DNA of 64,000 bases from contig JABZFM010000007.1 of NCBI GenBank assembly GCA_014237465.1, forward strand, positions 1 to 64,000, written 5' to 3'. The notes under the pieces are model-generated. The model was not told the DNA's origin. It saw only the letters and a list, made by a program, of their open reading frames with translations, and did not search any database. Both the position numbers and the translations under genes were made by a program. Each line of letters begins with the position of its first letter. The first letter of the stretch is position 1. Of the stretch, positions 1 to 64,000 are shown piece by piece. The stretch comes from Desulfobacteraceae bacterium. GTDB taxonomy: Bacteria; Desulfobacterota; Desulfobacteria; Desulfobacterales; Desulfosalsimonadaceae.

Positions 1-46
1 CACGCCGCCAGCGTTCATTCTGAGCCAGGATCAAACTCTCCAATTA
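1..46 (-). rRNA. 16S ribosomal RNA, 5' end only (partial)
   Basis: Read on the minus strand, this edge contains the universal 16S 5' sequence GAGTTTGATCCTGGCTCAG followed by GAACGCTGGCGGCGTG. Only the first ~46 nt are inside the window; the gene continues leftward beyond position 1. The exact 5' end is approximate. Confidence 0.97.
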
Positions 47-203
47 ATATTTAACGCACTCTTTCGAGTACATCTTAATCCTGAAATTAACTTAGACCCA
101 ATTCAAACGTCACTATTTAGTTTTCAAAGATCAAAGGTGTCATTTCGATATTTTTTAAATGAACAATGAAACCTTTTTCTTTACCCAAAAAGAAAATCTT
201 ATT

Positions 204-232
204 TTTGTATACTTAAAAAGCTTATCTGTCAA
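204..232 (-). promoter_or_regulatory. Candidate rRNA operon promoter
   Basis: On the minus strand a perfect TTGACA (-35, 227-232) is followed 17 nt later by TACAAA (-10, 204-209), about 160 nt before the 16S 5' end. A boxA-like GATCTTTGAAAACT lies between promoter and gene (around 124-137), as in many rRNA leaders. The -10 is a weak match, so start-site mapping would be needed to be sure. The rest of 47-700 has no gene I can support. Confidence 0.5.
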
Positions 233-426
233 CATTTATTTTTGAGCTGTGATAAGTTTTTAAGCATCTCCGCTCGATGAAAAACTGTTTTCATTAAAAG
301 GATTATGCGGTTCTACACGCCACCCATCCCTTTGTCAACCACTAAATTCAAAAAAATCAAATTTTACCTAAAGCACCAGAAAACAGCACTTTTACAATAA
401 AATCACTTGACAAAAACCGGTCGTTA

Positions 427-474
427 TTATTGGCAATAAATTAAATGATAAATTACTTAATTTATTGCCAATAA
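427..474. repeat. Perfect 18-bp inverted repeat in the rrn-bioD intergenic region
   Basis: Arms 427-444 and 457-474 (core TTGGCAATAAATTAA and its complement) are perfectly complementary around a 12-nt spacer. The arms are AT-rich and no T-run follows, so this does not look like an intrinsic terminator. A TTGACA hexamer lies just to the left at 411-416. An operator for a dimeric regulator or a cruciform are both possible; no gene lies within it. Confidence 0.7.
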
Positions 475-700
475 AACTTAAATTGGGGATTTGCGACACT
501 CTTTATAAAGACAAAAAATCATTAATTCCGCATAAAAGCCCTAAAAATGATTTCCTTATATCATATGCACTTTTATCGCCTTTCCTGCACTACGCTCACA
601 AAGTCCGTTATGATTCAAATCTGCAATAATAAGACTTAAGCTATCATTACTTTTATAACTCCATATATAGAGCCTGCCTGTCAACACACTATACAGCAGA

Positions 701-1378
701 TTATTGTCTGAAATATCGGATATATGCTTTATCAAGAGTTTGAAAATTGATCCGGGGCAGTTTATCCACCTCAGCCATTACGCTTACCTGGCCATAGGAT
801 TCAATGGCGTCTTTATTGATTTGATTTTTCGGGCCGTTCATTACCACACCGAGCACCTCAAGCCCGTTTCGTCTTAATAATTCAAGGGACAAAAGCGTGT
901 GGTTGATTGTTCCCAGCATGCTTCTTGCCACCAGCAGCACCGGGAGATTTAAATATTTCATCAAATCAATCATTAACTGATTTTCATTCAGCGGCACCAT
1001 TACCCCACCAGCGCCCTCAACAATCAAACGGGGATATTTCTCATCTCCCGGCAGATTAAATTCCTTTAATTGGATTTCGACACCGTCATACCCGGCTGAA
1101 GCATGGGGAGATAGCGGCTGTGACAGCAGATATGTTTCCGGTATAAAATATTCTTCAGCAAAACCCGTCACGCTGCGTATCCATTCGGTATCTGTCATAC
1201 CCCCAAGGCCACTTTGAACCGGTTTCCAGTAGGCGGCCTTGAGGCCGGTCATTAAAATCGCACTGACAACCGTCTTGCCAACATCCGTGTCTGTTCCGGT
1301 TATAAAAAACTTATTTGGTAATTCAAAGGGAAGCACAATCGTCACTGTTCCGGAAATTCTTATTTGTTTAAAAGCCAT
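701..1378 (-). CDS. bioD: ATP-dependent dethiobiotin synthetase BioD
   Basis: Closes the ureido ring of dethiobiotin from 7,8-diaminononanoate, CO2 and ATP, the penultimate step of biotin synthesis. The family P-loop is visible near the N-terminus (FFITGTDTDVGKT), followed by the WKPVQSG segment and, in the middle, the VEGAGGVMVPL motif. About 225 aa, normal for the family. I chose the ATG at 1378, which overlaps the end of bioF by 19 nt; no clear Shine-Dalgarno precedes it and a GTG a few codons downstream is an alternative start. It is translated directly after bioF, so the two probably form one transcript. No bioA or bioB is in the window. Confidence 0.9.
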   Translation of the reverse strand: MAFKQIRISGTVTIVLPFELPNKFFITGTDTDVGKTVVSAILMTGLKAAYWKPVQSGLGGMTDTEWIRSVTGFAEEYFIPETYLLSQPLSPHASAGYDGVEIQLKEFNLPGDEKYPRLIVEGAGGVMVPLNENQLMIDLMKYLNLPVLLVARSMLGTINHTLLSLELLRRNGLEVLGVVMNGPKNQINKDAIESYGQVSVMAEVDKLPRINFQTLDKAYIRYFRQ

Positions 1379-2538
1379 TTTTGAAGCAGGCCAATAACAT
1401 GATCTACATGCTTTCGGGTATGCAGTGCAGACAATGATAAACGAATTCGCGAAGCCCCTTCCGGCACCGTTGGCGGGCGTATTGCACTGATCAGAATACC
1501 ATTTTCTTCCAGCCACTTAGAAAGTGCAAGGGCCTCTGCTTCATTTCCCACTATTATCGGAATAATTTGAGTGGATGACTGCCCTGTCCGCCATCCCATT
1601 TCATGAAGCGATTGCCGTAGATATTCCGCATGGTTCTGAAGTGATTTTCTTTCCGCATCCATGGCAGGAATTAAATCAAGGGCCGCATCAATGGCCCCCA
1701 GAACCGAAGGCGGCAATGCCGTGGTATAGATCAGACCGGAACAACAGTTAATCATATAGGTTCGAAGTTTTTTTGAACACGCAAGATAAGCGCCGAACGA
1801 ACCGCCGGCCTTTCCGAATGTGCCGATCACCAGATCAATAGGATACCCACAAGTCAACCCCATGCCCTGATACCCGAAAACACCGGTTGCATGCGCGTCA
1901 TCGACAATTAAAAAAGTATTGAACTTTTCCGACAGCGCAACAAGCCCCCCCAAATCCGCCCTGTCACCGTCCATACTGAAAACAGATTCCGTGACAATCA
2001 AAATCCTGGAAAATCCTTTGCCGGAATTTTCAATAAGCAATTCCGTAAGATGAGATAGATCATTGTGTCGATACACGACAACCTTGCACCGTGAAAGCCG
2101 GCATCCCTGGATGAGGCTGTTATGGTTTAGCTGGTCGGAAAGAATCAATGAATTCCGGTCGGCAACGGCCGGTATGACGGAAATATTGGCCTGAAATCCG
2201 GAAGAGAGCACCAGGGCCGCTTCCACTTGTTTCAATTTCGCCAGCTTGTTCTCCACCTGTTCATAAAAATCATAATTTCCACATATCAACCGGGAAGCGG
2301 TTGCACCGGACCCATATTTATGAATAAATTCAATAGATCGTTCCTGGAGCAGCGGATGCATGGACAGCCCCAGGTAATCATTGGAACAAAGATTCAGCAT
2401 GGTTCGGCCGTTGATATTGATTTCAATGCCGTTTAGCGGCACCACGTTTCGCAATTGCCGAAGCTGACGGCGTTTGATTCGCCGATCAAATTCCGCATCA
2501 ATAAAACTGAACTTATCTTTATTTTTATCATTAACCAT
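1360..2538 (-). CDS. bioF: 8-amino-7-oxononanoate synthase BioF
   Basis: PLP enzyme of the alpha-oxoamine synthase family that condenses pimeloyl-ACP/CoA with L-alanine to start the biotin rings. Family features seen: the NDYLGL motif near residue 50, a DDAHATG motif in the middle (the Asp that binds the PLP ring) and the PLP lysine in GTFGKAGGSFG. At 392 aa the length is typical. It precedes bioD with a 19-nt overlap. The upstream gene is separated from it by a hairpin with a T-run, so bioFD probably has its own promoter in 2540-2700, though I see no convincing -35/-10 pair there. Confidence 0.93.
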   Translation of the reverse strand: MVNDKNKDKFSFIDAEFDRRIKRRQLRQLRNVVPLNGIEININGRTMLNLCSNDYLGLSMHPLLQERSIEFIHKYGSGATASRLICGNYDFYEQVENKLAKLKQVEAALVLSSGFQANISVIPAVADRNSLILSDQLNHNSLIQGCRLSRCKVVVYRHNDLSHLTELLIENSGKGFSRILIVTESVFSMDGDRADLGGLVALSEKFNTFLIVDDAHATGVFGYQGMGLTCGYPIDLVIGTFGKAGGSFGAYLACSKKLRTYMINCCSGLIYTTALPPSVLGAIDAALDLIPAMDAERKSLQNHAEYLRQSLHEMGWRTGQSSTQIIPIIVGNEAEALALSKWLEENGILISAIRPPTVPEGASRIRLSLSALHTRKHVDHVIGLLQKWLLNK

Positions 2539-2580
2539 TTGAACTAAGAAAAATATTTTTAAAAAAGAATTTTATCTTAC

Positions 2581-2612
2581 CAAAAGAAAAATGCGCCAAA
2601 TTCAAGGCGCAT
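2581..2612 (-). terminator. Intrinsic terminator after the DegT-type aminotransferase gene
   Basis: On the minus strand ATGCGCC-TTGAATTT-GGCGCAT forms a 7-bp stem followed by TTTTCTTTT. It lies about 100 nt past the stop codon at 2710 and before bioF. Confidence 0.75.
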
Positions 2613-2709
2613 GGATTAAAAATCAAAAAAATATTATATCACCGATGAAAAAAGCGCAATATTTCCAAACGTTATGAGTATCAAATTTTATGTGAAATTG
2701 ATTAAGCGG

Positions 2710-3843
2710 TTACGCATAAAATTTTTTAATCTGATCCACAACATATACAATCTGCTCTTCGGAAAGTTCCGGATAAACCGGAAGCGCTAAGGTATGTTCG
2801 GCAGCATATTCCGAGACAGGAAAATCTCCTGAAGAATATCCCCGGTCTGCAAAACATTCCTGAAGATGAAGCGGCACCGGATAGTATATTTCACAGCCCA
2901 CGTTATTACTGATTAAGAACTCTTTCAACTCGTCCCGTCTTTCGGCGACCTGAATAATAAACTGATTATAGATATGACGATTTTCTTTTTCAAAAGGAAC
3001 TGTGATCGTATGATTTAATCCGGCTTCTTTAATAAGAGATTTATACTTTTCCGCGTTTTCCTGCCGGGTCTTTGTCCACTGGTCCAGATATTTGAGCTTT
3101 ATCGATACAATGGCGGCCTGAAGTGCATCCAGTCGGAAATTTCCCCCGATTTGACTGTGGTAATACTTGGGATGTCCGCCATGCACCCTTAAAATCTTTA
3201 AATTATCATACTGGTCTTCAGAGTTGGTTGTTACAATACCGCCGTCCCCGAACCCGCCGAGATTTTTTGACGGAAAAAATGAAAAACAACCGAAATCACC
3301 CATGGATCCCGCACGCTTTTTCTGATATTCGGAACCGATCGCCTGGGCGGCATCTTCAATCACAACCAGATTATTGTCTTTGGCAATTCCTGTCACGGCA
3401 TTCATATCTGCGCATTGACCGTATAAATGAACCGGAATGATCGCTTTTAAGGTTTTGCGTGCTGCATTCGGCATCTCTTTTATCACCGCATCAATCTTAG
3501 CCGGTGAGATATTATACGTATCCGGTTCAATATCAACAAAAACGGGAATTGCTCCCACACGACTAACAGCACCGGCTGTGGCAAAAAAAGTATATGGCGT
3601 GGTAATCACACGATCACCACTCCCGATTTTCGCTGCCATCAAAGACAATAACAGCGCATCCGTACCCGAAGAAACACCGACAGCATATTTTGCTGAACAA
3701 TATTCAGCGATTTCTTTTTCCAGTTTTTCCACATAGGGACCGAGAATAAAATACTGACTCTCGTAAATGTCCTGTGTAACCTTAAGACATTCGTCTTTAA
3801 TAGACTGATATTGAGCCTTTAAATCAAGCAAGGGGACCTGCAT
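2710..3843 (-). CDS. DegT/DnrJ/EryC1/StrS family sugar aminotransferase
   Basis: PLP-dependent aminotransferase of the family that transaminates nucleotide-linked keto-sugars for surface polysaccharides. Seen in the sequence: N-terminal VPLLDLKAQY, the GVSSGTDALLLSL cofactor-phosphate loop, the EDAAQAIGS motif and the PLP lysine in FFPSKNLGGFGDGG. I start at the ATG at 3843, which follows AAAGGTAA at good spacing; the reading frame extends 23 codons further upstream but that stretch is unlike the family. 377 aa, standard length. The exact sugar substrate cannot be read from sequence. No other sugar-pathway genes flank it; a terminator follows. Confidence 0.88.
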   Translation of the reverse strand: MQVPLLDLKAQYQSIKDECLKVTQDIYESQYFILGPYVEKLEKEIAEYCSAKYAVGVSSGTDALLLSLMAAKIGSGDRVITTPYTFFATAGAVSRVGAIPVFVDIEPDTYNISPAKIDAVIKEMPNAARKTLKAIIPVHLYGQCADMNAVTGIAKDNNLVVIEDAAQAIGSEYQKKRAGSMGDFGCFSFFPSKNLGGFGDGGIVTTNSEDQYDNLKILRVHGGHPKYYHSQIGGNFRLDALQAAIVSIKLKYLDQWTKTRQENAEKYKSLIKEAGLNHTITVPFEKENRHIYNQFIIQVAERRDELKEFLISNNVGCEIYYPVPLHLQECFADRGYSSGDFPVSEYAAEHTLALPVYPELSEEQIVYVVDQIKKFYA

Positions 3844-3975
3844 ATATAGATTACCTTTCAATTGATGCGCAGGCCGCACTGAACATCGTGTCACCAGCAA
3901 TGCACCTGTCATTGAATAATTTATAAAAAATTTTCGAATCGGTTAGCATCGAGCATATAAAAAATCAAACAATAA

Positions 3976-4362
3976 TTACTTCTCGTGAACTGCTGTACCT
4001 ACATAAGTACTCTTTATTTCAGAAAAAATCGGCGGCAAAATACTCTGATAGTCATATGAAATATTGATATCTTTAATACCGGTCACCCGATCCCCGAATT
4101 GAGAAATAGCCGCATCCCACAATAATGCTTCTCCTTCAGTTCCTTCAACTATAATTCCAAGAACACATCTGGATTCACCTTCAGCTCTGACAAGGCCCAA
4201 AACATCGTAATCTTTTGAATCATAGCGTGTGACGGTATGTGTTGCATTGACGGTAGGGTTTGAACTTCTTTTCATATATTCACCATATCCACAACCCGAT
4301 ACCACCAGCAACACCGAAACAATTAAACCGACACAGACCCACCTGAATATATTCCCTTTCAT
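3976..4362 (-). CDS. Small lipoprotein, possibly TRL-like family
   Basis: A 128-aa protein with a lipoprotein signal: basic start, hydrophobic VGLIVSVLLVV and a lipobox VSGC. The start ATG at 4362 follows GGAGGT at proper spacing, so it is favoured over an ATG 8 codons upstream. The mature part has short motifs (VLGLV, ISQFGDRVTGIKDINI, YVGTAV) resembling small TRL-like lipoproteins, but that match is only by eye. It lies just downstream of dnaE on the same strand. Function unknown. Confidence 0.7.
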   Translation of the reverse strand: MKGNIFRWVCVGLIVSVLLVVSGCGYGEYMKRSSNPTVNATHTVTRYDSKDYDVLGLVRAEGESRCVLGIIVEGTEGEALLWDAAISQFGDRVTGIKDINISYDYQSILPPIFSEIKSTYVGTAVHEK

Positions 4363-4454
4363 ACAACGACCTCCTTTTTTTTCCATAAAAAATTGTATCG
4401 ACCTCTAACCGATTCGAAATCTGACTTTTTACATAGGTGTCTTGCTTAAAAAGT

Positions 4455-7400
4455 TTACATTTTCCCCCGGGCAAACTTTTTCCCGCGTTTTTCTATGATC
4501 TGCGGTAATGACTTGATGGGGGAACAGTGAGTTGTCACTGAATGATATCCCAGCAACCGGTTCACCTCACTTGTCAGGGATACACCAGCCCGCAAATTCA
4601 TCTGCTGGGGCAGCTCGATAATGGTTTCTGTTTTTCCAGGTATTACCACATGAAGAAACCCCTTACATTTACCAGGATAATTTTTCAGTACCTGATACAA
4701 ATCATTTAACGCCTGCTGATCTATTCTTCCGGCATCAATCGTCATGTGGACACTTGCGGTCCAGAACGCTTCCGCCTTTTCAACGGGCACGATGCTTTCC
4801 GCCAGAATTTTGACAAATTTTTCATTCTTCTGGACCTCTCCCTGTACAAAAACAGGGGTATCGGTATGGAGAAAATCACCCACCTGAGAGTAAACACTTG
4901 TAAAAACAACTACTTCTACCGAACCGCCAATATCCTCCAGTTCAACAAACGCCATGGGATCACCCCGCTTGGTCGTGATTGTTTTGACACTCCGGATAAT
5001 CCCCCCCATGCGGACAACAGCCTCATCTTTGACACCTTCATCCATTAAGTCAAGGGAATTTGTACTGGCAAACTTTTCAAGCAGGTCCTGATATTCATCT
5101 AAAGGATGCCCCGTAATATAAAATCCGATGGCCTCTTTTTCCAGGCTCAGCTTCTGTTTTTCATCCCATTCGGAAATATCCGGCATGGTGGGCGGATTCA
5201 GCTGGTCCGGGCCGGTACCGCCGCCGAATAATTGCATCTGGGGGTCTGCAGCCTCTTTCTGAATTATCTGTCCGTAATCCAGCGCATCTTCCACACAGGC
5301 CATCATTTGTGAACGGTGATAACCTGTTGAATCAAATGCGCCGCATTGAATCAGACTTTCAAGCACCCGTTTATTTACCTTTCGGATATCCACCCGCTGA
5401 CAAAACTCAAATACAGATGTAAATTTTTCCTCTTTCCGGGTTTCAATGACCGATTCAATGGCGGCTTCACCGACATTTTTCACCGCAGCCAGTCCGAACC
5501 TTATTTTAGACCCGCTGACGGAAAACCCTTTGTCACTTTCATTGATATCCGGAGGCAGCACAGGGATATCGTGGTTGCGGCATTCCGCGATATACTTTAC
5601 CACTTTTTCCGAGGTGTTCATTTCAGAAGTCAGCACAGCCGCCATATATTCAACCGGAAAATGCGCCTTCAAATAGGCAGTTTGAAAGGCAATTAAAGCA
5701 TACGCGGCACTGTGGGATTTATTAAAACCGTATCCGGCAAACTTTTCAATCAATCCAAACAGTTCTGTTGCTTTATCTTTGGGAATGTTATTTTGAACTG
5801 CCCCGTCGACAAAACGATCCAGCTGTTCGGCCATAACTTCAGGAATTTTCTTGCCCATTGCTTTTCGCAGGCCGTCTGCTTCCGCCATGGAATAGTTTGC
5901 CAGCTGGCCGGCAATTTTCATGACCTGTTCCTGGTAAAGAATAACCCCGTAAGTCGGCTTTAAAATCGGTTCAAGCTCGGGCACTAGATATGTTACTTTC
6001 CGACGTTTATGCTTGCAGTCCACATAATCTTTCACCATACCGCTGCCCATAGGCCCCGGCCGATAAAGAGCCACCAGCGCCGTAACTTCAGAAAAATTCT
6101 CAGGCTTTAAATCAATGATCAGCTCCTTCATCCCGGTGCTTTCAAGCTGAAACACCGCTGATGTATCACCGGCTGCCAGAAGCTGGTATGTTTTTTCATC
6201 GCTTAAATCCAGGTGTTCCATATCCGGCGGGGTCTTGCCCTGGGCTTTGATGATATCCAGTGCATCGGCGATGATGGTCAAGTTACGAAGTCCCAGAAAA
6301 TCAAATTTTACCAGCCCGATATCTTCCACCTTTTTCATATCGAGCTGGGTCAGGATCTCACCCTTTTTCCCCTTGTATAATGGAAGATATTCAACCAGCG
6401 GCTTGTCGCCGATGACCACCCCGGCTGCATGGGTGGATGCATGGCGGTTCAGTCCCTCAAGAACCTTTGATATCTCAATCAGCTCGGATATTTGAGGATT
6501 CTTTTCGACTGCCTCCCTGAGCTTGGGCTCTTTCTCCAAAGCTTCATCAAGGCTGATGTTCACAGCTTCGGGCACCAGTTTTGCAATGGCATCCACTTCA
6601 CTAAGCGGTATATCAAGCGCCCGCCCCACATCCCGGATGACCGCCCGGGCTTTCATTTTTCCGAATGTGATGATCTGCGCGACATAATCGCTTCCGCCGT
6701 AGCGGTCCACCACGTAATGATAAACATCTTCCCGTCCGTTAATGCAGAAATCCACATCAATATCCGGCATACTCTTTCTGTCCGGATTTAAAAACCGTTC
6801 AAAAATTAAACCGTGCTCGATGGGGTCAAGATCCGTAATCCCCATGGAATACGCCACCAGGCTGCCGGCTGCCGACCCCCGGCCAGGTCCGACCGGGATG
6901 CCTTTTTTCTTTGAATACTCAATAAAGTCCGCCACAATCAGAAAATAGCCCGGAAACCCCATATCATTGATGACCGAGATCTCATAATCTACACGCTCCT
7001 TGTAGACGGATTCATCCATATCCGGGTTTTTCTTACGGATAACTTCTATTTTTTCAGCATACCCCTGACGTACTTTTTCTTCAAAAATTTCCGCCTCTGA
7101 TTTACTGGATTCTGAATCAAATTTCGGAAAATGGAACGTGTTCAAATCAAATTCTACATGACATCGATCCGCAATGGCTTTGGTATTATCAATTGCGCCC
7201 GGATAGCCGGCAAAATCATCCATCATTTCCCGGCTGGATTTAAAATACAGGTCTTCGGTCTTGAACTTAAACCGGCTGGGATCATTGACGGTCCGGCCCG
7301 TCTGCACACACAGCAGCACATCATGGGCTTTGACATCGGTTTTATTCAGATAATGACAGTCATTAGTTGCCACCATGGGAATTGACAGCCGTTTATGCAT

Positions 7401-7991
7401 TTCCAGAAGTCCGCGGTTGACGATCTCCTGATCCGGAATACCGTTATTCTGCACCTCCAGGAAAAAATTATCCTCACCAAATAAATTCACATAAAATTTT
7501 GCAGCTTCATCGGCTTCTTCAATTTTTCCGGCTCTTATCAAAGACGGGAGTTCACCTTTCAAACAGGCAGACAAACCGATCAGGCCCTGACTGTGTTGCT
7601 CAAGAATATATTTATCTATTCTCGGTCGGTGGTAAAAACCTTCCAGACTTGCCTTTGTGGCAAGTTCACATAGATTCTGATACCCCACCTGATTTTCCGC
7701 CAAAAGCACCAGATGGGAAACCCCCTTGTGATCCATGGGGGTCTTGTCATGAAGGGTTCTCGGCGCAACATAGCATTCACAGCCGATCACCGGTTTTATT
7801 CCGGCCTCAAGGGCTTTTTCATAAAAATCAAGCACACCGAACATGGTACCGTGGTCGGTTATCGCCACAGCCGTCATGCCTTCCGCTTTGGCCCGCTGCA
7901 GCAGAGAATCGATTCTGATGGCACCGTCTAAAAGACTGTATTCGGTGTGAACATGCAGGTGAACAAATCTATCGGTAGTATCTTCTGACAT
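4455..7991 (-). CDS. dnaE: DNA polymerase III alpha subunit DnaE
   Basis: Replicative C-family polymerase, 1178 aa as expected for DnaE1. Domains in order: N-terminal PHP domain (HLHVHTEYSLLDG at about 12-24, ITDHG at about 45), palm with GPGRGSAAGSLVAY and the catalytic PDIDVDF motif near residue 415, thumb/fingers, tandem helix-hairpin-helix region, and an OB fold near 1000. A QMQLF sequence around residue 930 looks like the beta-clamp binding motif. Clearly essential and intact. The ribosome binding site upstream of the ATG at 7991 is weak. A partial copy of the AAAAAGTC repeat family (4416-4436) lies in the gap after its stop codon. Confidence 0.98.
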   Translation of the reverse strand: MSEDTTDRFVHLHVHTEYSLLDGAIRIDSLLQRAKAEGMTAVAITDHGTMFGVLDFYEKALEAGIKPVIGCECYVAPRTLHDKTPMDHKGVSHLVLLAENQVGYQNLCELATKASLEGFYHRPRIDKYILEQHSQGLIGLSACLKGELPSLIRAGKIEEADEAAKFYVNLFGEDNFFLEVQNNGIPDQEIVNRGLLEMHKRLSIPMVATNDCHYLNKTDVKAHDVLLCVQTGRTVNDPSRFKFKTEDLYFKSSREMMDDFAGYPGAIDNTKAIADRCHVEFDLNTFHFPKFDSESSKSEAEIFEEKVRQGYAEKIEVIRKKNPDMDESVYKERVDYEISVINDMGFPGYFLIVADFIEYSKKKGIPVGPGRGSAAGSLVAYSMGITDLDPIEHGLIFERFLNPDRKSMPDIDVDFCINGREDVYHYVVDRYGGSDYVAQIITFGKMKARAVIRDVGRALDIPLSEVDAIAKLVPEAVNISLDEALEKEPKLREAVEKNPQISELIEISKVLEGLNRHASTHAAGVVIGDKPLVEYLPLYKGKKGEILTQLDMKKVEDIGLVKFDFLGLRNLTIIADALDIIKAQGKTPPDMEHLDLSDEKTYQLLAAGDTSAVFQLESTGMKELIIDLKPENFSEVTALVALYRPGPMGSGMVKDYVDCKHKRRKVTYLVPELEPILKPTYGVILYQEQVMKIAGQLANYSMAEADGLRKAMGKKIPEVMAEQLDRFVDGAVQNNIPKDKATELFGLIEKFAGYGFNKSHSAAYALIAFQTAYLKAHFPVEYMAAVLTSEMNTSEKVVKYIAECRNHDIPVLPPDINESDKGFSVSGSKIRFGLAAVKNVGEAAIESVIETRKEEKFTSVFEFCQRVDIRKVNKRVLESLIQCGAFDSTGYHRSQMMACVEDALDYGQIIQKEAADPQMQLFGGGTGPDQLNPPTMPDISEWDEKQKLSLEKEAIGFYITGHPLDEYQDLLEKFASTNSLDLMDEGVKDEAVVRMGGIIRSVKTITTKRGDPMAFVELEDIGGSVEVVVFTSVYSQVGDFLHTDTPVFVQGEVQKNEKFVKILAESIVPVEKAEAFWTASVHMTIDAGRIDQQALNDLYQVLKNYPGKCKGFLHVVIPGKTETIIELPQQMNLRAGVSLTSEVNRLLGYHSVTTHCSPIKSLPQIIEKRGKKFARGKM

Positions 7992-8077
7992 ACATCAACT
8001 CATTTGTATCATTAGCAGAATGTTAAGGGCGCATAATATCTCGTCAAAAATGAAATAAAGACAAATTGCGCCGTAAT

Positions 8078-8152
8078 TTTTTGTGCCTGCAAGGCGCGAC
8101 TTGAAGAGCATAGTGGGCTACGCGACTCAAGTCGTAACGATGCAGGCGCGAA
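8078..8152. repeat. Nested hairpin element directly after guaB
   Basis: Two nested pairings are visible: GCCTGCA with TGCAGGC outside, and CGACTTGA with TCAAGTCG inside. The element starts within about 15 nt of the guaB stop codon, and the minus-strand distal side runs into an A/T-rich stretch, so it may end the guaB transcript. The layout resembles the element at 16178-16266 although the arm sequences differ. Confidence 0.7.
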
Positions 8153-8166
8153 AAAGGACAAGCCAA

Positions 8167-9630
8167 TTACTCAATGCTGTAATTGGGTGCTTCTTTGGTG
8201 ATAATCACGTCATGGGCATGGCTTTCACGCAGACCGGCAGCACTGATCTTTATAAACCTTGCCTTTTCTCTTAATTCTTCAATGGTCCGGCACCCGACAT
8301 ATCCCATACCGGATTTCAACCCGCCCACCATCTGAAAAATATTTTCCGCGATGGTTCCCCGGTACGGAACCCTTCCAACAATTCCCTCAGGGACCAGCTT
8401 GTCGCCATCCGTCTCATCTCCCTGATAATAGCGATCCTTGCTGCCCTGTTTCATAGCTTCCACCGAGCCCATGCCCCGATAGGATTTATAACTTCTTCCC
8501 TGATAAATAATTTTTTCGCCGGGACTTTCCTCCGTACCGGCAAACAGACCGCCGATCATGACCGACTGCGCCCCGGCGCCAATGGCCTTGGTGATATCAC
8601 CGGAATATTTAATCCCGCCGTCGGCAATAATGGGAACACCAGTTTTATTGGAAATGGACCGGCAATTTAAGATAGCGGTTAACTGAGGCACCCCGACACC
8701 GGCAATAATCCGGGTGGTACAGATGGATCCCGGGCCGATTCCGATTTTAACGGCAGCCACACCCGCATTAATCAATTCTTCAGCACCCTTGGCGGTTCCG
8801 ACATTACCGGCGATGACCTCAACATCCGCGAACATGCTTATAAGGCGTTTAACGGAATTAATCACATTTGCCGAGTGGCCGTGGGACGTATCAATCAACA
8901 AAACATCAACACCTGCTTTAACCAGGCCCTCGGCACGCTCTTCCATATCCGCCCCGACACCGATGGCCGCGCCGACCCGAAGTCTTCCGATGCTGTCTTT
9001 GCAGGACTTGGGATATTTTTTTATTTTTTCAATATCTTTGATCGTTATCATGCCGGTTAACTGATCATTATTTTTCACTACCAGCAGTTTTTCTATCCGA
9101 TGTTCATGAAGCAGCTTTTTAGAATCTTCAAGATCGATCCCTTCTGAAACCGTCACCAGATTATCCTTGGTCATGACATCCAAAACCTTTTTGTCAAGAT
9201 TGGTTTCAAAGCGTAAATCCCTGTTCGTCACAATACCGACCAGGCGGTTACCTTTAGTGACCGGAACGCCGGAAATCCGGTATTGTTCCATTAATTTTAA
9301 CACCTCCCGAATCGGAACATCCGGGCGGGTGGTGACCGGATCAATGATCATACCACTTTCAGATTTTTTAACATGTTTGACTTCAAGACACTGGCTGCTT
9401 ATGCTCATATTGCGGTGAATAAACCCTATTCCGCCTTCGCGTGCCACACTGATGGCTGTTTCGGCTTCCGTCACCGTATCCATGGCAGCAGTGACAATGG
9501 GTATATTTAAATCGATATTTCGGGTCAACCGCGTACTCGTGTTCACATCGCTCGGAAGAACATCCGAATAATTCGGCAGCAGTAATACATCATCAAATGA
9601 ATATGCTTCTTCAGGGGGTCTCTTTATCAT
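8167..9630 (-). CDS. guaB: Inosine-5'-monophosphate dehydrogenase GuaB
   Basis: Oxidises IMP to XMP with NAD+, the committed step of GMP synthesis. 487 aa with the usual TIM barrel split by two CBS domains (about 95-210). Visible motifs: [13 protein letters not shown] at the N-terminus, the catalytic cysteine loop [11 protein letters not shown] in the middle and the RGMGSVEAM flap region. The ATG at 9630 follows TTGGAGGCG. Transcribed alone on the minus strand; guaA is not adjacent. Followed by a nested hairpin element. Confidence 0.98.
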
Positions 9631-9680
9631 AACGCCTCCAAAATATTAGATCATAACCGGATCACCCGGAATATTAACGA

Positions 9681-9853
9681 ACTGAAAAAAAGTCAGATTT
9701 AGATGGCAAAGTACAAAAGGTCACCAATCTTATAAAATTGGCAAGACGCGCAAATCCTGAGTAATGATTTGTACTTAACGTACCATGAAGCGACGAAGAA
9801 TGCAGCGCAACCCAAAGCTAAAATAGGAATTGGGCTTTTTACGAAGCCATCAA
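9681..9853. repeat. Dispersed repeat family A, near full-length copy
   Basis: Begins with AAAAAAAGTCAGATTTAGATGGCAAA and ends with GGGCTTTTTACGAAGCCATCAA, imperfect terminal inverted repeats of the family described under findings. The interior includes a GTACTTAACGTAC mini-hairpin shared with the copy at 35958-36116. It fills most of the 323-bp gap between guaB and the next gene. Confidence 0.7.
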
Positions 9854-9953
9854 ACTTGACAAATTAAATAGCATTATACTAATACTTCCTACAATGATAA
9901 ATTTTCTTTTTATTAAATCATCAATGTTTAACTTTTAAATAAATCTATATCCC

Positions 9954-10562
9954 ATGCTGATTCACATCAACCCCCAAAATCCGCAACCCCGACTGATTGC
10001 CCAGGCTGTTTCCGTTTTAAGACAAGGCGGTGTTATCGCATATCCCACAGATACAATTTATGGTATCGGGTGTGATATCATGAATAAAAAAGCAATTGAA
10101 AAAATTTACAGAATCAAAGGTCGGGATAAAAACAAACCCTTCAGTTTTATCTGCTCGGACCTCAAAAACATCAGCGACTATGCCAAGGTTTCCAATTACG
10201 CCTATAAAACCATGAAACGGCTGCTGCCTGGCCCTTATACATTTGTCCTTGAGGGCTCCCGCATGGTCCCAAAAATGATGTTAACCAAGCGAAAAACCGC
10301 TGGAATTCGTGTCCCGGACCACGAAATTTGTTTAAAGCTGGTACAAGGACTTGAAAATCCGATCATTTCAACCAGTGCCAGCATGCCTGACGGAGAAATT
10401 TTTCTGGATCCCTCGCTGCTTCATGACCACTTCGGTGCTAATATTGATCTGGTTATTGACGGGGGCCCCGTTTCCGACGAACCGTCCAGTGTTGTTTCTC
10501 TGATTAACGATGAACCTGAAGTTATCCGGGAAGGCCTTGGAGATGTCAGCATCTTCAAGTAA
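9954..10562 (+). CDS. YrdC/YciO/Sua5-type L-threonylcarbamoyladenylate synthase family protein
   Basis: A 202-aa single-domain YrdC-fold protein. Seen: GGVIAYPTDTIYGIGCD near residue 27, KGRDKNKPFSFIC (the KRxxxKP substrate loop), LLPGPYTFVL and GIRVPDH. The family makes threonylcarbamoyl-AMP for the t6A modification of tRNA. Length and the PFSFIC variant fit the YciO branch better than long Sua5, and YciO's own role is less certain. The ATG at 9954 lacks a clear Shine-Dalgarno. It lies alone on the plus strand between minus-strand genes. Confidence 0.85.
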   Translation: MLIHINPQNPQPRLIAQAVSVLRQGGVIAYPTDTIYGIGCDIMNKKAIEKIYRIKGRDKNKPFSFICSDLKNISDYAKVSNYAYKTMKRLLPGPYTFVLEGSRMVPKMMLTKRKTAGIRVPDHEICLKLVQGLENPIISTSASMPDGEIFLDPSLLHDHFGANIDLVIDGGPVSDEPSSVVSLINDEPEVIREGLGDVSIFK

Positions 10563-10563
10563 G

Positions 10564-10602
10564 ATGGCTTCGCAAAAAGTCCAAATCTGACTTTTTACAG
10601 GA
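10564..10602. repeat. Minimal repeat family A element (two ends joined)
   Basis: GATGGCTTCGCAAAAAGTCC is joined almost directly to CTGACTTTTTACAGG, so only the two terminal repeats remain. It starts 1 nt after the stop codon of the YrdC-family gene and could act as a hairpin there. Confidence 0.65.
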
Positions 10603-10669
10603 TCAACAAGTAAACAGGTTCACGTTATTTAGATTGATTAAATGATATATAATTCAATGCCCACCCAGC

Positions 10670-11590
10670 TTAAGGATTCGCGGCCGGATGATAAACATAT
10701 CCACCTGTTATCCCACCTGTTATCATTGACATCCCCATCCGGGCAACAATTTCCCTGAGCTGGTCCGCTGACATATCCACAAGATACTTCATAAACGGCA
10801 GCTTTTCTTCCGGCGGGTAAATTGTAGAGATATCACCCTTTATTCCACCAAGCCGACCCGCCCATTCAGTCGCATCTTCAAGGTTACCAAGACGGTCAAC
10901 CAGCCCTAATGTTTTTGCCTTTTCACCTGAAAAAATCCTGCCGTCTGCAATTTCCCGAACCTGTGTTAACGGGATTTTCCTTCCTTGTGCAACATGTTCG
11001 ATAAACTGGGTATGAACATTATCGGAAAATTCCTGGAGAAGCTTTCGCTCGATTTCCGTCATTTTTCTTACCGGAGACGCAATATCCTTATATTCTCCGC
11101 TCTTAATCACTACCGGGCTCAGTCCAATCTTTTCAAACAACGCTTCAAAATTGGTGTACCCCAGGATAACCCCGATACTTCCGGTTATCGTACCCGGATT
11201 GGCGATAATGCCATCTGCCGCTGCAGCAATATAATACCCCCCGGAAGCTGCAATCGTTCCTAAGGACGCAATAACACTTTTTACTTCAATTGTTTTTCGA
11301 ATTTCCCGATATATTTCCTGGGATGCTCCCACCGTGCCCCCGGGTGAATCAATACGGATAACAATTGCTTTAACAGAATTGTTATCCCTGAAATCTTTTA
11401 TCTGTTCAAGAATCTGCCTGGAATCGGCAATCACCCCGTTAAGTTCTATGACCCCCACTTTTTCGCCGAACCCGATCTCAGAATGAACCTTCGAGGCTAA
11501 ACTTAACAACGACAAAACAACGGAACTTCCGGCGATAATCGCGGAAAACACCAGTAAAAAAAACAAATATGGATGCCTGCGGGAAAACAT
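10670..11590 (-). CDS. sppA: Signal peptide peptidase SppA (short form)
   Basis: Membrane serine protease of family S49 that degrades signal peptides after secretion. One N-terminal transmembrane segment (about 7-31), then the crotonase-like protease core with RIDSPGGTV, the nucleophile serine in AASGGYYI and the general-base lysine in SGEYKDI. At 306 aa it is the short, single-core form. It is followed at distance by a YrdC-family gene on the other strand. Confidence 0.93.
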   Translation of the reverse strand: MFSRRHPYLFFLLVFSAIIAGSSVVLSLLSLASKVHSEIGFGEKVGVIELNGVIADSRQILEQIKDFRDNNSVKAIVIRIDSPGGTVGASQEIYREIRKTIEVKSVIASLGTIAASGGYYIAAAADGIIANPGTITGSIGVILGYTNFEALFEKIGLSPVVIKSGEYKDIASPVRKMTEIERKLLQEFSDNVHTQFIEHVAQGRKIPLTQVREIADGRIFSGEKAKTLGLVDRLGNLEDATEWAGRLGGIKGDISTIYPPEEKLPFMKYLVDMSADQLREIVARMGMSMITGGITGGYVYHPAANP

Positions 11591-11644
11591 GGATTTAATT
11601 ACCTGATGTTATTATTTATAATACAGACGTGTATTGTTTTTGTT

Positions 11645-11694
11645 GAAAAATAGACATAGGGATGAAACAAAATAAATTCTGCTTCATCCCTATG
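11645..11694 (-). terminator. Intrinsic terminator after rpsA
   Basis: CATAGGGATGAA (11655-11666) pairs with TTCATCCCTATG (11683-11694), a 12-bp stem, followed on the minus strand by TCTATTTTTC. It sits 80 nt past the rpsA stop codon. Confidence 0.75.
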
Positions 11695-11775
11695 ATAAGC
11701 CATCCACTTACCGCAATGAGCGGCTTCACTTAATTCAATAAAAACGCATAAATCGGATATATGCGCTAAATAAAG

Positions 11776-13872
11776 TTAGCTGACCGGATCTTCATCCTGC
11801 TCCGGTTCTGCACCAACGGAGTCTACCGCATCAGGAGCTTCATCTGCAGCATCTTCCGGGGATACTGTTTCTTCAACTGTTTCTTCAACTGTTTCTTCAG
11901 CTGCTTCTTCAGCTGCTTCTTCAGCTTTTTCTTCAACTACCTCTTCAGCTGCTTCTGCATTTACCTCTTCGGCTGCTTCTGCATTTACCTCTTCGGCTGC
12001 TTCTGCAACTACCTCTTCAGCAACTTCTTCGGCTGCTTTTTCAACAATTTCTTCGACTTCCGTTTTTTCTGCTTCAGCCAGTTTTGCCTCCCCGTTTAAT
12101 TTTTCCTGAAGATTTTCTTTTAAGATCGCTCCGAAGCTTGACGGGGCCGGCTGGGACTTATTCACATATTCTTCAAGAATCGACTGATCATCATCTTCGC
12201 CCAGCCGCTTGATAGACAACCCGATACGCCTGTCATCCGTATTGATATTCATTACTTTGGCTGTCAGCATATCACCGACTTCATACTGGCCAACCGGGGT
12301 TTTGATTTTTTCTTTACTGATCTCTGAGACATGAACCAGACCTTCGATACCTTCCTCCAGTTCAACAAAAATTCCGAAATCAGTAATATTGGTGATGGTA
12401 CCATTGATTTCGGTCCCTGACGGATAGCGTTCGGCAACTGACTTCCAAGGGTCATCTTCAAGCTGCTTAATCCCCAGTGAAAATCGCTCGTTGGATTTAT
12501 CAATGTCTAAAACTCTCGCCTGAACAATATCACCTTTTTTGTACATTTCAGAGGGATGCTTGATTCGCTTAATCCAGGATATGTCTGAAATATGGACCAG
12601 GCCGTCAATATCATCATCAATACCGATAAAAATACCGAAATCGGTGATATTTTTTATTTTTCCTTCGATGGTGGATCCAATGGGATACTTTTCACTGATC
12701 ATTTCCCATGGATTCGGGGTGATCTGTTTCATGCCCAGAGAAATCCTTCGATTTTCAGGCCTGATATCCAGTACAATCGCCTCGACGATTTCACCCGCTG
12801 TCACCACTTTGGACGGATGACGCACTTTTCGGGTCCAGGACATTTCAGAAACATGAATCAACCCCTCGATTCCTTCTTCAACTTCCACAAATGCGCCGTA
12901 ATCTGTCAGGCTGACAACCTTACCGTTGACCTTGGTACCGACCGGATATGTTTCCTCTGCAATTGTCCATGGATCCGGCACAAGCTGTTTCATCCCAAGG
13001 GAAACTCTTTCGTTTTCCTTGTCAAACGACAGGACTTTCACGTTAATGGTGTCACCGACATTATAAAGTTCAGAAGGATGCTTTACCCTGCCCCATGATA
13101 TATCGGTTATATGCAACAGGCCATCCACACCGCCGAGATCGACAAAAATACCATATTCAGTAATATTTTTGACCACACCCTCCATAACACTGCCTTCTTC
13201 GATTGAAGCCAGGGTCGCGGAACGCTTTGATTCACGTTCGGATTCCAGGATCGCTCGTCTTGAAAGAACAATATTGTTTCTTTTCCGGTTGAACTTCAAC
13301 ACTTTAAAGTCAAGGGACTTTCCAACCATTTCGTCAAGATTACGAATCGGTCGTAAATCGGCCTGAGAACCGGGAAGAAACGCCTGAACCCCGACATCCA
13401 CCGAAAATCCGCCCTTTACGCGATTGGTAATAACACCTTCAATAGTATCGTCTGCGTCATGAATTTCCTTGATTGCTTCCCACACCTTGACCTTGGCAGC
13501 CTTTTCTTTTGAGAGGATGACACGTTCTTCATCTTCATCCCACACTTCGATCATGACCTCAACCTGGTCATTTAAATTGACGTCCACTTTCCCGTTTTCA
13601 TCCTTGAATTCATGAATGGGAATCTGGCCCTCAGATTTGTAGCCGACATCAACTAAGACATGATCTCTGTCAACAGAAATTATGGTACCGACAACGACTT
13701 CTCCCTCTTCAAACTGCTTGAGGCTTTCTTCATACATTGCCATCAAGTCTTCCATGCTTTGGTCGGAATCATCACCCGACGTGGCAACATCCGCTGCCAT
13801 TTGTGCCGCATTTTCCATCTCTGCGTCCGTGTTGGTCTGCTCGTTTTCAGAATTGTCTACAAAATTTTCCAT
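11776..13872 (-). CDS. rpsA: 30S ribosomal protein S1
   Basis: mRNA-binding ribosomal protein with six S1 (OB-fold) repeats, read from the recurring GxxVxGxVxxxxxxGxFVDLGG and GLVHISDISW / HPSELYxxGD pattern across about residues 50-580. The start ATG follows AAAGGAGA. The C-terminal ~115 residues are an acidic, Ala/Glu-rich tail, including tandem 24-nt repeats coding for NAEAAEEV (about 11935-12005), which makes it longer (698 aa) than the ~560 aa E. coli protein. Located near cmk (next gene upstream in transcription order), the same neighbourhood as in many proteobacteria. Confidence 0.97.
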   Translation of the reverse strand: MENFVDNSENEQTNTDAEMENAAQMAADVATSGDDSDQSMEDLMAMYEESLKQFEEGEVVVGTIISVDRDHVLVDVGYKSEGQIPIHEFKDENGKVDVNLNDQVEVMIEVWDEDEERVILSKEKAAKVKVWEAIKEIHDADDTIEGVITNRVKGGFSVDVGVQAFLPGSQADLRPIRNLDEMVGKSLDFKVLKFNRKRNNIVLSRRAILESERESKRSATLASIEEGSVMEGVVKNITEYGIFVDLGGVDGLLHITDISWGRVKHPSELYNVGDTINVKVLSFDKENERVSLGMKQLVPDPWTIAEETYPVGTKVNGKVVSLTDYGAFVEVEEGIEGLIHVSEMSWTRKVRHPSKVVTAGEIVEAIVLDIRPENRRISLGMKQITPNPWEMISEKYPIGSTIEGKIKNITDFGIFIGIDDDIDGLVHISDISWIKRIKHPSEMYKKGDIVQARVLDIDKSNERFSLGIKQLEDDPWKSVAERYPSGTEINGTITNITDFGIFVELEEGIEGLVHVSEISKEKIKTPVGQYEVGDMLTAKVMNINTDDRRIGLSIKRLGEDDDQSILEEYVNKSQPAPSSFGAILKENLQEKLNGEAKLAEAEKTEVEEIVEKAAEEVAEEVVAEAAEEVNAEAAEEVNAEAAEEVVEEKAEEAAEEAAEETVEETVEETVSPEDAADEAPDAVDSVGAEPEQDEDPVS

Positions 13873-13981
13873 TAAATATTTTCTCCTTTAGCCGATTTTT
13901 TTTATACCGCCCGGCGCAGGCGCTGGATCGGTATAACCAAAATTAAATAACAGACCTAATCTCAAAAAACAACATATAAAT

Positions 13982-14096
13982 TTGATGTCTCCGTAAAAAG
14001 TCGATTTGGGGGAGTTTATTTTTTTAACGTATTGAATTTATTGATGGCAGAAGTCAGTAAAACAGCCTTTTGGGGGCTTTTGACGAATCCATCAAA
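13982..14096. repeat. Dispersed repeat family A copy (rpsA-cmk gap)
   Basis: TTGATGTCTCCGTAAAAAGTCGA at the left and TTTTGACGAATCCATCAA at the right form imperfect inverted ends; the interior TTTTTTTAACGTATTGAATTTATTGATGGC is shared with the copies at 46898 and 59489. It occupies the gap between rpsA and cmk. Confidence 0.7.
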
Positions 14097-14155
14097 ATTT
14101 AATAAATGGAGTTTTTAAATAAAAATTCTGTTTTCAGGAATTTTGCCGGAAAGAA

Positions 14156-14836
14156 TCAAAGAGTTGCTGCAATCTTTTCATTGATATGTTTCATCATCTG
14201 TTCAATCACGGATTCAACGGAACATTCTGTTGAATCGATCAAAATGGCATCATCTGCAGGTTTAAGAGGAGCCACCTCCCTTGAAGAATCATTATTATCC
14301 CGGCGCGCCATATCCTTTTCAACCGCCTCAAGGTTCTGAGGTAATTTTTTTTCTTCAAGTTCTTTATGTCGCCGGGATGCCCGGATTATTAAATCCGCAG
14401 TCAGAAAAAACTTAACATCCGCTCCCGGAAACACAACGGTTCCCATATCACGCCCTTCAAAAACAGCCGCTTTTTCCGCACCCATTTTACGCTGAAGCCC
14501 CAGCAGCGCCTTTCTTACCACCGGACGGGCGGAAACCGCCGACGCCATCATGGACATCTCCGGCGTCCGGATATAATCCGAGATATCGGATTCGCCTGAA
14601 TACAGGCGCACCCCTTTTTTGTTTCTGACAAACCTTAATTCCAGGTTATTGCACAGGGCCTCAAGCTGGTGTTCATCGTCTGGGGAGATGCCCTTTGCCT
14701 TTGCTTCAAATGCCACTCCCCTGTAAAGCGCCCCGGTATCAATATATTTATATTGCAACCGGTCCGCCAAAGCCTTGCTGACAGTTGTTTTTCCCGCACC
14801 GGCCGGTCCGTCAATGGTGATAACGAGTTTCTTCAT
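14156..14836 (-). CDS. cmk: Cytidylate kinase Cmk
   Basis: Phosphorylates CMP/dCMP with ATP. P-loop IDGPAGAGKTTVSKALA lies at the N-terminus, followed by the YIDTGALYRGVA CMP-binding motif, FEGRDMGTVVFP and the RDNNDSSREVAPL lid region. 226 aa from the ATG at 14836, which lies 6 nt after GAAAGG; the ATG at 14842 would add two residues. It sits upstream of rpsA in the same direction, separated by a repeat copy. Confidence 0.95.
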   Translation of the reverse strand: MKKLVITIDGPAGAGKTTVSKALADRLQYKYIDTGALYRGVAFEAKAKGISPDDEHQLEALCNNLELRFVRNKKGVRLYSGESDISDYIRTPEMSMMASAVSARPVVRKALLGLQRKMGAEKAAVFEGRDMGTVVFPGADVKFFLTADLIIRASRRHKELEEKKLPQNLEAVEKDMARRDNNDSSREVAPLKPADDAILIDSTECSVESVIEQMMKHINEKIAATL

Positions 14837-14940
14837 TCGCATCCTTTCAATACCATTTTTTGTCCATTCTCAATCACCAGCATTTAATAACCTTTTGAAA
14901 TAAAGGACAAACGATACTTTGTCATTAATAACCAATTGCA

Positions 14941-16035
14941 CTATGACTTTTTTAAAACCATTTCAAGCGCCTGCAGGAATCTTTCATTTTCTTTTCGAGT
15001 GCCGACATTCACCCGGATATATTCAGGAAATCCGTATGATACCATTGACCGGACAATGACACCCCTTTTCAACATCGACTCAAACACATCATCTGCATCT
15101 GCTTTTACATCAATTAGAAAAAAATTAGACTGAGTGGGGAAAAAAGCAATCTCCATTTTCTTAAGCTGATCCTGAAGAAATGCCAGTTCCGTGTGAATCA
15201 ATGTACATGTTTTTTTCAGAAAAGCCTCATCATCCAAAGCGGCTGCCGCTCCTGCCTGGGCCAGTGAATTGGTGTTAAACGGCTCCCTGACCCGATTGCA
15301 CATGGCAGCCATTGCAAAAGACATGAGGCCATAGCCGATTCTAATACCGGCAAGTCCGTATGCTTTTGAAAATGTTCTCAGCACTGCAATGGGTCGGTCT
15401 TCAGCGACCTGGGTCAGCCCATTTAAACATTCCGGATCACGGGCAAATTCTATGTATGCCTCATCCAGCACCACCACCACCTCCGGCGACAATTTTTCCA
15501 TAAAGGTCTCAAATTCTTTTGTCTTAATATAACTGCCGGTGGGATTATTCGGGTTGGTGATAAATATCATTCGCGTTTTGTCCGTGACGGCATCGGCCAT
15601 GGCGGACAGATTCAGCGACAGATCCGTCAACGGCACAAACACCGGTACGGCGTTCACGGTTTTTACATAGATCTCATACATGAGAAACGACGGGTCGGTC
15701 ATCACCGCCTCATCACCGGATGACAAATAGACTCTGGTGAGCATACCGATCACATCATCAGACCCGTTTCCGATCACGATCCGTTGTTTTGGAACCCCCA
15801 GTTTTTCAGACAGCTTTTCCACCAGATAATACCCGCTGCCGTCCGGGTAGCGGTGCAGGTTCCGCATGGCTTCCCGCATAGCCGCCACCGCCTTTGGTGA
15901 AGATCCTATGGGATTTTCATTGGATGCCAGCTTGATCGTATTTTTAATGCCGTATTCCCGTTCCAGTTCCTCGATAGGTTTTCCGGGTTTATATGGTTTT
16001 AAACTTAATATATTTTCCGCAACCTTTAATTTCAT
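14941..16035 (-). CDS. hisC: Histidinol-phosphate aminotransferase HisC
   Basis: Class I/II PLP aminotransferase that converts imidazole-acetol phosphate to histidinol phosphate. Motifs: KLASNENPIGSSP near residue 35, NPNNPTG, VVVLDEAYIEF, and the PLP lysine in TFSKAYGLAGIRIGY; the C-terminal IRVNVGTRKENERF segment is also typical. 364 aa. Not in a histidine operon here; it precedes cmk in the same direction. Related aromatic aminotransferases share these motifs, so substrate is inferred. Confidence 0.9.
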   Translation of the reverse strand: MKLKVAENILSLKPYKPGKPIEELEREYGIKNTIKLASNENPIGSSPKAVAAMREAMRNLHRYPDGSGYYLVEKLSEKLGVPKQRIVIGNGSDDVIGMLTRVYLSSGDEAVMTDPSFLMYEIYVKTVNAVPVFVPLTDLSLNLSAMADAVTDKTRMIFITNPNNPTGSYIKTKEFETFMEKLSPEVVVVLDEAYIEFARDPECLNGLTQVAEDRPIAVLRTFSKAYGLAGIRIGYGLMSFAMAAMCNRVREPFNTNSLAQAGAAAALDDEAFLKKTCTLIHTELAFLQDQLKKMEIAFFPTQSNFFLIDVKADADDVFESMLKRGVIVRSMVSYGFPEYIRVNVGTRKENERFLQALEMVLKKS

Positions 16036-16177
16036 AAGTAAATTTCCAAATAATATTTTTTCAAAAACTTTAATGCCTATGTCATTTTAAATATAACGAT
16101 GTAATGACTTTCCTTTCCGCTTAGAATATTTCGCCACGTTCAGATTTCTTTCTAAATATTAATTCCGATTCTCAGTG

Positions 16178-16266
16178 AGGATGATTCGCCTATTTGCAAG
16201 GCTTTCAGGGGGAGGCTGTAGTCAGATCTACCGCGCCCCCTGAGTAACGCAGCAAATAGGCGAATC
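16178..16266. repeat. Nested hairpin element directly after the acyltransferase gene
   Basis: GATTCGCCTATTTGC pairs with GCAAATAGGCGAATC over 15 bp, with an inner TCAGGGGG/CCCCCTGA stem and a GTAG-TCAGAT-CTAC tip. It overlaps the stop region of the gene ending at 16265. Same nested design as the element at 8078-8152. Confidence 0.8.
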
Positions 16267-17155
16267 AGACTTGCTGAGAACTTGGAATTTGGGTTTTCCA
16301 GCGCCTATGCACCCAAAACCACTGGTCCGGATATCGGCAAATCACGTCTTCGATCACCCGGTTATACTGCCGGGTGCTGGTTATAATATCCTTTTCCTTG
16401 TCACCGGTACGAATAACCGGTACTTCAGGCCCGATCTCGACCCGGTATCCATCTTCTTCCCTTAAAAGAAACAGCGGCACAACCGGGGTATCCGTACCCA
16501 GGGCAATGAGCGCCAGCCCCTTGTTGGTGCATGCTTTTCGATTAAAAAAATCGACAAAAACACCGGACTGCACATTGGTATTCTGATCCAGAAGAATACC
16601 GATCAATTCTCCTTTTTTTAATCCCCGCAATATCGGCCGCATGGCATTTTTTTTGGGATACAGGGTGGTACCATAGCGGCCCCTTAAATTAATAAAAAAA
16701 AGATCCAGGGGTTTAAAATCCATCGGCCGGTATATGGCGCTCATGGGATAACCGAGCATTGCCGCCGCCATGGACATCAATTCCCAGTTACCCATATGCC
16801 CGGTCAACACCAAAACACCCTTGCCTTTTTTATGGGCGTTTTTCAGATAATGCAATCCATTGACATGGAAATACTTTGAAAACTCTTTTTCCTTTAACCG
16901 CAACAACCACCCGATTTCAAATATAATGAGAATCAGATTACGAAAAATCCGGCGTGCCAGCTTTCGTATTTCAACAGCACTTTTTTCAGAGCCGAACACA
17001 TGGGTCAGGTTTTCCAAGGCCACGTCTCGGTGCCTTTTATCCACAACAAACCATACGCCGCCTAAAAAATCCGCAATTTTTACAGCTGTATTACGGGAAA
17101 TCAAGCCGATCAGATAAAACAGTCCTGAAATGGTTTTAAATAATATTGTTTCCAT
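16265..17155 (-). CDS. Lysophospholipid / lipid A-type (LpxL/HtrB) acyltransferase
   Basis: Inner-membrane acyltransferase of the LpxL/HtrB family that adds a secondary acyl chain to lipid A precursors. The catalytic HX4E signature is TGHMGNWELM near residue 120; downstream are the YRPMDFKPLD, LDQNTNVQSGVFVDFF and FWVHRRWK motifs. One N-terminal hydrophobic segment. 296 aa, normal. The next gene in the same direction is hisC, which is not functionally linked. Exact acyl donor and position cannot be told. Confidence 0.88.
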   Translation of the reverse strand: METILFKTISGLFYLIGLISRNTAVKIADFLGGVWFVVDKRHRDVALENLTHVFGSEKSAVEIRKLARRIFRNLILIIFEIGWLLRLKEKEFSKYFHVNGLHYLKNAHKKGKGVLVLTGHMGNWELMSMAAAMLGYPMSAIYRPMDFKPLDLFFINLRGRYGTTLYPKKNAMRPILRGLKKGELIGILLDQNTNVQSGVFVDFFNRKACTNKGLALIALGTDTPVVPLFLLREEDGYRVEIGPEVPVIRTGDKEKDIITSTRQYNRVIEDVICRYPDQWFWVHRRWKTQIPSSQQV

Positions 17156-17539
17156 AAACTACAACATCAAAAAGCATCGACACCATCAAATTATCAGTTC
17201 TTGTTAAAAATCAGGAGGTATCATATCTTTTCTGAATCTGCAATCAATAAACAGCGTACCAACCCTGCCTTAAGCATAAAGAAAGTTTCATCATATCAGC
17301 AAAAGCGATTGAAAAAATGATTTTAAACGGAATGCCTTCAATTAAAAACCAGAATAAACGTCTCATCTTTCTGTTTCCCATACAAATGGAAGCTGCCGCT
17401 GGATTTAAAATTCTCCACACAATTTTTCCTTTACAGCACACAAACCATTCAGATTTTCCATGGTCGCAACCTGTTTATCAGAGTTTGCGTTAAGCTGATC
17501 TATTGCCAACAAAATTTAAAGCAAATGCTTGAAAAAATC
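17156..17539. other. Intergenic region without a supported gene
   Basis: This gap between the divergent acyltransferase and HdrD-like genes contains short minus-strand frames (for example 17244-17441, 65 codons) but none has a good ribosome binding site or recognisable protein features. I see no RNA gene. Confidence 0.5.
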
Positions 17540-17568
17540 TTGACAATAAACCTCTGATCCTTTATTTT
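17540..17568 (+). promoter_or_regulatory. Candidate sigma70 promoter of the HdrD-like gene
   Basis: TTGACA (17540-17545), 17-nt spacer, TATTTT (17563-17568). It is 88 nt before the ATG at 17656, which follows GGAGGG. Confidence 0.6.
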
Positions 17569-17655
17569 TTTGGCCATATACCCATAAATAAATTTTAATA
17601 TAAAATTATTTAAGATATCGAAAAAATTTAAACTCGGAATGGAGGGTTTTATCGC

Positions 17656-18978
17656 ATGACCGAAAAAACAATTAAACTCGGAAAGAAAAAGAAAAACACT
17701 TTCATGGATAAGGTGAAAGAGATTCTTCCGGAAGGCGGGAATCTTAACCTGTGTCTTACCTGCGGTGCCTGTTCTTCAGGGTGCCCTGCCACAGGGCTCG
17801 AAAATATGGACCCTCGTAAATTCCTTAGAATGGCAGCCTTGGGGATGGATGATGAGCTGACCAGTACACCATGGGTATGGATGTGCACTATGTGTCAGCG
17901 CTGCATTTACGTATGCCCGATGAAAATAGATATTCCCCAGCTGGTTTATAATGCCCGTGACACATGGCCCCGGGAGACCAGACCGAAGGGCATATTGGGA
18001 TCCTGTGATATGGCCCTGAAAAATGAAAGCGGCAGCGCAATGGGAACATCCCCGGATGATTTCACGTTCGTGGTTGAAGATGTGCTTGAAGAATACCAGG
18101 AAGCGCAACCGGAGTTCAAGGATATGCAGGCTCCCATTGACAAGCAGGGCGCAGAATTTTTCCTGAACCAGAACTCACGAGAACCGGTCACGGAACCGGA
18201 TGAAATGGTTCCCCTCTGGAAAATCCTCCATCTCGTTGGGGCGAACTGGACGTACGGTTCAAAAGGCTGGGGCGGTGAAAATTACTGCATGTTTCTGGCC
18301 GAAGATGCAAGCTGGAAGCATCTTGTTCAACAATCGACTGATCAGGCTCATGAACTGGGGTGCAAGACGTTTCTCAACACCGAATGAGGGCACGTCACAT
18401 TTGGAGTCCGGGCCGGACTGAAAAAATTCAATATTGAACACAAATTTGAAGTCAAAAATATTTACGAATATTATGCAAAATGGATTCGCGAGGGAAAATT
18501 AAAAGTAAATTCAGACTGGAACAAGGATCTGAAAATAAAATTCACCGTTCAGGATCCCTGCCAGATTGTGAGAAAAAGCTTTGGCGATCCTATTGCGGAA
18601 GATCTGCGGTTTGTCGTTAAATCCATCGTGGGCGAAGAAAATTTTATCGATATGACTCCGAACCGCTCAAACAACTATTGCTGCGGCGGCGGCGGCGGTT
18701 TTCTGCAATCCGGTTATAAAGACGAACGCTTGGAATACGGCAGATTAAAAGATGAACAGATTCAAGCAACTGGTGCTGATTACTGCATCGCCGGCTGCCA
18801 CAACTGCCATGCGCAAATCCATGAATTGAGTGAACATTACGGGGGACATTATCCGGTGGTACACCTCTGGAGTATGATCTGTCTTTCTTTAGGTATTCTC
18901 GGGCCCAATGAACGGGAATATCTGGGGGATGATCTCAAGGAAGTTAATGTATTTCATCCGGAAACCGCATTAATGTAA
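17656..18978 (+). CDS. HdrD-like (Fe-S)-binding heterodisulfide reductase-type selenoprotein
   Basis: One frame interrupted by a TGA at 18385-18387 (codon 244) and continuing to 18978, giving 440 residues with Sec. Residues ~30-90 hold two [4Fe-4S] motifs (CLTCGACSSGCP, CTMCQRCIYVCP), the HdrC-like half. After the TGA comes a CCG-type half with DPCQIVR, NYCCGGGGGF and CHNC. The TGA lies in NTE-U-GHV, where relatives I know carry Cys (ECGH). A 6-bp hairpin AGTCCG-GGC-CGGACT starts about 18 nt after the TGA, as expected for a bacterial SECIS. Proteins of this class pass electrons from membrane or cytochrome donors to disulfide-like acceptors in sulfate reducers; the partner is unknown. Start supported by GGAGGG. 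Conceptual translation that stops at the TGA would lose half the protein. Confidence 0.88.
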
Positions 18979-19048
18979 TTTTAAGTGAATAAATAAATTG
19001 ATACTCCGTCAAAAATTAAAAGCACCATTTACCCCTGATCACATTGCG

Positions 19049-19079
19049 GGCTGACAGACACCCTTTCCGCATGTCAGCC
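19049..19079. repeat. Hairpin between the HdrD-like gene and the next small gene
   Basis: GGCTGACA (19049-19056) pairs with TGTCAGCC (19072-19079). No strong T-run follows, so a terminator is not certain. Confidence 0.45.
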
Positions 19080-19132
19080 TGCATGTGACGGTATCTTCTT
19101 TTGATCAACCATTGACTTAAGGGAGGTTTGCA

Positions 19133-19504
19133 ATGAGTGATATGATGATTCCCACCATTGAAGAGCTGACCAAAAGGCGTATGGAATCATTAGCTGTTTC
19201 AGAAAAAGCGATCATCGAACACCCGGATGAGTACCGCGAAATAAAAAAAATAATCCGGTATATTATCTCTAAAACAGTTGATATTGGTGATTATTATACT
19301 ATAGCTAAAAAACTGACCCGCTTACTGGACAAAATGACGGAATCCGGCAATCAGTCAATTTTTTATTACTATTATAAAAATATCGATCCGCAACAAAGGG
19401 GACAGGCCAGATATTTCAGAGCCAATTGCATGGACCTGGAACAACAGTTAAAATGTGTTGATCAGTTGCGGTGCAGTAAACGTCATATAAGGGTTATTCA
19501 ATAA
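19133..19504 (+). CDS. Conserved-looking hypothetical protein, 123 aa
   Basis: Starts at an ATG 6 nt after GGGAGG, a strong translation signal. The protein is hydrophilic, helical in appearance and without signal peptide or membrane segment; it has three cysteines in the last third (NCMDLEQQLKCVDQLRC) that could bind a metal or form disulfides. I do not recognise the family. It lies 150 nt downstream of the HdrD-like gene in the same direction and may be cotranscribed, but a hairpin lies between them. A repeat family A copy overlaps its stop codon region. Confidence 0.65.
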   Translation: MSDMMIPTIEELTKRRMESLAVSEKAIIEHPDEYREIKKIIRYIISKTVDIGDYYTIAKKLTRLLDKMTESGNQSIFYYYYKNIDPQQRGQARYFRANCMDLEQQLKCVDQLRCSKRHIRVIQ

Positions 19505-19578
19505 GGACTCGCTCAAAAATAAATTCCATGTGTTAAAAAAATACCCCTCCCAAAATCCGTTTTTTACGGAGACATCAA
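19501..19578. repeat. Repeat family A, degenerate copy
   Basis: Left end AGGACTCGCTCAAAAATAAA is degenerate; the right end CCGTTTTTTACGGAGACATCAAC matches the family. The interior TTCCATGTGTTAAAAAAATA is shared with the copy at 46898-47010. Confidence 0.5.
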
Positions 19579-19717
19579 CAACTAATCAATAAAAATGATT
19601 AATCTTTTGTAATCCTGCCTGAATTATCATAATTATATATCAGTTACCGATAATAAGAACTTTCAGAGATAGATTCGTTATTAAAACTTAATACTCAACT
19701 GATCACAACCCATTGAA

Positions 19718-20386
19718 ATGAAAATCATTAAACCGTCACTTCCATCGGCTAAAGTTTTCTGGGGAATCAGTTCTTTTCAGGCCCTGGCCATGTTTCGGCG
19801 GGGATTGTTTTATGCATTTCTGTCAATTTATCTGCGCTATTTCCTGGGCCTGTTTTTAGATACCGGTTTTGGTGTTTCAAGCCGGGTTTTGAGCTATATC
19901 TTCAATACTGAATCTGTTGCCATTATATGTTTCGGCTTACTGGCCGGACGTCTCGGCAGATGGCTTGGCGACGGACAGACCGTTTGCCTGGGCGCCTTCA
20001 TCGCCATTGCGTACCTGATGATCTATGCATTCACAAACGACCTGAAATGGATTTATGTAGCGAGTTGTTTTCGCGGCATGGCGGATGTCATTATCCTGGC
20101 CGCATCTTATGCGTTTGTCTCTGTATTAATTCCGCCGGAACGACGGGGAACGCTTTTCGGCCTGTTCAATGCCACCCTGTTTCTGTCCTGGGGAGTGGCC
20201 GGCACCCTGATTGCCGGACCGATTGTCGATCTTTTATTCCATATGGGAGCCAGTCAGGCTACGGCTTACCGGTCGGCCTACTTATCCGGACTTGTGATGG
20301 TCATCGTCGGTTTATTGATCCAGTCTTTTCTGGTCTTTGTACTGCTGCCGAAAACCGGAATTTCAGCACAAAGGAGACGGACTTGA
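19718..20386 (+). CDS. Half-size MFS-type permease (six transmembrane segments)
   Basis: A 222-aa membrane protein with about six hydrophobic helices. The GRLGRWLGDG loop between helices 2 and 3 and RRGTLFGLFNATLFL near residue 145 are typical of major facilitator half-domains, but a normal MFS protein has 12 helices and about 400 residues. Nothing upstream in 19505-19717 codes for a missing half. It ends in TTGA, overlapping the start of the next permease, so the two are translationally coupled and could form a mixed transporter. Substrate unknown. The ATG lacks a strong Shine-Dalgarno. Confidence 0.7.
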   Translation: MKIIKPSLPSAKVFWGISSFQALAMFRRGLFYAFLSIYLRYFLGLFLDTGFGVSSRVLSYIFNTESVAIICFGLLAGRLGRWLGDGQTVCLGAFIAIAYLMIYAFTNDLKWIYVASCFRGMADVIILAASYAFVSVLIPPERRGTLFGLFNATLFLSWGVAGTLIAGPIVDLLFHMGASQATAYRSAYLSGLVMVIVGLLIQSFLVFVLLPKTGISAQRRRT

Positions 20387-21654
20387 AAAAAGGACTCAAA
20401 TTCTCCAGAGAAGAAATCAGCTGGATTTTATATGATGTGGGAAACTCCGCATTTGTGCTGGTGATGGTGACGGCCATCATGCCCATCTTTTTTAAGGATT
20501 TTGCGGCAAAAGGAATCCCGGCCGCTGTTTCAACAGCCCACTGGGGATTTGCCAATTCCGCGGCATCTTTTATTTTAGCCCTTCTCTCTCCTTTACTGGG
20601 AACTTTTGCTGATTATCAAAACCTTAAAATAAGATTTTTTACCGCCTTTTTAGTGATCGGACTGGGATTTACGCTGCTCCTGGCCGTGGTAAATGAAGGC
20701 CAGTGGGTACTTTGCCTGTGTCTTTTTGTGTTTGCACGGGTAGGTTGGGCCGGTGCCAATGTTTTCTACGATGCGTTTATCGTGGATGTGACCCCTAAAG
20801 AACGTATGGACCGGATTTCCGCCAGCGGGTATGCCTGGGGTTATATCGGCAGTGTGGTTCCGTTTCTGGTAATCATAGCAATGATCATGGCGGCTGCAGA
20901 TGAATCCAGCACTTCCCTTCCCGTTTTTCAGACAAAAATCGGATTTATGATCGTTGCCGTATGGTGGCTTATTTTTTCCATTCCGATTATCAGGAATGTC
21001 AAACAATGCTATTTTATCCCCCGCTCTTCCTCCCCGGTTTCCGAAAGCTTTAAACGCCTGTGGCAGACGTTTAAGGAAATCCGAAAATACCGGCAAGCGT
21101 TTTTATTTCTTATCGCTTATTTTTTTTATATTGATGGCGTTGGCACGGTCATCAGCATGTCGACCGCTTATGGACGCGACTTGGGGTTCAGCGTCACACT
21201 TTTAATTGCTGTGATTCTATTCATTCAGATTATTGCGTTTCCCTTTGCCCTTCTTTACGGAAGACTGGCTAAGGCGTTTTCCGCCAAAACCATGCTGCTG
21301 ACCGGTATATCAATCTATTGTGTGATTACCCTGGTCGCATTTCTCCTCCCCTCAATTACTGATAACTTCATCAAAACAGTCGCGTTCTGGTGTATTGCCT
21401 TTCTCGTTGGCTCATCCATGGGCGGTATCCAGGCCCTCAGCCGCAGCTTTTACGGCAAACTGATACCGGCAAAAAAAAGTGCGGAGTTTTTCGGATTTTA
21501 CAATGTATTCGGAAAATTTGCGGCAATAACCGGCCCGTTTCTCATGGGGTTTGTGGGAGCCTATTCCGGCCATTCCCGGTGGGGCGTATTAAGTGTTCTT
21601 GTCCTGTTCATCATAGGGGCCTGGATGCTGAGTCGGGTTGAAGATCAATATTGA
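20383..21654 (+). CDS. UMF1-family (Atg22-like) MFS transporter
   Basis: A 423-aa, 12-helix permease. The N-terminal SREEISWILYDVGNSAFVLVM segment and the later FFKDF, ANVFYDAFIVDV, RISASGYAWGYIGS and GGIQALSRSFYGKLIP motifs mark the Atg22/UMF1 family, thought to export amino acids or small metabolites. I start at the TTG at 20383 because AAGGAG lies 6 nt before it and it overlaps the previous stop as TTGA; no ATG in frame gives a sensible N-terminus. Coupled to the half-size permease upstream. Confidence 0.85.
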   Translation: MKKGLKFSREEISWILYDVGNSAFVLVMVTAIMPIFFKDFAAKGIPAAVSTAHWGFANSAASFILALLSPLLGTFADYQNLKIRFFTAFLVIGLGFTLLLAVVNEGQWVLCLCLFVFARVGWAGANVFYDAFIVDVTPKERMDRISASGYAWGYIGSVVPFLVIIAMIMAAADESSTSLPVFQTKIGFMIVAVWWLIFSIPIIRNVKQCYFIPRSSSPVSESFKRLWQTFKEIRKYRQAFLFLIAYFFYIDGVGTVISMSTAYGRDLGFSVTLLIAVILFIQIIAFPFALLYGRLAKAFSAKTMLLTGISIYCVITLVAFLLPSITDNFIKTVAFWCIAFLVGSSMGGIQALSRSFYGKLIPAKKSAEFFGFYNVFGKFAAITGPFLMGFVGAYSGHSRWGVLSVLVLFIIGAWMLSRVEDQY

Positions 21655-21832
21655 AAATTTAAGATGAGATCCTGTTGTCCGTGCACTTCACGGACTTGAT
21701 CCATTAAATGATACTCCGGATTTGGTTTAAATTTTACCTTGATTTCCATGCCTTAGCTCTATTATAAACATTACGATTGTTGATGACTTCTTAAACAAAA
21801 GAACAATAAAAACAAAGTCTCCTGGTGTTTAT

Positions 21833-22066
21833 ATGAAAACATTCAAGAGGCATAATGATGAATTGAAACGCACAATGAAGTCTCATTTGATTGATATTGA
21901 AAAAGATGGTGTTTGGGATAATGATTACGATAAGTTTTATCATGCAAGACTGAAACGTATTTCTAAAGCTTTAAATAAATTTATAATCACACAAGAAGAC
22001 GTTTCGAATGTATCATTGGATGTTTATGAAGATATTGAAGAACCTGAAATTGATGCTGTTGAATAA
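21833..22066 (+). CDS. Small hypothetical protein, 77 aa
   Basis: A charged 77-residue frame (many K, D, E; acidic C-terminus DVYEDIEEPEIDAVE) with no signal peptide or membrane segment. Its AT-rich composition matches the surrounding genome, unlike the following ligase gene. No strong Shine-Dalgarno is seen. I do not recognise a family; it could be a real small protein or a chance frame. Confidence 0.45.
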   Translation: MKTFKRHNDELKRTMKSHLIDIEKDGVWDNDYDKFYHARLKRISKALNKFIITQEDVSNVSLDVYEDIEEPEIDAVE

Positions 22067-22209
22067 AAAAGCATAAATTCAGCGGACCCAAAGGGCCGGG
22101 CCGCTGATTAATTCGATATGCAGATTTGGAATATATATGATAGCAAAATTTTTTGTGAAGGTCTTTTATCGTTATTCCTATCAATAAAGAAAATATTAAG
22201 GAGGTTTTT

Positions 22210-23973
22210 TTGGTTAAAATGACAATTATCGACTTTTTGAAGGACCGAGCCACTGGAAACGCAGACGACCTGGCATTTCGGTATATGAGCAACGGCGAAT
22301 TGGACGGGCCGATCATAGAGTGGACCTTCTCTGAACTCTATCACCAGAGTGCCGGAGTGGCTGAAGATCTGGTTGAACAAGGTCTCGCGGGTTCGAGCGT
22401 CCTGCTCGTCTTTCCACCGGGGCTCGACTTCGTGAAGGCGCTCTTCGGTTGTCTCCTCGCGGGGGCGCGGGCGGTTCCTGTCCCGCTACCCAATCCCCGC
22501 AGCAAGAACCCTCTCGGTAGGATCCTAAATACCGCCCGGGCCTGCGATGCTTCGACTGTCTTGACTGATCAGGAGATCGCAGCAATGGCCGCGCCGATGG
22601 TGTCCGAGCTGCCTGTTTGCTTGAGAGCGGTGACCGACCGTGTTGCCACCGACTGGGCCGGCCCTCGGGTTGAGATGAATGAGGTTGCCTACTTACAGTT
22701 CACGTCAGGCTCCACCGGTTATCCCAAAGGGGTCGCTGTCAGACACGACAACGCCGTGTCGAACATCCGCGTGATGGGAGAGATGCTGCGTCTTAATTCA
22801 ACGAAACCAGCGATGGTGTGGGCACCCCACTACCACGATCTGTGCCTGGTCGGACACGTGCTGGGCCCGGTGTACTATGGGTACGAGTCCACACTGATGT
22901 CTCCTATGGAGTTTCTCATAAAGCCGGTGCGGTGGCTGCGCGCCATGAGTCACTACAAGATCGCCAACACCGCCAGCCCGAACTTCGGCTACGAGTACTC
23001 GACGCGGCGGATCAAGCCCGAAGAGTGCGAGGGTCTCGACCTGAGCCATTGGGTAATAGCGGGAAATGGGGGGGAGCCAGTCCTTCAGCAGACGCTGGAA
23101 GCATTCATCAAAAAGTTCGGGCCCTATGGGTTTCGGCCGCAGACCTTCATGCCCTGCTATGGCATGGCCGAGTCCGTGCTCTTCGTGGCCGGGCTGAAAT
23201 CGATGTCTGAGCCTCCTAAGGTGCTCACACTGAGCGCAGCGGACCTGGAGACAAACACCGTCCGCGTCCTGGCCGACAACGAGCCCGGCGGGCGCAATAT
23301 CATAAGTTGCGGAAAACCAGGCTCCGACCACCGGGTGATCGCCGTAGATCCCGCCACGCTCACCCAGGCCAATCCCAACCAGGTTGGCGAGATGTGGGTG
23401 CAAGGCCCCAGTGTGCCCAGCGGCTACTGGGGACTGCCGGAGGAATCCGCAGCCACATTTGAGGGGCGTCTCGCTGACACGAATGAGGGACCCTTTCTCC
23501 GCACCGGAGACCTGGGCATCGTTGCCGATGACGAGATCTACCTGACCGGCCGCTTGAAGGACCTGATCATCATCGCCGGACGAAACCACTACCCGGGCGA
23601 CATCGAACTCTCCGTGCAGCAATCCGGCGCTCCGGTTCGCCTGGGAGCCTGCGCGGCCATCTCAGAGCCTGTCAACAGTGCCGAAGAGCTTGTTATTATT
23701 GCCGAGTTGGATGAACGCCGGCTTCCTGCCGATGCTCAGTCCAAGGACCCGGGATCGGAATCTCTAGAGGAATTCTGGGACTTGGCCGTAAAGACTATCC
23801 GGGGTGCAGTTTCCATGCGGCACGGCCTGTCGGTACAATCCGTGGTGTTCGTGAAGCCTCGGAGTCTCGAGAAGACCTCCAGCGGAAAGCCGCGGCGGCG
23901 GCACTATCAGAAGCTCTTCCTCAAGGGGGATCTCGATGTGCTTCATGAGAAACGGTTGCCCCAGACCGCCTGA
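22210..23973 (+). CDS. Fatty acyl-AMP ligase (FAAL), probably acquired
   Basis: Adenylate-forming enzyme that activates fatty acids to acyl-AMP, usually for loading on an acyl carrier protein. 587 aa with the AMP-binding signature LQFTSGSTGYPKG near residue 165, FAAL-like WAPHYHDLCLVG and PNFGYE motifs, the MPCYGMAES motif, LRTGDLG and the C-terminal KTSSGKPRRR lysine motif. A TTG at 22210 stands 5 nt after AAGGAGG; the ATG at 22219 is the alternative. The gene is far richer in G+C, with G/C-ending codons, than both neighbours, suggesting recent transfer. No carrier protein or polyketide synthase gene is adjacent. Confidence 0.9.
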   Translation: MVKMTIIDFLKDRATGNADDLAFRYMSNGELDGPIIEWTFSELYHQSAGVAEDLVEQGLAGSSVLLVFPPGLDFVKALFGCLLAGARAVPVPLPNPRSKNPLGRILNTARACDASTVLTDQEIAAMAAPMVSELPVCLRAVTDRVATDWAGPRVEMNEVAYLQFTSGSTGYPKGVAVRHDNAVSNIRVMGEMLRLNSTKPAMVWAPHYHDLCLVGHVLGPVYYGYESTLMSPMEFLIKPVRWLRAMSHYKIANTASPNFGYEYSTRRIKPEECEGLDLSHWVIAGNGGEPVLQQTLEAFIKKFGPYGFRPQTFMPCYGMAESVLFVAGLKSMSEPPKVLTLSAADLETNTVRVLADNEPGGRNIISCGKPGSDHRVIAVDPATLTQANPNQVGEMWVQGPSVPSGYWGLPEESAATFEGRLADTNEGPFLRTGDLGIVADDEIYLTGRLKDLIIIAGRNHYPGDIELSVQQSGAPVRLGACAAISEPVNSAEELVIIAELDERRLPADAQSKDPGSESLEEFWDLAVKTIRGAVSMRHGLSVQSVVFVKPRSLEKTSSGKPRRRHYQKLFLKGDLDVLHEKRLPQTA

Positions 23974-24020
23974 AGATGATATATGATACTGATCATCATA
24001 TGAACACGAAGGGACCATAA

Positions 24021-24680
24021 ATGAGCAAAATACTTAAAAAAACAATAAGTTCAAACTGGTTTCAAGGGTTTGTTTTTCGCTTTATCCGCTTGTACGCTTC
24101 AACATTTCGCTTAACCGTGGAAAATGAAGAAGAATGGATGAATTATTTAAAAAATGGCGGGAAGGTATTGCTGTGTGTATGGCATCAACAGTTTTTTCCA
24201 GCTATCCGTTACTTTAAAAACTATCAGCAATTCGCGCCCGGCCTGATGATCAGTAGAAGTGCGGACGGTGACCTCATTGCCGGGGTGGCCAGCCGGACCG
24301 GATGGCGGCCTGCCAGGGGCAGTTCTTCTAAAGGCGGAAAATCAGCCATGATGGAGGTTATCAGTCATTTAAAAGAAACCGGATTAGCCGCCCATATCCT
24401 TGACGGGCCCCGCGGCCCCATCGGCAAGGTCAAAGCCGGCGCCATCAGTATTGCGCTGGCAGCAGAAGCGGTAATCGTTCCTTTTTATATTTCTGCTGAC
24501 CGCGCCTGGTATTTTAACAGCTGGGACAAATTTTTTATCCCCAAACCATTTGCCAGGGTCACATTAAGGTATGATAAAATGATCAAACTTCAAACGCCCA
24601 ACTCAGAATCTGAGTTTGAAGCGCAAAGACAAAATATTGAAAGTATCATGATCAAGGAACTTAAAAATGCAGCTGTATAA
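24021..24680 (+). CDS. DUF374-type lysophospholipid acyltransferase family protein
   Basis: 219 aa. The VWHQQFFPAIRYF segment (His of the acyltransferase motif I), SRSADGDLIAGV, ARGSSSKGGKSAM and LDGPRGPIGKVKAG match the DUF374 branch of the LPLAT superfamily, membrane-associated enzymes of lipid A or glycerolipid acylation. It follows the acyl-AMP ligase by 47 nt and precedes a thioesterase, a lipid-themed group, but its base composition is that of the host, unlike the ligase. The start ATG follows GAAGGGA. Confidence 0.85.
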   Translation: MSKILKKTISSNWFQGFVFRFIRLYASTFRLTVENEEEWMNYLKNGGKVLLCVWHQQFFPAIRYFKNYQQFAPGLMISRSADGDLIAGVASRTGWRPARGSSSKGGKSAMMEVISHLKETGLAAHILDGPRGPIGKVKAGAISIALAAEAVIVPFYISADRAWYFNSWDKFFIPKPFARVTLRYDKMIKLQTPNSESEFEAQRQNIESIMIKELKNAAV

Positions 24681-24710
24681 ACTGTAAAATTTCAAAAAGG
24701 CGGCGTAAAA

Positions 24711-25523
24711 GTGAAAAATATGCATTTATTTGATCAGGATATTTTGCTGACAAAAGAAAGACCGGACTCTTTTAAAACAGAGATAAGCCGAAACTGGTCC
24801 ATTAACGGGAACCCCAACGGTGGATATCTTCTGGCAATACTGGCAAATGCCATGCAGCAGAAAAGCAACAGGAACTCCGTTACCATCTGTACCGCAACTT
24901 ACCTGTCGAAAACGATTTCCGGACAAGCCGACCTGGCTCTTGAAAATATCGGCCGGACCCAACACTTTGACCGATGGGAGGCAAAACTGATCCAGGAGGG
25001 CAAGGAAAAAATCCGGGCCATGGGTACTTTTTCAGACATTGAGAACAGCCGGACGGAAAAACGATATGAAAAATCACCACCGGATCCGGCACCGAAAGAA
25101 GACTGCATGCAAATTCCGCCCATGGGCGAATACACTATTTACGAGAACATGGACATACGTCTGGATCCCGGATGCGCGGGATGGTTTACGGGATCTTTGA
25201 TCGATATTTCCGAACACAAAGGCTGGATTAAGTTTAAAAACGACCGCCCGTTTGATGCGTTATCATTACTTTTGATCGCCGATGCGTTTCCGCCCGCTTT
25301 TTTTACAAGCCAGGGAATTATTGCCTGGGTGCCGACCATTGAATTCTCGGTCAATATTCGCAACATCCCGGAAACCCAATGGCTGAAGTGCATATTTCGC
25401 ACCCATTTCATCAATAACGGAATTTTAGAAGAAGACGGCGAAATCTGGGATGAAAACAATGAACTGGTTGCCATTTCACGGCAAATTGCTCAATTTAGTA
25501 AAAAACCGACCCAACAGGCTTAA
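24711..25523 (+). CDS. Thioesterase superfamily protein (acyl-CoA thioesterase-like, double hot-dog)
   Basis: 270 aa. [20 protein letters not shown] near residue 25 is the N-terminal hot-dog signature of TesB-like thioesterases, and [15 protein letters not shown] in the second half marks the second hot-dog with the conserved Asp. It probably hydrolyses acyl-CoA or acyl-ACP thioesters. GTG at 24711 is used here, with ATG at 24720 as an alternative; AAAAGGCGG lies upstream. Same direction as the acyltransferase, 30 nt apart, so cotranscription is likely. Confidence 0.8.
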
Positions 25524-25614
25524 CGTAAAGACTGCTAAAAATTCGAGACACCCGATCAACTTTTACCCAAAAAAAAGATATAAATTATTATTAACCATAA
25601 ACGGAGGTATTATT

Positions 25615-26100
25615 ATGACAGCAAAACAATGGAACACCCCGCCGGAAATGCAAATTGATCCGGCAAAAACATACAAAATCATCATGGACACCACCAAGGG
25701 GGAACTCGAACTGGAGCTTTACCCGGAGCACGCCCCCAAAACCGTCAACAACTTTGTCTTTCTGGCCAAAGAAGGTTTCTACGACGGACTCACCTTTCAT
25801 CGGGTCATCAGCAACTTCATGATCCAGGGCGGCGATCCCACCGGCATTGGAAGCGGCGGACCCGGCTACCGGTTTGAGGATGAATGCGCGGGAAATCCGT
25901 TGACCCATGAAAGTTGTGTTATCTCCATGGCCAATGCCGGACCGAACACCAATGGCAGCCAGTTCTTTATCACCCATTCTCCCCAGTCGCACTTAAACGG
26001 AAAACACACTGTTTTCGGAAAGGTCGTCAAGGGACTCGATGTTGTGGATGCCATTCAACAGGGTGACAAAATGAATAAAGTAACTGCCGGCGAAATCTGA
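25615..26100 (+). CDS. Peptidyl-prolyl cis-trans isomerase, cyclophilin type
   Basis: 161-aa cyclophilin domain: [28 protein letters not shown], the active-site [17 protein letters not shown] motif, [15 protein letters not shown] and [12 protein letters not shown]. No signal peptide, so cytoplasmic. The ATG at 25615 follows ACGGAGGT at ideal spacing; the frame is open further upstream but that part overlaps the thioesterase gene and is not family sequence. Its last codon and stop (ATC TGA) lie inside a partial repeat of family A (CTGACTTTTTAC). Confidence 0.93.
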
Positions 26101-26150
26101 CTTTTTACAAGACTATTATATCTTAAAAAAAATTAAATTTTAACCCCAAC

Positions 26151-26194
26151 CGGGGAGGCGGATCATTTTTATCAACGACCCCTCCCCTTTTTTT
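26151..26194 (+). terminator. Intrinsic terminator after the cyclophilin gene
   Basis: CCGGGGAGG pairs with CCCCTCCCC across a ~20-nt loop, followed by TTTTTTT. It closes the plus-strand block that began upstream. Confidence 0.75.
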
Positions 26195-26341
26195 ATGGAA
26201 ATTTACATAGTTTTACAATGCGTCGGCAACTGTTGAAGTTTAATAAATAATCTGGTAAAATATTAAAAATATCATGAGTGCTTTGCCTGACCTTTTTGAA
26301 TGCCCCTTTATGTGATTCCCCCAAAAACAAAGGAGCCGACC

Positions 26342-27133
26342 ATGTCATTTAATTTGGAAGTTATAATCAAAAAAACAGTCAAAAAATCTGATTTAAACCC
26401 GTTATTATTTATTCACGGTGCATGGCACGGGGCCTGGTGCTGGCACAACTTTCTCGATTACTTTCCGGAAAAGGGCTTTGACTGCTATGCCCCCAGCCTT
26501 TGCGGACACGGGAAAAGTGATAATAATAAAAGCCTTAAAACGACCCGGTTGGATGATTATGTTGAAAATGTAAGAAGTGTTGTTGATTCAATATTTAGCG
26601 AGACCGGCAAAAAACCGGTCATTATTGGTCACTCCATGGGCGGTCTCATCGCTCAGAAATACCTGGAAACGGATCATGAAATTCCCAAAGCCTTCCTGCT
26701 GGCACCGGTACCCCGGCACGGTGTCTGGCAGACAACCCTGCGCATGACCGGGCGACTGCCCTTAGCTTTTATTAAGGTCAACCTGACCTGGAGTTTATGG
26801 CCGCTGGTGAGCACAAAGGAACGTACCCAAAAAGCATTTTTTTCCGAAAACATTCCGGACAATAAACTCAATGAATATTTCCTGCAGATGCAGGATGAAT
26901 CGTATCTGGGGTTCTGGGACATGCTGATCTTCAGACTGCCGTCGCCTAAAAAAGTTAAGACACCGGTGTTGGTTTTGGGTGCTGAAAACGACACGATCTT
27001 TTCCGTCAAAGAAATCAAATCCACCGCCAAAGCCTATGGCACGGAAGCGGTAATCTTTGACAACATGGCGCATGATATGATGCTGGAGGAAAACTGGAAG
27101 GATGTGGCGAATTATATTATTAAAACCATATAA
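26342..27133 (+). CDS. Alpha/beta hydrolase
   Basis: 263 aa from the ATG at 26342, which follows AAAGGAG; an ATG 14 codons upstream has no such site. LLFIHGAWHGAWCW holds the oxyanion-hole HG, GHSMGG near residue 105 holds the nucleophile serine, PVLVLGAENDTIF near 210 supplies the acid Asp, and NMAHDMMLE near 240 the catalytic His, so the triad is complete. No signal peptide. Substrate unknown; resembles esterase or lysophospholipase-like members. Confidence 0.85.
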   Translation: MSFNLEVIIKKTVKKSDLNPLLFIHGAWHGAWCWHNFLDYFPEKGFDCYAPSLCGHGKSDNNKSLKTTRLDDYVENVRSVVDSIFSETGKKPVIIGHSMGGLIAQKYLETDHEIPKAFLLAPVPRHGVWQTTLRMTGRLPLAFIKVNLTWSLWPLVSTKERTQKAFFSENIPDNKLNEYFLQMQDESYLGFWDMLIFRLPSPKKVKTPVLVLGAENDTIFSVKEIKSTAKAYGTEAVIFDNMAHDMMLEENWKDVANYIIKTI

Positions 27134-27210
27134 CGATTAGGGTTTAAGAAGGATAACCCGTTATGTTAAGATTAATGTTGTTAACTTAAGGACTTTGGCC
27201 TTTTTAAAGA

Positions 27211-27301
27211 AGAATATCGAATATTGAACAAGGAATATCGAACCGCAGAAATAAAAAAATACATCGAAATTCGATATTCCCTGTTCGACATTCTGCGGTT
27301 C
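27211..27301. repeat. Inverted repeat with GAATATCGAA arms
   Basis: A left arm reading GAATATTGAACAAGGAATAT and CGAACCGCAGAA is matched in inverse by TTCGATATTCCCTGTTCGAC and ATTCTGCGGTTC. It lies in the 550-bp gap between the hydrolase and lexA, which otherwise holds a GACGCTTTACAGCGTC palindrome near 27401 and a C/T-rich stretch near 27590-27650, and no supported gene. Confidence 0.65.
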
Positions 27302-27689
27302 ATTTTAAAAGAATTTCTGGTTCCCACGGCCCTTGTGAGAATCCATACCGGATAATACGTTAAAATTAATCTTTAATGCAAAAAGACGGATGGGAAATTC
27401 AGACGCTTTACAGCGTCAGAGCCCTGATCTGGGGATCTTGCTTATTTTTTTAGTCCGGATTTCTTCGGCCGAAGCCAACGCTTCAGCAGGTGCTCAACAA
27501 GTTATAAATATTTATAATAATTGTCAGACATCTTATGTCCACCAAAGCATTTTAAATTTTACCGATAATTATGTATCGTGTCCTCGGAACTTCCACCTTT
27601 CCACCCTTCCACCTTCCATTGAATGTTCATTGTTTAGTTTTTCTCCATTCTTTTCCGGTTTATCCGGGTTGAGCTTCTATCTGTTTTCT

Positions 27690-28337
27690 TCATGAAAAAT
27701 GCGGGCTACGGATCAGCCCCACATATTTTCCGACAATCCGGACCTTTTCCCGGTCCCGGCCTTTAAAGATCATCGGCGGGTAGATGCTGTTTGCGGAATG
27801 CAGTTCAAAGGTATTTTTTTTACGGCGGATAATTTTCAGGGTCGCCTCGGTCTGTATATCATCCACAATGACCGCAACAATGCCGCCGTCATCTGCGTCA
27901 TTGACCGGTACAATGATCGCAAGGTCTCCATCCTGGATATGGGCGTCGATCATTGAATCACCGGTCACCCGGACGGCAAAACACGACTCATGACCATATA
28001 AAGCGGGATCAACCGGAAGAAATTCTTCAACATGGTCATAGATGCTGATAGGCGTTCCTGCTGCAATATGCCCGGCCAGAGGAATGGCTTTTGACTCATC
28101 CGGGCTGACATTCGGGCCGCCAGGCGAGCTGACAACCGGCCGCCAGGCCCTTTTTTTGCCGGGAATGGTTTCGATAAATCCTTTATCAATCAATACATTT
28201 AGAATCCGGTGAACCCCGGCCGGACCCTTTAACCCCAAGTATTCGCAGATCTCCCGAACAGTCGGCGCCATGCTAAACTGCTGGTGATGGTGCAGGATAT
28301 ACTCATAAACACTTAACTGGCGATCGGTCAGCTCCAT
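27690..28337 (-). CDS. lexA: LexA-family SOS repressor
   Basis: 215 aa. N-terminal winged helix ([35 protein letters not shown]), then the autocleavage domain: the Ala-Gly site in [10 protein letters not shown], the catalytic serine in TGDSMID and lysine in EATLKIIRR. Self-cleaves on RecA activation to derepress SOS genes. Its ATG overlaps the end of the decayed integron integrase reading frame, so the two were one transcript; a LexA-box-like palindrome lies ahead of that integrase at 28998-29015. This repressor probably controls its own operon. Confidence 0.92.
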
Positions 28338-28962
28338 AGCATATCCCCCGGACTTTTTACCCCCCGGCCGCCCCGGTTGAGCACATGGGTATAGATCATA
28401 GTGGTTCTGACGTCCTTATGTCCCAAAAGTTCCTGGACCGTCCGGATACCCGGTCATTTCCGCCTTTGCCGTCACGAACGGTAACCTGCTGGTATGAGAA
28501 ATCAATCTCCTTAATACGCAGACGCATACATTCCATGACCCGCAAACCGGCGCCATACATAAATTGCGCCATCAGCCATTTGCTGCCGTCAAGCTGGTCA
28601 ACTATTGCCCTGACTTCTTCCTTTGTGAATACGACCGGCAAGCGCCTCGGTTTTTTGGCCCGAACCACCCCGCTAATATCCCCGAATTCTTTTTTTAATA
28701 CGTTCCGATACAAAAACAACAATGCATTAAATGCCTGATTCTGTGTTGAAGCCGCCACATTTTTATTGACTGCCAGATTCGTTAAAAATGCTTTGATCTC
28801 TTTTTCACCCATATCCTTTGGGTGGCGTTTATTATGGAAGAATATATATCGCTTGATCCACCCGACATAGGTCTCTTCCGTTCTCATACTGTAATGCTTT
28901 AGTCTTAAGGCGTTTCTTACCTGGTCTAGCAGTCGGGGTTGCCCGCCCATCATCTCCTCCAC
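28328..28962 (-). pseudogene. Integron integrase (IntI-type tyrosine recombinase), internal deletion and frameshift
   Basis: The N-terminal 175 residues are a good integron integrase: RLKHYSMRTEETYVGWIKRYIFFH, the FLTNLAVNKNVAASTQNQA core-binding motif, AKKPRRLPVVFTKEEV and GAGLRVMECMRLR (first catalytic Arg). After GKGGNDRV the frame breaks; another frame then gives [20 protein letters not shown] and [13 protein letters not shown], the normal C-terminus with the catalytic Tyr. Compared with known integrases about 95 residues between these points, including the HxxR box, are missing. It cannot be a working recombinase. The remnant runs into the lexA start. Confidence 0.88.
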
Positions 28963-28997
28963 ATTAAAATTTAAAAATAAGAAATAAACCTTCTGTG

Positions 28998-29015
28998 CAT
29001 GAACATTTGTTCATG
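28998..29015. promoter_or_regulatory. Candidate LexA operator (SOS box) of the intI-lexA operon
   Basis: CATGAACATTTGTTCATG is an 18-bp palindrome containing GAAC-N4-GTTC, the core of the Gram-positive-type LexA box. It is 36 nt upstream of the integrase start. Deltaproteobacterial LexA boxes vary, so the match to this LexA is inferred from position. Confidence 0.7.
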
Positions 29016-29101
29016 TTAACAAAAAAATAACATATTCAATAATGTGATATCAAGCAAAAAAGTTGTATTTTGCTCCTGTGGGTGGTAATATCATGCGAAA
29101 T

Positions 29102-29178
29102 TAAACGACTTGCGTCAAAACTACTGCTTAAAAGACGCCTTTCACGCTTCACTTAGGCAGTCGAATAATTGTTAGGCG
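29102..29178 (+). other. attI- or attC-like recombination site
   Basis: ACTGCTTAA (29123-29131) pairs with TTAGGCAGT (29153-29161), and a core site GTTAGGC (GTTRRRY) lies at 29171-29177. It is between the integrase start and the first cassette gene, where attI would be; the opposite core site is degenerate. Confidence 0.5.
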
Positions 29179-29242
29179 ATATGGATACCCCGCCTTATCG
29201 CCACACATAACCAAAGCGGGGCAACAAGGGAGAAAGAAGAAA

Positions 29243-29554
29243 ATGGCTTATACGAAACTTGTGATGGAAAACCCCTATAACGGGCAGATCAAGGAGGCGC
29301 CAGTCGGCTTCTCTTGGACAGTCTTATTTTTTGCATTTTTTCCGCCTCTTTTTCGAGGGGATTGGAAATGGGCAATCATCATGTTCTTGCTCACCATGAT
29401 TACGATGGGTTTAAGCGGGCTATTGTTTATGTTTATTTACAACAAGCTGTACATAAAAGACCTGATAGGAGATGATTTCATTGTGAAATCAGTGGGAATG
29501 GGTACGCTTGATCAAGTATCTCAGAAGCTCGGAATTAACCTTCCGGTACGATAG
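29243..29554 (+). CDS. Integron cassette: small membrane protein, 103 aa
   Basis: Two adjacent hydrophobic segments (about 23-40 and 46-67) separated by FRGDWKW, with hydrophilic ends; similar in layout to small DUF2628/TM2-like cassette proteins, an impression only. Starts 8 nt after GAGAAAGAAG, a weak site. It stands alone between two recombination-site-like sequences, the expected cassette position, directly downstream of the presumed attI. Function unknown. Confidence 0.7.
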   Translation: MAYTKLVMENPYNGQIKEAPVGFSWTVLFFAFFPPLFRGDWKWAIIMFLLTMITMGLSGLLFMFIYNKLYIKDLIGDDFIVKSVGMGTLDQVSQKLGINLPVR

Positions 29555-29574
29555 GTAGCATGACTCGCCTACAA

Positions 29575-29647
29575 TCACATGCACTCGGGCAGCAAAAAGC
29601 GCCGCTCGTTCCTCGCTCTGCTTTTTGCTGCCGGTGATGCGTGACGT
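29575..29647 (+). other. attC-like site between cassettes 1 and 2
   Basis: A long imperfect palindrome: GCAGCAAAAAGC pairs with GCTTTTTGCTGC, flanked by CATGCACTCGG and CCGGTGATGCGTG. Such imperfect single-strand hairpins are typical of attC; the GTTRRRY core is not clearly preserved. Confidence 0.5.
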
Positions 29648-29666
29648 TTGGAATCAAAAAAACCAC

Positions 29667-29695
29667 TTGACACCACACATGATAATGTGTAGTAT
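29667..29695 (+). promoter_or_regulatory. Promoter with overlapping palindromic operator of vapBC
   Basis: TTGACA (29667-29672), 17-nt spacer, TAGTAT (29690-29695). The spacer holds ACACAT-GATA-ATGTGT (29675-29690), a perfect dyad placed where a VapB-type antitoxin would block RNA polymerase. The antitoxin start is at 29724. Confidence 0.7.
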
Positions 29696-29723
29696 ATTGT
29701 GTGAAAAAGAGGAGATGATTGTA

Positions 29724-29924
29724 ATGGCAACAAATCTACAGATAGATGATAGCCTTATTTCAAAAGCTGTCAGACTTGGAAGACATAAAACAAAAAAGGC
29801 TGCTGTCACACAAGCCTTGGTTGAATACATTGAACAGTTGGAGCAGGCAAAAGTTGTCTCGATGTTCGGAACGGTGGAATATGATCCTGACTATGATTAC
29901 AAGGAACAGAGAAGGCGGACATGA
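29724..29924 (+). CDS. vapB: VapB-type antitoxin
   Basis: 66 aa. The N-terminal MATNLQIDDSLISKAVRLGRHK region looks like a ribbon-helix-helix DNA-binding antitoxin (TKKAAVTQALVEYIEQLEQ forms the helices), with a charged C-terminal tail for toxin binding. The start at 29724 follows GAGGAGATG. It overlaps the toxin gene by ATGA. Lies in an integron cassette with its own promoter, the usual arrangement for cassette-borne addiction modules. Confidence 0.85.
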   Translation: MATNLQIDDSLISKAVRLGRHKTKKAAVTQALVEYIEQLEQAKVVSMFGTVEYDPDYDYKEQRRRT

Positions 29925-30364
29925 AGGTAATTGTTGATACGAGTGTGTGGTCCTTAGCACTGAGACGTGAAGATCAAATAAATCCTAATCCCGTTCAAGA
30001 GCTTCGCAACTTGATTCAGGACTATCGGGTTCAAATAATCGGCCCGATACGTCAAGAAATTCTTTCGGGAGTTCGTCACGAGGCGCAATTCAAAAAACTC
30101 AAAAATCACATAGATGCTTTTCCAGATATTCCAATATTTACAGAAGACTATGTATCTGCGGCAAAATTCTTTAACCTTTGTCGCTCAAGAGGAGTCCAAG
30201 GGTCTAATACTGATTTTTTAATTTGCGCTATTGCTGTCAGAATCAAATCCTCAATTTATACAACAGACAAAGATTTTGAGATATTTTCAAAACATATCCC
30301 CATTATTCTTCATCAAACGGAAAGATTCCAACATTCGGATGGACAGGACGGGATGAAAAATTGA
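29921..30364 (+). CDS. vapC: VapC-type PIN-domain toxin
   Basis: 147 aa PIN-domain RNase. The first acidic residue lies in MKVIVDTSVWSL, an internal Glu in IRQEILSG, and the last acidic pair in GSNTDFLICAIA with TTDKDFEIF near the end, the normal set of PIN metal ligands. Overlaps vapB as ATGA. Expected to cut tRNA or rRNA when free of the antitoxin. Intact, unlike the neighbouring integrase. Confidence 0.87.
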   Translation: MKVIVDTSVWSLALRREDQINPNPVQELRNLIQDYRVQIIGPIRQEILSGVRHEAQFKKLKNHIDAFPDIPIFTEDYVSAAKFFNLCRSRGVQGSNTDFLICAIAVRIKSSIYTTDKDFEIFSKHIPIILHQTERFQHSDGQDGMKN

Positions 30365-30450
30365 CGCTTCCCGTTAAAGTCCGTACCGTTTCGGAAAGTC
30401 TGATGCCCGCCTGTCATCCGCGGCGTTAGTCTGCTGCTGGAGGTTGTCTC

Positions 30451-30747
30451 ATGATTCTTGTGATAGGAAGTGTTGTAGTCCAAGAGGGGCGGGTTGCGGA
30501 AGCACTTGGTCTTAACCAATTGCATGTTGCTCGCTCAAGAGCTGAGCCAGGTTGCATCGCTCATGCTGTGTATCGCGACCCCGAAGATTCCAACCGGCTT
30601 GTCTTTGTGGAGCAGTGATCGGACCAAGCAGCGCTTGCCCTGCACTTCAAAGTTCCCGCGTCGAAGGAGTTCGTTAAAGCACTCAGCGCTTTAGCGGCGC
30701 AGGCTCCTACTATGTCCATTTATGATGCCAAGCAGCTTTCAATATGA
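30451..30747 (+). pseudogene. Integron cassette: antibiotic biosynthesis monooxygenase (ABM) domain protein with an in-frame TGA
   Basis: Reading from the ATG at 30451 (after GGAGG) gives a 98-codon ABM-type dimeric barrel protein: EPGCIAHAVYRDPEDSNRLVFVEQ, then TGA (30616-30618), then SDQAALALHFKVPASKEF. In the family the residue after VE[EQ] is usually Trp (TGG), so TGA is most simply a point mutation that truncates the protein, not selenocysteine. It is followed immediately by an attC site, which marks it as a gene cassette. Confidence 0.75.
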
Positions 30748-30754
30748 GGCAGCG

Positions 30755-30830
30755 GCCTAACTCGCTCCAGCCGACGTCGTCCTCGTCGCTTTGCTCCTCG
30801 GCCGCCGCGGCTGAGCTACATCGTTATGTG
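30755..30830 (+). other. attC recombination site of the last cassette
   Basis: Left core GCCTAAC (30755-30761), inner arms CGCTCCAGCCG and CGGCTGAGCTA that pair with an unpaired base, and right core GTTATGT (30823-30829). This is the best attC in the region; the right core departs from GTTRRRY at one position. It begins 8 nt after the stop of the ABM frame. Confidence 0.75.
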
Positions 30831-30967
30831 AGTAAATAAAATTGAAAGATTAAAACAGGGACAGGGGTCGAGTCTGCTCTTGACTCTTGATGTCTGATCA
30901 TTGGATTGTTATTTAATCTACTTTTCTTTGGCGGGAAAAAAAAGTAGCAAAAAAAAAGCCCGCACTA

Positions 30968-32293
30968 TTATTTCACCTGAAAAAACGCCTCATCAAATTC
31001 CGGTTTGTCCTGGTATCGGGCCATGAAAAAACCGGGCAGCATATCAATCTGGTCAAACAGCCCGGAATCCGCTTCTATCCCGGCCTGACGCAATGCCTTG
31101 ACAATGTCTTTCGGGTCCGGCGGGCATCCCTTGATGGGAATGGCCTCCTGGATATTTGGATTGTCTTTATGAAGTTTGCTCATACATTTTCCCAAAAGAA
31201 TCGTCTTTTTCATTCCCGGCGTGGGCTGCATCTGTTTTCCGGTCAACACCTCCACACCGTCCCAGGCTTCCCCTTTCCAGGCATACCGTATGGCAGTCAG
31301 CACCAGTCCGTTCAATGCCGAACAATAGGTGCACATGCTCAGATCATATTTACGGTAGTACAAGCCCTTTATTCCCTGCTTGGCAAGGGGCGTGGGCATA
31401 TTTCCGTCAGCCGAATCACTGTAAGGGAAATCATACGCATGAAAGGAAGCCACGTCTTCTATTTTCTCCCCCTTTACCTCAATATCCGATAAATCCATGG
31501 GACGGTTCAGGTTATTCGCCGCATGAACCAGGTGCGGAACATTTTCCACCGGATGCCCCAGCACATTGGCCCCCACCATGTCGACGGAAAGAATGTCCGC
31601 TGAAGCCAACAAGAGGTTACTGCGCCGGATCTTTCCGTCAAATGCCGGCCCGCGTTCCAGGGTATAAATACCATCGACCAGGGTGAATATGGGAGGCATC
31701 TTGTCGGCCAGTTTGGCGACATGAAAATTTAAGTCTTTTACCAGATCCGCGCTGTGGCATTTTTTTCGGGAGGCAATGTTAATAGTGCCTTTCAGGTTTT
31801 TAATCCCCAGGCTGACGACTGTCTGGTTGTGTGACTTCATGGCCGGTAAATCCACCACAAAATCACTGTTAATGATATCCGTATTAAAATTTAAGGAAAT
31901 ATCATCCCCGAGATCCACTTTCTCAAACGGGCGTTCCATCACATTGATATACTTGACTCCGTAGCGTTTTTTTAAGGTTTCATACCCGAGGTAGGCAAAC
32001 GCATGGGCCGGTGTTTCCGTATCCTTGGGGGCAGCCACGATCCCCTCTCCAATGGTGATGTCCGAAATCCCGTGATCCTTTAAAATAATCACCATATCTT
32101 CAATAACGCGGGATGTGGTAATCACTCCCCACTTGGGAAACAGGGTGGCCTTGGTCCAGAAAACGATATTGGGCTTGATAAACACTTTGGCATTGGCCGG
32201 CATATTTTGCAGCCCGTTGGATAACTCCACTGCCTTTCCGACGGACTCCAAGGGTTTTTCGTATCGGACAATAGCGACAACATGTTTGCCCAT
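30968..32293 (-). CDS. DUF362 domain-containing protein
   Basis: 441 aa from the ATG at 32293, which lies 6 nt after GAGGGGG. The DUF362 core is seen in AKVFIKPNIVF, IGEGIV, FVVDLPAMKSHNQTVVSLGIKNLKGTI and LASADILSVDMVGANVLG. Several cysteines occur in YDLSMCTYCSALNG and GCPPDP, but no ferredoxin CxxCxxC cluster. Family members are often Fe-S-linked proteins of unknown role. It stands alone beyond the integron; the next gene in the same direction is 217 nt upstream, past a repeat B copy. Confidence 0.82.
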   Translation of the reverse strand: MGKHVVAIVRYEKPLESVGKAVELSNGLQNMPANAKVFIKPNIVFWTKATLFPKWGVITTSRVIEDMVIILKDHGISDITIGEGIVAAPKDTETPAHAFAYLGYETLKKRYGVKYINVMERPFEKVDLGDDISLNFNTDIINSDFVVDLPAMKSHNQTVVSLGIKNLKGTINIASRKKCHSADLVKDLNFHVAKLADKMPPIFTLVDGIYTLERGPAFDGKIRRSNLLLASADILSVDMVGANVLGHPVENVPHLVHAANNLNRPMDLSDIEVKGEKIEDVASFHAYDFPYSDSADGNMPTPLAKQGIKGLYYRKYDLSMCTYCSALNGLVLTAIRYAWKGEAWDGVEVLTGKQMQPTPGMKKTILLGKCMSKLHKDNPNIQEAIPIKGCPPDPKDIVKALRQAGIEADSGLFDQIDMLPGFFMARYQDKPEFDEAFFQVK

Positions 32294-32333
32294 TTTCATC
32301 CCCCTCTAAGAATTAATTGAATCGAAAAAAATG

Positions 32334-32470
32334 TGAAGTGACTAAAATTTGAAGTGATCTAAAGTTATGGTTAATGCCTACGGCATTATCAAATTTTAAT
32401 AAAAACTGACCGCGCTAAAAGCGCAGTCCTCAACTTTAGGCACTTTAGATCACTTTAAACTTAACACTTT
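32334..32470. repeat. Dispersed repeat family B, copy 1
   Basis: GAAGTGATCTAAAGTT at the left and CAACTTTAGGCACTTTAGATCACTT at the right form long imperfect inverted ends; inside are TGCCTACGGCAT and CGCGCTAAAAGCGCAGTCC hairpins. The same layout is at 59632-59775. Confidence 0.75.
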
Positions 32471-32509
32471 TCCAGTCTACCAAGTTTTTCATGCCTGCTG
32501 GAATCAGGA

Positions 32510-33415
32510 CTATTTTCCTTCAATAAATCCCGGTTTTCCGAAGGCCGGGTCCGGATAGGAATAAAATCCTTTTCCAGTTTTAACGCCGACATTTCCTTGG
32601 TCAACATATTTTTTCAAAAAAGCAGCGTTGGCCATGGCCTGAGGTTCTTTCAGCACGTTGGCCCAGTAGTCGGTCACCTTCCAAACCGTATCTATACCGA
32701 TGCTGTCCATAAGGCCGAAAGGACCGACCATGGTATGCATCACCCCCATCCACGCCCGGTCGATATCTTCCACGGCTGCGACATCATTGGCGGCAAGACT
32801 CTGGGCGGATTTGAGCAGTTCCATGAGCATGGCGTTAAAGACATACCCGAAATTTTCTTTCTGCAATACAATCGCCACCTGGCCGATACGCTCGGCAAAT
32901 GCTTTGATCAATTCCACAGTTTCCCGTGATGTTCCCTGGTGCGGCATGATATCCACAATATTGTTAAACCGGACATCATGAAAATGAAATGCGGCAAACC
33001 GGTCCGGTCGGCCGGTGGCTTGCGCAAACATCGAGGGAATCAGGGATGACGTGTTAGTGGTAAATATCGTATGAACCGGGCAGATTTTATTAAACTGCGC
33101 AAACACCCGTCCCTTCAGATCCGGGTCCTCGGGCACGGATTCGCTCACAAAATCCGCTTCTTTTCCGGCGTCTTCCGCATCAACTGTTGTACGGATCCGG
33201 TTTAAGGCGTCGGCAGCACTTTGATCATTTAAGCGGCGGCCCGCAATATAATTCTTTGCGAGCTTCCCGATTCTGTCCATGGCTTTATCAAGAAGGCTCT
33301 GCTCCATATCATATAATATAACATGATAACCACTTACAGCGGTCTGAAACCCGATCTGCTGCCCCATGTTACCGGAACCGACAATCAGCACCTGTTTAAT
33401 ATCATCAATATTCAT
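32510..33415 (-). CDS. 3-hydroxyacyl-CoA dehydrogenase family protein
   Basis: 301 aa, NAD-dependent oxidation of 3-hydroxyacyl-CoA (such as 3-hydroxybutyryl-CoA). Rossmann motif VLIVGSGNMGQQIGF at the N-terminus, then FVSESVPEDPDLKGRVF, TNTSSLIPS, FHFHDVRFNNIVDIMP (catalytic His region) and the C-terminal helical domain ending GKGFYSYPDP. The ATG at 33415 follows AAAGGAGT. A perfect -35 (TTGACA) and TAGAAA -10 lie at 33569-33541 upstream. Probably part of fatty-acid or butyrate oxidation; no other beta-oxidation genes adjoin. Confidence 0.88.
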   Translation of the reverse strand: MNIDDIKQVLIVGSGNMGQQIGFQTAVSGYHVILYDMEQSLLDKAMDRIGKLAKNYIAGRRLNDQSAADALNRIRTTVDAEDAGKEADFVSESVPEDPDLKGRVFAQFNKICPVHTIFTTNTSSLIPSMFAQATGRPDRFAAFHFHDVRFNNIVDIMPHQGTSRETVELIKAFAERIGQVAIVLQKENFGYVFNAMLMELLKSAQSLAANDVAAVEDIDRAWMGVMHTMVGPFGLMDSIGIDTVWKVTDYWANVLKEPQAMANAAFLKKYVDQGNVGVKTGKGFYSYPDPAFGKPGFIEGK

Positions 33416-33509
33416 TTTATGACTCCTTTGCCACATCATCGGATTATAAAAAAAGGCTATTTTATTTACCTTAAAACAAAATTAAAATTGAGGCACTTAA
33501 TTTGAATAA

Positions 33510-33633
33510 AAAAACGAACACTTGCTCTATTTATTAAAAATTTCTACGCACGGGACCACTATTTGTCAATAAAAAACGAACAAGCGCTTCAGTTTATAAT
33601 ACAGTTGACAAATCATACAATTCTATTTAGTTT
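33510..33633. promoter_or_regulatory. Divergent promoters with two ACGAACA motifs
   Basis: Minus strand: TTGACA (33569-33564), 17 nt, TAGAAA (33546-33541) towards the dehydrogenase. Plus strand: TTGACA (33605-33610), 17 nt, TAGTTT (33628-33633) towards DUF1015. The motifs ACGAACACTTGCTC (33514) and ACGAACAAGCGCTT (33575) flank the minus promoter and may be regulator sites. Confidence 0.5.
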
Positions 33634-33708
33634 TCAGTGTTTATTATTAATATAAAAACTTGGACGCCAAAAAAATATAATTGAACTTTCCCGTAAGGAC
33701 ATAGGTAA

Positions 33709-35037
33709 ATGGCAGAAATCATTCCATTTCAAGGCATACTTTATAATACCGAAAAAATCAAAAAAATATCAGATGTCGTGACCCCGCCGTATGATGTGAT
33801 TTCTGTCAAAGAACGGGACGCGTTTTATGAGCGTCATCCGAACAGTGTTGTCCGCCTGGATAAAGGCAAAGCAACGGAAACAGATACTGATCAGGACAAC
33901 CCACACACCCGCGCTGCGGCATATTTTCAAAACTGGCTGAAGGATAAAATTTTGGTCGAGGATTCTGATCCGGCATTATACCTTACGGCCGTTGAATTTA
34001 ATGTTTCAGATAAACCGGTTACCCGTTTTGGCCTGATCGCGCGAGTCAGACTGGAACCCTTTGACAAGGGGATTGTTCTTCCCCATGAAAAAACATTTTC
34101 CAAAGTCAAGACCGAACGGCTGGAGCTGATCAAGGCCTGTCATGCCAATTTCAGCCAGATATTTTCCATATTTTCCGACCAAACGAATATTCTCGGGCTG
34201 TTAACCAGTTGTGTTGAGAATATGGCACCTGTTTTTGATTTTAAAGATGATGCCGGACACCGGCATCAGTTATGGCGTATCACCGATCCGTTGATTCATC
34301 AAAAAGTGTCGGATGCATTTAAAGAAAAAAAATTATTCATCGCGGACGGACACCACCGGTATGAAACTGCATTAAATTACAGAAAATGGCTGATTGAAAA
34401 CAATTCTGAATTCACTTCTGATCACCCGGCCAATTATACTATGATGTATCTGTGTTCCATACAGGATCCCGGCCTGGTCATTCTTCCCACCCACCGGCTG
34501 TTAACAACCATTTTAAAAGAGACGCGAGACAGTTTTCTTCAAAAAGCGGAAACCTTCTTTGACATTGAAAAACATTCTTTTGATCCATCAGACCCGATCT
34601 CAACACAGCAACAGTTGCATCAGGAAATGGCGATTACCCCCGGGAAGCATAAATTCGGCGTTTTTATCAAAAACCGGCCGGAATATTATATTCTTAAACT
34701 GAAACCGGGAGTGATGGACAACGTCTTTGGCAGTGAAATCGAGGCGCCTTTAAAGAAACTGGATGTTATTGTACTGACCCGGCTTATTTTTGTTAAACTT
34801 CTTGGTTTTGACGATGACATGTTAGACGATCACGACCTGATTAATTTTACCAGCAAAGAAATCAACGCGATCACCGCGGCAACGACCGGAACTCATGACA
34901 TGGCCTTTATTTTAAACCCGACCACCAATGAGCAGGTGACCCGGATTGCGGAAAAAGGCTTGATCATGCCGCGGAAATCAACATACTATTTTCCAAAAGC
35001 GATATCCGGTCAGGTGATGCGGTCCCTAACCCCTTAA
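33709..35037 (+). CDS. DUF1015 family protein
   Basis: 442 aa, matching the DUF1015 layout: PFQGILYN and VVTPPYDVIS near the start, LPHEKTFSKVKTERLELIKAC, and the FIADGHHRYETALNYR motif near residue 220. Cytoplasmic, no signal peptide. Function of the family is not established to my knowledge; it is sometimes found near serine or lactate metabolism genes. The ATG at 33709 follows AAGGACATAGG. Ends 37 nt before the panC start, same direction. Confidence 0.85.
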   Translation: MAEIIPFQGILYNTEKIKKISDVVTPPYDVISVKERDAFYERHPNSVVRLDKGKATETDTDQDNPHTRAAAYFQNWLKDKILVEDSDPALYLTAVEFNVSDKPVTRFGLIARVRLEPFDKGIVLPHEKTFSKVKTERLELIKACHANFSQIFSIFSDQTNILGLLTSCVENMAPVFDFKDDAGHRHQLWRITDPLIHQKVSDAFKEKKLFIADGHHRYETALNYRKWLIENNSEFTSDHPANYTMMYLCSIQDPGLVILPTHRLLTTILKETRDSFLQKAETFFDIEKHSFDPSDPISTQQQLHQEMAITPGKHKFGVFIKNRPEYYILKLKPGVMDNVFGSEIEAPLKKLDVIVLTRLIFVKLLGFDDDMLDDHDLINFTSKEINAITAATTGTHDMAFILNPTTNEQVTRIAEKGLIMPRKSTYYFPKAISGQVMRSLTP

Positions 35038-35074
35038 ACGGACCCCATCAGACAAATAAATTGGAGAGTCTACC

Positions 35075-35929
35075 ATCGAAACTATCCAGTCATTAAAAGA
35101 AATGACGAGTTGGTCGGACCGCCTTCGTCGGGAAGGGCATTTAATTTCCTTTGTTCCGACAATGGGATTTCTACATGAAGGCCATCTCTCTTTGATGAAA
35201 GAAGGCAAGCGCCTTGGGGACAAACTGGTTATCAGTATTTTTGTCAACCCTACCCAATTCGGGCCCGGGGAAGACTTTGACACTTACCCCAGCGATCTTG
35301 AAAAAGATTTTAAACTGGCACGGGATATCGGCGTGGATGTCATTTTCACGCCCAATAAGGCGGATTTCTACCCGCAGGGGTTTGATACATTTATTAACCA
35401 GGAGAAACTTCCAAACCACCTTTGCGGCCTGGCCCGAGCAGGGCACTTCCAAGGCGTGATGACTATTGTTACAAAACTTTTTAATGTGGTAAATCCGGAT
35501 ATTGCGGTTTTTGGAGAAAAGGATTTTCAGCAGCTGGCGATTATTCGACGCATGGTAAAAGATCTGAATTTTAATATCCGGATTATCGGGCACCCGACCG
35601 TTCGGGAATCAGACGGCCTGGCCATGAGTTCGAGAAATTCAAAACTGACTCCGGATCAGCGCATTACCGCCCTCTCCCTGATCTCTTCTCTGAAAAAAGC
35701 GCAAAACAGCCTGAAAAATAAAGAAAACAGTGCGACCGCTCTGATAGGCAATGCTGTAGAATTTATTTGTTCTCACCCGGACACAGAAATCGACTATATC
35801 AAAATCTGCGATCCCGACACATTAGATGATGTTGCTGAAATTGACCGGCCGGTTGTGATGGCAATGGCTGTAAAAGTCGGAACCACCCGATTGATTGACA
35901 ATGTAATTTTAAATCCGGATCAATCATAA
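35075..35929 (+). CDS. panC: Pantothenate synthetase PanC, with a possible ATC start codon
   Basis: Joins pantoate and beta-alanine using ATP. Motifs: FVPTMGFLHEGHLSLM (HIGH-type), SIFVNPTQFGPGEDFDTYP, GHFQGVMTIVTKLFN, FGEKDFQQLAIIRRM and MSSRNSKLT. Homologues have about 25 residues before VPTMG; here the frame holds them (ETIQSLKEMTSW...), but the codon where Met should stand, 8 nt after GGAG, is ATC (35075-35077). A TAA lies in frame just upstream. The first ATG (35102) would shorten the protein by 9 residues. I give the ATC start as the likelier; 284 aa. Confidence 0.9.
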   Translation: METIQSLKEMTSWSDRLRREGHLISFVPTMGFLHEGHLSLMKEGKRLGDKLVISIFVNPTQFGPGEDFDTYPSDLEKDFKLARDIGVDVIFTPNKADFYPQGFDTFINQEKLPNHLCGLARAGHFQGVMTIVTKLFNVVNPDIAVFGEKDFQQLAIIRRMVKDLNFNIRIIGHPTVRESDGLAMSSRNSKLTPDQRITALSLISSLKKAQNSLKNKENSATALIGNAVEFICSHPDTEIDYIKICDPDTLDDVAEIDRPVVMAMAVKVGTTRLIDNVILNPDQS

Positions 35930-35957
35930 TAGATTTTATTTTAATAATAATAAGATT

Positions 35958-36116
35958 TTGATGACAAACTTGTAAAGAGTCAAATTTTGATGGCAAAGAA
36001 AAAAGCTCCAAATTCAAGATAAGCAAATCATGAGTGATGATATGTACTTGTCGTACTTTGAAGAAACGAATGATGCAGCGTAACGCAGAAGTTGGACTTT
36101 TTACGAAGCCATCAAC
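35958..36116. repeat. Dispersed repeat family A, near full-length copy (panC-metK gap)
   Basis: TTGATGACAAACTTGTAAAGAGTCAAATTTTGATGGCAAAG at the left, GGACTTTTTACGAAGCCATCAA at the right, and an interior GTACTTGTCGTAC shared with the copy at 9681-9853. Confidence 0.75.
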
Positions 36117-36156
36117 TTTGTCATAGCATAAACCACGAAAACCAAAGGAGCGATGT

Positions 36157-37326
36157 ATGACACAAAGAAGCCTGCTTTTTACTTCCGAATCCGTTACAGA
36201 AGGGCATCCGGATAAAGTGGCGGATGCCATTTCCGATGCTGTTTTAGACGCTATTATGGAACAGGATAAAAAATGCCGAGTGGCGTGCGAAACACTCGTA
36301 ACCACCGGACTTGCGTTTGTTGCCGGCGAAATCACCACAGACTGCTATGTCGACATACCCAATGTGGTTCGGGAAACCATCCGAGACATCGGATACAGCT
36401 CTTCGAGAATGGGATTTGACTGGCAGACCTGTTCGGTTCTGACGAGCATTGATCAACAGTCCGCAGACATTGCCCAGGGCGTTAATGTCGGTGAAGGCCT
36501 TTACAAGGACCAGGGTGCCGGAGACCAGGGACTGATGTTCGGTTTTGCTTCTGATGAAACGCCTGAACTCATGCCCATGCCCATCACGTTTGCCCATAAA
36601 CTGACCAAAAGGCTGGCCACTGTCAGGAAAAACGGGTCTATTGATTTTTTACGACCGGACGGCAAGTCCCAGGTAACTATAGAATATGATAACGGGACTC
36701 CAAGGCGGGTCGACACGGTTGTCGTATCGACCCAGCACAAAGAGGATGTGACTTATGATGAAGTCCGGGAAGCGGTGATTGAAGAAGTCATAAAAAAAGT
36801 TATTCCCAAAGACATGGTGGACGGGGATACCCGATACTTTATCAATCCGACCGGAAAATTTGTCATCGGCGGCCCCATGGGTGATTGCGGTCTTACCGGA
36901 CGAAAAATTATTGTTGATACTTACGGCGGCCAGGGAAGTCACGGCGGCGGCTGTTTTTCAGGCAAGGACCCTTCTAAGGTGGATCGAAGCGCATCCTATA
37001 TGGGACGTCATATCGCCAAAAACCTGGTGGCCGCCGGCCTGGCCAATAAGTGCGAAATCCAGATTGCCTATGCCATCGGCGTTGCCGAACCGGTCTCCGT
37101 TATGGTGGATTTTCTGGGCACCGGCAACATTGCCGAAGCCAAAGCAATTGAAATCATCAAAGACGTTTTTGACCTAAGACCGGCCGTGATTATCGAATAT
37201 CTGGACCTTTTGCGCCCCATCTATAAAAAAACATCAGCCTATGGACATTTCGGACGCACCGGACCGGAGTTTACCTGGGAAAAAACAAACAAAACGGAAG
37301 AAATCAAGGCAAAAGCCGGGATTTAG
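36157..37326 (+). CDS. metK: S-adenosylmethionine synthetase MetK
   Basis: Makes S-adenosylmethionine from methionine and ATP. 389 aa with [25 protein letters not shown] at the N-terminus, the [12 protein letters not shown] motif near residue 118, the [21 protein letters not shown] segment and [22 protein letters not shown]. The ATG follows AAAGGAG. Strong and complete. A repeat copy separates it from panC. I see no SAM-riboswitch-like structure in the 40 nt between repeat and start. Confidence 0.98.
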
Positions 37327-37435
37327 TGCCCGAACGTATGCTCTCAATAAACCCAGGCAAAACGTTGATCCAGTATCTAACGGGAATAAACTCACCGGGT
37401 AAGAAACCCGGCCTACGGGTTTATTGGTAAAACGA

Positions 37436-37502
37436 TGTAGCGGAGGTCTTTAGACCTCCATTTGTAACTGACTTATATGGAAGGCTAAAGCCTTCCGCTA
37501 CA
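37436..37502. repeat. Inverted repeat TGTAGCGGAGGTC / CCTTCCGCTACA
   Basis: TGTAGCGGAGGTCTTTAGAC at the left is matched in inverse by AAGCCTTCCGCTACA at the right, each arm itself a small hairpin. A second palindromic patch (CCGGGTAAGAAACCCGG) lies at 37394-37412. Part of the 425-bp gap after metK that otherwise holds a terminator and a repeat A end. Confidence 0.65.
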
Positions 37503-37591
37503 TTGAGTTATATGTGAACTGACATATTATAATTCGGACTTATTGAAACGTTACACCTGAACTTCTCAATACACAGAATCAAAGTTAAAAA

Positions 37592-37648
37592 AAACCGCTG
37601 TCCCGGATATTATACCCCTAAGTTTATTCAACGGACAGCGGCTTTTTT
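37592..37648. terminator. Bidirectional intrinsic terminator between metK and mobB
   Basis: AAACCGCTGTCC pairs with GGACAGCGG over 9-11 bp, with TTTTTT on the plus side and a matching A-run on the other side. Convergent genes lie on both sides. Confidence 0.7.
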
Positions 37649-37660
37649 GTTAACATACTT

Positions 37661-37697
37661 TGATGATCCTGTAAAAAGTCAGATTCAGATGGCAAAA
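37661..37697. repeat. Repeat family A, left end only
   Basis: TGATGATCCTGTAAAAAGTC followed by AGATTCAGATGGCAAA matches the left end of the family; the right end is missing. Confidence 0.55.
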
Positions 37698-37751
37698 AAA
37701 AGCGCCACCATTCTTAAAATAAATCGGCATACGGACAGTATGCCTATTTCG

Positions 37752-38297
37752 TCAAGTAATAAGTATACTGTCCCCAGATTTAGAAACATTCTGAAACGAT
37801 AAAAAGTTCTGCTCAATAAAATCTGCAAGGCGCTGAAGCTCTTCCAAGCCAAAGACCGGAACATTGATATTCAAGTCAGCATCCGTCACAATGGCAACAA
37901 GGGTGTCATCATTTAAACAGACCGGCACATCATTTACCTGCGACCGGAACACCTCGATTTTAGGAAATCCGGCATTCTTGTATCCTTCAGCAATGATCAC
38001 ATCCATATCCGTTAAATGGTTTTCAATGGATGACAATTGGGCATGACTGTCGTCGGTCCGGTTCTCCCGTTTTCTGATCATAACGATTTTATCGACTGAT
38101 GCCACCACCACGGCATCAGCGCCGGACGCAAAATGCCGCCAGCTGTCCTTTCCCTTTGTGTCAAAATTTGATTCATGCTCTGAATGCTTGATGGTTCCCA
38201 CGCGGTATCCTTTTTTTTTCAACTCAGGAACCAGCTTTTCCACCAGGGTTGTTTTCCCTGCATCAGAATATCCTACGATCGATATAATCGGCGTCAT
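37752..38297 (-). CDS. mobB: Molybdopterin-guanine dinucleotide biosynthesis protein MobB
   Basis: 181-aa P-loop GTPase that assists guanylation of molybdenum cofactor. IISIVGYSDAGKTTLVEKL is the Walker A, followed by GYRVGTIKHSEH and the DVIIAEGYKNAGFPKIEVFR motif. The start ATG follows AGGTTAA. It stands alone, convergent to metK; no other Moco genes are here. The product serves molybdo- and tungsto-enzymes such as formate dehydrogenase. Confidence 0.92.
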   Translation of the reverse strand: MTPIISIVGYSDAGKTTLVEKLVPELKKKGYRVGTIKHSEHESNFDTKGKDSWRHFASGADAVVVASVDKIVMIRKRENRTDDSHAQLSSIENHLTDMDVIIAEGYKNAGFPKIEVFRSQVNDVPVCLNDDTLVAIVTDADLNINVPVFGLEELQRLADFIEQNFLSFQNVSKSGDSILIT

Positions 38298-38574
38298 TTT
38301 CGTTTAACCTTTAATTTTATTAAGAAGCGCTGGCAATACAATCAGGAGAACGCACCCATCGCTTATTTTTATTCACACGGAGATGGTTAATATCTCCCCA
38401 TTATGGATCGATAAAAAACAATTAAATCCTAATCAAAAAAATTGTCAAGGTCTAAGTCTGAATCGGCATACAGCAGTTTTTTTTTAAAAAAACCGTATTG
38501 AAACCATTTTTTCAGATAGTTGAAACGATAAAAACAAGAACTTGACAAATGATGCAACGCGTCATATTTTTTTG

Positions 38575-38601
38575 TTGACAACCACCTGTCACAGTGTGGT
38601 A
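38575..38601 (+). promoter_or_regulatory. Promoter and 15-bp dyad of the first rhodanese/PKD selenoprotein gene
   Basis: TTTTTTTGTTGACA (-35 at 38575-38580), 6 nt, then the dyad TGTCACAGTGTGGTA (38587-38601). The same -35, 6-nt gap and dyad occur ahead of the paralog (47069-47043). A good -10 at 17 nt is lacking, which would fit an activator-dependent promoter. The gap 38298-38574 shows no gene. Confidence 0.55.
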
Positions 38602-38693
38602 GAAAGTGGATTCTTTATTGTCCGCCAACTTATTTTGGACTGAAAAAATTTTTAACATCTCAAATTGATAAAATTTATAAAAGGAATAGATAA

Positions 38694-40493
38694 ATGACAG
38701 CACATAAAAGAACTCCAGCGACCTTCGTCTGCCACGGAGTGGTTCTCCTTGCACTGATTTTCATATCCCTAATGGCCTCAAAACATGCCGGTGCAGCCTG
38801 AGTCGGTCCTCCGCTGACCGTGACTGTCAGCCCTGCAGAAGGTGGCGTGGTAGAAGCTGCTAATTTCGGAAGAACCAATGTTAAGTATTACCCGCCAAGT
38901 ACCACTGAAACATGTTTCAGCATCAATGAAATTGTCGATCTGGCTGCAACTCCGAACTCCGGATACAAGTTTTCCAGTTGGAGTATTTCCGGAGGGACCG
39001 TGTATGATGGTGCGATAAATCCAAAAAAAATAACAATGCCGGGTTCCACTTCAATTTCCACCCATGTAATTACTAATTTTACCAAAGACACTGCACCAGT
39101 AATGTCCGATGCCGAAGCGGTAACCCCAGTTGAGGCAAAAGCCCTGATAGACAGCAATAACCCTGTGATCGTTATTGATGTCCGCGAATCGAATGATTAT
39201 GATACCGGGCATATTATTTGTGCCCAAAATTATCCTTGGATTTCCGGCAAATTGTCTGAAATGTACACGGATTTCATTGCATATCAGAATAATGAAATCA
39301 TTATTTATGATCAGGACGGAACGATTAGCTATGAGGCGGCCACGCTGCTGGTGGAAAACGGGTTTTCAGCTGTTTACCACATGACCGGTGGACTGAACAA
39401 TTGGCAAAATGACAGTTATTATAAAGTTAATACCGATTGTAATTGCGAAATATGTAATATCCCCCCAATGGCGCATTCAGGGGCGGATCAGACGGTTAAT
39501 GAAGGCGATACGGTCACTCTGAATGCCGAGGGCTCTTCAAGCGTTTCCGGAACAATCGAAACTTATCAATGGGAGCAGTTCGGCGGTGATCAAACAGTTA
39601 TTTTATCAAATGCCACGGCTGCGCAACCGACGTTTATCGCCCCCTATGTTCAGCAGGGCGGTGATAAATTAATTTTTCATTTAACGGTTACGGACAGCAA
39701 CAACAATCAAGACACTGACAGTGTTGCCATTTTTGTGAACTGGTTCAATGATCCGCCGGAAGCTGACGCCGGCCCGAATCAAAACGTTAAAACAGATCAA
39801 AACGTTGAAACGGGAAAAACGGTTGTTCTTGACGGATCCGGGTCTTCCGATCCGGAAGGAACTATTGCCAGTTATTTCTGGACAATCGAGGCCGGCACGT
39901 TTGGCGTGGAACTATCAAATAACAATGCGGTAATGCCCGAGTTTACGGTGCCGATCACCAGCGGATGGATCAGGTTCCTGCTGACAGTAACCGATGACAA
40001 TGGGAAAACAGATACAGATTCCGTAACTATCACAATCGGTGCTTCAACCAATACACCGCCTGAGGCAGATGCAGGAGCGGATCAGATAACCAATAAAGGA
40101 GAAACGGTTCAACTCGATGCATCAGGATCGATAGACCCGGATGGATCGGTTACGAAATATCACTGGGAGCAGATCAGTGGACCGGAAGTAAAACTATCCA
40201 ACTCGTATGCTGTTCTGCCGACATTTTATGCCCCGGGGATAGACGAAACATCCGAATTGGTCTTTTTACTGACAGTAGAAGACAATAATGGCGTGACCGA
40301 CACGGATGATGTAATGGTTACAGTTAACAATATAACGGATTGTTCTTGGAACGCTGTAGAACTCGACTGGAATTGCCCGGATAATGCGGGAAGTGATGAC
40401 GATAATACTACTGTTGAGCCTGAAGAATCCGATCCAGAAGAGACAGAAAGCAGCGGCGGGAGCAGTTGCTTTATTTCCTCATTATTTGATTAA
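38694..40493 (+). CDS. Exported rhodanese/PKD-repeat protein with in-frame TGA (probable selenoprotein), paralog 1
   Basis: From the ATG at 38694 (after AAAGGAATAG) the frame gives a signal peptide with a hydrophobic core VVLLALIFISLMA and AGA cleavage motif (32-34), then Ala35, TGA (38799-38801, codon 36) and VGPPLTVTVSP, running on to 40493: 599 residues if TGA is Sec. Domains: divergent repeat-like domain (~40-125), rhodanese fold (VIVIDVRESNDYDTGHI ... FSAVYHMTGGLNNW, ~140-235), CNCEIC, then three PKD/REJ-like domains (~260-565), an acidic linker and a C-terminal SSCFISSLFD. The rhodanese active loop reads IIIYDQDGTIS, without catalytic Cys. A GTG at codon 43 could start a truncated product lacking export. 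The paralog at 43585-46746 has its TGA at the same codon. Confidence 0.8.
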
Positions 40494-40518
40494 GTTATAA
40501 TTTATTTAAGTTCTGACA

Positions 40519-40560
40519 CAATAAGCCCTTCCGGAACTTATCGGGAGGGCTTATTTTTTT
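40519..40560 (+). terminator. Intrinsic terminator after paralog 1
   Basis: AATAAGCCCTTCCGG pairs with CGGGAGGGCTTATT, followed by a T-run. It lies 30 nt past the stop codon. Confidence 0.85.
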
Positions 40561-40765
40561 CTCGCGCTTATCACCGGAAGTGAGCGCCCGCTATCGCCAA
40601 AATTTATAATAGACATTCTCTCATACCGTCATTTCATTTATCCGCTCTTGACTTACGACCTGTAATCCTATTAAATTAATTATTTAGATGAAACAACGCC
40701 ATAAAAAACGGGGACATCAAAGGTTATTTTCTTCTGACTCAGCGTGTAACCACAAGGAGCTTTTG

Positions 40766-42109
40766 TTGAAAATAAAACTCGCTTTATTTTTCCTCTCTAT
40801 TATCCTGTGCGCTTCAATTTCCGGATGTTATAACCCGAACGACACGTTGCGGAAAATCGAAAACCGGGGGCAGATTATTGTCATCACCGACAACAGCGCC
40901 CATGGCTTTTACCTGTACCAGAATCGGCCCATGGGTTTTGAATATCAGCTGACAAAAGAATTTGCAGCTTTTCTGAATGTTGAATTGACAGTCATCACAC
41001 CGGGCTGGGGAAAAATATTCGATACCCTTTTAAGCGGTGAAGGCGATCTTATTGCATCCAGCTTGACAAAAACGGAAAGGCGCAAAACCCGGGTGGTGTT
41101 TTCCGATGAATACATGCCGGTTCAGCAGCAGGTGATTGTCCGCAAAGGCTTTCGGGGCATAAAAAGACTTTCGGATTTAAACGGCAAAACCGTTCACATC
41201 CGGAAAAACACCTCATATCATGAGCGACTGGTGGAATTAAAAAAATCAGGACTGAATGTTCACCTTGCCCTTTATGAAAACACCCCGACTGAAGAACTTT
41301 TACGGCAAGTTCAAAACAATGAAATCAAAATCACGATTGCAGATTCAAATATTTTCCGGTTAAACAGGCGGTATTATCCGGACCTTCGAATTGCTTTTCC
41401 GATTTCAGAACATCAGTCTCTTGGGTGGGCGGTTAAAAAACATGACATCCGGCTGATTAAAAAAATTAATCAATTTTTTGATAATATAAAAAAAGACGGC
41501 ACTTTCACTCAAATCTACAATAAATATTATGCCGGCACGGAAATGTTTGACTATGTGGATATCAAAATATTTCATAACCGTTTAAAAACCCGGCTGCCCG
41601 CCTACAAACAGATTATCGAGAAAGAATCTAAAAAGTATAATTTTGACTGGCGACTGATTGCCGCAGTCATTTACCAGGAATCTCAGTTTAACCCAAACGC
41701 AATCAGCTATACAGGTGTCCGGGGACTCATGCAGCTGACAATGCCCACGGCAGATGAAATGGGTGTTTTAAACCGCTTAAACCCTGAAGAAAGCATTAAA
41801 GGCGGAATTAAGTACCTGCATAAACTCTATAATCAATTTGAAGGCCTGCATCCCGATGAAAGATTAAAATTTGCCCTCGGCAGTTATAATGTGGGATATG
41901 GACATGTAAAAGACGCCAGAAATATCGCACACGAAAAAGGGCTTGATATCAATCAATGGAGTTCCCTTGAAAAAACCCTGCCGTTACTCAGAAACCGGGA
42001 GTATTATGAAAAATCCGATTTTGGTTATGCAAGAGGAACTGAGCCGGTCCGGTACGTCAATCAGATTTTAACGTATTATAACATTTTAAAAATGACGCCG
42101 GAAGCATAA
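40766..42109 (+). CDS. mltF: MltF-like lytic murein transglycosylase (SBP domain plus SLT domain), lipoprotein
   Basis: Outer-membrane-type lipoprotein that cleaves peptidoglycan. Signal with lipobox SISGC, a periplasmic solute-binding-like domain (GQIIVITDNSAHGFYLYQNRPMGFEYQLTKEFA onward, about 30-240), then the SLT catalytic domain with Glu in AAVIYQESQFNPNA, YTGVRGLMQLTMPTA and SYNVGYGHVKDA. I favour the TTG at 40766, 6 nt after AAGGAG, giving a clean lipoprotein signal (447 aa); an ATG at 40688 in the same frame would add 26 basic residues and has no Shine-Dalgarno. Confidence 0.9.
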   Translation: MKIKLALFFLSIILCASISGCYNPNDTLRKIENRGQIIVITDNSAHGFYLYQNRPMGFEYQLTKEFAAFLNVELTVITPGWGKIFDTLLSGEGDLIASSLTKTERRKTRVVFSDEYMPVQQQVIVRKGFRGIKRLSDLNGKTVHIRKNTSYHERLVELKKSGLNVHLALYENTPTEELLRQVQNNEIKITIADSNIFRLNRRYYPDLRIAFPISEHQSLGWAVKKHDIRLIKKINQFFDNIKKDGTFTQIYNKYYAGTEMFDYVDIKIFHNRLKTRLPAYKQIIEKESKKYNFDWRLIAAVIYQESQFNPNAISYTGVRGLMQLTMPTADEMGVLNRLNPEESIKGGIKYLHKLYNQFEGLHPDERLKFALGSYNVGYGHVKDARNIAHEKGLDINQWSSLEKTLPLLRNREYYEKSDFGYARGTEPVRYVNQILTYYNILKMTPEA

Positions 42110-42175
42110 CCCCTAATCAGCCACATAATATTTTAAGCATTTAAAACTGCTAACAACGCATCCCTTATAATCCTG

Positions 42176-43336
42176 ATGAATAAAAAAGCACCCACCACAA
42201 TTTTTCACAAATATAAAAAAACCGCTGCCCTGGTTTTCTTGATTCTGTTTTCAGCCGGATTCAGCTATCATGTCATAACGACTTTCCCAACCCGGCACAT
42301 TAAATCCGGAACGACAAATTCGCACCCCAAAAATCCTTACACGGATCTTAAAAACATCGGAGAAAACTGGTGGGAAGCCGGACGGTTTATCTACCATGAC
42401 ATCCCCGCCAGAATTGTTTTTTTACTCCCGCCGGCAACAGGTAACCGTCCCGATGCAGTCAACGAGGCTATATGGCTTGAGTTTGATCGAATCGGCGATA
42501 TCTTTAACCCGTTTAAACCGGATTCTGAAATCTCCCGCATAAATTCATTGGTTCAGTCAGATTCAATCTCTGTATCAGATGATGTGAACTCTGTCATACG
42601 CATTTCACAACTTTTATGGGTCGACAGCAGCGGGCAGTTTGATCCGACCATGTGGCAAATCAAACGGCTCTGGCAAAACGCTGAAAAGAATCAGCAAATA
42701 CCGTCTGAAAAAGATATTGCCGCGGCATTACAATGGACCGGGTTTGATAAAATCCGGCTTGATGAAAATATTGAAAATTCAATAGAATTTGAAAATCACC
42801 CGATAAAATTCGATTTCGGGGGAATCGTAAAAGGCTATGCCGTAGACCAGGCCCGTCAGATTCTTTTAAACTCCGGCGTTACCGCAGGACTTGTGCAACT
42901 AGGGGGAGAAATCAGCGCATTCGGCAAAAACAACAAAAAACCGTGGCGCATCGGCATTCAACATCCCAAACAGATGGATAAGGTCTGGGGGGTTCTTTTA
43001 TCAAATAAGAGCCTCAGGATTTCGACGAGCGGCAACTACCGTCAGCCCATAAAAATCAACGGGCAATCCTTTTACCATATTTTCAGTCCCAAAACAGGCA
43101 AACCGGTCTCTGAAAAAATACTGGGTGTTACAACGGCATGTTTAAACGGTAAAAACGCCAATGCCCGGTTAGACGGAATCGCAACCGCCATAACGGTGAT
43201 GGGTGCTGCAAAAGGCCTTGCTCTTGCTGAAAAACTAAAAATTGATGTGCTGATTCTTTATGAAAAAAGAGACGGCACGATCGGGGAACTTATGACACCA
43301 GGGTTCTTAAACAATTATAAATCTTTTGATAATTAA
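42176..43336 (+). CDS. apbE: FAD:protein FMN transferase ApbE
   Basis: Transfers FMN from FAD to Thr/Ser of target proteins such as RnfG/NqrC-type subunits. 386 aa with an N-terminal membrane anchor (about 14-30), the FDPTMWQIKRLW segment, FDFGGIVKGYAVDQARQ, GLVQLGGEISAFG and the C-terminal ISTSGNYRQ and YHIFSPKTGKPV motifs with the metal-binding region near LDGIATAITVMG. Follows mltF by 66 nt in the same direction. No Rnf or Nqr genes lie in the window. Confidence 0.93.
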   Translation: MNKKAPTTIFHKYKKTAALVFLILFSAGFSYHVITTFPTRHIKSGTTNSHPKNPYTDLKNIGENWWEAGRFIYHDIPARIVFLLPPATGNRPDAVNEAIWLEFDRIGDIFNPFKPDSEISRINSLVQSDSISVSDDVNSVIRISQLLWVDSSGQFDPTMWQIKRLWQNAEKNQQIPSEKDIAAALQWTGFDKIRLDENIENSIEFENHPIKFDFGGIVKGYAVDQARQILLNSGVTAGLVQLGGEISAFGKNNKKPWRIGIQHPKQMDKVWGVLLSNKSLRISTSGNYRQPIKINGQSFYHIFSPKTGKPVSEKILGVTTACLNGKNANARLDGIATAITVMGAAKGLALAEKLKIDVLILYEKRDGTIGELMTPGFLNNYKSFDN

Positions 43337-43494
43337 GAGTCTCCCGTATTACTGAATGACTGAAATAGAACTGCATGGCATGAACACCATTTTCTCATAC
43401 ACGATGCGGCTTTATTTTTCACGCAGGAGCCTGTGAACGAGATTTTAAACCCTGTTTGCCAATCGTTAATTTTAGCCCTGCGAAGGTCCAAAAA

Positions 43495-43537
43495 TAAAAA
43501 TTCCCACAAATACGATACGCATCTGTGGGAATTTTTA
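43495..43537. terminator. Bidirectional intrinsic terminator between apbE and paralog 2
   Basis: AAAAATTCCCACA pairs with TGTGGGAATTTTT over 13 bp around a 15-nt loop; T-runs follow on both strands. It serves the convergent genes ending at 43336 and 43585. Confidence 0.85.
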
Positions 43538-43584
43538 TTACATTATTATAAACAGCAACTAACTGATTAAATCACAGGAACCCC

Positions 43585-46500
43585 TTATTCCACAAAGGAA
43601 GATATAAAGCATCCGCCACTACTTCCGCTGGATTTATTATTGATGGTTATTGCAACCGAATCTGAACGTTGCTGTCCGCTGTAATCCTCGACAGTTAATT
43701 TAAATCTCAGCACCACCACGCTTTCTGAAATTTCAGGTGCTTCAAATGCCGGTTTTTGTGCTAAATTGTCCGACAGAACAACTAGTTCACCCCTGACCTG
43801 CTCCCACAGATAACTCTTGATTCCATCATCCGGATCCGAAGAACCGGAGGCATCCAGAATCACCATATCCCCCTCATCAACCTCCTGGTCAGAGCCGGCA
43901 TCTGCAACCGGGGGTTCAGTGCTGGGATCAACGGTCACCGCGACCTCATCAAAGGTTACCAGCCCATCACTATCTTCTACCATCAACCGGAATGTTAACA
44001 CGTTGAAATCAGGATTGACAGCAGGCACTGTAAACGTCGGTGAAGCTGCCGAAACATCTGACAAAATGACCGTCGGTCCACTGGTCTGGGTCCACAAATA
44101 AGTGACTTCGCCGTCCAAATCTTTAGATTCGGAACCGTCCAGTGTTACGGTTTGTCTTTCATATACGGACATGTCATTTCCGGCTTTTGCAATCGGTGCC
44201 TGACCCACATCATCCACAATTATTTCAACCCGGTCCGTGCTTGTCTGACCTTCTGTATCAGCAACAGTTAATTCCATGATCACTGTCGCCGGGCTAACTT
44301 GTTCTCCAATAGACGGGGACCAAAGTATCGGAGTGGATATGAAAGCATCATTTAAACTCACTGCCGGACCGCTGATCTGGTGCCATTGATAGATAAGAGA
44401 GTCACCGTCCGGATCTAAAGAATCAGAGCCATCCAGCGCCACCATAGTTGTTTCATTGACTCTCTGATCTGCGCCCGCATTTGCAAGCGGTATAACATTT
44501 TTGTTGTTAACCGTTATTTCGACCTGGTCCGTGCTTACCTGCCCGCTGCTGTCTGTTACTATCAGTTTAAATATCAAAACGACCGGATCAAGACCGGTTT
44601 CCGGGGCAATGAACGTCGGATCCGCCGCAAAGCTGTCAGACAAAGACACCGCCGGACCGCTGATCTTATTCCATTGATAAGTCGCGATCCCGTCATCGGA
44701 ATCAAAAGACCCGGAACCATACAGTGCCACGGTTTGCCTTTCAAACACATCCTGGTCGGGACCGGCGTCCGCCACCGGCGGATCATTGATCCAGCTGATC
44801 TGGACCGAAGCCTGATCTGTTTTACCGGCATCATCTGTCACGATCAACTGGAATATTGCAGAGCCGGACGCATAGGGTGCGATAAATGTCGGCTGGATGG
44901 CTGCGCTGTCAGACAGAATGATAGATTCAGGTCCGGATGTGACCGTCCATTCATATGAAAAAATATTACCTTCAGGATCTGAAGAACCTGAACCGTCCAA
45001 AAAGACCATGCTACCCGGTATAACACTCTGATCCGGTCCGGCATCCGCAACCGGCGGTATGTTTTCACTGATATACGCCTGGCTGTTGACAGTTACTTTC
45101 ACTTCATCAGTACCAGTCGTTCCATTCGAATCTTTGACAATAAATTGAAAAAGAAGTTCCGTCTGACCACTACCGATTACAGGCGCTGTAAACGTCGGAT
45201 TTATCTCCCGGGTGGCTTCCGGCGCCATTCCATCACTGCCGGAAAGAACAACCGACGGCCCGAAAATCTTGGTCCACTGATAGCTTTTAACCACCGCATC
45301 CAGGGAAGACGACCAGGAGCCGTTCAAAGTAACGGTACTGCCTTCCGCAACCACCTGGTCCGGGCCGGCATCTGCTACAAGACCCGATGTTCCGCCTTCG
45401 GTATTGCTTGTGATCATCACCGTATCTGAATCCGTATCACCGTTATCATCCGTTACGGTTAGCCGGAATTGAACCCATCCCCTTGCATCCGGCGCGGTAA
45501 AAGTTGTTATTGGACCGGAAGGATGCGACAGGACGATTTCCGACGTATCAATTGCTGATGAACCGCTGATTAATTCCCAATGGTAGGCTGTAATCTCACC
45601 ATCCGGATCTGAAGAATTGGTGCCGTTCAGCGTCACGGTATCACCCGCCATTACCGATTGATCCGGACCGGCATCTGCATTAACGTCAGCATTCACCCAC
45701 TCAACCTCGATACTTACACTGTCGGTATCTTTCTGACCTGAGTCATTGGTAACGGTTAAATGAAAGACGATTGTATCACCCCCCTGTTGAACATAGGGTG
45801 CCGTAAAGGTCGGTCTGCCATCAGTCTCATCTGACAGGATAACCGTCTGGTCTCCTTCAATCTGCTCCCACAGGTAACTTAAAAAAAGGCTGCCAGGGGC
45901 ACTGGACCCGGTCCCGTTTAACATCACAGGCTCTGCTTCATCCACTGTCTGGTCCGGCCCGGCATGGGCCATTGGGGGAAGGCTGCAAATTTCACAATCA
46001 CAAGCCGCATCAATGGTCTGCCACCCTCTTTTTACCCAGCCGTCCATGCCATCGGTCATGTGATAAACAGATGTGAACCCCTCTTCGGCTAAAAAGTCCG
46101 CCGCATCATCGCTGGGCGACCGGTCCTTTCCGTAAACAAGAATATCATAACTTTGAAAATTGCTGAAATTCGTATAATACCTTTGCAAATATCCTGAACT
46201 CCAGGGGTAATTCTGAGCGCAAATGATATGGCCGGCGTCAAAATCAACGGATTCACGGACATCAATAACGATCACTGGATTATTACTGTCTATCATGGCT
46301 TTTGCTTCATCAAGCGTCACAGACTCGGCCCCGGCCGGTGGAGGCGGCACAGCGCCAGTGAAATAAGCAACCACTCTGGTTGAAATATCTGAAGAGTTCG
46401 GCAATTGAATAGAATATGGATTCCTTGTGCCGCTGTAACTAGTCCCACCAGAAATACTCCAACGGGAAAACGTGTACCCGGAGCCCGGGTTTGCAGTAAG

Positions 46501-46746
46501 CGTGATTGTTTCCATAATATTAAAACACGTTTCAGTGGTACTTGGCGGGAAATTCTTAACATTAATCCTTCCAAAATTAGCAGCTTCAACCACACCACTT
46601 CCTGTCGGGCTGACGGTCACGGTCAGCGGAGGGCCGCCTCAGCCCGCTTTTGCAGATTGGGGAAGGAACATTGACAAAGAAACCAGTAAAACAAACACCG
46701 CCGCATAGAAGCCAAGCACTGAAATATTGAAAAACTTTTTACCCAT
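43585..46746 (-). CDS. Exported rhodanese/PKD-repeat protein with in-frame TGA (probable selenoprotein), paralog 2
   Basis: From the ATG at 46746: signal peptide (MGKKFF, hydrophobic core VLGFYAAVFVLLVSLSMFL, AKA at 32-34), Gly35, TGA (46641-46639, codon 36), then GGPPLTVTVSP and an open frame to 43585, 1053 residues with Sec. Domain order matches paralog 1: divergent repeat-like domain, rhodanese fold (VIVIDVRESVDFDAGHI, FTSVYHMTDGMDGW) whose loop ILVYGKDRSPS lacks the catalytic Cys, CDCEIC, then about eight tandem PKD/REJ-like domains marked by repeated ADAGPDQ and FxLTVTD, and a C-terminal SGGCFISSFVE. It is longer because of extra PKD repeats. The DNA just after the TGA is nearly identical in both paralogs, as expected for a shared SECIS. 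A GTG at codon 43 is an alternative internal start. Confidence 0.8.
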
Positions 46747-46897
46747 GTTAACGATTATCTCCCGTGCCGAAAAAAATTATAATTTTTGAAAACGATTTGC
46801 CTATGTCATTACAACTCTCATAAAAAACAAACAAGACAATTCTCATGATTTTTTCTTCAAACTACCTGTTAAAACCGATTTTTTATCATCAAAAACT

Positions 46898-47010
46898 TGA
46901 TGGATTCGTAAAAAGTCAAAAAACGACTGTCGATTGACTTTTATCGTCAATAAATTCAATGTGTTAAAAGAAAAAACCGCTCAAAATTCGACTTTTTATG
47001 GAGGCATCAA
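46898..47010. repeat. Dispersed repeat family A copy upstream of paralog 2
   Basis: TTGATGGATTCGTAAAAAGTC at the left and TCGACTTTTTATGGAGGCATCAA at the right; interior AATTCAATGTGTTAAAAG is shared with the copy at 19501. It lies between the paralog 2 promoter and start codon. Confidence 0.75.
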
Positions 47011-47042
47011 ATTTAATCCGCTTTAATCCGCCAAATATATAC

Positions 47043-47069
47043 TGCCACAAAGTGGTATGCCTGTGTCAA
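47043..47069 (-). promoter_or_regulatory. Promoter and 15-bp dyad of the second rhodanese/PKD selenoprotein gene
   Basis: On the minus strand TTTTTTTGTTGACA (-35 at 47069-47064), 6 nt, then TACCACTTTGTGGCA (47057-47043). Identical layout to 38575-38601. The start codon is about 300 nt downstream because a repeat A copy has come between them. Confidence 0.55.
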
Positions 47070-47238
47070 CAAAAAAATTTTGCCGGTCAATTTTTACCAA
47101 ATTTTTGACCGGTGAAATTTCACGCCAAACCGATACACTGATCTTAATTGATAACAAATTCAAAGCAATTTCCATACCAGATGCCACTTATTCAAAACAT
47201 CAGCACGATGAAACAAACAAGCGTCGATAATCACAGGC

Positions 47239-47274
47239 AAAAAAAGTCCTTGCAGGCGGGTTGCCTGCAAGGAC
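47239..47274 (-). terminator. Intrinsic terminator of the third, decayed paralog
   Basis: On the minus strand GTCCTTGCAGGC pairs perfectly over 12 bp with GCCTGCAAGGAC across a 5-nt loop, followed by TTTTTTT. It lies about 95 nt past the remnant's stop codon. Confidence 0.85.
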
Positions 47275-47367
47275 GGATGTGCATTTTATTAAACAATAAA
47301 TGTATACTTTTGTACAACAAACAACAGCTTAGCGCGGAATTTGGAGCTTTTTTCTTTGCCATCCAAA

Positions 47368-47546
47368 TTAATTGCAAAATCCTGTATTATAAACGCTATA
47401 CCCGCTGGATCCCCAGGAGTCCCGGGCCTTGACCCAGTGATAATTGCGGCTGCCGGGCACCGCAGTGGTATCATCATAAGAAAACCCGGCCACAGATGAT
47501 GCGATCCAGTCATTCAGGCCGTCTGTCATATAATATATGGATTTAA
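47368..47546 (-). pseudogene. Remnant of a third rhodanese-type exported protein
   Basis: A 58-codon minus-strand frame begins FKSIYYMTDGLNDWIASS, matching the end of the rhodanese fold in the two intact paralogs (FTSVYHMTDGMDGW). The Gly codon expected before it is TGA. The rest, SYDDTTAVPGSRNYHWVKA and DSWGSSGYS, looks like a piece of a fibronectin III-like domain, and the frame stops at 47368. Everything N-terminal to this is gone. Confidence 0.75.
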
Positions 47547-47592
47547 ATCAAGTTCTGTACAAAAAATCAGTTAACACGGCCCACATCGACCA

Positions 47593-47607
47593 TACTACAT
47601 TGTGGTA
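47593..47607. promoter_or_regulatory. Third copy of the TACCAC-N3-GTGGTA dyad
   Basis: TACTACATTGTGGTA fits the dyad found in the promoters of both intact paralogs. Here it is 46 nt from the remnant's broken end and 230 nt upstream of metF, without a TTGACA at the same spacing. Confidence 0.45.
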
Positions 47608-47720
47608 TAAAAATATAAAAAAATACAGTAAAATCGTCATATACAATATCTCTCCAAATAAACGAATATCGTTCATTTTGACTGACGATGTTATCATTAA
47701 AAAAATAATGTTTACATCTA

Positions 47721-47749
47721 TTGACAGTGTTATTTTTTTTTTGTAATGA
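47721..47749 (+). promoter_or_regulatory. Candidate promoter of the metF-hdrA-mvhD-metV operon
   Basis: TTGACA (47721-47726), 17-nt T-rich spacer, TAATGA (47744-47749), about 88 nt before the metF ATG, which follows CTGGAGG. Confidence 0.65.
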
Positions 47750-47836
47750 TGTAAGAACTTTTTTGCCATAATGCTTTGATACATCAATCATCATACAAAT
47801 TAACGGTCTTATTCAGCCTGTTCTCTGGAGGTTAAA

Positions 47837-48706
47837 ATGGATCTGAAACGTAAGTTGGAAACCAAGGACTTTGCAATTCTCGCAGAAATTGAACCTCCAA
47901 AAGGCTCGGACATTGCCGCCATGGTCAACAATGCGGCAAAAGTCAAAGAGGAAGTCACGGCTTTTGTGATTCCTGAAATGAGCAACGCGGTCATGAGAAT
48001 GAGTGCGTTAGGGGCGGCCATGGTGCTTGAAGCCAAACGAATGGAAACGGTCATGCAGGTCTGCTGTCGTGACCGCAACAGAATAGCGCTCCAGGCGGAC
48101 CTCCTTGCTGCTTCCGCATGCGGAATCAATAATGTGATGGCGGTTACCGGCGAAGATCCCAGTTTCGGCGATCATCACCAGGCGGCAGCAGTGTATGATA
48201 TTGACATTGACGAACTTTTAAAAACGATTCAGGGACTTGAAAAAGGTAAAGATATGGCCGGCATTGAACTGTCCGGAAGCCCTGATTTTACGGTCGGATC
48301 AATGGTTAATTCAGGCCTGGAAGGCACGGATCTTGACCGGGAAATAGATGCCATGAAACGCAAAATTGATGCCGGTGTCCGTTTTTTTATCACCCCCCCG
48401 TTATTTGACGTATCTGCCATTGAACCGTTTATGAATAAAATTAATACCAGCGGTATCCACATCATTCCAACAGTGGTGCTGCTAAAATCCCTTGGAATGG
48501 CACGCTACATGGCAAGAAACATGAAACATGTTTATATCCCGGACGAACTGGTTAAACGAATCCAGAAAGCGCCGGATAAAGTTCGAGAATGTATCCGGAT
48601 TGCGAAAGAATCAGTCTCTGCTGTAAAAAAGAATGGATTCAGCGGAGCCATGATTTCCACCATTGGCTGGGAAGACAGGCTTTACGATATTATTCACGGT
48701 ATCTAA
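47837..48706 (+). CDS. metF: Methylenetetrahydrofolate reductase family protein MetF (first copy)
   Basis: 289 aa TIM-barrel protein reducing methylene-THF to methyl-THF, or the reverse during acetate oxidation. Motifs: LAEIEPPKGSD at the N-terminus, MQVCCRDRNRIALQADLLAAS and NVMAVTGEDPSFGDH, where canonical MetF has xCRDxN and LTGD. Ends with HIIPTVVLLKSLGMARYM. It is divergent and differs from the second copy 6 kb downstream. It begins the operon, 18 nt before the hdrA start, after GGAGG. Its role next to an HdrA fusion suggests flavin-based electron bifurcation coupled to the C1 pathway. Confidence 0.88.
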   Translation: MDLKRKLETKDFAILAEIEPPKGSDIAAMVNNAAKVKEEVTAFVIPEMSNAVMRMSALGAAMVLEAKRMETVMQVCCRDRNRIALQADLLAASACGINNVMAVTGEDPSFGDHHQAAAVYDIDIDELLKTIQGLEKGKDMAGIELSGSPDFTVGSMVNSGLEGTDLDREIDAMKRKIDAGVRFFITPPLFDVSAIEPFMNKINTSGIHIIPTVVLLKSLGMARYMARNMKHVYIPDELVKRIQKAPDKVRECIRIAKESVSAVKKNGFSGAMISTIGWEDRLYDIIHGI

Positions 48707-48724
48707 ATTTTTTAGGAGAGTTGA

Positions 48725-51700
48725 ATGGATCAGAAATCCGAACCTGTGAGCAACGAACAGAAAAACAATACAGTCGGTTCGGCCATGGTGGTTGGGGCCG
48801 GAATTGCAGGCATGCAGTCTGCGATTGATTTAGCGAATTCAGGATATTATGTCTATCTTCTGGAAAAATCATCCGCCATCGGCGGACTTATGTCCGAGCT
48901 TGACAAAACTTTTCCCACCAACGACTGTGCCATGTGAGTCATCTCACCCAAACTGGTCGAGGTCGGCCGGCATTTAAACATTGAACTGAGAACCGGAACC
49001 GAAATTCTTGCGTTGGAAGGCCAACCGGGAAACTTTAAAGCAAAAATTCACCAGGAGGCAAGGTACGTTGATCTTTCAAAATGCACCAGCTGCGGTGAAT
49101 GCACAAAAGTATGCCCCATAGAGGTTCCCAATGAATATGATCAGGGCCTTTCCATACGTAAAGCCATTTTTAAAAAATACCCCCAGGCCATTCCCGGCGC
49201 ATTTGCCATCAGCAAAAGAGGGACCGCCCCCTGCAAGACCACCTGCCCGGCCCACGTCAGCATCCAGGGATACATCGCCCTTATTAATGAAGGAAAATAC
49301 TTTGAAGCCTTAAAACTGTTCAAACAAGACCATCCCTTCCCCGGTGTTTGCGGACGGGTTTGTCACCATCCGTGTGAAGGCGAATGTACCCGGGGCGATT
49401 ATGATGAATCATTGGCAATCCGTGAGCTGCATCGCTTTCTGGCGGACTGGGAACAGACCCAAGACTCACCCTATATACCTGAAGTTCCGGAAAAAAGAGA
49501 CGAAAAAGTCGCTATTATCGGTTCCGGACCGGCCGGACTGGCCGCTGCCTATTTTCTGGCACTCCAGGGATATCAGGTGACCATTTTTGAAAAACTGCCG
49601 GTTACCGGCGGCATGATGGCTGTGGGAATCCCTGAATACCGATTGCCGAGAAATATCCTCAACAGTGAAATCCAGACCATTGAAAAAATGGGTGTGGAGA
49701 TCAAAACCAATATCACATTCGGCAAAGACATTACCCTAGACAGCCTGAAAGCAGATGGTTTTTCCGCCACATTTATGGCCATCGGCCTGCATGGAGGCCG
49801 CCGGCTCGGCGTTGAAAACGAAGATACGGACGGCGTTCTACAGGGCGTTGACTTTTTGCGTGATGTGGCCATGGGAAAAGATGTTTCAATCGGCAAGGAT
49901 GTTCTGGTGATCGGCGGCGGCAACGTTGCCATTGATGTTGCCCTGTGCGCCAAACGAAAAGGTGCGGATAATGTAACGCTGGTCTGCCTGGAATCCAGGG
50001 ATGAAATGCCGGCCTGGGAACATGAAATTGAAGAAGCCCTTGAAGGGGATATCAAAATTGTCAACAGCTTTGGGCCGAAAAACTTTTTCATCGACAAAAG
50101 CAACCGGGTGTCCGGGATTGAGTTTAAAACATGCACAGCGGTTTTTGATAGTGACGGCAGGTTCAGCCCAAAATATGATGAATCCGCATGCCAGGCATTT
50201 TTTGGCGATACCATTATTGTTTCCATCGGACAATCAACCAACCTGGAACATATTACTGAACAGGGTATTGAGGTCTCCCGCGTGGGTGGTCTTCATGCCG
50301 ACCCGATCACCCTGCAGACACCTATTGACTGGGTTTTTGCAGGTGGGGATGCGTTTTACGGTCCTAAATCGGTTGTGGATGCGGTTGCCTGCGGTAATGA
50401 GGCTTCTAAAAGCATCCACCGGTTTATAAACGGCCTGGATTTAAAACAAGGTCGTGAAAAGGTATGGGAATATGAAAAGCCCGATATTCTCAACGAGCCT
50501 TTGAAACCCCGAACACCGGTCCGCTGCCTGGCGCCGGATGCCCGGGAATGTAATTTTCTGGAAGTCTCATATGGGTATGACGAAAGTGAAGCCAAACATG
50601 AAGCAGGCCGATGTCTGAAGTGCGGCATCTGTTCTGAATGTTATCAATGTGTTGATGCGTGCCTTGCCGGCGCCATTAACCACAATGAAACAGACATCGA
50701 AGAAACCCTGGAAATCGGCTCGGTTATCCTTTGCCCCGGAAACGATATTTACGATCCATCCGCTTTAGATGACATCTATCATTACAAAACCAGCCCCAAT
50801 GTCCTCACCAGCCTGGAATTTGAACGGATTCTGTCTGCATCCGGCCCCACCATGGGACACCTGGTGCGACCGTCTGATGAAAAAGAACCTGAAAGAATCG
50901 CCTGGTTGCAATGTATCGGCTCCAGAGACACCAACCGCTGCGGAAACGGTTACTGTTCTTCGGTCTGCTGCATGTATGCAGTCAAAGAAGCCATGATTGC
51001 CAAAGAACACTCCAAAAACGATCTGGATGCGGTGATCTTTAATATGGACATCCGAACATTTGGTAAGGATTACGAAAAATATTACCTCCGTGCCAAAGAC
51101 AATGACGGGGTACGGTTTGAAAAAGCCAGAATTCACACGATTGATGAAATCAAAAAAACCGGAAACCTTTGCCTCAGATATGTAAATGAAGCCGGCGCAA
51201 TCCACGAAGAAGAATTTGACATGGTGATTCTCTCCGTCGGCATGCAGGTTTCGGAATCCGCCATTGCCACCGCGAATCTGCTTGACATTGAACTGAATAA
51301 AAATAATTTTGCGGCCACAAACCCTTTTACCCCGGTGGAAACCAGTCGTCCGGGCGTTTTTGCCTGCGGCGTTTTCCAGGGCCCCAAAGACATCCCCACA
51401 TCCATCACGGAAGCCAGCGCTGCCGCCTGTGCTGCGGGACGTTATATGGCCGATGCGCGGGGAACGCGCATCAAACAGGTAGATACTCCCGATGAAATTG
51501 ATGTGAGCGGAGACCCGCGCATCGGGGTATTTGTCTGTGACTGCGGTATCAATATTGCCGGTGTTGTCGATGTTCCGGAAGTAATGGAATACGCCAAAAC
51601 GTTACCGAATGTTGTGTACTCCGGAGAAAATCTCTTTACCTGTAGCCAGGACACTCAGGAACAGATGAAAGAGATTATCAAAGAGAACCAGCTGAATCGG

Positions 51701-53182
51701 ATCGTGGTTTCTTCCTGCACCCCCAAAACCCATGAACCGATTTTTATGGATACGCTTGAAAAATGCGGCCTGAACAAATATCTGTTTGAAATGGCCAATA
51801 TCCGGAACCAGGACTCGTGGGTGCATTCCGACGAACCTGAGCAGGCAACCAGTAAAGCCAAAGAACTGGTAAAAATGTCCGTGGCACGGGCTGCCTCCCT
51901 TCGTCCACTGCATGAAAGGCAAATCCCCGTCACATACAGGGCCTTGATTGTCGGCGGCGGCATTGCCGGAATGAATGCCGCCATCGGCATCGCAGACCAG
52001 GGATTTGAAGTGGTCCTGGTGGAAAAAGAAGCCGATCTGGGCGGACTGGCCAATCGATTAACGAGCACCATCGAAGGTGCGGATATCCAGGCATACCTCT
52101 CACAATACATTCAAAAAGTGAAAAATCATCCCAAAATCCAGGTATTGACCCAATCATTGATCGTTGATTTTTCAGGTTTTAAAGGCAACTTTAAAACAGA
52201 AATTTTAGTCGGACCCGGAATGTATGAACGCAAAATAGATCACGGGGTGCTCATTATAGCAACCGGCGGCAATGAATACGAACCAAAAGAGTATCTGTAC
52301 GGTCAACATCCGGGGATATTGACACAAATTGATTTGTCACAGCGGCTTGAAAAAGATGGCGCAGACGCCCTGGATCAGGTGGTGATGATTCAGTGTGTGG
52401 GTTCCAGAAATGATGAAAATCCAAATTGCTCCCGAATCTGCTGTCAGAGTGCCATCAAAAATGCCATTCATATTAAAGAACTCAACCCGGACACCCAGGT
52501 TTTTGTTCTGTATCGTGACATTCGAACTTATGGGCTGATGGAGGAATATTACACCCGGGCCAGAGAGCTCGGTGTCTTCTTTTTCCGATTCAAAGCCGAT
52601 GACCCGCCGGAGGTCACATCATCTGAAAATGGACTTACCGTCACCTTTACCGACTATATCCTTGGCAGAAAACTCAGTGTGGACACCGACCTGGTGGCTT
52701 TAAGCGCCGGTGTTGCTGCAGAAGATACCGAGGAGCTGGCGTCTATTATGAAACTGAACCGCAATCCTGAAAATTACTTTATTGAGGCCCATGTCAAACT
52801 ACGACCGGTTGAAATGGCTACCGAAGGAATTTTCGTGTGCGGTACGGCCCACAGCCCCAAACTGATCACTGAAACCATTGCCCAGGCCCAGGCAGCAGCC
52901 TCCCGGGCGATCACCTTTTTGTCCCAGCCCCATTTAACATTGTCTGCCGTAACCGCATGGGTAGACCAGGAAAAGTGTGCGTCATGCCTGATCTGTATTC
53001 GAAGCTGTCCGTATGGTGTCCCGCGGATCAATGATGAAGGGGTCAGTTATATTGATGATGCGTTATGCCAGGGATGCGGCGCCTGTGCCGCGGAATGCCC
53101 GGCAAAGGCGATTGAATTAAACTGGTATGAAGATGAACAGTTACTTAGCAAGGTCGACGCCTTACTGGAAGGAGCCATATGA
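48725..53182 (+). CDS. hdrA: Giant HdrA-GltD-HdrA fusion, selenocysteine-containing
   Basis: One frame with a TGA at 48935-48937 (codon 71), 1485 residues. Order: HdrA N-terminal FAD motif ([16 protein letters not shown]) and NDCAM-U-VISPK, where other HdrA proteins have Cys; [4Fe-4S] [12 protein letters not shown] near 115; a GltD/NADPH-GOGAT-like insert ([54 protein letters not shown]); [13 protein letters not shown] cluster; rest of the first HdrA ([20 protein letters not shown]); a second whole HdrA ([43 protein letters not shown]); and two C-terminal ferredoxin motifs. The fold set fits an NAD(P)H-dependent, flavin-bifurcating hub passing electrons to MvhD and MetF/MetV. Start after TTAGGAGAG. 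Overlaps mvhD as ATGA. No hdrB or hdrC lies here. Confidence 0.92.
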
Positions 53183-53610
53183 GTCAGGATTTTGATCCCG
53201 TTATTCTCGCATTCTGCTGCAATTACTGAGGTTATTCTGCCGCGGACCTGGCAGGTTCGATGCGATTGACCTATCCGACAAGCATTAAAATCGTCCTGGT
53301 GCCATGCACCGGCAAGGTGGATGTCATTCATATCTTGCGGGCATTTGAAAAAGGTGCGGACGGCGTCTGTGTTATCGGATGTATGGAGGGTGAATGTCAT
53401 TTCAAATCCGGCAACTTCAGAGCGCGGAAGCATGTGGAACAGGCGCAAAAAATTTTAGAGACCATCGGCATCGGCGGCGGACGGGCGCAAATGTATAACC
53501 TGTCTGCCGGCGATGGGCCGCTTTTTGCCGAATATGCCCAGGACATCCATGATAAGATCATGGAACTGGGTCCAAACCCCATTAAACTAAAAAAACATAA
53601 GGCTGCATAG
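53179..53610 (+). CDS. mvhD: MvhD/FlpD-type iron-sulfur subunit, selenocysteine-containing
   Basis: Small [2Fe-2S] protein that carries electrons to HdrA. From the ATG at 53179 (overlapping the hdrA stop as ATGA, after AAGGAG) it reads PVILAFCCNY, TGA (53227-53229, codon 17), GYSAADLAGS and on to 53610, 143 aa. Family members have C or U in CCNY-x-GY. Later cysteines are in VLVPCTGKVD and VIGCMEGECHF. CTGCC-GCGGACCT-GGCAG, a 5-bp hairpin, begins about 9 nt after the TGA as a plausible SECIS. Without the first 27 codons the cluster ligands are lost, so the upstream start with Sec is clearly the real form. Confidence 0.92.
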
Positions 53611-53668
53611 AACATGCGCCAATAATTTTTAACGATCTTGAAATCTTTTATAAGGGAAGGTCGAGTCT

Positions 53669-54337
53669 ATGATTGTTGCTGATAAAAAACCGGTTGAAGA
53701 AATCATTGAATTTGTCAAGGACAATAAAAAAATCCTCATCCTGGGCTGCAATGAATGTGTGACCGTATGTGAAGCCGGCGGAAAAAAAGAAGTCGGTGTC
53801 CTGGCATCAACCCTTCGAATGTATTTTTTAAACCAGGGCAAAGAGGCCAAAATTGATGAAATCACCCTGGAAAGGCAATGCGATCATGAATACCTTGAAG
53901 AGATTCGTGATGTCGCAGACGAATACGATGCCATTGTCTCTCTTGCATGCGGTGTGGGCGTCCAGTTTATGGCTGAAAAATACCATTCTGTTCCCATCTA
54001 TCCCGGGGTGAACACCTGTTTTCTGGGCGCAACGGAAGAACGGGGCCTGTGGACAGAGCGGTGCCAGGCATGCGGGAACTGTATGCTGGGGATCACCGGC
54101 GGCATCTGTCCGGTATCCCGATGCGCCAAACGAATATTAAACGGCCCGTGCGGCGGATCATCAAAAGGCAAATGTGAAATCAACAAAGATCTGGACTGCG
54201 CATGGCAGCTGATTATCGATCGTTTAAAAGCATTAGACAGACTTGATGATTATGAAAAAATCTGTCCCATCAAGGACTGGTCCACCGACCGCGCCGGCGG
54301 ACCCCGAAAAGTGGTCAGGGAGGATGTTCAGATATGA
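53669..54337 (+). CDS. metV: MetV, methylenetetrahydrofolate reductase C-terminal-type partner
   Basis: 222 aa. Cysteine-rich: LGCNECVTVC at the start, SLACGVGVQF, and RCQACGNCMLGITGGICPVSRC then GPCGGSSKGKCEI near the end, the pattern of the MetV subunit that pairs with MetF in acetogens and sulfate reducers. Probably binds zinc and Fe-S and links MetF to HdrA/MvhD. Ends overlapping the second metF by ATGA. Starts 58 nt after mvhD. Confidence 0.9.
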   Translation: MIVADKKPVEEIIEFVKDNKKILILGCNECVTVCEAGGKKEVGVLASTLRMYFLNQGKEAKIDEITLERQCDHEYLEEIRDVADEYDAIVSLACGVGVQFMAEKYHSVPIYPGVNTCFLGATEERGLWTERCQACGNCMLGITGGICPVSRCAKRILNGPCGGSSKGKCEINKDLDCAWQLIIDRLKALDRLDDYEKICPIKDWSTDRAGGPRKVVREDVQI

Positions 54338-55266
54338 GCGTGAAGACACCCAGCAAACTGGAAAAAATTCTTTCGGAAGGTCATCTATCAGTAACATCCG
54401 AGTGCGGTCCGCCGCGCGGCAGTGATCCGGATGCGATCAAAGAAAAAGCGAAACTGATCAAGGATTATGTGGATGCGGTGAATATTACGGATAATCAGAC
54501 CTCCGTCACCCGGATGTCCAGCCTTGCCGCCTGCATCCATTTAAAGCTGATGGGCGTGGAACCGGTCCTTCAGATGGTGACCCGGGACAGAAACCGGATT
54601 GCGATACAGAGCGACATCCTCGGTGCCGCATCGTTTGACATATTTAACATGCTCTGTTTGTCCGGCGACCATCAAAGTTTCGGGGACTGTCCCCAAGGCC
54701 AGAATGTCCATGATCTGGACTCCATGCAACTACTCCAGACCGTCCATTTAATGAGAGATGAAAGCAAATTTTTAGGTGGCGCCGACATTAAACGGCCGCC
54801 TAGGATGTTCGTTGGGGCTGCCGCCAACCCGTTTGCCGACCCGTTTGAGATCAGGACTCCCCGGCTTGCCAAAAAAGTGGCAGCGGGCGCGGAGTTCATT
54901 CAAACCCAGTGTATTTATAATGTGGATAAATTTGTAGAATGGATGAAACTGGTCTGTGACCGGGGCCTTCATGAACAGACATACATCCTTGCCGGCGTCA
55001 CGCCCCTGAAATCGGCCGGCATGGCAAAATTTATGAAAAACAGGGTCCCCGGCATGGACGTTCCGGACGATGTTGTCAAACGAATGGCAGACACCCCCAA
55101 GGAAAAGCAGCCGGAGGAAGGCATCAATATCTGCATCGAAACAATTGAACGGTTGAAATCCGTTGAAGGCGTCAAAGGGTTTCATATCATGGCGATTGAA
55201 TGGGAAGAAAAGGTCCCGGGCATCGTGGAACGGGCCGGATTGTACCCCCGGCCGAAAATTGATTGA
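54334..55266 (+). CDS. metF: Methylenetetrahydrofolate reductase MetF (second copy)
   Basis: 310 aa TIM-barrel flavoprotein; N-terminal VTSECGPPRGSDP, MVTRDRNRIAIQSDILGA, NMLCLSGDHQSFGD and the C-terminal ILAGVTPLKSAGMAKFM match MetF. Overlaps metV as ATGA, the tight coupling seen for MetF-MetV pairs, so this copy is the likelier partner of MetV. Operates between methylene-THF and methyl-THF in the methyl branch of the Wood-Ljungdahl pathway, in either direction. Confidence 0.93.
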   Translation: MSVKTPSKLEKILSEGHLSVTSECGPPRGSDPDAIKEKAKLIKDYVDAVNITDNQTSVTRMSSLAACIHLKLMGVEPVLQMVTRDRNRIAIQSDILGAASFDIFNMLCLSGDHQSFGDCPQGQNVHDLDSMQLLQTVHLMRDESKFLGGADIKRPPRMFVGAAANPFADPFEIRTPRLAKKVAAGAEFIQTQCIYNVDKFVEWMKLVCDRGLHEQTYILAGVTPLKSAGMAKFMKNRVPGMDVPDDVVKRMADTPKEKQPEEGINICIETIERLKSVEGVKGFHIMAIEWEEKVPGIVERAGLYPRPKID

Positions 55267-55378
55267 TTTTACTGATTCGTTTAAATAAAATAGAAAATAA
55301 TGATTCAAATGTTTTGATAACGGGTTGCACAAAAAAAGCAACCCATCTGATTTTGGTGATGAAAAAGGAGGGGTAGAT

Positions 55379-55768
55379 ATGAGCGAAAAAAAGAGAATTC
55401 TTGTTGTTGATGATGAGCCGGATTTCGTCTCCATTGTTAAAAAAAATCTGGAAAAAGCAGGTTTTGATGTGGAAGTAGCTTATGACGGCGTGGAAGGGAT
55501 TGAAAAAGTAAAAGCCAATCCGCCGGATGCAATTGTTTTAGATGTGATGATGCCGGAAAAAGACGGTTATAAAGTTTGCTCGGAACTTAAAGCCGATGAA
55601 AAATATAACGACATTCCCATCCTTCTGCTGACTGCGGTGGCGGATCATGTCAGCTCAACCCGTTATTCCCATTACGACGGCATGAGTACTGAAGCAGATG
55701 ACTATCTTCCCAAGCCGGCCTCAGCGGATGATATCCTTGATTCCGTTAAAAGCCTTCTCAATATGTAA
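55379..55768 (+). CDS. Single-domain response regulator (receiver only)
   Basis: 129 aa from the ATG at 55379 after AGGAGGGG. CheY-like receiver: acidic pair in RILVVDDEPDF, phosphorylated Asp in AIVLDVMMPEKDG, Thr in ILLLTAVAD and the conserved Lys in DYLPKPAS. No output domain, so it must act by binding a partner. It follows the second metF by 112 nt and is closed by a terminator, so it may be cotranscribed with the C1 cluster. Confidence 0.9.
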   Translation: MSEKKRILVVDDEPDFVSIVKKNLEKAGFDVEVAYDGVEGIEKVKANPPDAIVLDVMMPEKDGYKVCSELKADEKYNDIPILLLTAVADHVSSTRYSHYDGMSTEADDYLPKPASADDILDSVKSLLNM

Positions 55769-55800
55769 TTTTTGTTTAAAAATTAATATGTTATTTCTAT

Positions 55801-55848
55801 GAACCGCTGAAATTATTTAATCTAATTTAAAAGATTTCAGCGGTTCTG
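55801..55848 (+). terminator. Terminator hairpin after the response regulator
   Basis: GAACCGCTGAAAT pairs with ATTTCAGCGGTTC over 13 bp, 32 nt after the stop codon, with a short T-rich tail (TGTTACTT). Confidence 0.65.
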
Positions 55849-55908
55849 TTACTTCCCAAGCCAGCTGTCTTTTGCTATTATTTTTTTCCAAAAAAGGACT
55901 TCATTCTT

Positions 55909-56781
55909 TTGCCAGGAAAAAGCCACCACTTCACACTTCAACAGTCTTCATACGGTAAAGAGCACCTGGTATTCTGCATCCTCAGTGATGAACGGGTCTT
56001 TTCCTCAAAATCCCCGGATATATTTAATCAGGTGATGAAACAGGCCGGCATTAACGGCTCTTATGTCCCGTTTATGGTACAACCGGATAAAATCGGTGAA
56101 GCCATTTCAAGCTTAAGAACCCTGCACATCGCCGGCGCGAATGTGACCGTACCATTTAAAGAGGCGGTTATTCCCTTTATGGATTCCGTCTCTGAAAGCG
56201 CAACGATTATCGGTGCCATCAATACCATTGCCAGAAATAAAGACAAGCTCAAAGGGTATAATACCAATGCCATTGGTTTAATGGATGCTTTGGAAGAAAT
56301 CCAGTATGATCCAGCCGGGAAAACCGCCCTGATCATAGGTGCCGGTGGAGCTGCTAAAGCTGCGGCATTTGTATTAAAATGGCTCAAAGCGGATAAAATT
56401 ATTATTGTCGGACGCAATGAAGCCAGAGCCCGCCAGGTAGCCGTACGTTCCAGCGGTGAATTCATTTTAACAGATGAACTGCTGGATCATGATATTCCGG
56501 TCAATATTCTAATTAATGCCACCACTGTTTCAAGCCGGGAGGAGTCTTCTGAATTTGCCGATATTGCGGAGAAACTAAAACTGCCCCAATGCGAACTGAT
56601 TTTTGATTTAAACTATGGACGGAAAAAAAACTTCTGGCAGGAAAAAGCGAAAAAAAACAGCATCATGTTCAGGGACGGTCTTCTGACCTTGATCCACCAG
56701 GCGAAAAACAGCCTTTCACTATGGACCGGACTTGAAATTGAAACAGCAGCATTTCGTAAAGCACTGGAAGATACGGTTTAG
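55909..56781 (+). CDS. Shikimate dehydrogenase-like (AroE family) protein with altered active site
   Basis: 290 aa AroE fold: substrate SKS motif in FSSKSPDIFNQVMKQ, the catalytic Lys in ANVTVPFKEAV, and the NADP-binding IIGAGGAAKAAAFVL, VGRNEARARQV and NATTVSS motifs. The paired catalytic Asp of AroE (normally in NTD) is Asn here: GYNTNAIG. That loss may abolish or change shikimate chemistry, so I leave out the gene symbol. The reading frame starts with TTG (55909); an alternative start further in is possible. It follows the C1 cluster terminator, same direction. Confidence 0.75.
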   Translation: MPGKSHHFTLQQSSYGKEHLVFCILSDERVFSSKSPDIFNQVMKQAGINGSYVPFMVQPDKIGEAISSLRTLHIAGANVTVPFKEAVIPFMDSVSESATIIGAINTIARNKDKLKGYNTNAIGLMDALEEIQYDPAGKTALIIGAGGAAKAAAFVLKWLKADKIIIVGRNEARARQVAVRSSGEFILTDELLDHDIPVNILINATTVSSREESSEFADIAEKLKLPQCELIFDLNYGRKKNFWQEKAKKNSIMFRDGLLTLIHQAKNSLSLWTGLEIETAAFRKALEDTV

Positions 56782-56825
56782 GTTTAGAGGCTGAAGACTG
56801 AAGGCTGGAGCATCGAATAGTTCAA

Positions 56826-59489
56826 TCAATTACCTACACTATCCTCATTCCCACAGTCCAGCACCTTCCGAATGGTCTGCGCAAGTTCCATCATATTGAC
56901 CGGCTTCATGACATAGGCCGCCAAACCCAGAGATTTCGCCTTTTCTTCATCAACAAGCGCGCTATGTCCGGTACAGATAATAATCGGAATGTCTTTACGA
57001 ATTTCCAATAGCTTTTCGGAAAACGCAACACCGGTCATCTGCGGCATGGTCATATCTGTAATGACCAGGTCAAACTGATCGGGTTTTGACTGAAAAAGCG
57101 CCAATGCGTCTATTGGGTTCATTTCAGCTTTAACCCGATACCCCAAATGCACCAGCATTTCTTGTGCCATATACACAAGAGATTTCTCATCATCCACAAA
57201 AAGAACCGTTTCATTACCCATAGGAAGATCCTCAATGGTTTCAGTTTCGGCCTCTGGTTTTTCAGTCGTTAACGGAAAAAGAATACTGAAAGTGACGCCT
57301 TTTCCAGGTTCACTGTCAACGGTAATATCTCCCCCGGAATTTTTAACAATACCATGGACCACCGCCAGCCCCATACCCGAGCCTTTGCCGACCTCTCTGG
57401 TTGTAAAATAGGGATCAAAAATCCGGTCAATAATTTTGCAATCAATGCCCGGACCGGTATCGCTGACGGATACCTTGACATAATTGCCCTTGGACAAGTC
57501 TGGCCAACTATCAGCTGAATCCTCATCCAAAACGACCTTTTCCACAGTAATCATAAGGCGCCCGCCTGTTTGCTCCATGGCCTGGGAAGCGTTAATGCAA
57601 AGGTTCATCATAATCTGATTGATTTGAATGGGGTCGGCAAGAACGGTTTCATCTATCGCATTGATATGCTCATGGATATCTATCGTGGTCGGAATCGTTG
57701 ACCGTAAAAATTTAAGTGCATCTTTAATAACCGGAACAATTTTCATGGGCTTTAAGTCCTGGTCGGTCTTGCGGCTGAAGGAAAGAAGCTGATTTACGAT
57801 ACCCGCTGCCCGTATACCGGCCGATCGAATCTCTTCAATGTTAAAATAAGCGGGATTCCATTTTGGAATATCCTTTAACGCCAGTTCCGTATTTCCAATA
57901 ATAATACCCATAATATTATTAAAATCATGGGCAATACCGCCGGTCAATGTACCGATGGCTTCCATTTTACGCGACTGGACGACCTCTTCCTGAAGCGCTT
58001 TAATCTGCCTGTCCGCCAATACACGCTGTGTCACGTCTCTTCCGGTTCCGCTGATAAACGCTTCACCATGTTCCGGTCGGATCAGGACACTGCGATATTC
58101 TACATAGATTTTGGAGCCGTCCTTGGTAAAATAAATTGCAATCCCTTCATGATGACCCTGTATTTTTATCGTTTTCAGATACTCGTCACCAAACAAATGC
58201 CTTAATTCCGGTTTCATAAAATCCGACGGAGGTTTTCCGATGATCTCATCCCGCTCATACCCAAGGGCCATACACAAGGCAGGATTAACGGAAATAAACC
58301 GGCCATCAATATCCTGAATATAAACAAGGTCGGTTATGGAGTTAAACAGGTCGCGAAAGCCCTTTTCTGATTTTAAAACCTTTCCTTCCATCTGTTTTTG
58401 TTGCGTCACATCTCTTAGGGCGCCGGTGATTGCCACAACCTTTCCGGTTTTGTCTTTAACCGGAGATTCATCAACTTCAACCCATATCACCCCACCGTCC
58501 TTTTTCTTCAATTCAAGCAGATAAAGCGGCTGCTTTTCACCTGTTTTTATCGCTTTTTCCGTAATTTCAAACCCCTTCGAATTAACAGGGTTGTCTGTGG
58601 TCAGCTCCGTCCTTTTGATCATCATTTCTTCCGGAAAATAACCAAGGATATCTTTAGAGTTCGAACTTACGTAACGCAGTTTGTGATCCGTGTTATGAAG
58701 ATAAAACATCTCATTGCTGTGCGCGATAATGGTCTGCAAAATGTCTTCACTCTGCTGCACTGCATCCATTGCCTGTTTGCGCCGTTTCTCAATATTGAGC
58801 GTCTGCCAGATGATGTAAAACAACAAGGCCAGAATGATAGCCAGAATCCCTGTAAAAAATTTAACCAGGTCCTTTTTAATAAAAGCTATCTCTGAGGCAA
58901 CATCTTCCAGATATACGCCGGTTCCGATGACCCATCCCCACGGCTCAAACAGCTTTACATAGGAGATCTTCGGAACAATCCGCTGCGGATCATCTTTCCA
59001 CTGCCACATATAATCCACAAAACCGGAATCATGCGCGCGTACGGTATTGACGAACGCCACAAACAGATGTTTCCCGTTGGGATCCGTAAAATCCGTTAAA
59101 TCCTGTCCATTAAGATCGGAACGGTATGGATGCATGATCATCTTAGGATGCAAATCATTAATCCAGAAGTAATCTTTTCCTTCAGGACCATAGCGCAGAC
59201 CCTGAATCCGGTTTACCGCCCTGGACCGGGCCGATTCAGGGGTCAGTTCGCCGCGTTTTACCCGTTGGCTATACTCCGACAACAGACTCCAGGTGCTGTC
59301 CGTAAGTCCGCGAATCATTTCCCGCTTCTGCTCCATCATATGCTTTTCCAGCGAAGGAATAAAAAGGAGAAAGACACTTAACACAAACAGAACAAACACC
59401 AGCCCCACAGGAATAATAATCCTGAAAGATGCGGTTCGTGCCATCCATTTGGCAAATATTTCATTAACCTTGTTTTTATTCATTGACAT
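56826..59489 (-). CDS. Hybrid sensor histidine kinase (Cache-PAS-PAS-HisKA-HATPase-REC)
   Basis: 887 aa. TM1 at about 24-46, a periplasmic single Cache domain (YFWINDLHPKMIMHPYR, GWVIGTGVYLEDV), TM2 near 218-238, two PAS domains (about 250-370 and 380-495), HisKA with the phospho-His in TGGIAHDFNNIMG, HATPase with NLCINASQAM and GKGSGMGLAVVHG, and a C-terminal receiver (VLFVDDEKSLV, VITDMTMPQMTG). Likely senses an extracytoplasmic small molecule such as a carboxylate. No paired output regulator is adjacent on the same strand. Confidence 0.93.
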   Translation of the reverse strand: MSMNKNKVNEIFAKWMARTASFRIIIPVGLVFVLFVLSVFLLFIPSLEKHMMEQKREMIRGLTDSTWSLLSEYSQRVKRGELTPESARSRAVNRIQGLRYGPEGKDYFWINDLHPKMIMHPYRSDLNGQDLTDFTDPNGKHLFVAFVNTVRAHDSGFVDYMWQWKDDPQRIVPKISYVKLFEPWGWVIGTGVYLEDVASEIAFIKKDLVKFFTGILAIILALLFYIIWQTLNIEKRRKQAMDAVQQSEDILQTIIAHSNEMFYLHNTDHKLRYVSSNSKDILGYFPEEMMIKRTELTTDNPVNSKGFEITEKAIKTGEKQPLYLLELKKKDGGVIWVEVDESPVKDKTGKVVAITGALRDVTQQKQMEGKVLKSEKGFRDLFNSITDLVYIQDIDGRFISVNPALCMALGYERDEIIGKPPSDFMKPELRHLFGDEYLKTIKIQGHHEGIAIYFTKDGSKIYVEYRSVLIRPEHGEAFISGTGRDVTQRVLADRQIKALQEEVVQSRKMEAIGTLTGGIAHDFNNIMGIIIGNTELALKDIPKWNPAYFNIEEIRSAGIRAAGIVNQLLSFSRKTDQDLKPMKIVPVIKDALKFLRSTIPTTIDIHEHINAIDETVLADPIQINQIMMNLCINASQAMEQTGGRLMITVEKVVLDEDSADSWPDLSKGNYVKVSVSDTGPGIDCKIIDRIFDPYFTTREVGKGSGMGLAVVHGIVKNSGGDITVDSEPGKGVTFSILFPLTTEKPEAETETIEDLPMGNETVLFVDDEKSLVYMAQEMLVHLGYRVKAEMNPIDALALFQSKPDQFDLVITDMTMPQMTGVAFSEKLLEIRKDIPIIICTGHSALVDEEKAKSLGLAAYVMKPVNMMELAQTIRKVLDCGNEDSVGN

Positions 59490-59575
59490 TGATGTCTCCG
59501 CAAAAAGTCGAATTTGGGGAGTGTCATTTTTTTAGCCTACTGAATTTTTTGATGGCAAAAATTAACAAAAATTTG
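59489..59575. repeat. Repeat family A, copy truncated on the right
   Basis: TTGATGTCTCCGCAAAAAGTCGA and the inner TTTTTTTAGCCTACTGAATTTTTTGATGGC match the copy at 13982-14096; the GACTTTTT end is missing. Confidence 0.6.
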
Positions 59576-59631
59576 GGCTCAGAGAGCCCGGCTTTGAATT
59601 ATCCATGGAAGGAATTTCTCTAAAAAACCGG

Positions 59632-59775
59632 AAAGTTTGAAGTTGAAAGTGATCTAAGGTGCCTAAAGTTAATTGTATGCCTCCGGCATTGCCTGTTTTT
59701 ATTAAAATAATAATCGCGCGTTTAGCGCAGTCCGGAACTTTAGGCACTTCACACTTTAGTCATTTTAGATCACTC
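59632..59775. repeat. Dispersed repeat family B, copy 2
   Basis: AAGTGATCTAAGGTGCCTAAAGTT at the left pairs with AACTTTAGGCACTT and TTTAGATCACT at the right; the inner TGCCTCCGGCAT and CGCGTTTAGCGCAGTCC hairpins match the copy at 32334-32470. With the repeat A copy it fills the gap between two kinase genes. Confidence 0.75.
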
Positions 59776-59859
59776 GATTTCTTTTATCGGGTAGCGCCTT
59801 CTGCCTCTGACTGCCCAAAGGACCAGGTTTTCTAAAAATTAAATAACCAGAGACGAACG

Positions 59860-61344
59860 CTATACCGGCAATAAAACAGTAAACGTCGATCCTTTTCCCA
59901 CATCACTGTCAAGTTTGATGGCACCGTTCATTGAATCCACCAGCCCTTTGACAATCGGCAGCCCCAGCCCGGTCCCGGTAATATAACGCGTGTTATCGTT
60001 TTTGACACGGTAGAACCGGTCAAAAATCTGTTCATGATATTTCGGCGCAATCCCAAACCCGTTATCAATCACCTGAACCTGAATATATTGTCCGGCCTGC
60101 TCTGCTTTTACAACAATATCGGCCCCCTGCTGAGAATAATTAATCGCATTGGCAATCAGGTTACCGAAGATACTTTCAAGGGCCATCGGGTCTGCGGAAA
60201 AAAGCGGCAATTCTTCCGAGGCCGGTTCAAAAGACAATGTCTGGCCCTTGGATTGCGCCCTGATACCTAAAAAATCCACAATACTTTTCAATAAATCAAC
60301 AACTTGAATCGATTGGATATTATGTGATACGCCGCCGGCCTCAATCCGGGACAGATCCAGAAGGTCACCGATCAGGGATATCAGACCGTGTGTTTTTTCC
60401 TTGGCCCGTTCGATGAGATGCTGATCCACATCGGTTTCATGGACGGATGTCTCTTTTAACACCATCGCCAGTTGTTCATGGATGGTAGACAATGGAGAAC
60501 GCAACTCATGAGAAACCTTGGCGACAAATTCCGACTTTAACTGGTCGAGCATTTTAAGACTTGTGATATTAGCAAACGTAACAACCGCCCCCATGCATTC
60601 ATTATTTTCATTAAGTACCGGCTGTCCCCTTGCCATCAGGTATTTACTGCCTGAAACAACTAATTCATAAGTCGGTGGCTCCCCGCCGGCGTCGATTTCT
60701 CCACGGGAAAGCTTTAAAACCATATCACAGAACCCTTCATTTTGAACATAGGACGCCAGTTTGTTTCCGGCCATAAACGAATCATCCAGATCCAGACTCT
60801 TTAAAAAAGCGGGATTCATCAGCACGACTTCACCCGATGTGTTGGTGACGACCACCGCCGTTGGCAGCGATTCAACAATCGTCCGGATACGGCTTTTTTC
60901 CATATCCAGGTCAATCAGGGTCCGCGCCCGCTCTGCCTGAAGCGCTTCGGCTTCCATCGTCAACCTTAACTTTTCATGAGCCCGCCGGACAACAATTCTT
61001 AAATGTTCCGGTTCAAACGGTTTGGGGATAAAATCATATACCCCCTGCTTCATCGCATCAATGGCCGTCTCAATAGTGGCATAGCCGGTGATGATAATAA
61101 CAATAATTTTTTCGTCAATTGCCCGGATCCGCTGGTGAAGTTCCATGCCATCCATTCCGGGCATTTTTAAATCCAGAATGGCAAGGTCAACGGTTTGTTT
61201 TTCAAGAATTCCAAGGGCCTCTTCCCCCCGGTCGGCTTTAAAAACCGCATACCCCATCCGCTTTAAAATACGTTCAATCCCTTCACGGATATCTCTTTCA
61301 TCATCCACCACAAGAATTTTCAGCAAATCTGTCGTTTCAACCAA
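59860..61344 (-). CDS. Receiver-PAS-histidine kinase protein
   Basis: 494 aa from a TTG at 61344 preceded by GGAGGC; an open frame further upstream overlaps the previous gene and is not family-like. Domains: receiver (KILVVDDERDIREG; Asp in DLAILDLKMPGMDG), PAS (about 165-270), HisKA (KVSHELRSPLSTIHEQL), HATPase (GNLIANAINYS, GTGLGLPIVKG). Overlaps the preceding kinase by 8 nt, so the two form a two-gene unit; the upstream kinase could phosphorylate this receiver. Confidence 0.9.
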   Translation of the reverse strand: MVETTDLLKILVVDDERDIREGIERILKRMGYAVFKADRGEEALGILEKQTVDLAILDLKMPGMDGMELHQRIRAIDEKIIVIIITGYATIETAIDAMKQGVYDFIPKPFEPEHLRIVVRRAHEKLRLTMEAEALQAERARTLIDLDMEKSRIRTIVESLPTAVVVTNTSGEVVLMNPAFLKSLDLDDSFMAGNKLASYVQNEGFCDMVLKLSRGEIDAGGEPPTYELVVSGSKYLMARGQPVLNENNECMGAVVTFANITSLKMLDQLKSEFVAKVSHELRSPLSTIHEQLAMVLKETSVHETDVDQHLIERAKEKTHGLISLIGDLLDLSRIEAGGVSHNIQSIQVVDLLKSIVDFLGIRAQSKGQTLSFEPASEELPLFSADPMALESIFGNLIANAINYSQQGADIVVKAEQAGQYIQVQVIDNGFGIAPKYHEQIFDRFYRVKNDNTRYITGTGLGLPIVKGLVDSMNGAIKLDSDVGKGSTFTVLLPV

Positions 61345-62872
61345 TTTTATTGCCTCCTTCCGGGATTTCTCCGATCGGAAATTCAATGTAAAAAGTCGTT
61401 CCCTTACCCAGCTCACTTTCAGCATAAATACGTCCGCCATGACTTTCAACGATTCCATAAACCATACTGAGTCCGAGACCGGTCCCTTTACCCTGCTCTT
61501 TTGTGGTATAAAACGGCTCAAAAATATGCGGGAGCACATCTTCGGCAATACCCGACCCTGTATCGCTGATTTCAATACAGACCATTTCCGCTTCAGCTAA
61601 AACATGAGTTTTCAAGCCTAATTTTCCGGATCCTTCCAAAGCATCTGCTGCATTTAAAATCATATTCATAAATACATGGTTGAGTTGCTGTGCGTCTCCC
61701 ATTATCCGGGGCAAATCCGTATCCAGATTTTTCTCAATTTCAATATTATGAAATATGGACTGGTTTTCCAGCAAAAATATGGTACGGGAAATAATATCAT
61801 TGATATCCTGTGGTTTCATGTCACGACTGGTCTGCCGGGAAAACTCCAGAAGTTCCTTGACGATATCCTTGGTCCGGTTGGCATCATTAAGGACCCGCTC
61901 AAGATCTGCCATCGCGTCCGCTGGAAGATCATATTCCTCCATCACCAGTTTGGTAAAAAGAATAATACCGCCCAATGGATTATTTAACTGATGGGCAACC
62001 CCGGCCGCCATTTTCCCCAAAGAAGCCATCTTTTCAGCCTGAAGTAACTGAACCTGGGTTTTTTCCAGTTCCTTTTTCATTCTGATTTCTTCACGTCGGT
62101 CATGAAAAAACCCGATGGTTGCCACTATTTTACCGTTTTCATGCACAATCGAGGCACTCAGGCTGATGGGAAAAATCTCCCCACTCTTATGCTTTGCATC
62201 AATATGGTATGAAATCAGCTTCCCTTCACCACCATAGTCCTCACTGAGCAGCATTTGCATGACTTCCCGGGCGCCTTCCCCGGAATACACATCCCGAATC
62301 GTGATATCGTTTAACGCTTCCTTAACCGTATATCCGGAGAACTGTACAGCCGCTTCATTGAAAATCAAGATTTTACCGGTTGGATCCGCGGCAATCACAC
62401 CATCCACTGCGCTGTGTATCAGGTTTCTTAAAAAAGAATTGGAACGGATTCTTCTTTCTTCCATATTCTTTAAGGCCGGCAGATCAAAATCAAGCATCAC
62501 AAACGCATCCATTTGATCTCCCAGGTAAACCGGATAAGAATACAAACACAGTGTATCCTCATTGCCTGAAAAATTGTGACTCAGATCATATCTTAAGGAT
62601 GCTTTTCCTTCTTTCATCACTTTATTTGCCGGGCAACTCGGACAGGGGCTACTGCACCCTGGGATAACTTCATAACAGGGTTTGCCGATGATGCTTTCAG
62701 GGTGACCTGCCATGGCCGTATTATTGGCAGCCAGGATTTTATACTCAGGGGATATGATGAGGAGTTTTCGTTTAAAGGCATCAATCGCATCAATTAAAAA
62801 TTTTTTTTCTACTTCAGAACGTGATCTTTTGGGCATCGTCTGTGGCCATTCTTTATTGGGTTGAAATCTCAA
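61337..62872 (-). CDS. Cytoplasmic PAS-PAS sensor histidine kinase
   Basis: Up to 511 aa; a TTG at 62872 opens the frame, and the ATG at 62836 would drop 12 residues. No membrane segment. First PAS (about 25-140) holds a cysteine group GKPCYEVIPGCSSPCPSCPANKV that could bind a haem, Fe-S cluster or sense redox; second PAS (about 155-275) follows; then HisKA (AAGVAHQLNNPLGGI) and HATPase (NMILNAADALEG, GTGLGLSMVYG). Translationally coupled to the receiver-kinase gene downstream. Confidence 0.9.
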   Translation of the reverse strand: MRFQPNKEWPQTMPKRSRSEVEKKFLIDAIDAFKRKLLIISPEYKILAANNTAMAGHPESIIGKPCYEVIPGCSSPCPSCPANKVMKEGKASLRYDLSHNFSGNEDTLCLYSYPVYLGDQMDAFVMLDFDLPALKNMEERRIRSNSFLRNLIHSAVDGVIAADPTGKILIFNEAAVQFSGYTVKEALNDITIRDVYSGEGAREVMQMLLSEDYGGEGKLISYHIDAKHKSGEIFPISLSASIVHENGKIVATIGFFHDRREEIRMKKELEKTQVQLLQAEKMASLGKMAAGVAHQLNNPLGGIILFTKLVMEEYDLPADAMADLERVLNDANRTKDIVKELLEFSRQTSRDMKPQDINDIISRTIFLLENQSIFHNIEIEKNLDTDLPRIMGDAQQLNHVFMNMILNAADALEGSGKLGLKTHVLAEAEMVCIEISDTGSGIAEDVLPHIFEPFYTTKEQGKGTGLGLSMVYGIVESHGGRIYAESELGKGTTFYIEFPIGEIPEGGNKIG

Positions 62873-63185
62873 AAAACTTAAACAAAATCTTTATCTTATC
62901 AAACAAAAACAGTCAAGAAAAACTCCTTTGAAAACCGGTATGCGCCCAATAGAGCCCTTCTCACTCTCTGTCCCATATTCTTTTTCAGGTTCCCCTATGT
63001 AGAGAAGCCGGTTTTCACCAACCATTATTTTTTTATTTATTAATATTTCAGTTAAATGCAGTTTCATATATCATTTTTGTTGACATTTCATACAAAAATG
63101 GTAGGAAATAAAAAACTAACTTTTAAAAAATTACAAAGCCCTTATTAATGATCCTGTAAAAAATCAGATCTCTTAGGTAAAAAGC
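62873..63185. other. Intergenic region before the cytochrome gene
   Basis: Holds an inverted repeat GAAAACCGG (62931) / CCGGTTTTC (63009), a TTGACA near 63079 followed by TACAAAAATGGTA, and a left end of repeat family A (AATGATCCTGTAAAAAATC, 63147-63172) just before the cytochrome start. No gene seen. Confidence 0.5.
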
Positions 63186-64000
63186 ATGTTGAATTTACCA
63201 CCAGGCGGCCTTCTAAAAACTATTGCCATCCTCTTCTTTATTCTTATCCTCTTATTTCCACTGTCCGGCCTGGCGACTCAAAAAAAATTGCGGACGGATC
63301 TGATTTTCATTCAATTGGCAGATACTGATGGTGTCCATCAAATGCCGGATGCTGTTTTTCTTCATGACAAACACACCCGGGCGCAGACAGAACAGGACTG
63401 CAGCAAATGTCACATGAAAGAAAAAAATACGTTTATCTTTAAATTTAACCGGGTAAAAGATGGCGGATATGATGCGGATCAAAAACTTTATCACGAAAAA
63501 TGTATTGGATGTCATCAGGAAAAAAGAAATCAGGGCATAAAGTCCGGGCCGATCACCAGTGAATGCCGGCTGTGTCATTCTCAAGCATCTGTTTACAGCA
63601 GTTCAGCCACGTCGTTTGGATTAAATAAATCCCTTCATTACCGTCATGAAATCTCTGAAGCCATCCCGCCAACCGGTGAAGATAAGGACCGGAACTGCGA
63701 TGCCTGCCACCATGAATACGACAAAGACTTAAACAAGACCACCTACGTAAAAGGTAAAGAAGGCACCTGCCGGTATTGCCATAAAACGGAAAATACGTAT
63801 GACGCGCGCGCTTTCCAAACCGTGGCCCATGAAGATTGCCTCAACTGCCATTATCAATTAAAGGCAAACAATAAAAAAGCAGGCCCCACGGATTGTTCCG
63901 GATGCCATGATGCAGCCAGACAGTCAAAAATTGAAACCATAGAAAATATCCCCAGAATCAGACGGAACCAACCGGACAGTGAACTTCTCTCATTCTGGTT
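63186..64000 (+). CDS. Exported multihaem cytochrome c, class III-like (partial, runs off the window)
   Basis: From the ATG at 63186 (after TAGG) the frame stays open to the window end, 271 codons. A signal peptide (hydrophobic TIAILFFILILLFPLSG) is followed by cytochrome c3-like sequence: PDAVFLHDKHTRAQTEQDCSKCH. Seven CxxCH haem sites are visible: CSKCH, CIGCH, CRLCH, CDACH, CRYCH, CLNCH and CSGCH, with many single His residues as second ligands. A periplasmic electron carrier, comparable to Hmc/Tmc-type cytochromes of sulfate reducers. The number of haems and exact family depend on the missing part. Confidence 0.9.
   Translation, partial: MLNLPPGGLLKTIAILFFILILLFPLSGLATQKKLRTDLIFIQLADTDGVHQMPDAVFLHDKHTRAQTEQDCSKCHMKEKNTFIFKFNRVKDGGYDADQKLYHEKCIGCHQEKRNQGIKSGPITSECRLCHSQASVYSSSATSFGLNKSLHYRHEISEAIPPTGEDKDRNCDACHHEYDKDLNKTTYVKGKEGTCRYCHKTENTYDARAFQTVAHEDCLNCHYQLKANNKKAGPTDCSGCHDAARQSKIETIENIPRIRRNQPDSELLSFW

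Follow-up and report, generated by a model that had tools for sequence, protein, structure and literature searches.

Bacterial UGA/bSECIS selenoproteins such as FdhA and HdrA-Sec are characterized by an in-frame UGA, a hairpin directly downstream of it, and the presence of SelA, SelB, and tRNA-Sec, which together allow the use of selenocysteine (Sec), a rare and highly reactive amino acid. In known selenoprotein families Sec is usually catalytic, and bacterial SECIS elements follow published rules of a 3–9 nt loop, a 4–16 bp stem, G in the first two loop positions, 16–37 nt from UGA to loop, and a minimum free energy of at most -7.5 (PMC13188914). The family described here was recognized from two genes in the window, i.e., the whole 64,000-nucleotide stretch of Desulfobacteraceae DNA that was analyzed. 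It shares the UGA, the hairpin, and the machinery with these systems, whereas its Sec would stand, after maturation, at the N-terminus of a beta-repeat module that is exported, without a thioredoxin-type motif, with virtually no Cys homologs, and with several paralogs per genome.

Rhodanese-like selenoproteins (forms 1–5; PF00581, NF041203, and NF045694 TsoB) likewise contain a rhodanese-like domain. Their Sec is tied to the rhodanese, whereas the Sec of the present family belongs to a different domain well upstream and the rhodanese domains of the window genes lack the catalytic Cys; the cut-offs of NF041203 and NF045694 were not reached, with 32 against 115 and 23 against 805 bits, respectively. 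By Pfam, the Sec-bearing domain is that of divergent InlB B-repeat proteins (PF18998). The ordinary PF18998 proteins examined carry no Sec and several have a loop Cys pair (CPxxC type), whereas one Cys and Sec are found here. The letters G-U-x-G are common to this family and hypothetical protein DG (GUxG, NF049953), and a search of the genome with NF049953, made without a positive control, gave no match. The CU motif of SaoB (CUxxT) might sit at a lipoprotein N-terminus, as a guess from the motif alone. The Sec B-repeat family is absent from the 2026 inventory of 119 prokaryotic selenoprotein families (PMC13188914) and from the NCBIfam selenoprotein models.

A conserved TGA behind the signal peptide

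In both window genes codon 36 is TGA, preceded by a signal peptide and followed by the conserved GPPLTVTVSP, as described in the initial annotation, whose AxA at residues 32–34 was also borne out (Table 1). The N-terminal readings are MTAHKRTPATFVCHGVVLLALIFISLMASKHAGAA-U-VGPPLTVTVSP for gene 1 and MGKKFFNISVLGFYAAVFVLLVSLSMFLPQSAKAG-U-GGPPLTVTVSP for gene 2, and neither gene has an in-frame stop except codon 36. The predicted signal peptide of gene 1 has a hydrophobic core with a mean Kyte-Doolittle value of 3.2. It is followed by the N-terminal Sec, a B-repeat domain, a rhodanese-like domain, three PKD repeats, and an SSCFISSLFD tail. Gene 2 has the same layout, but with eight PKD repeats and a GGCFISSFVE tail.

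Table 1. Positions of the family features within the window
Feature	Position	Strand	Remarks
Predicted selenoprotein gene 1	38694..40493	+	599 residues with Sec36
Predicted signal peptide, gene 1	38694..38795	+	residues 1-34, AGA at 32-34; from sequence and hydropathy
Putative Sec codon TGA, gene 1	38799..38801	+	conserved in 36 genes
SECIS-like hairpin, gene 1	38813..38831	+	GCUGAC-CGUGACU-GUCAGC
Divergent InlB B-repeat domain (PF18998 region), gene 1	38805..39086	+	single Cys, residue 74
Rhodanese-like domain, gene 1	39123..39410	+	catalytic Cys replaced (IIIYDQDG)
PKD repeats, gene 1	39477..40340	+	
Predicted selenoprotein gene 2	43585..46746	-	1053 residues with Sec36
Predicted signal peptide, gene 2	46645..46746	-	residues 1-34, AKA at 32-34; from sequence and hydropathy count
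Putative Sec codon TGA, gene 2	46639..46641	-	
SECIS-like hairpin, gene 2	46609..46627	-	GCUGAC-CGUGACC-GUCAGC
Divergent InlB B-repeat domain, gene 2	46357..46635	-	single Cys, residue 74
Rhodanese-like domain, gene 2	46030..46317	-	catalytic Cys replaced (ILVYGKDR)
PKD repeats, gene 2	43630..45939	-	
Decayed remnant of another family member	47368..47547	-	rhodanese end joined to FN3-type C-terminus (...GYSVYNTGFCN*)

The succession of signal peptide, small residues, TGA, and then L-T-V-x-V-S-P is shared by 36 distinct genes from a single phylum, in which at least nine genera and five families are represented. A third member is located on another contig (C33) of the same genome and 33 more occur elsewhere. 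The initial annotation had asked whether homologs in Desulfobacterales carry TGA or Cys at codon 36 and regarded any other sense codon, TAA, or TAG as evidence against recoding. Among 37 homologs, TGA was found in 36 and Cys in one, and neither TAA nor TAG occurred at the site among the 36 genes. The hairpin of the sole Cys homolog (G144) is changed and the partner Cys discussed below is absent. Exact-pattern matches in genome_contigs had the family protein around the TGA in 18 of 38 cases, the others being chance matches in unrelated organisms; with a two-sequence alignment, genome_contigs and viral_contigs had at first given no matches, as its peptide patterns were too specific. Within the searches made here, the selenoprotein family was found only in one phylum. 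The two window genes and the site conserved in 36 genes indicate that a TGA at the signal-peptide end is no accident.

By inspection of family sequences, the features of a signal peptide (n-region, hydrophobic core, and AxA-like site) were present, and AxA-like cleavage would leave Sec as mature residue 1, 2, or 3, depending on the member. Sec at mature residue 2, as originally proposed, fits both window genes, while the family as a whole covers positions 1–3. The signal peptide would export the protein and signal peptidase would cut 0–2 residues ahead of Sec, so that Sec would be the N-terminal residue of the mature protein or lie close beside it, immediately ahead of the first B-repeat strand. 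The remaining domains (PKD, FN3, rhodanese-like, SdrD-like or DUF5719-like, and the Gly-rich CFIS tail) would then expose this module at the surface of the cell or extracellularly.

The candidate SECIS and the Sec machinery

Throughout the family, a 6-bp RNA hairpin with a 7-nt loop (CGUGANN) starts 12–21 nt 3' of the TGA. The spacing from UGA to loop is 17 nt in both window genes and 17–26 nt in the family, and the hairpin satisfies the published loop, stem, G-position, and spacing rules for bacterial SECIS. With short flanks its energy is -8.1 and -8.4 kcal/mol in the window genes. The initial annotation had suggested folding the DNA after each TGA; a covarying hairpin that agrees with the SECIS rules was obtained, but when the 49-nt context was folded alone, another fold surpassed it as the minimum-energy structure in both window genes. 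An Rfam search of the window gave no match.

Across the family, 99.0% of pair cells were paired and three pairs showed double changes; none of the 500 shuffles and none of the slid controls reached the covariation score. As an example, the third base of the preceding codon changes together with the third base of Ser, from G-C to A-U. The unusual similarity noted earlier for the DNA past the TGA was matched by CTG ACC GTG NNN GTC AGC, in which third codon positions are nearly frozen in 30 genes; for the Pro right after this stretch, all four CCN codons are in use. The CTGAC..GTCAG stem was kept in all 28 Sec genes with the LTVxVxP motif, and in only 1 of 8 B-repeats that have this peptide motif but no Sec.

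A check for selA, selB, and selC had also been proposed, their absence being taken as evidence against Sec, and all three components were present in the genome: tRNA-Sec, SelB, and SelA scored 75, 369, and 615 bits, respectively, all above curated cut-offs. SelB was found in most carrier genomes checked. Full-length SelB over the cut-off was found in none of three carrier genomes (G005, G012, and G014), perhaps because these are draft genomes. Since SelB, tRNA-Sec, and SelA are present and a covarying hairpin lies behind the TGA in 36 genes, the TGA is most likely read as Sec, and translation would continue past it into the long ORF. Judged from sequence, we assign a probability of about 0.93 to recoding with an exported N-terminal Sec in this family; the conservation of the TGA, the covarying hairpin, and the machinery support the original proposal of Sec recoding with a conserved SECIS.

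Possible roles of the predicted N-terminal Sec

The InlB-type B-repeat is followed variously by rhodanese-like, PKD, FN3, or other surface domains, and a Gly-rich CFIS tail is frequent at the C-termini. In 33 of 34 genes, the 85 residues that follow Sec contain exactly one Cys, whose position relative to Sec shifts (+1, +3, +28 to +42, +49, and +67 to +74); farther along the proteins, Cys content is 0.4%. A single shifting Cys in this stretch suggests a Sec-Cys pair. This pair is not universal, as the domain is free of Cys in one member (L182) and contains two in another (L065). With slightly better than even odds, Sec and the single Cys of the domain would form a selenenylsulfide by which the free N-terminus is tethered to the domain, or serve as a redox switch, in an anoxic and probably sulfide-rich setting that a normal disulfide bond would withstand less well. 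A more tentative proposal, to which we give somewhat less than even odds, is that Sec may be a structural fastener and not an enzyme residue: in these exported surface proteins of anaerobes, the Sec-Cys bond would close the N-terminus and resist reduction in sulfide-rich water, with the pair kept while the partner Cys moves.

Recoding could also be real with Sec serving not as a structural clasp but as the catalytic residue of a surface redox enzyme, acting for example on polysulfide, thiosulfate, or metals. Catalysis is the usual role in known families (PMC13188914), a rhodanese-like domain follows in many members, and L059 and L089 show the short motifs UC and UxxC. However, Sec travels with the B-repeat alone, there being members (L056, L100, L101, and L111) without rhodanese. 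To our knowledge, B-repeats have no enzyme function. The catalytic Cys of active rhodaneses (PF00581) is absent from both window genes, in which the loop CxxGxRS reads YDQDGTIS and YGKDRSPS, and is kept in L079 (VICRSGNRS). Structure prediction yielded usable models, with pLDDT values of 81.5 and 85.8; PDB matches for the two-domain model were rhodaneses and a PDB search with the B-repeat model alone returned nothing significant. A catalytic Sec is considered unlikely, though it retains appreciable weight.

Far less probable is a seleno-lipoprotein, Se-acylated and N-terminally anchored, with Sec in place of the lipobox Cys. Sec directly follows the signal peptide and A or G usually precedes it, but a lipobox (L/V/I at -3, a small residue at -1, and Cys at +1) was not found, as most members have K, E, G, D, or A at -3 and Sec at +1. 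Moreover, Sec lies 0–2 residues past the AxA, as expected for signal peptidase I, and the conserved partner Cys would be left unexplained.

Conventional readings of the TGA and implications

The alternative named in the initial annotation, a true stop that ends a short leader ORF, with a long cytoplasmic protein re-initiated at GTG (codon 43, in the hairpin loop), is very improbable. This GTG is in frame and is chosen by standard ORF finding, but a full in-frame signal peptide is kept in 36 genes and is ended by TGA, never by TAA or TAG, and the residues between TGA and GTG are conserved. No ribosome-binding site precedes the GTG; before the ATG, AAAGGA is found in gene 1 and CGGGAG in gene 2. 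Proteins with PKD, FN3, and B-repeats are of exported types, and the genome has the Sec machinery. Pseudogenes with nonsense mutations or assembly errors, for which only the decayed remnant nearby could speak, are refuted by the same codon and site in 36 genes from many assemblies, the intact ORF behind it, and the covarying hairpin, and their probability is negligible.

Sec recoding in exported B-repeat proteins would extend the selenoproteome by a family that the common search strategies are prone to overlook, since these depend mostly on Cys homologs and since the signal peptide is lost together with the Sec in standard ORF calling. A natural SECIS-like element of about 17 nt, very well conserved, is also available in this family, with loop and stem open to comparative study. 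Sec at the extreme N-terminus of large exported repeat proteins, in several copies per genome, would be an expensive investment of selenium that calls for an explanation, and the question of whether this Sec is catalytic or a reduction-resistant clasp is made testable.

Codon 36 and its homologs

The in-frame TGA of both window genes is most probably read as selenocysteine (Sec; probability about 0.96). As described in the initial annotation, TGA is codon 36 in each gene, residues 32-34 form the AxA of a signal peptide encoded upstream, and GPPLTVTVSP follows downstream. Neither gene has another in-frame stop. The duller alternative raised there, a start at GTG (codon 43), lost ground, as this codon lacks a ribosome-binding-like stretch, whereas a purine-rich one precedes the ATG of both genes. 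C-terminal of Sec, Pfam domains occur in the order divergent InlB B-repeat, rhodanese-like domain and PKD repeats, and a Gly/Ser-rich CFISS tail closes each protein.

When 98 relatives were searched with a profile, N-terminal matches with exactly one TGA came up repeatedly. After wider searches at order, class and phylum level and a pattern scan across an 84,980-species collection, 36 distinct genes carried TGA at the homologous site. They are spread over nine genera in five families; metagenome-assembled Deltaproteobacteria (loci L111, L113, L137 and L144) come in addition and are left out of these counts. The window organism's own family contributed five genera, and three other families of the same order (f53, f67 and f70) and one further family of the phylum (genome G732) were also represented. 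The window organism's genome (G000) and genome G144 hold three and five members, respectively. None of the homologs from these searches had TAA or TAG at the site, and the only sense codon was Cys, in one homolog of G144 (AAAT-C-YDRLTVKV), which adjoins a Sec paralog and has an altered hairpin sequence.

Sec machinery, which the initial annotation had proposed to look for, was found in the window organism's genome (5.1 Mb, 99.96% complete), with tRNA-Sec, SelB and SelA at 75, 369 and 615 bits, respectively, all above curated cut-offs. SelB also occurred in most other carrier genomes checked; it was not found above cut-off in G005, G012 and G014, perhaps due to their draft state.

The 119 prokaryotic selenoprotein families and subfamilies of a 2026 review (PMC13188914) include no family described as exported B-repeat proteins that carry Sec at the N-terminus; an earlier mention may have been missed. 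NCBIfam (June 2026) gave no selenoprotein model above cut-off for the twelve members tested. Selenoprotein searches lean on Cys homologs (PMC13188914), and their near absence here could be why the family was overlooked.

RNA hairpin behind the TGA

Behind Sec, the 30 genes identified through protein similarity share a near-invariant codon block (CTG ACC GTG NNN GTC AGC), and the Pro codon right after this block uses all four synonyms. Among non-Sec B-repeats with the LTVxVxP peptide, the stem sequence was kept in one of eight. The RNA hairpin formed is GCUGAC-CGUGANN-GUCAGC. Substitutions in the stem preserve pairing: its outer G-C pair is A-U in three genes and U-A in one, a C-G pair is U-A in L089 and another likewise in L031, and an A-U pair is G-U in four genes. 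Across 34 sequences, four of which had been found through the motif itself, 99.0% of pair cells were paired, and the covariation score and double changes were higher than in any of the 500 shuffles or of the slid versions, a count that kinship among the sequences makes worth less than a probability. The stem starts 12-21 nt behind the TGA, and loop, stem, G position and spacing agree with published bSECIS rules (PMC13188914). With short flanks the folding energies in the two window genes were -8.1 and -8.4 kcal/mol; in a 49-nt context another fold is more favourable, so the case for the hairpin rests on comparison rather than on single-sequence folding.

Genomic neighbourhood and further features

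In seven loci, the window included, a family gene stands upstream of metF and/or hdrA in divergent orientation, a synteny that does not prove shared function. The window hdrA is a selenoprotein gene of known type, which standard ORF finding calls shortened (TTG 49013). Several relatives have an intact family gene in the gap that holds the decayed remnant.

Features of the window
Feature	Position	Strand	TGA
Family gene 1	38694-40493	+	38799-38801
Family gene 2	43585-46746	-	46641-46639
Decayed remnant of one more family gene, flanked by gene 2 and the metF-type gene	47368-47547	-	
HdrA-type fusion gene with in-frame TGA ([16 protein letters not shown])	48725-53182	+	48935-48937

Many members carry a Gly-rich tail whose CFI[ST][ST] end lies a few residues short of the stop codon. 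Since it also occurs on an exported-type protein of the window organism's genome outside the family (L151, G000 contig C51:43646), it could act, independently of Sec, as a short sorting signal at the C-terminus. A C-terminal region with a weak DUF5719 match (YFPH..SPWQTEI..INT) recurs in L101, L103, L104, L144 and L182; in several genomes it follows the Sec module with no PKD repeats. L111 and L113 are minimal members that count only about 105 residues from Sec onward, comprising Sec, a single B-repeat and the tail GGGCFTRTIMR, and L065 and L067 carry MopE-type putative metal-binding stretches (DGDGDGY..DCDD-like) behind the Sec module.

Probable export and the possible role of Sec

It is very probable that the proteins are exported and that Sec occupies position 1, 2 or 3 of the mature chain. 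The residues preceding Sec (AKAG, AGAA, AEGG, CAEA, ATA, ARA and others) are compatible with signal peptidase I cutting 0-2 residues upstream of it. A lipobox was rejected, as the -3 residue is not L/V/I in most members.

In 33 of 34 genes, the 85 residues that follow Sec contain exactly one Cys, usually in a loop at +28 to +42. Members without the loop Cys have one elsewhere: next to Sec (UC) in L059, at +3 (UxxC) in L089, at +49 in L144, and at +67 to +74 in L079, L100, one L101 gene, L111, L113 and L137. Two later-found members have no Cys (L182) and three (L200). Several ordinary B-repeats have two loop Cys. Judged from sequence, this parity suggests that a Sec-Cys pair stands in for a Cys-Cys pair; such pairing in the family is slightly favoured, and a structural rather than catalytic role of Sec is put forward tentatively. 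Sec/Cys motifs of SELENOF and Grx3 analogs are reported to have redox potentials near -256 to -275 mV, lower than the -175 mV cited for PDI (PMC9304195). Such low potentials would agree with a clasp able to hold under reducing conditions, presumed sulfidic because the relatives are Desulfobacterales.
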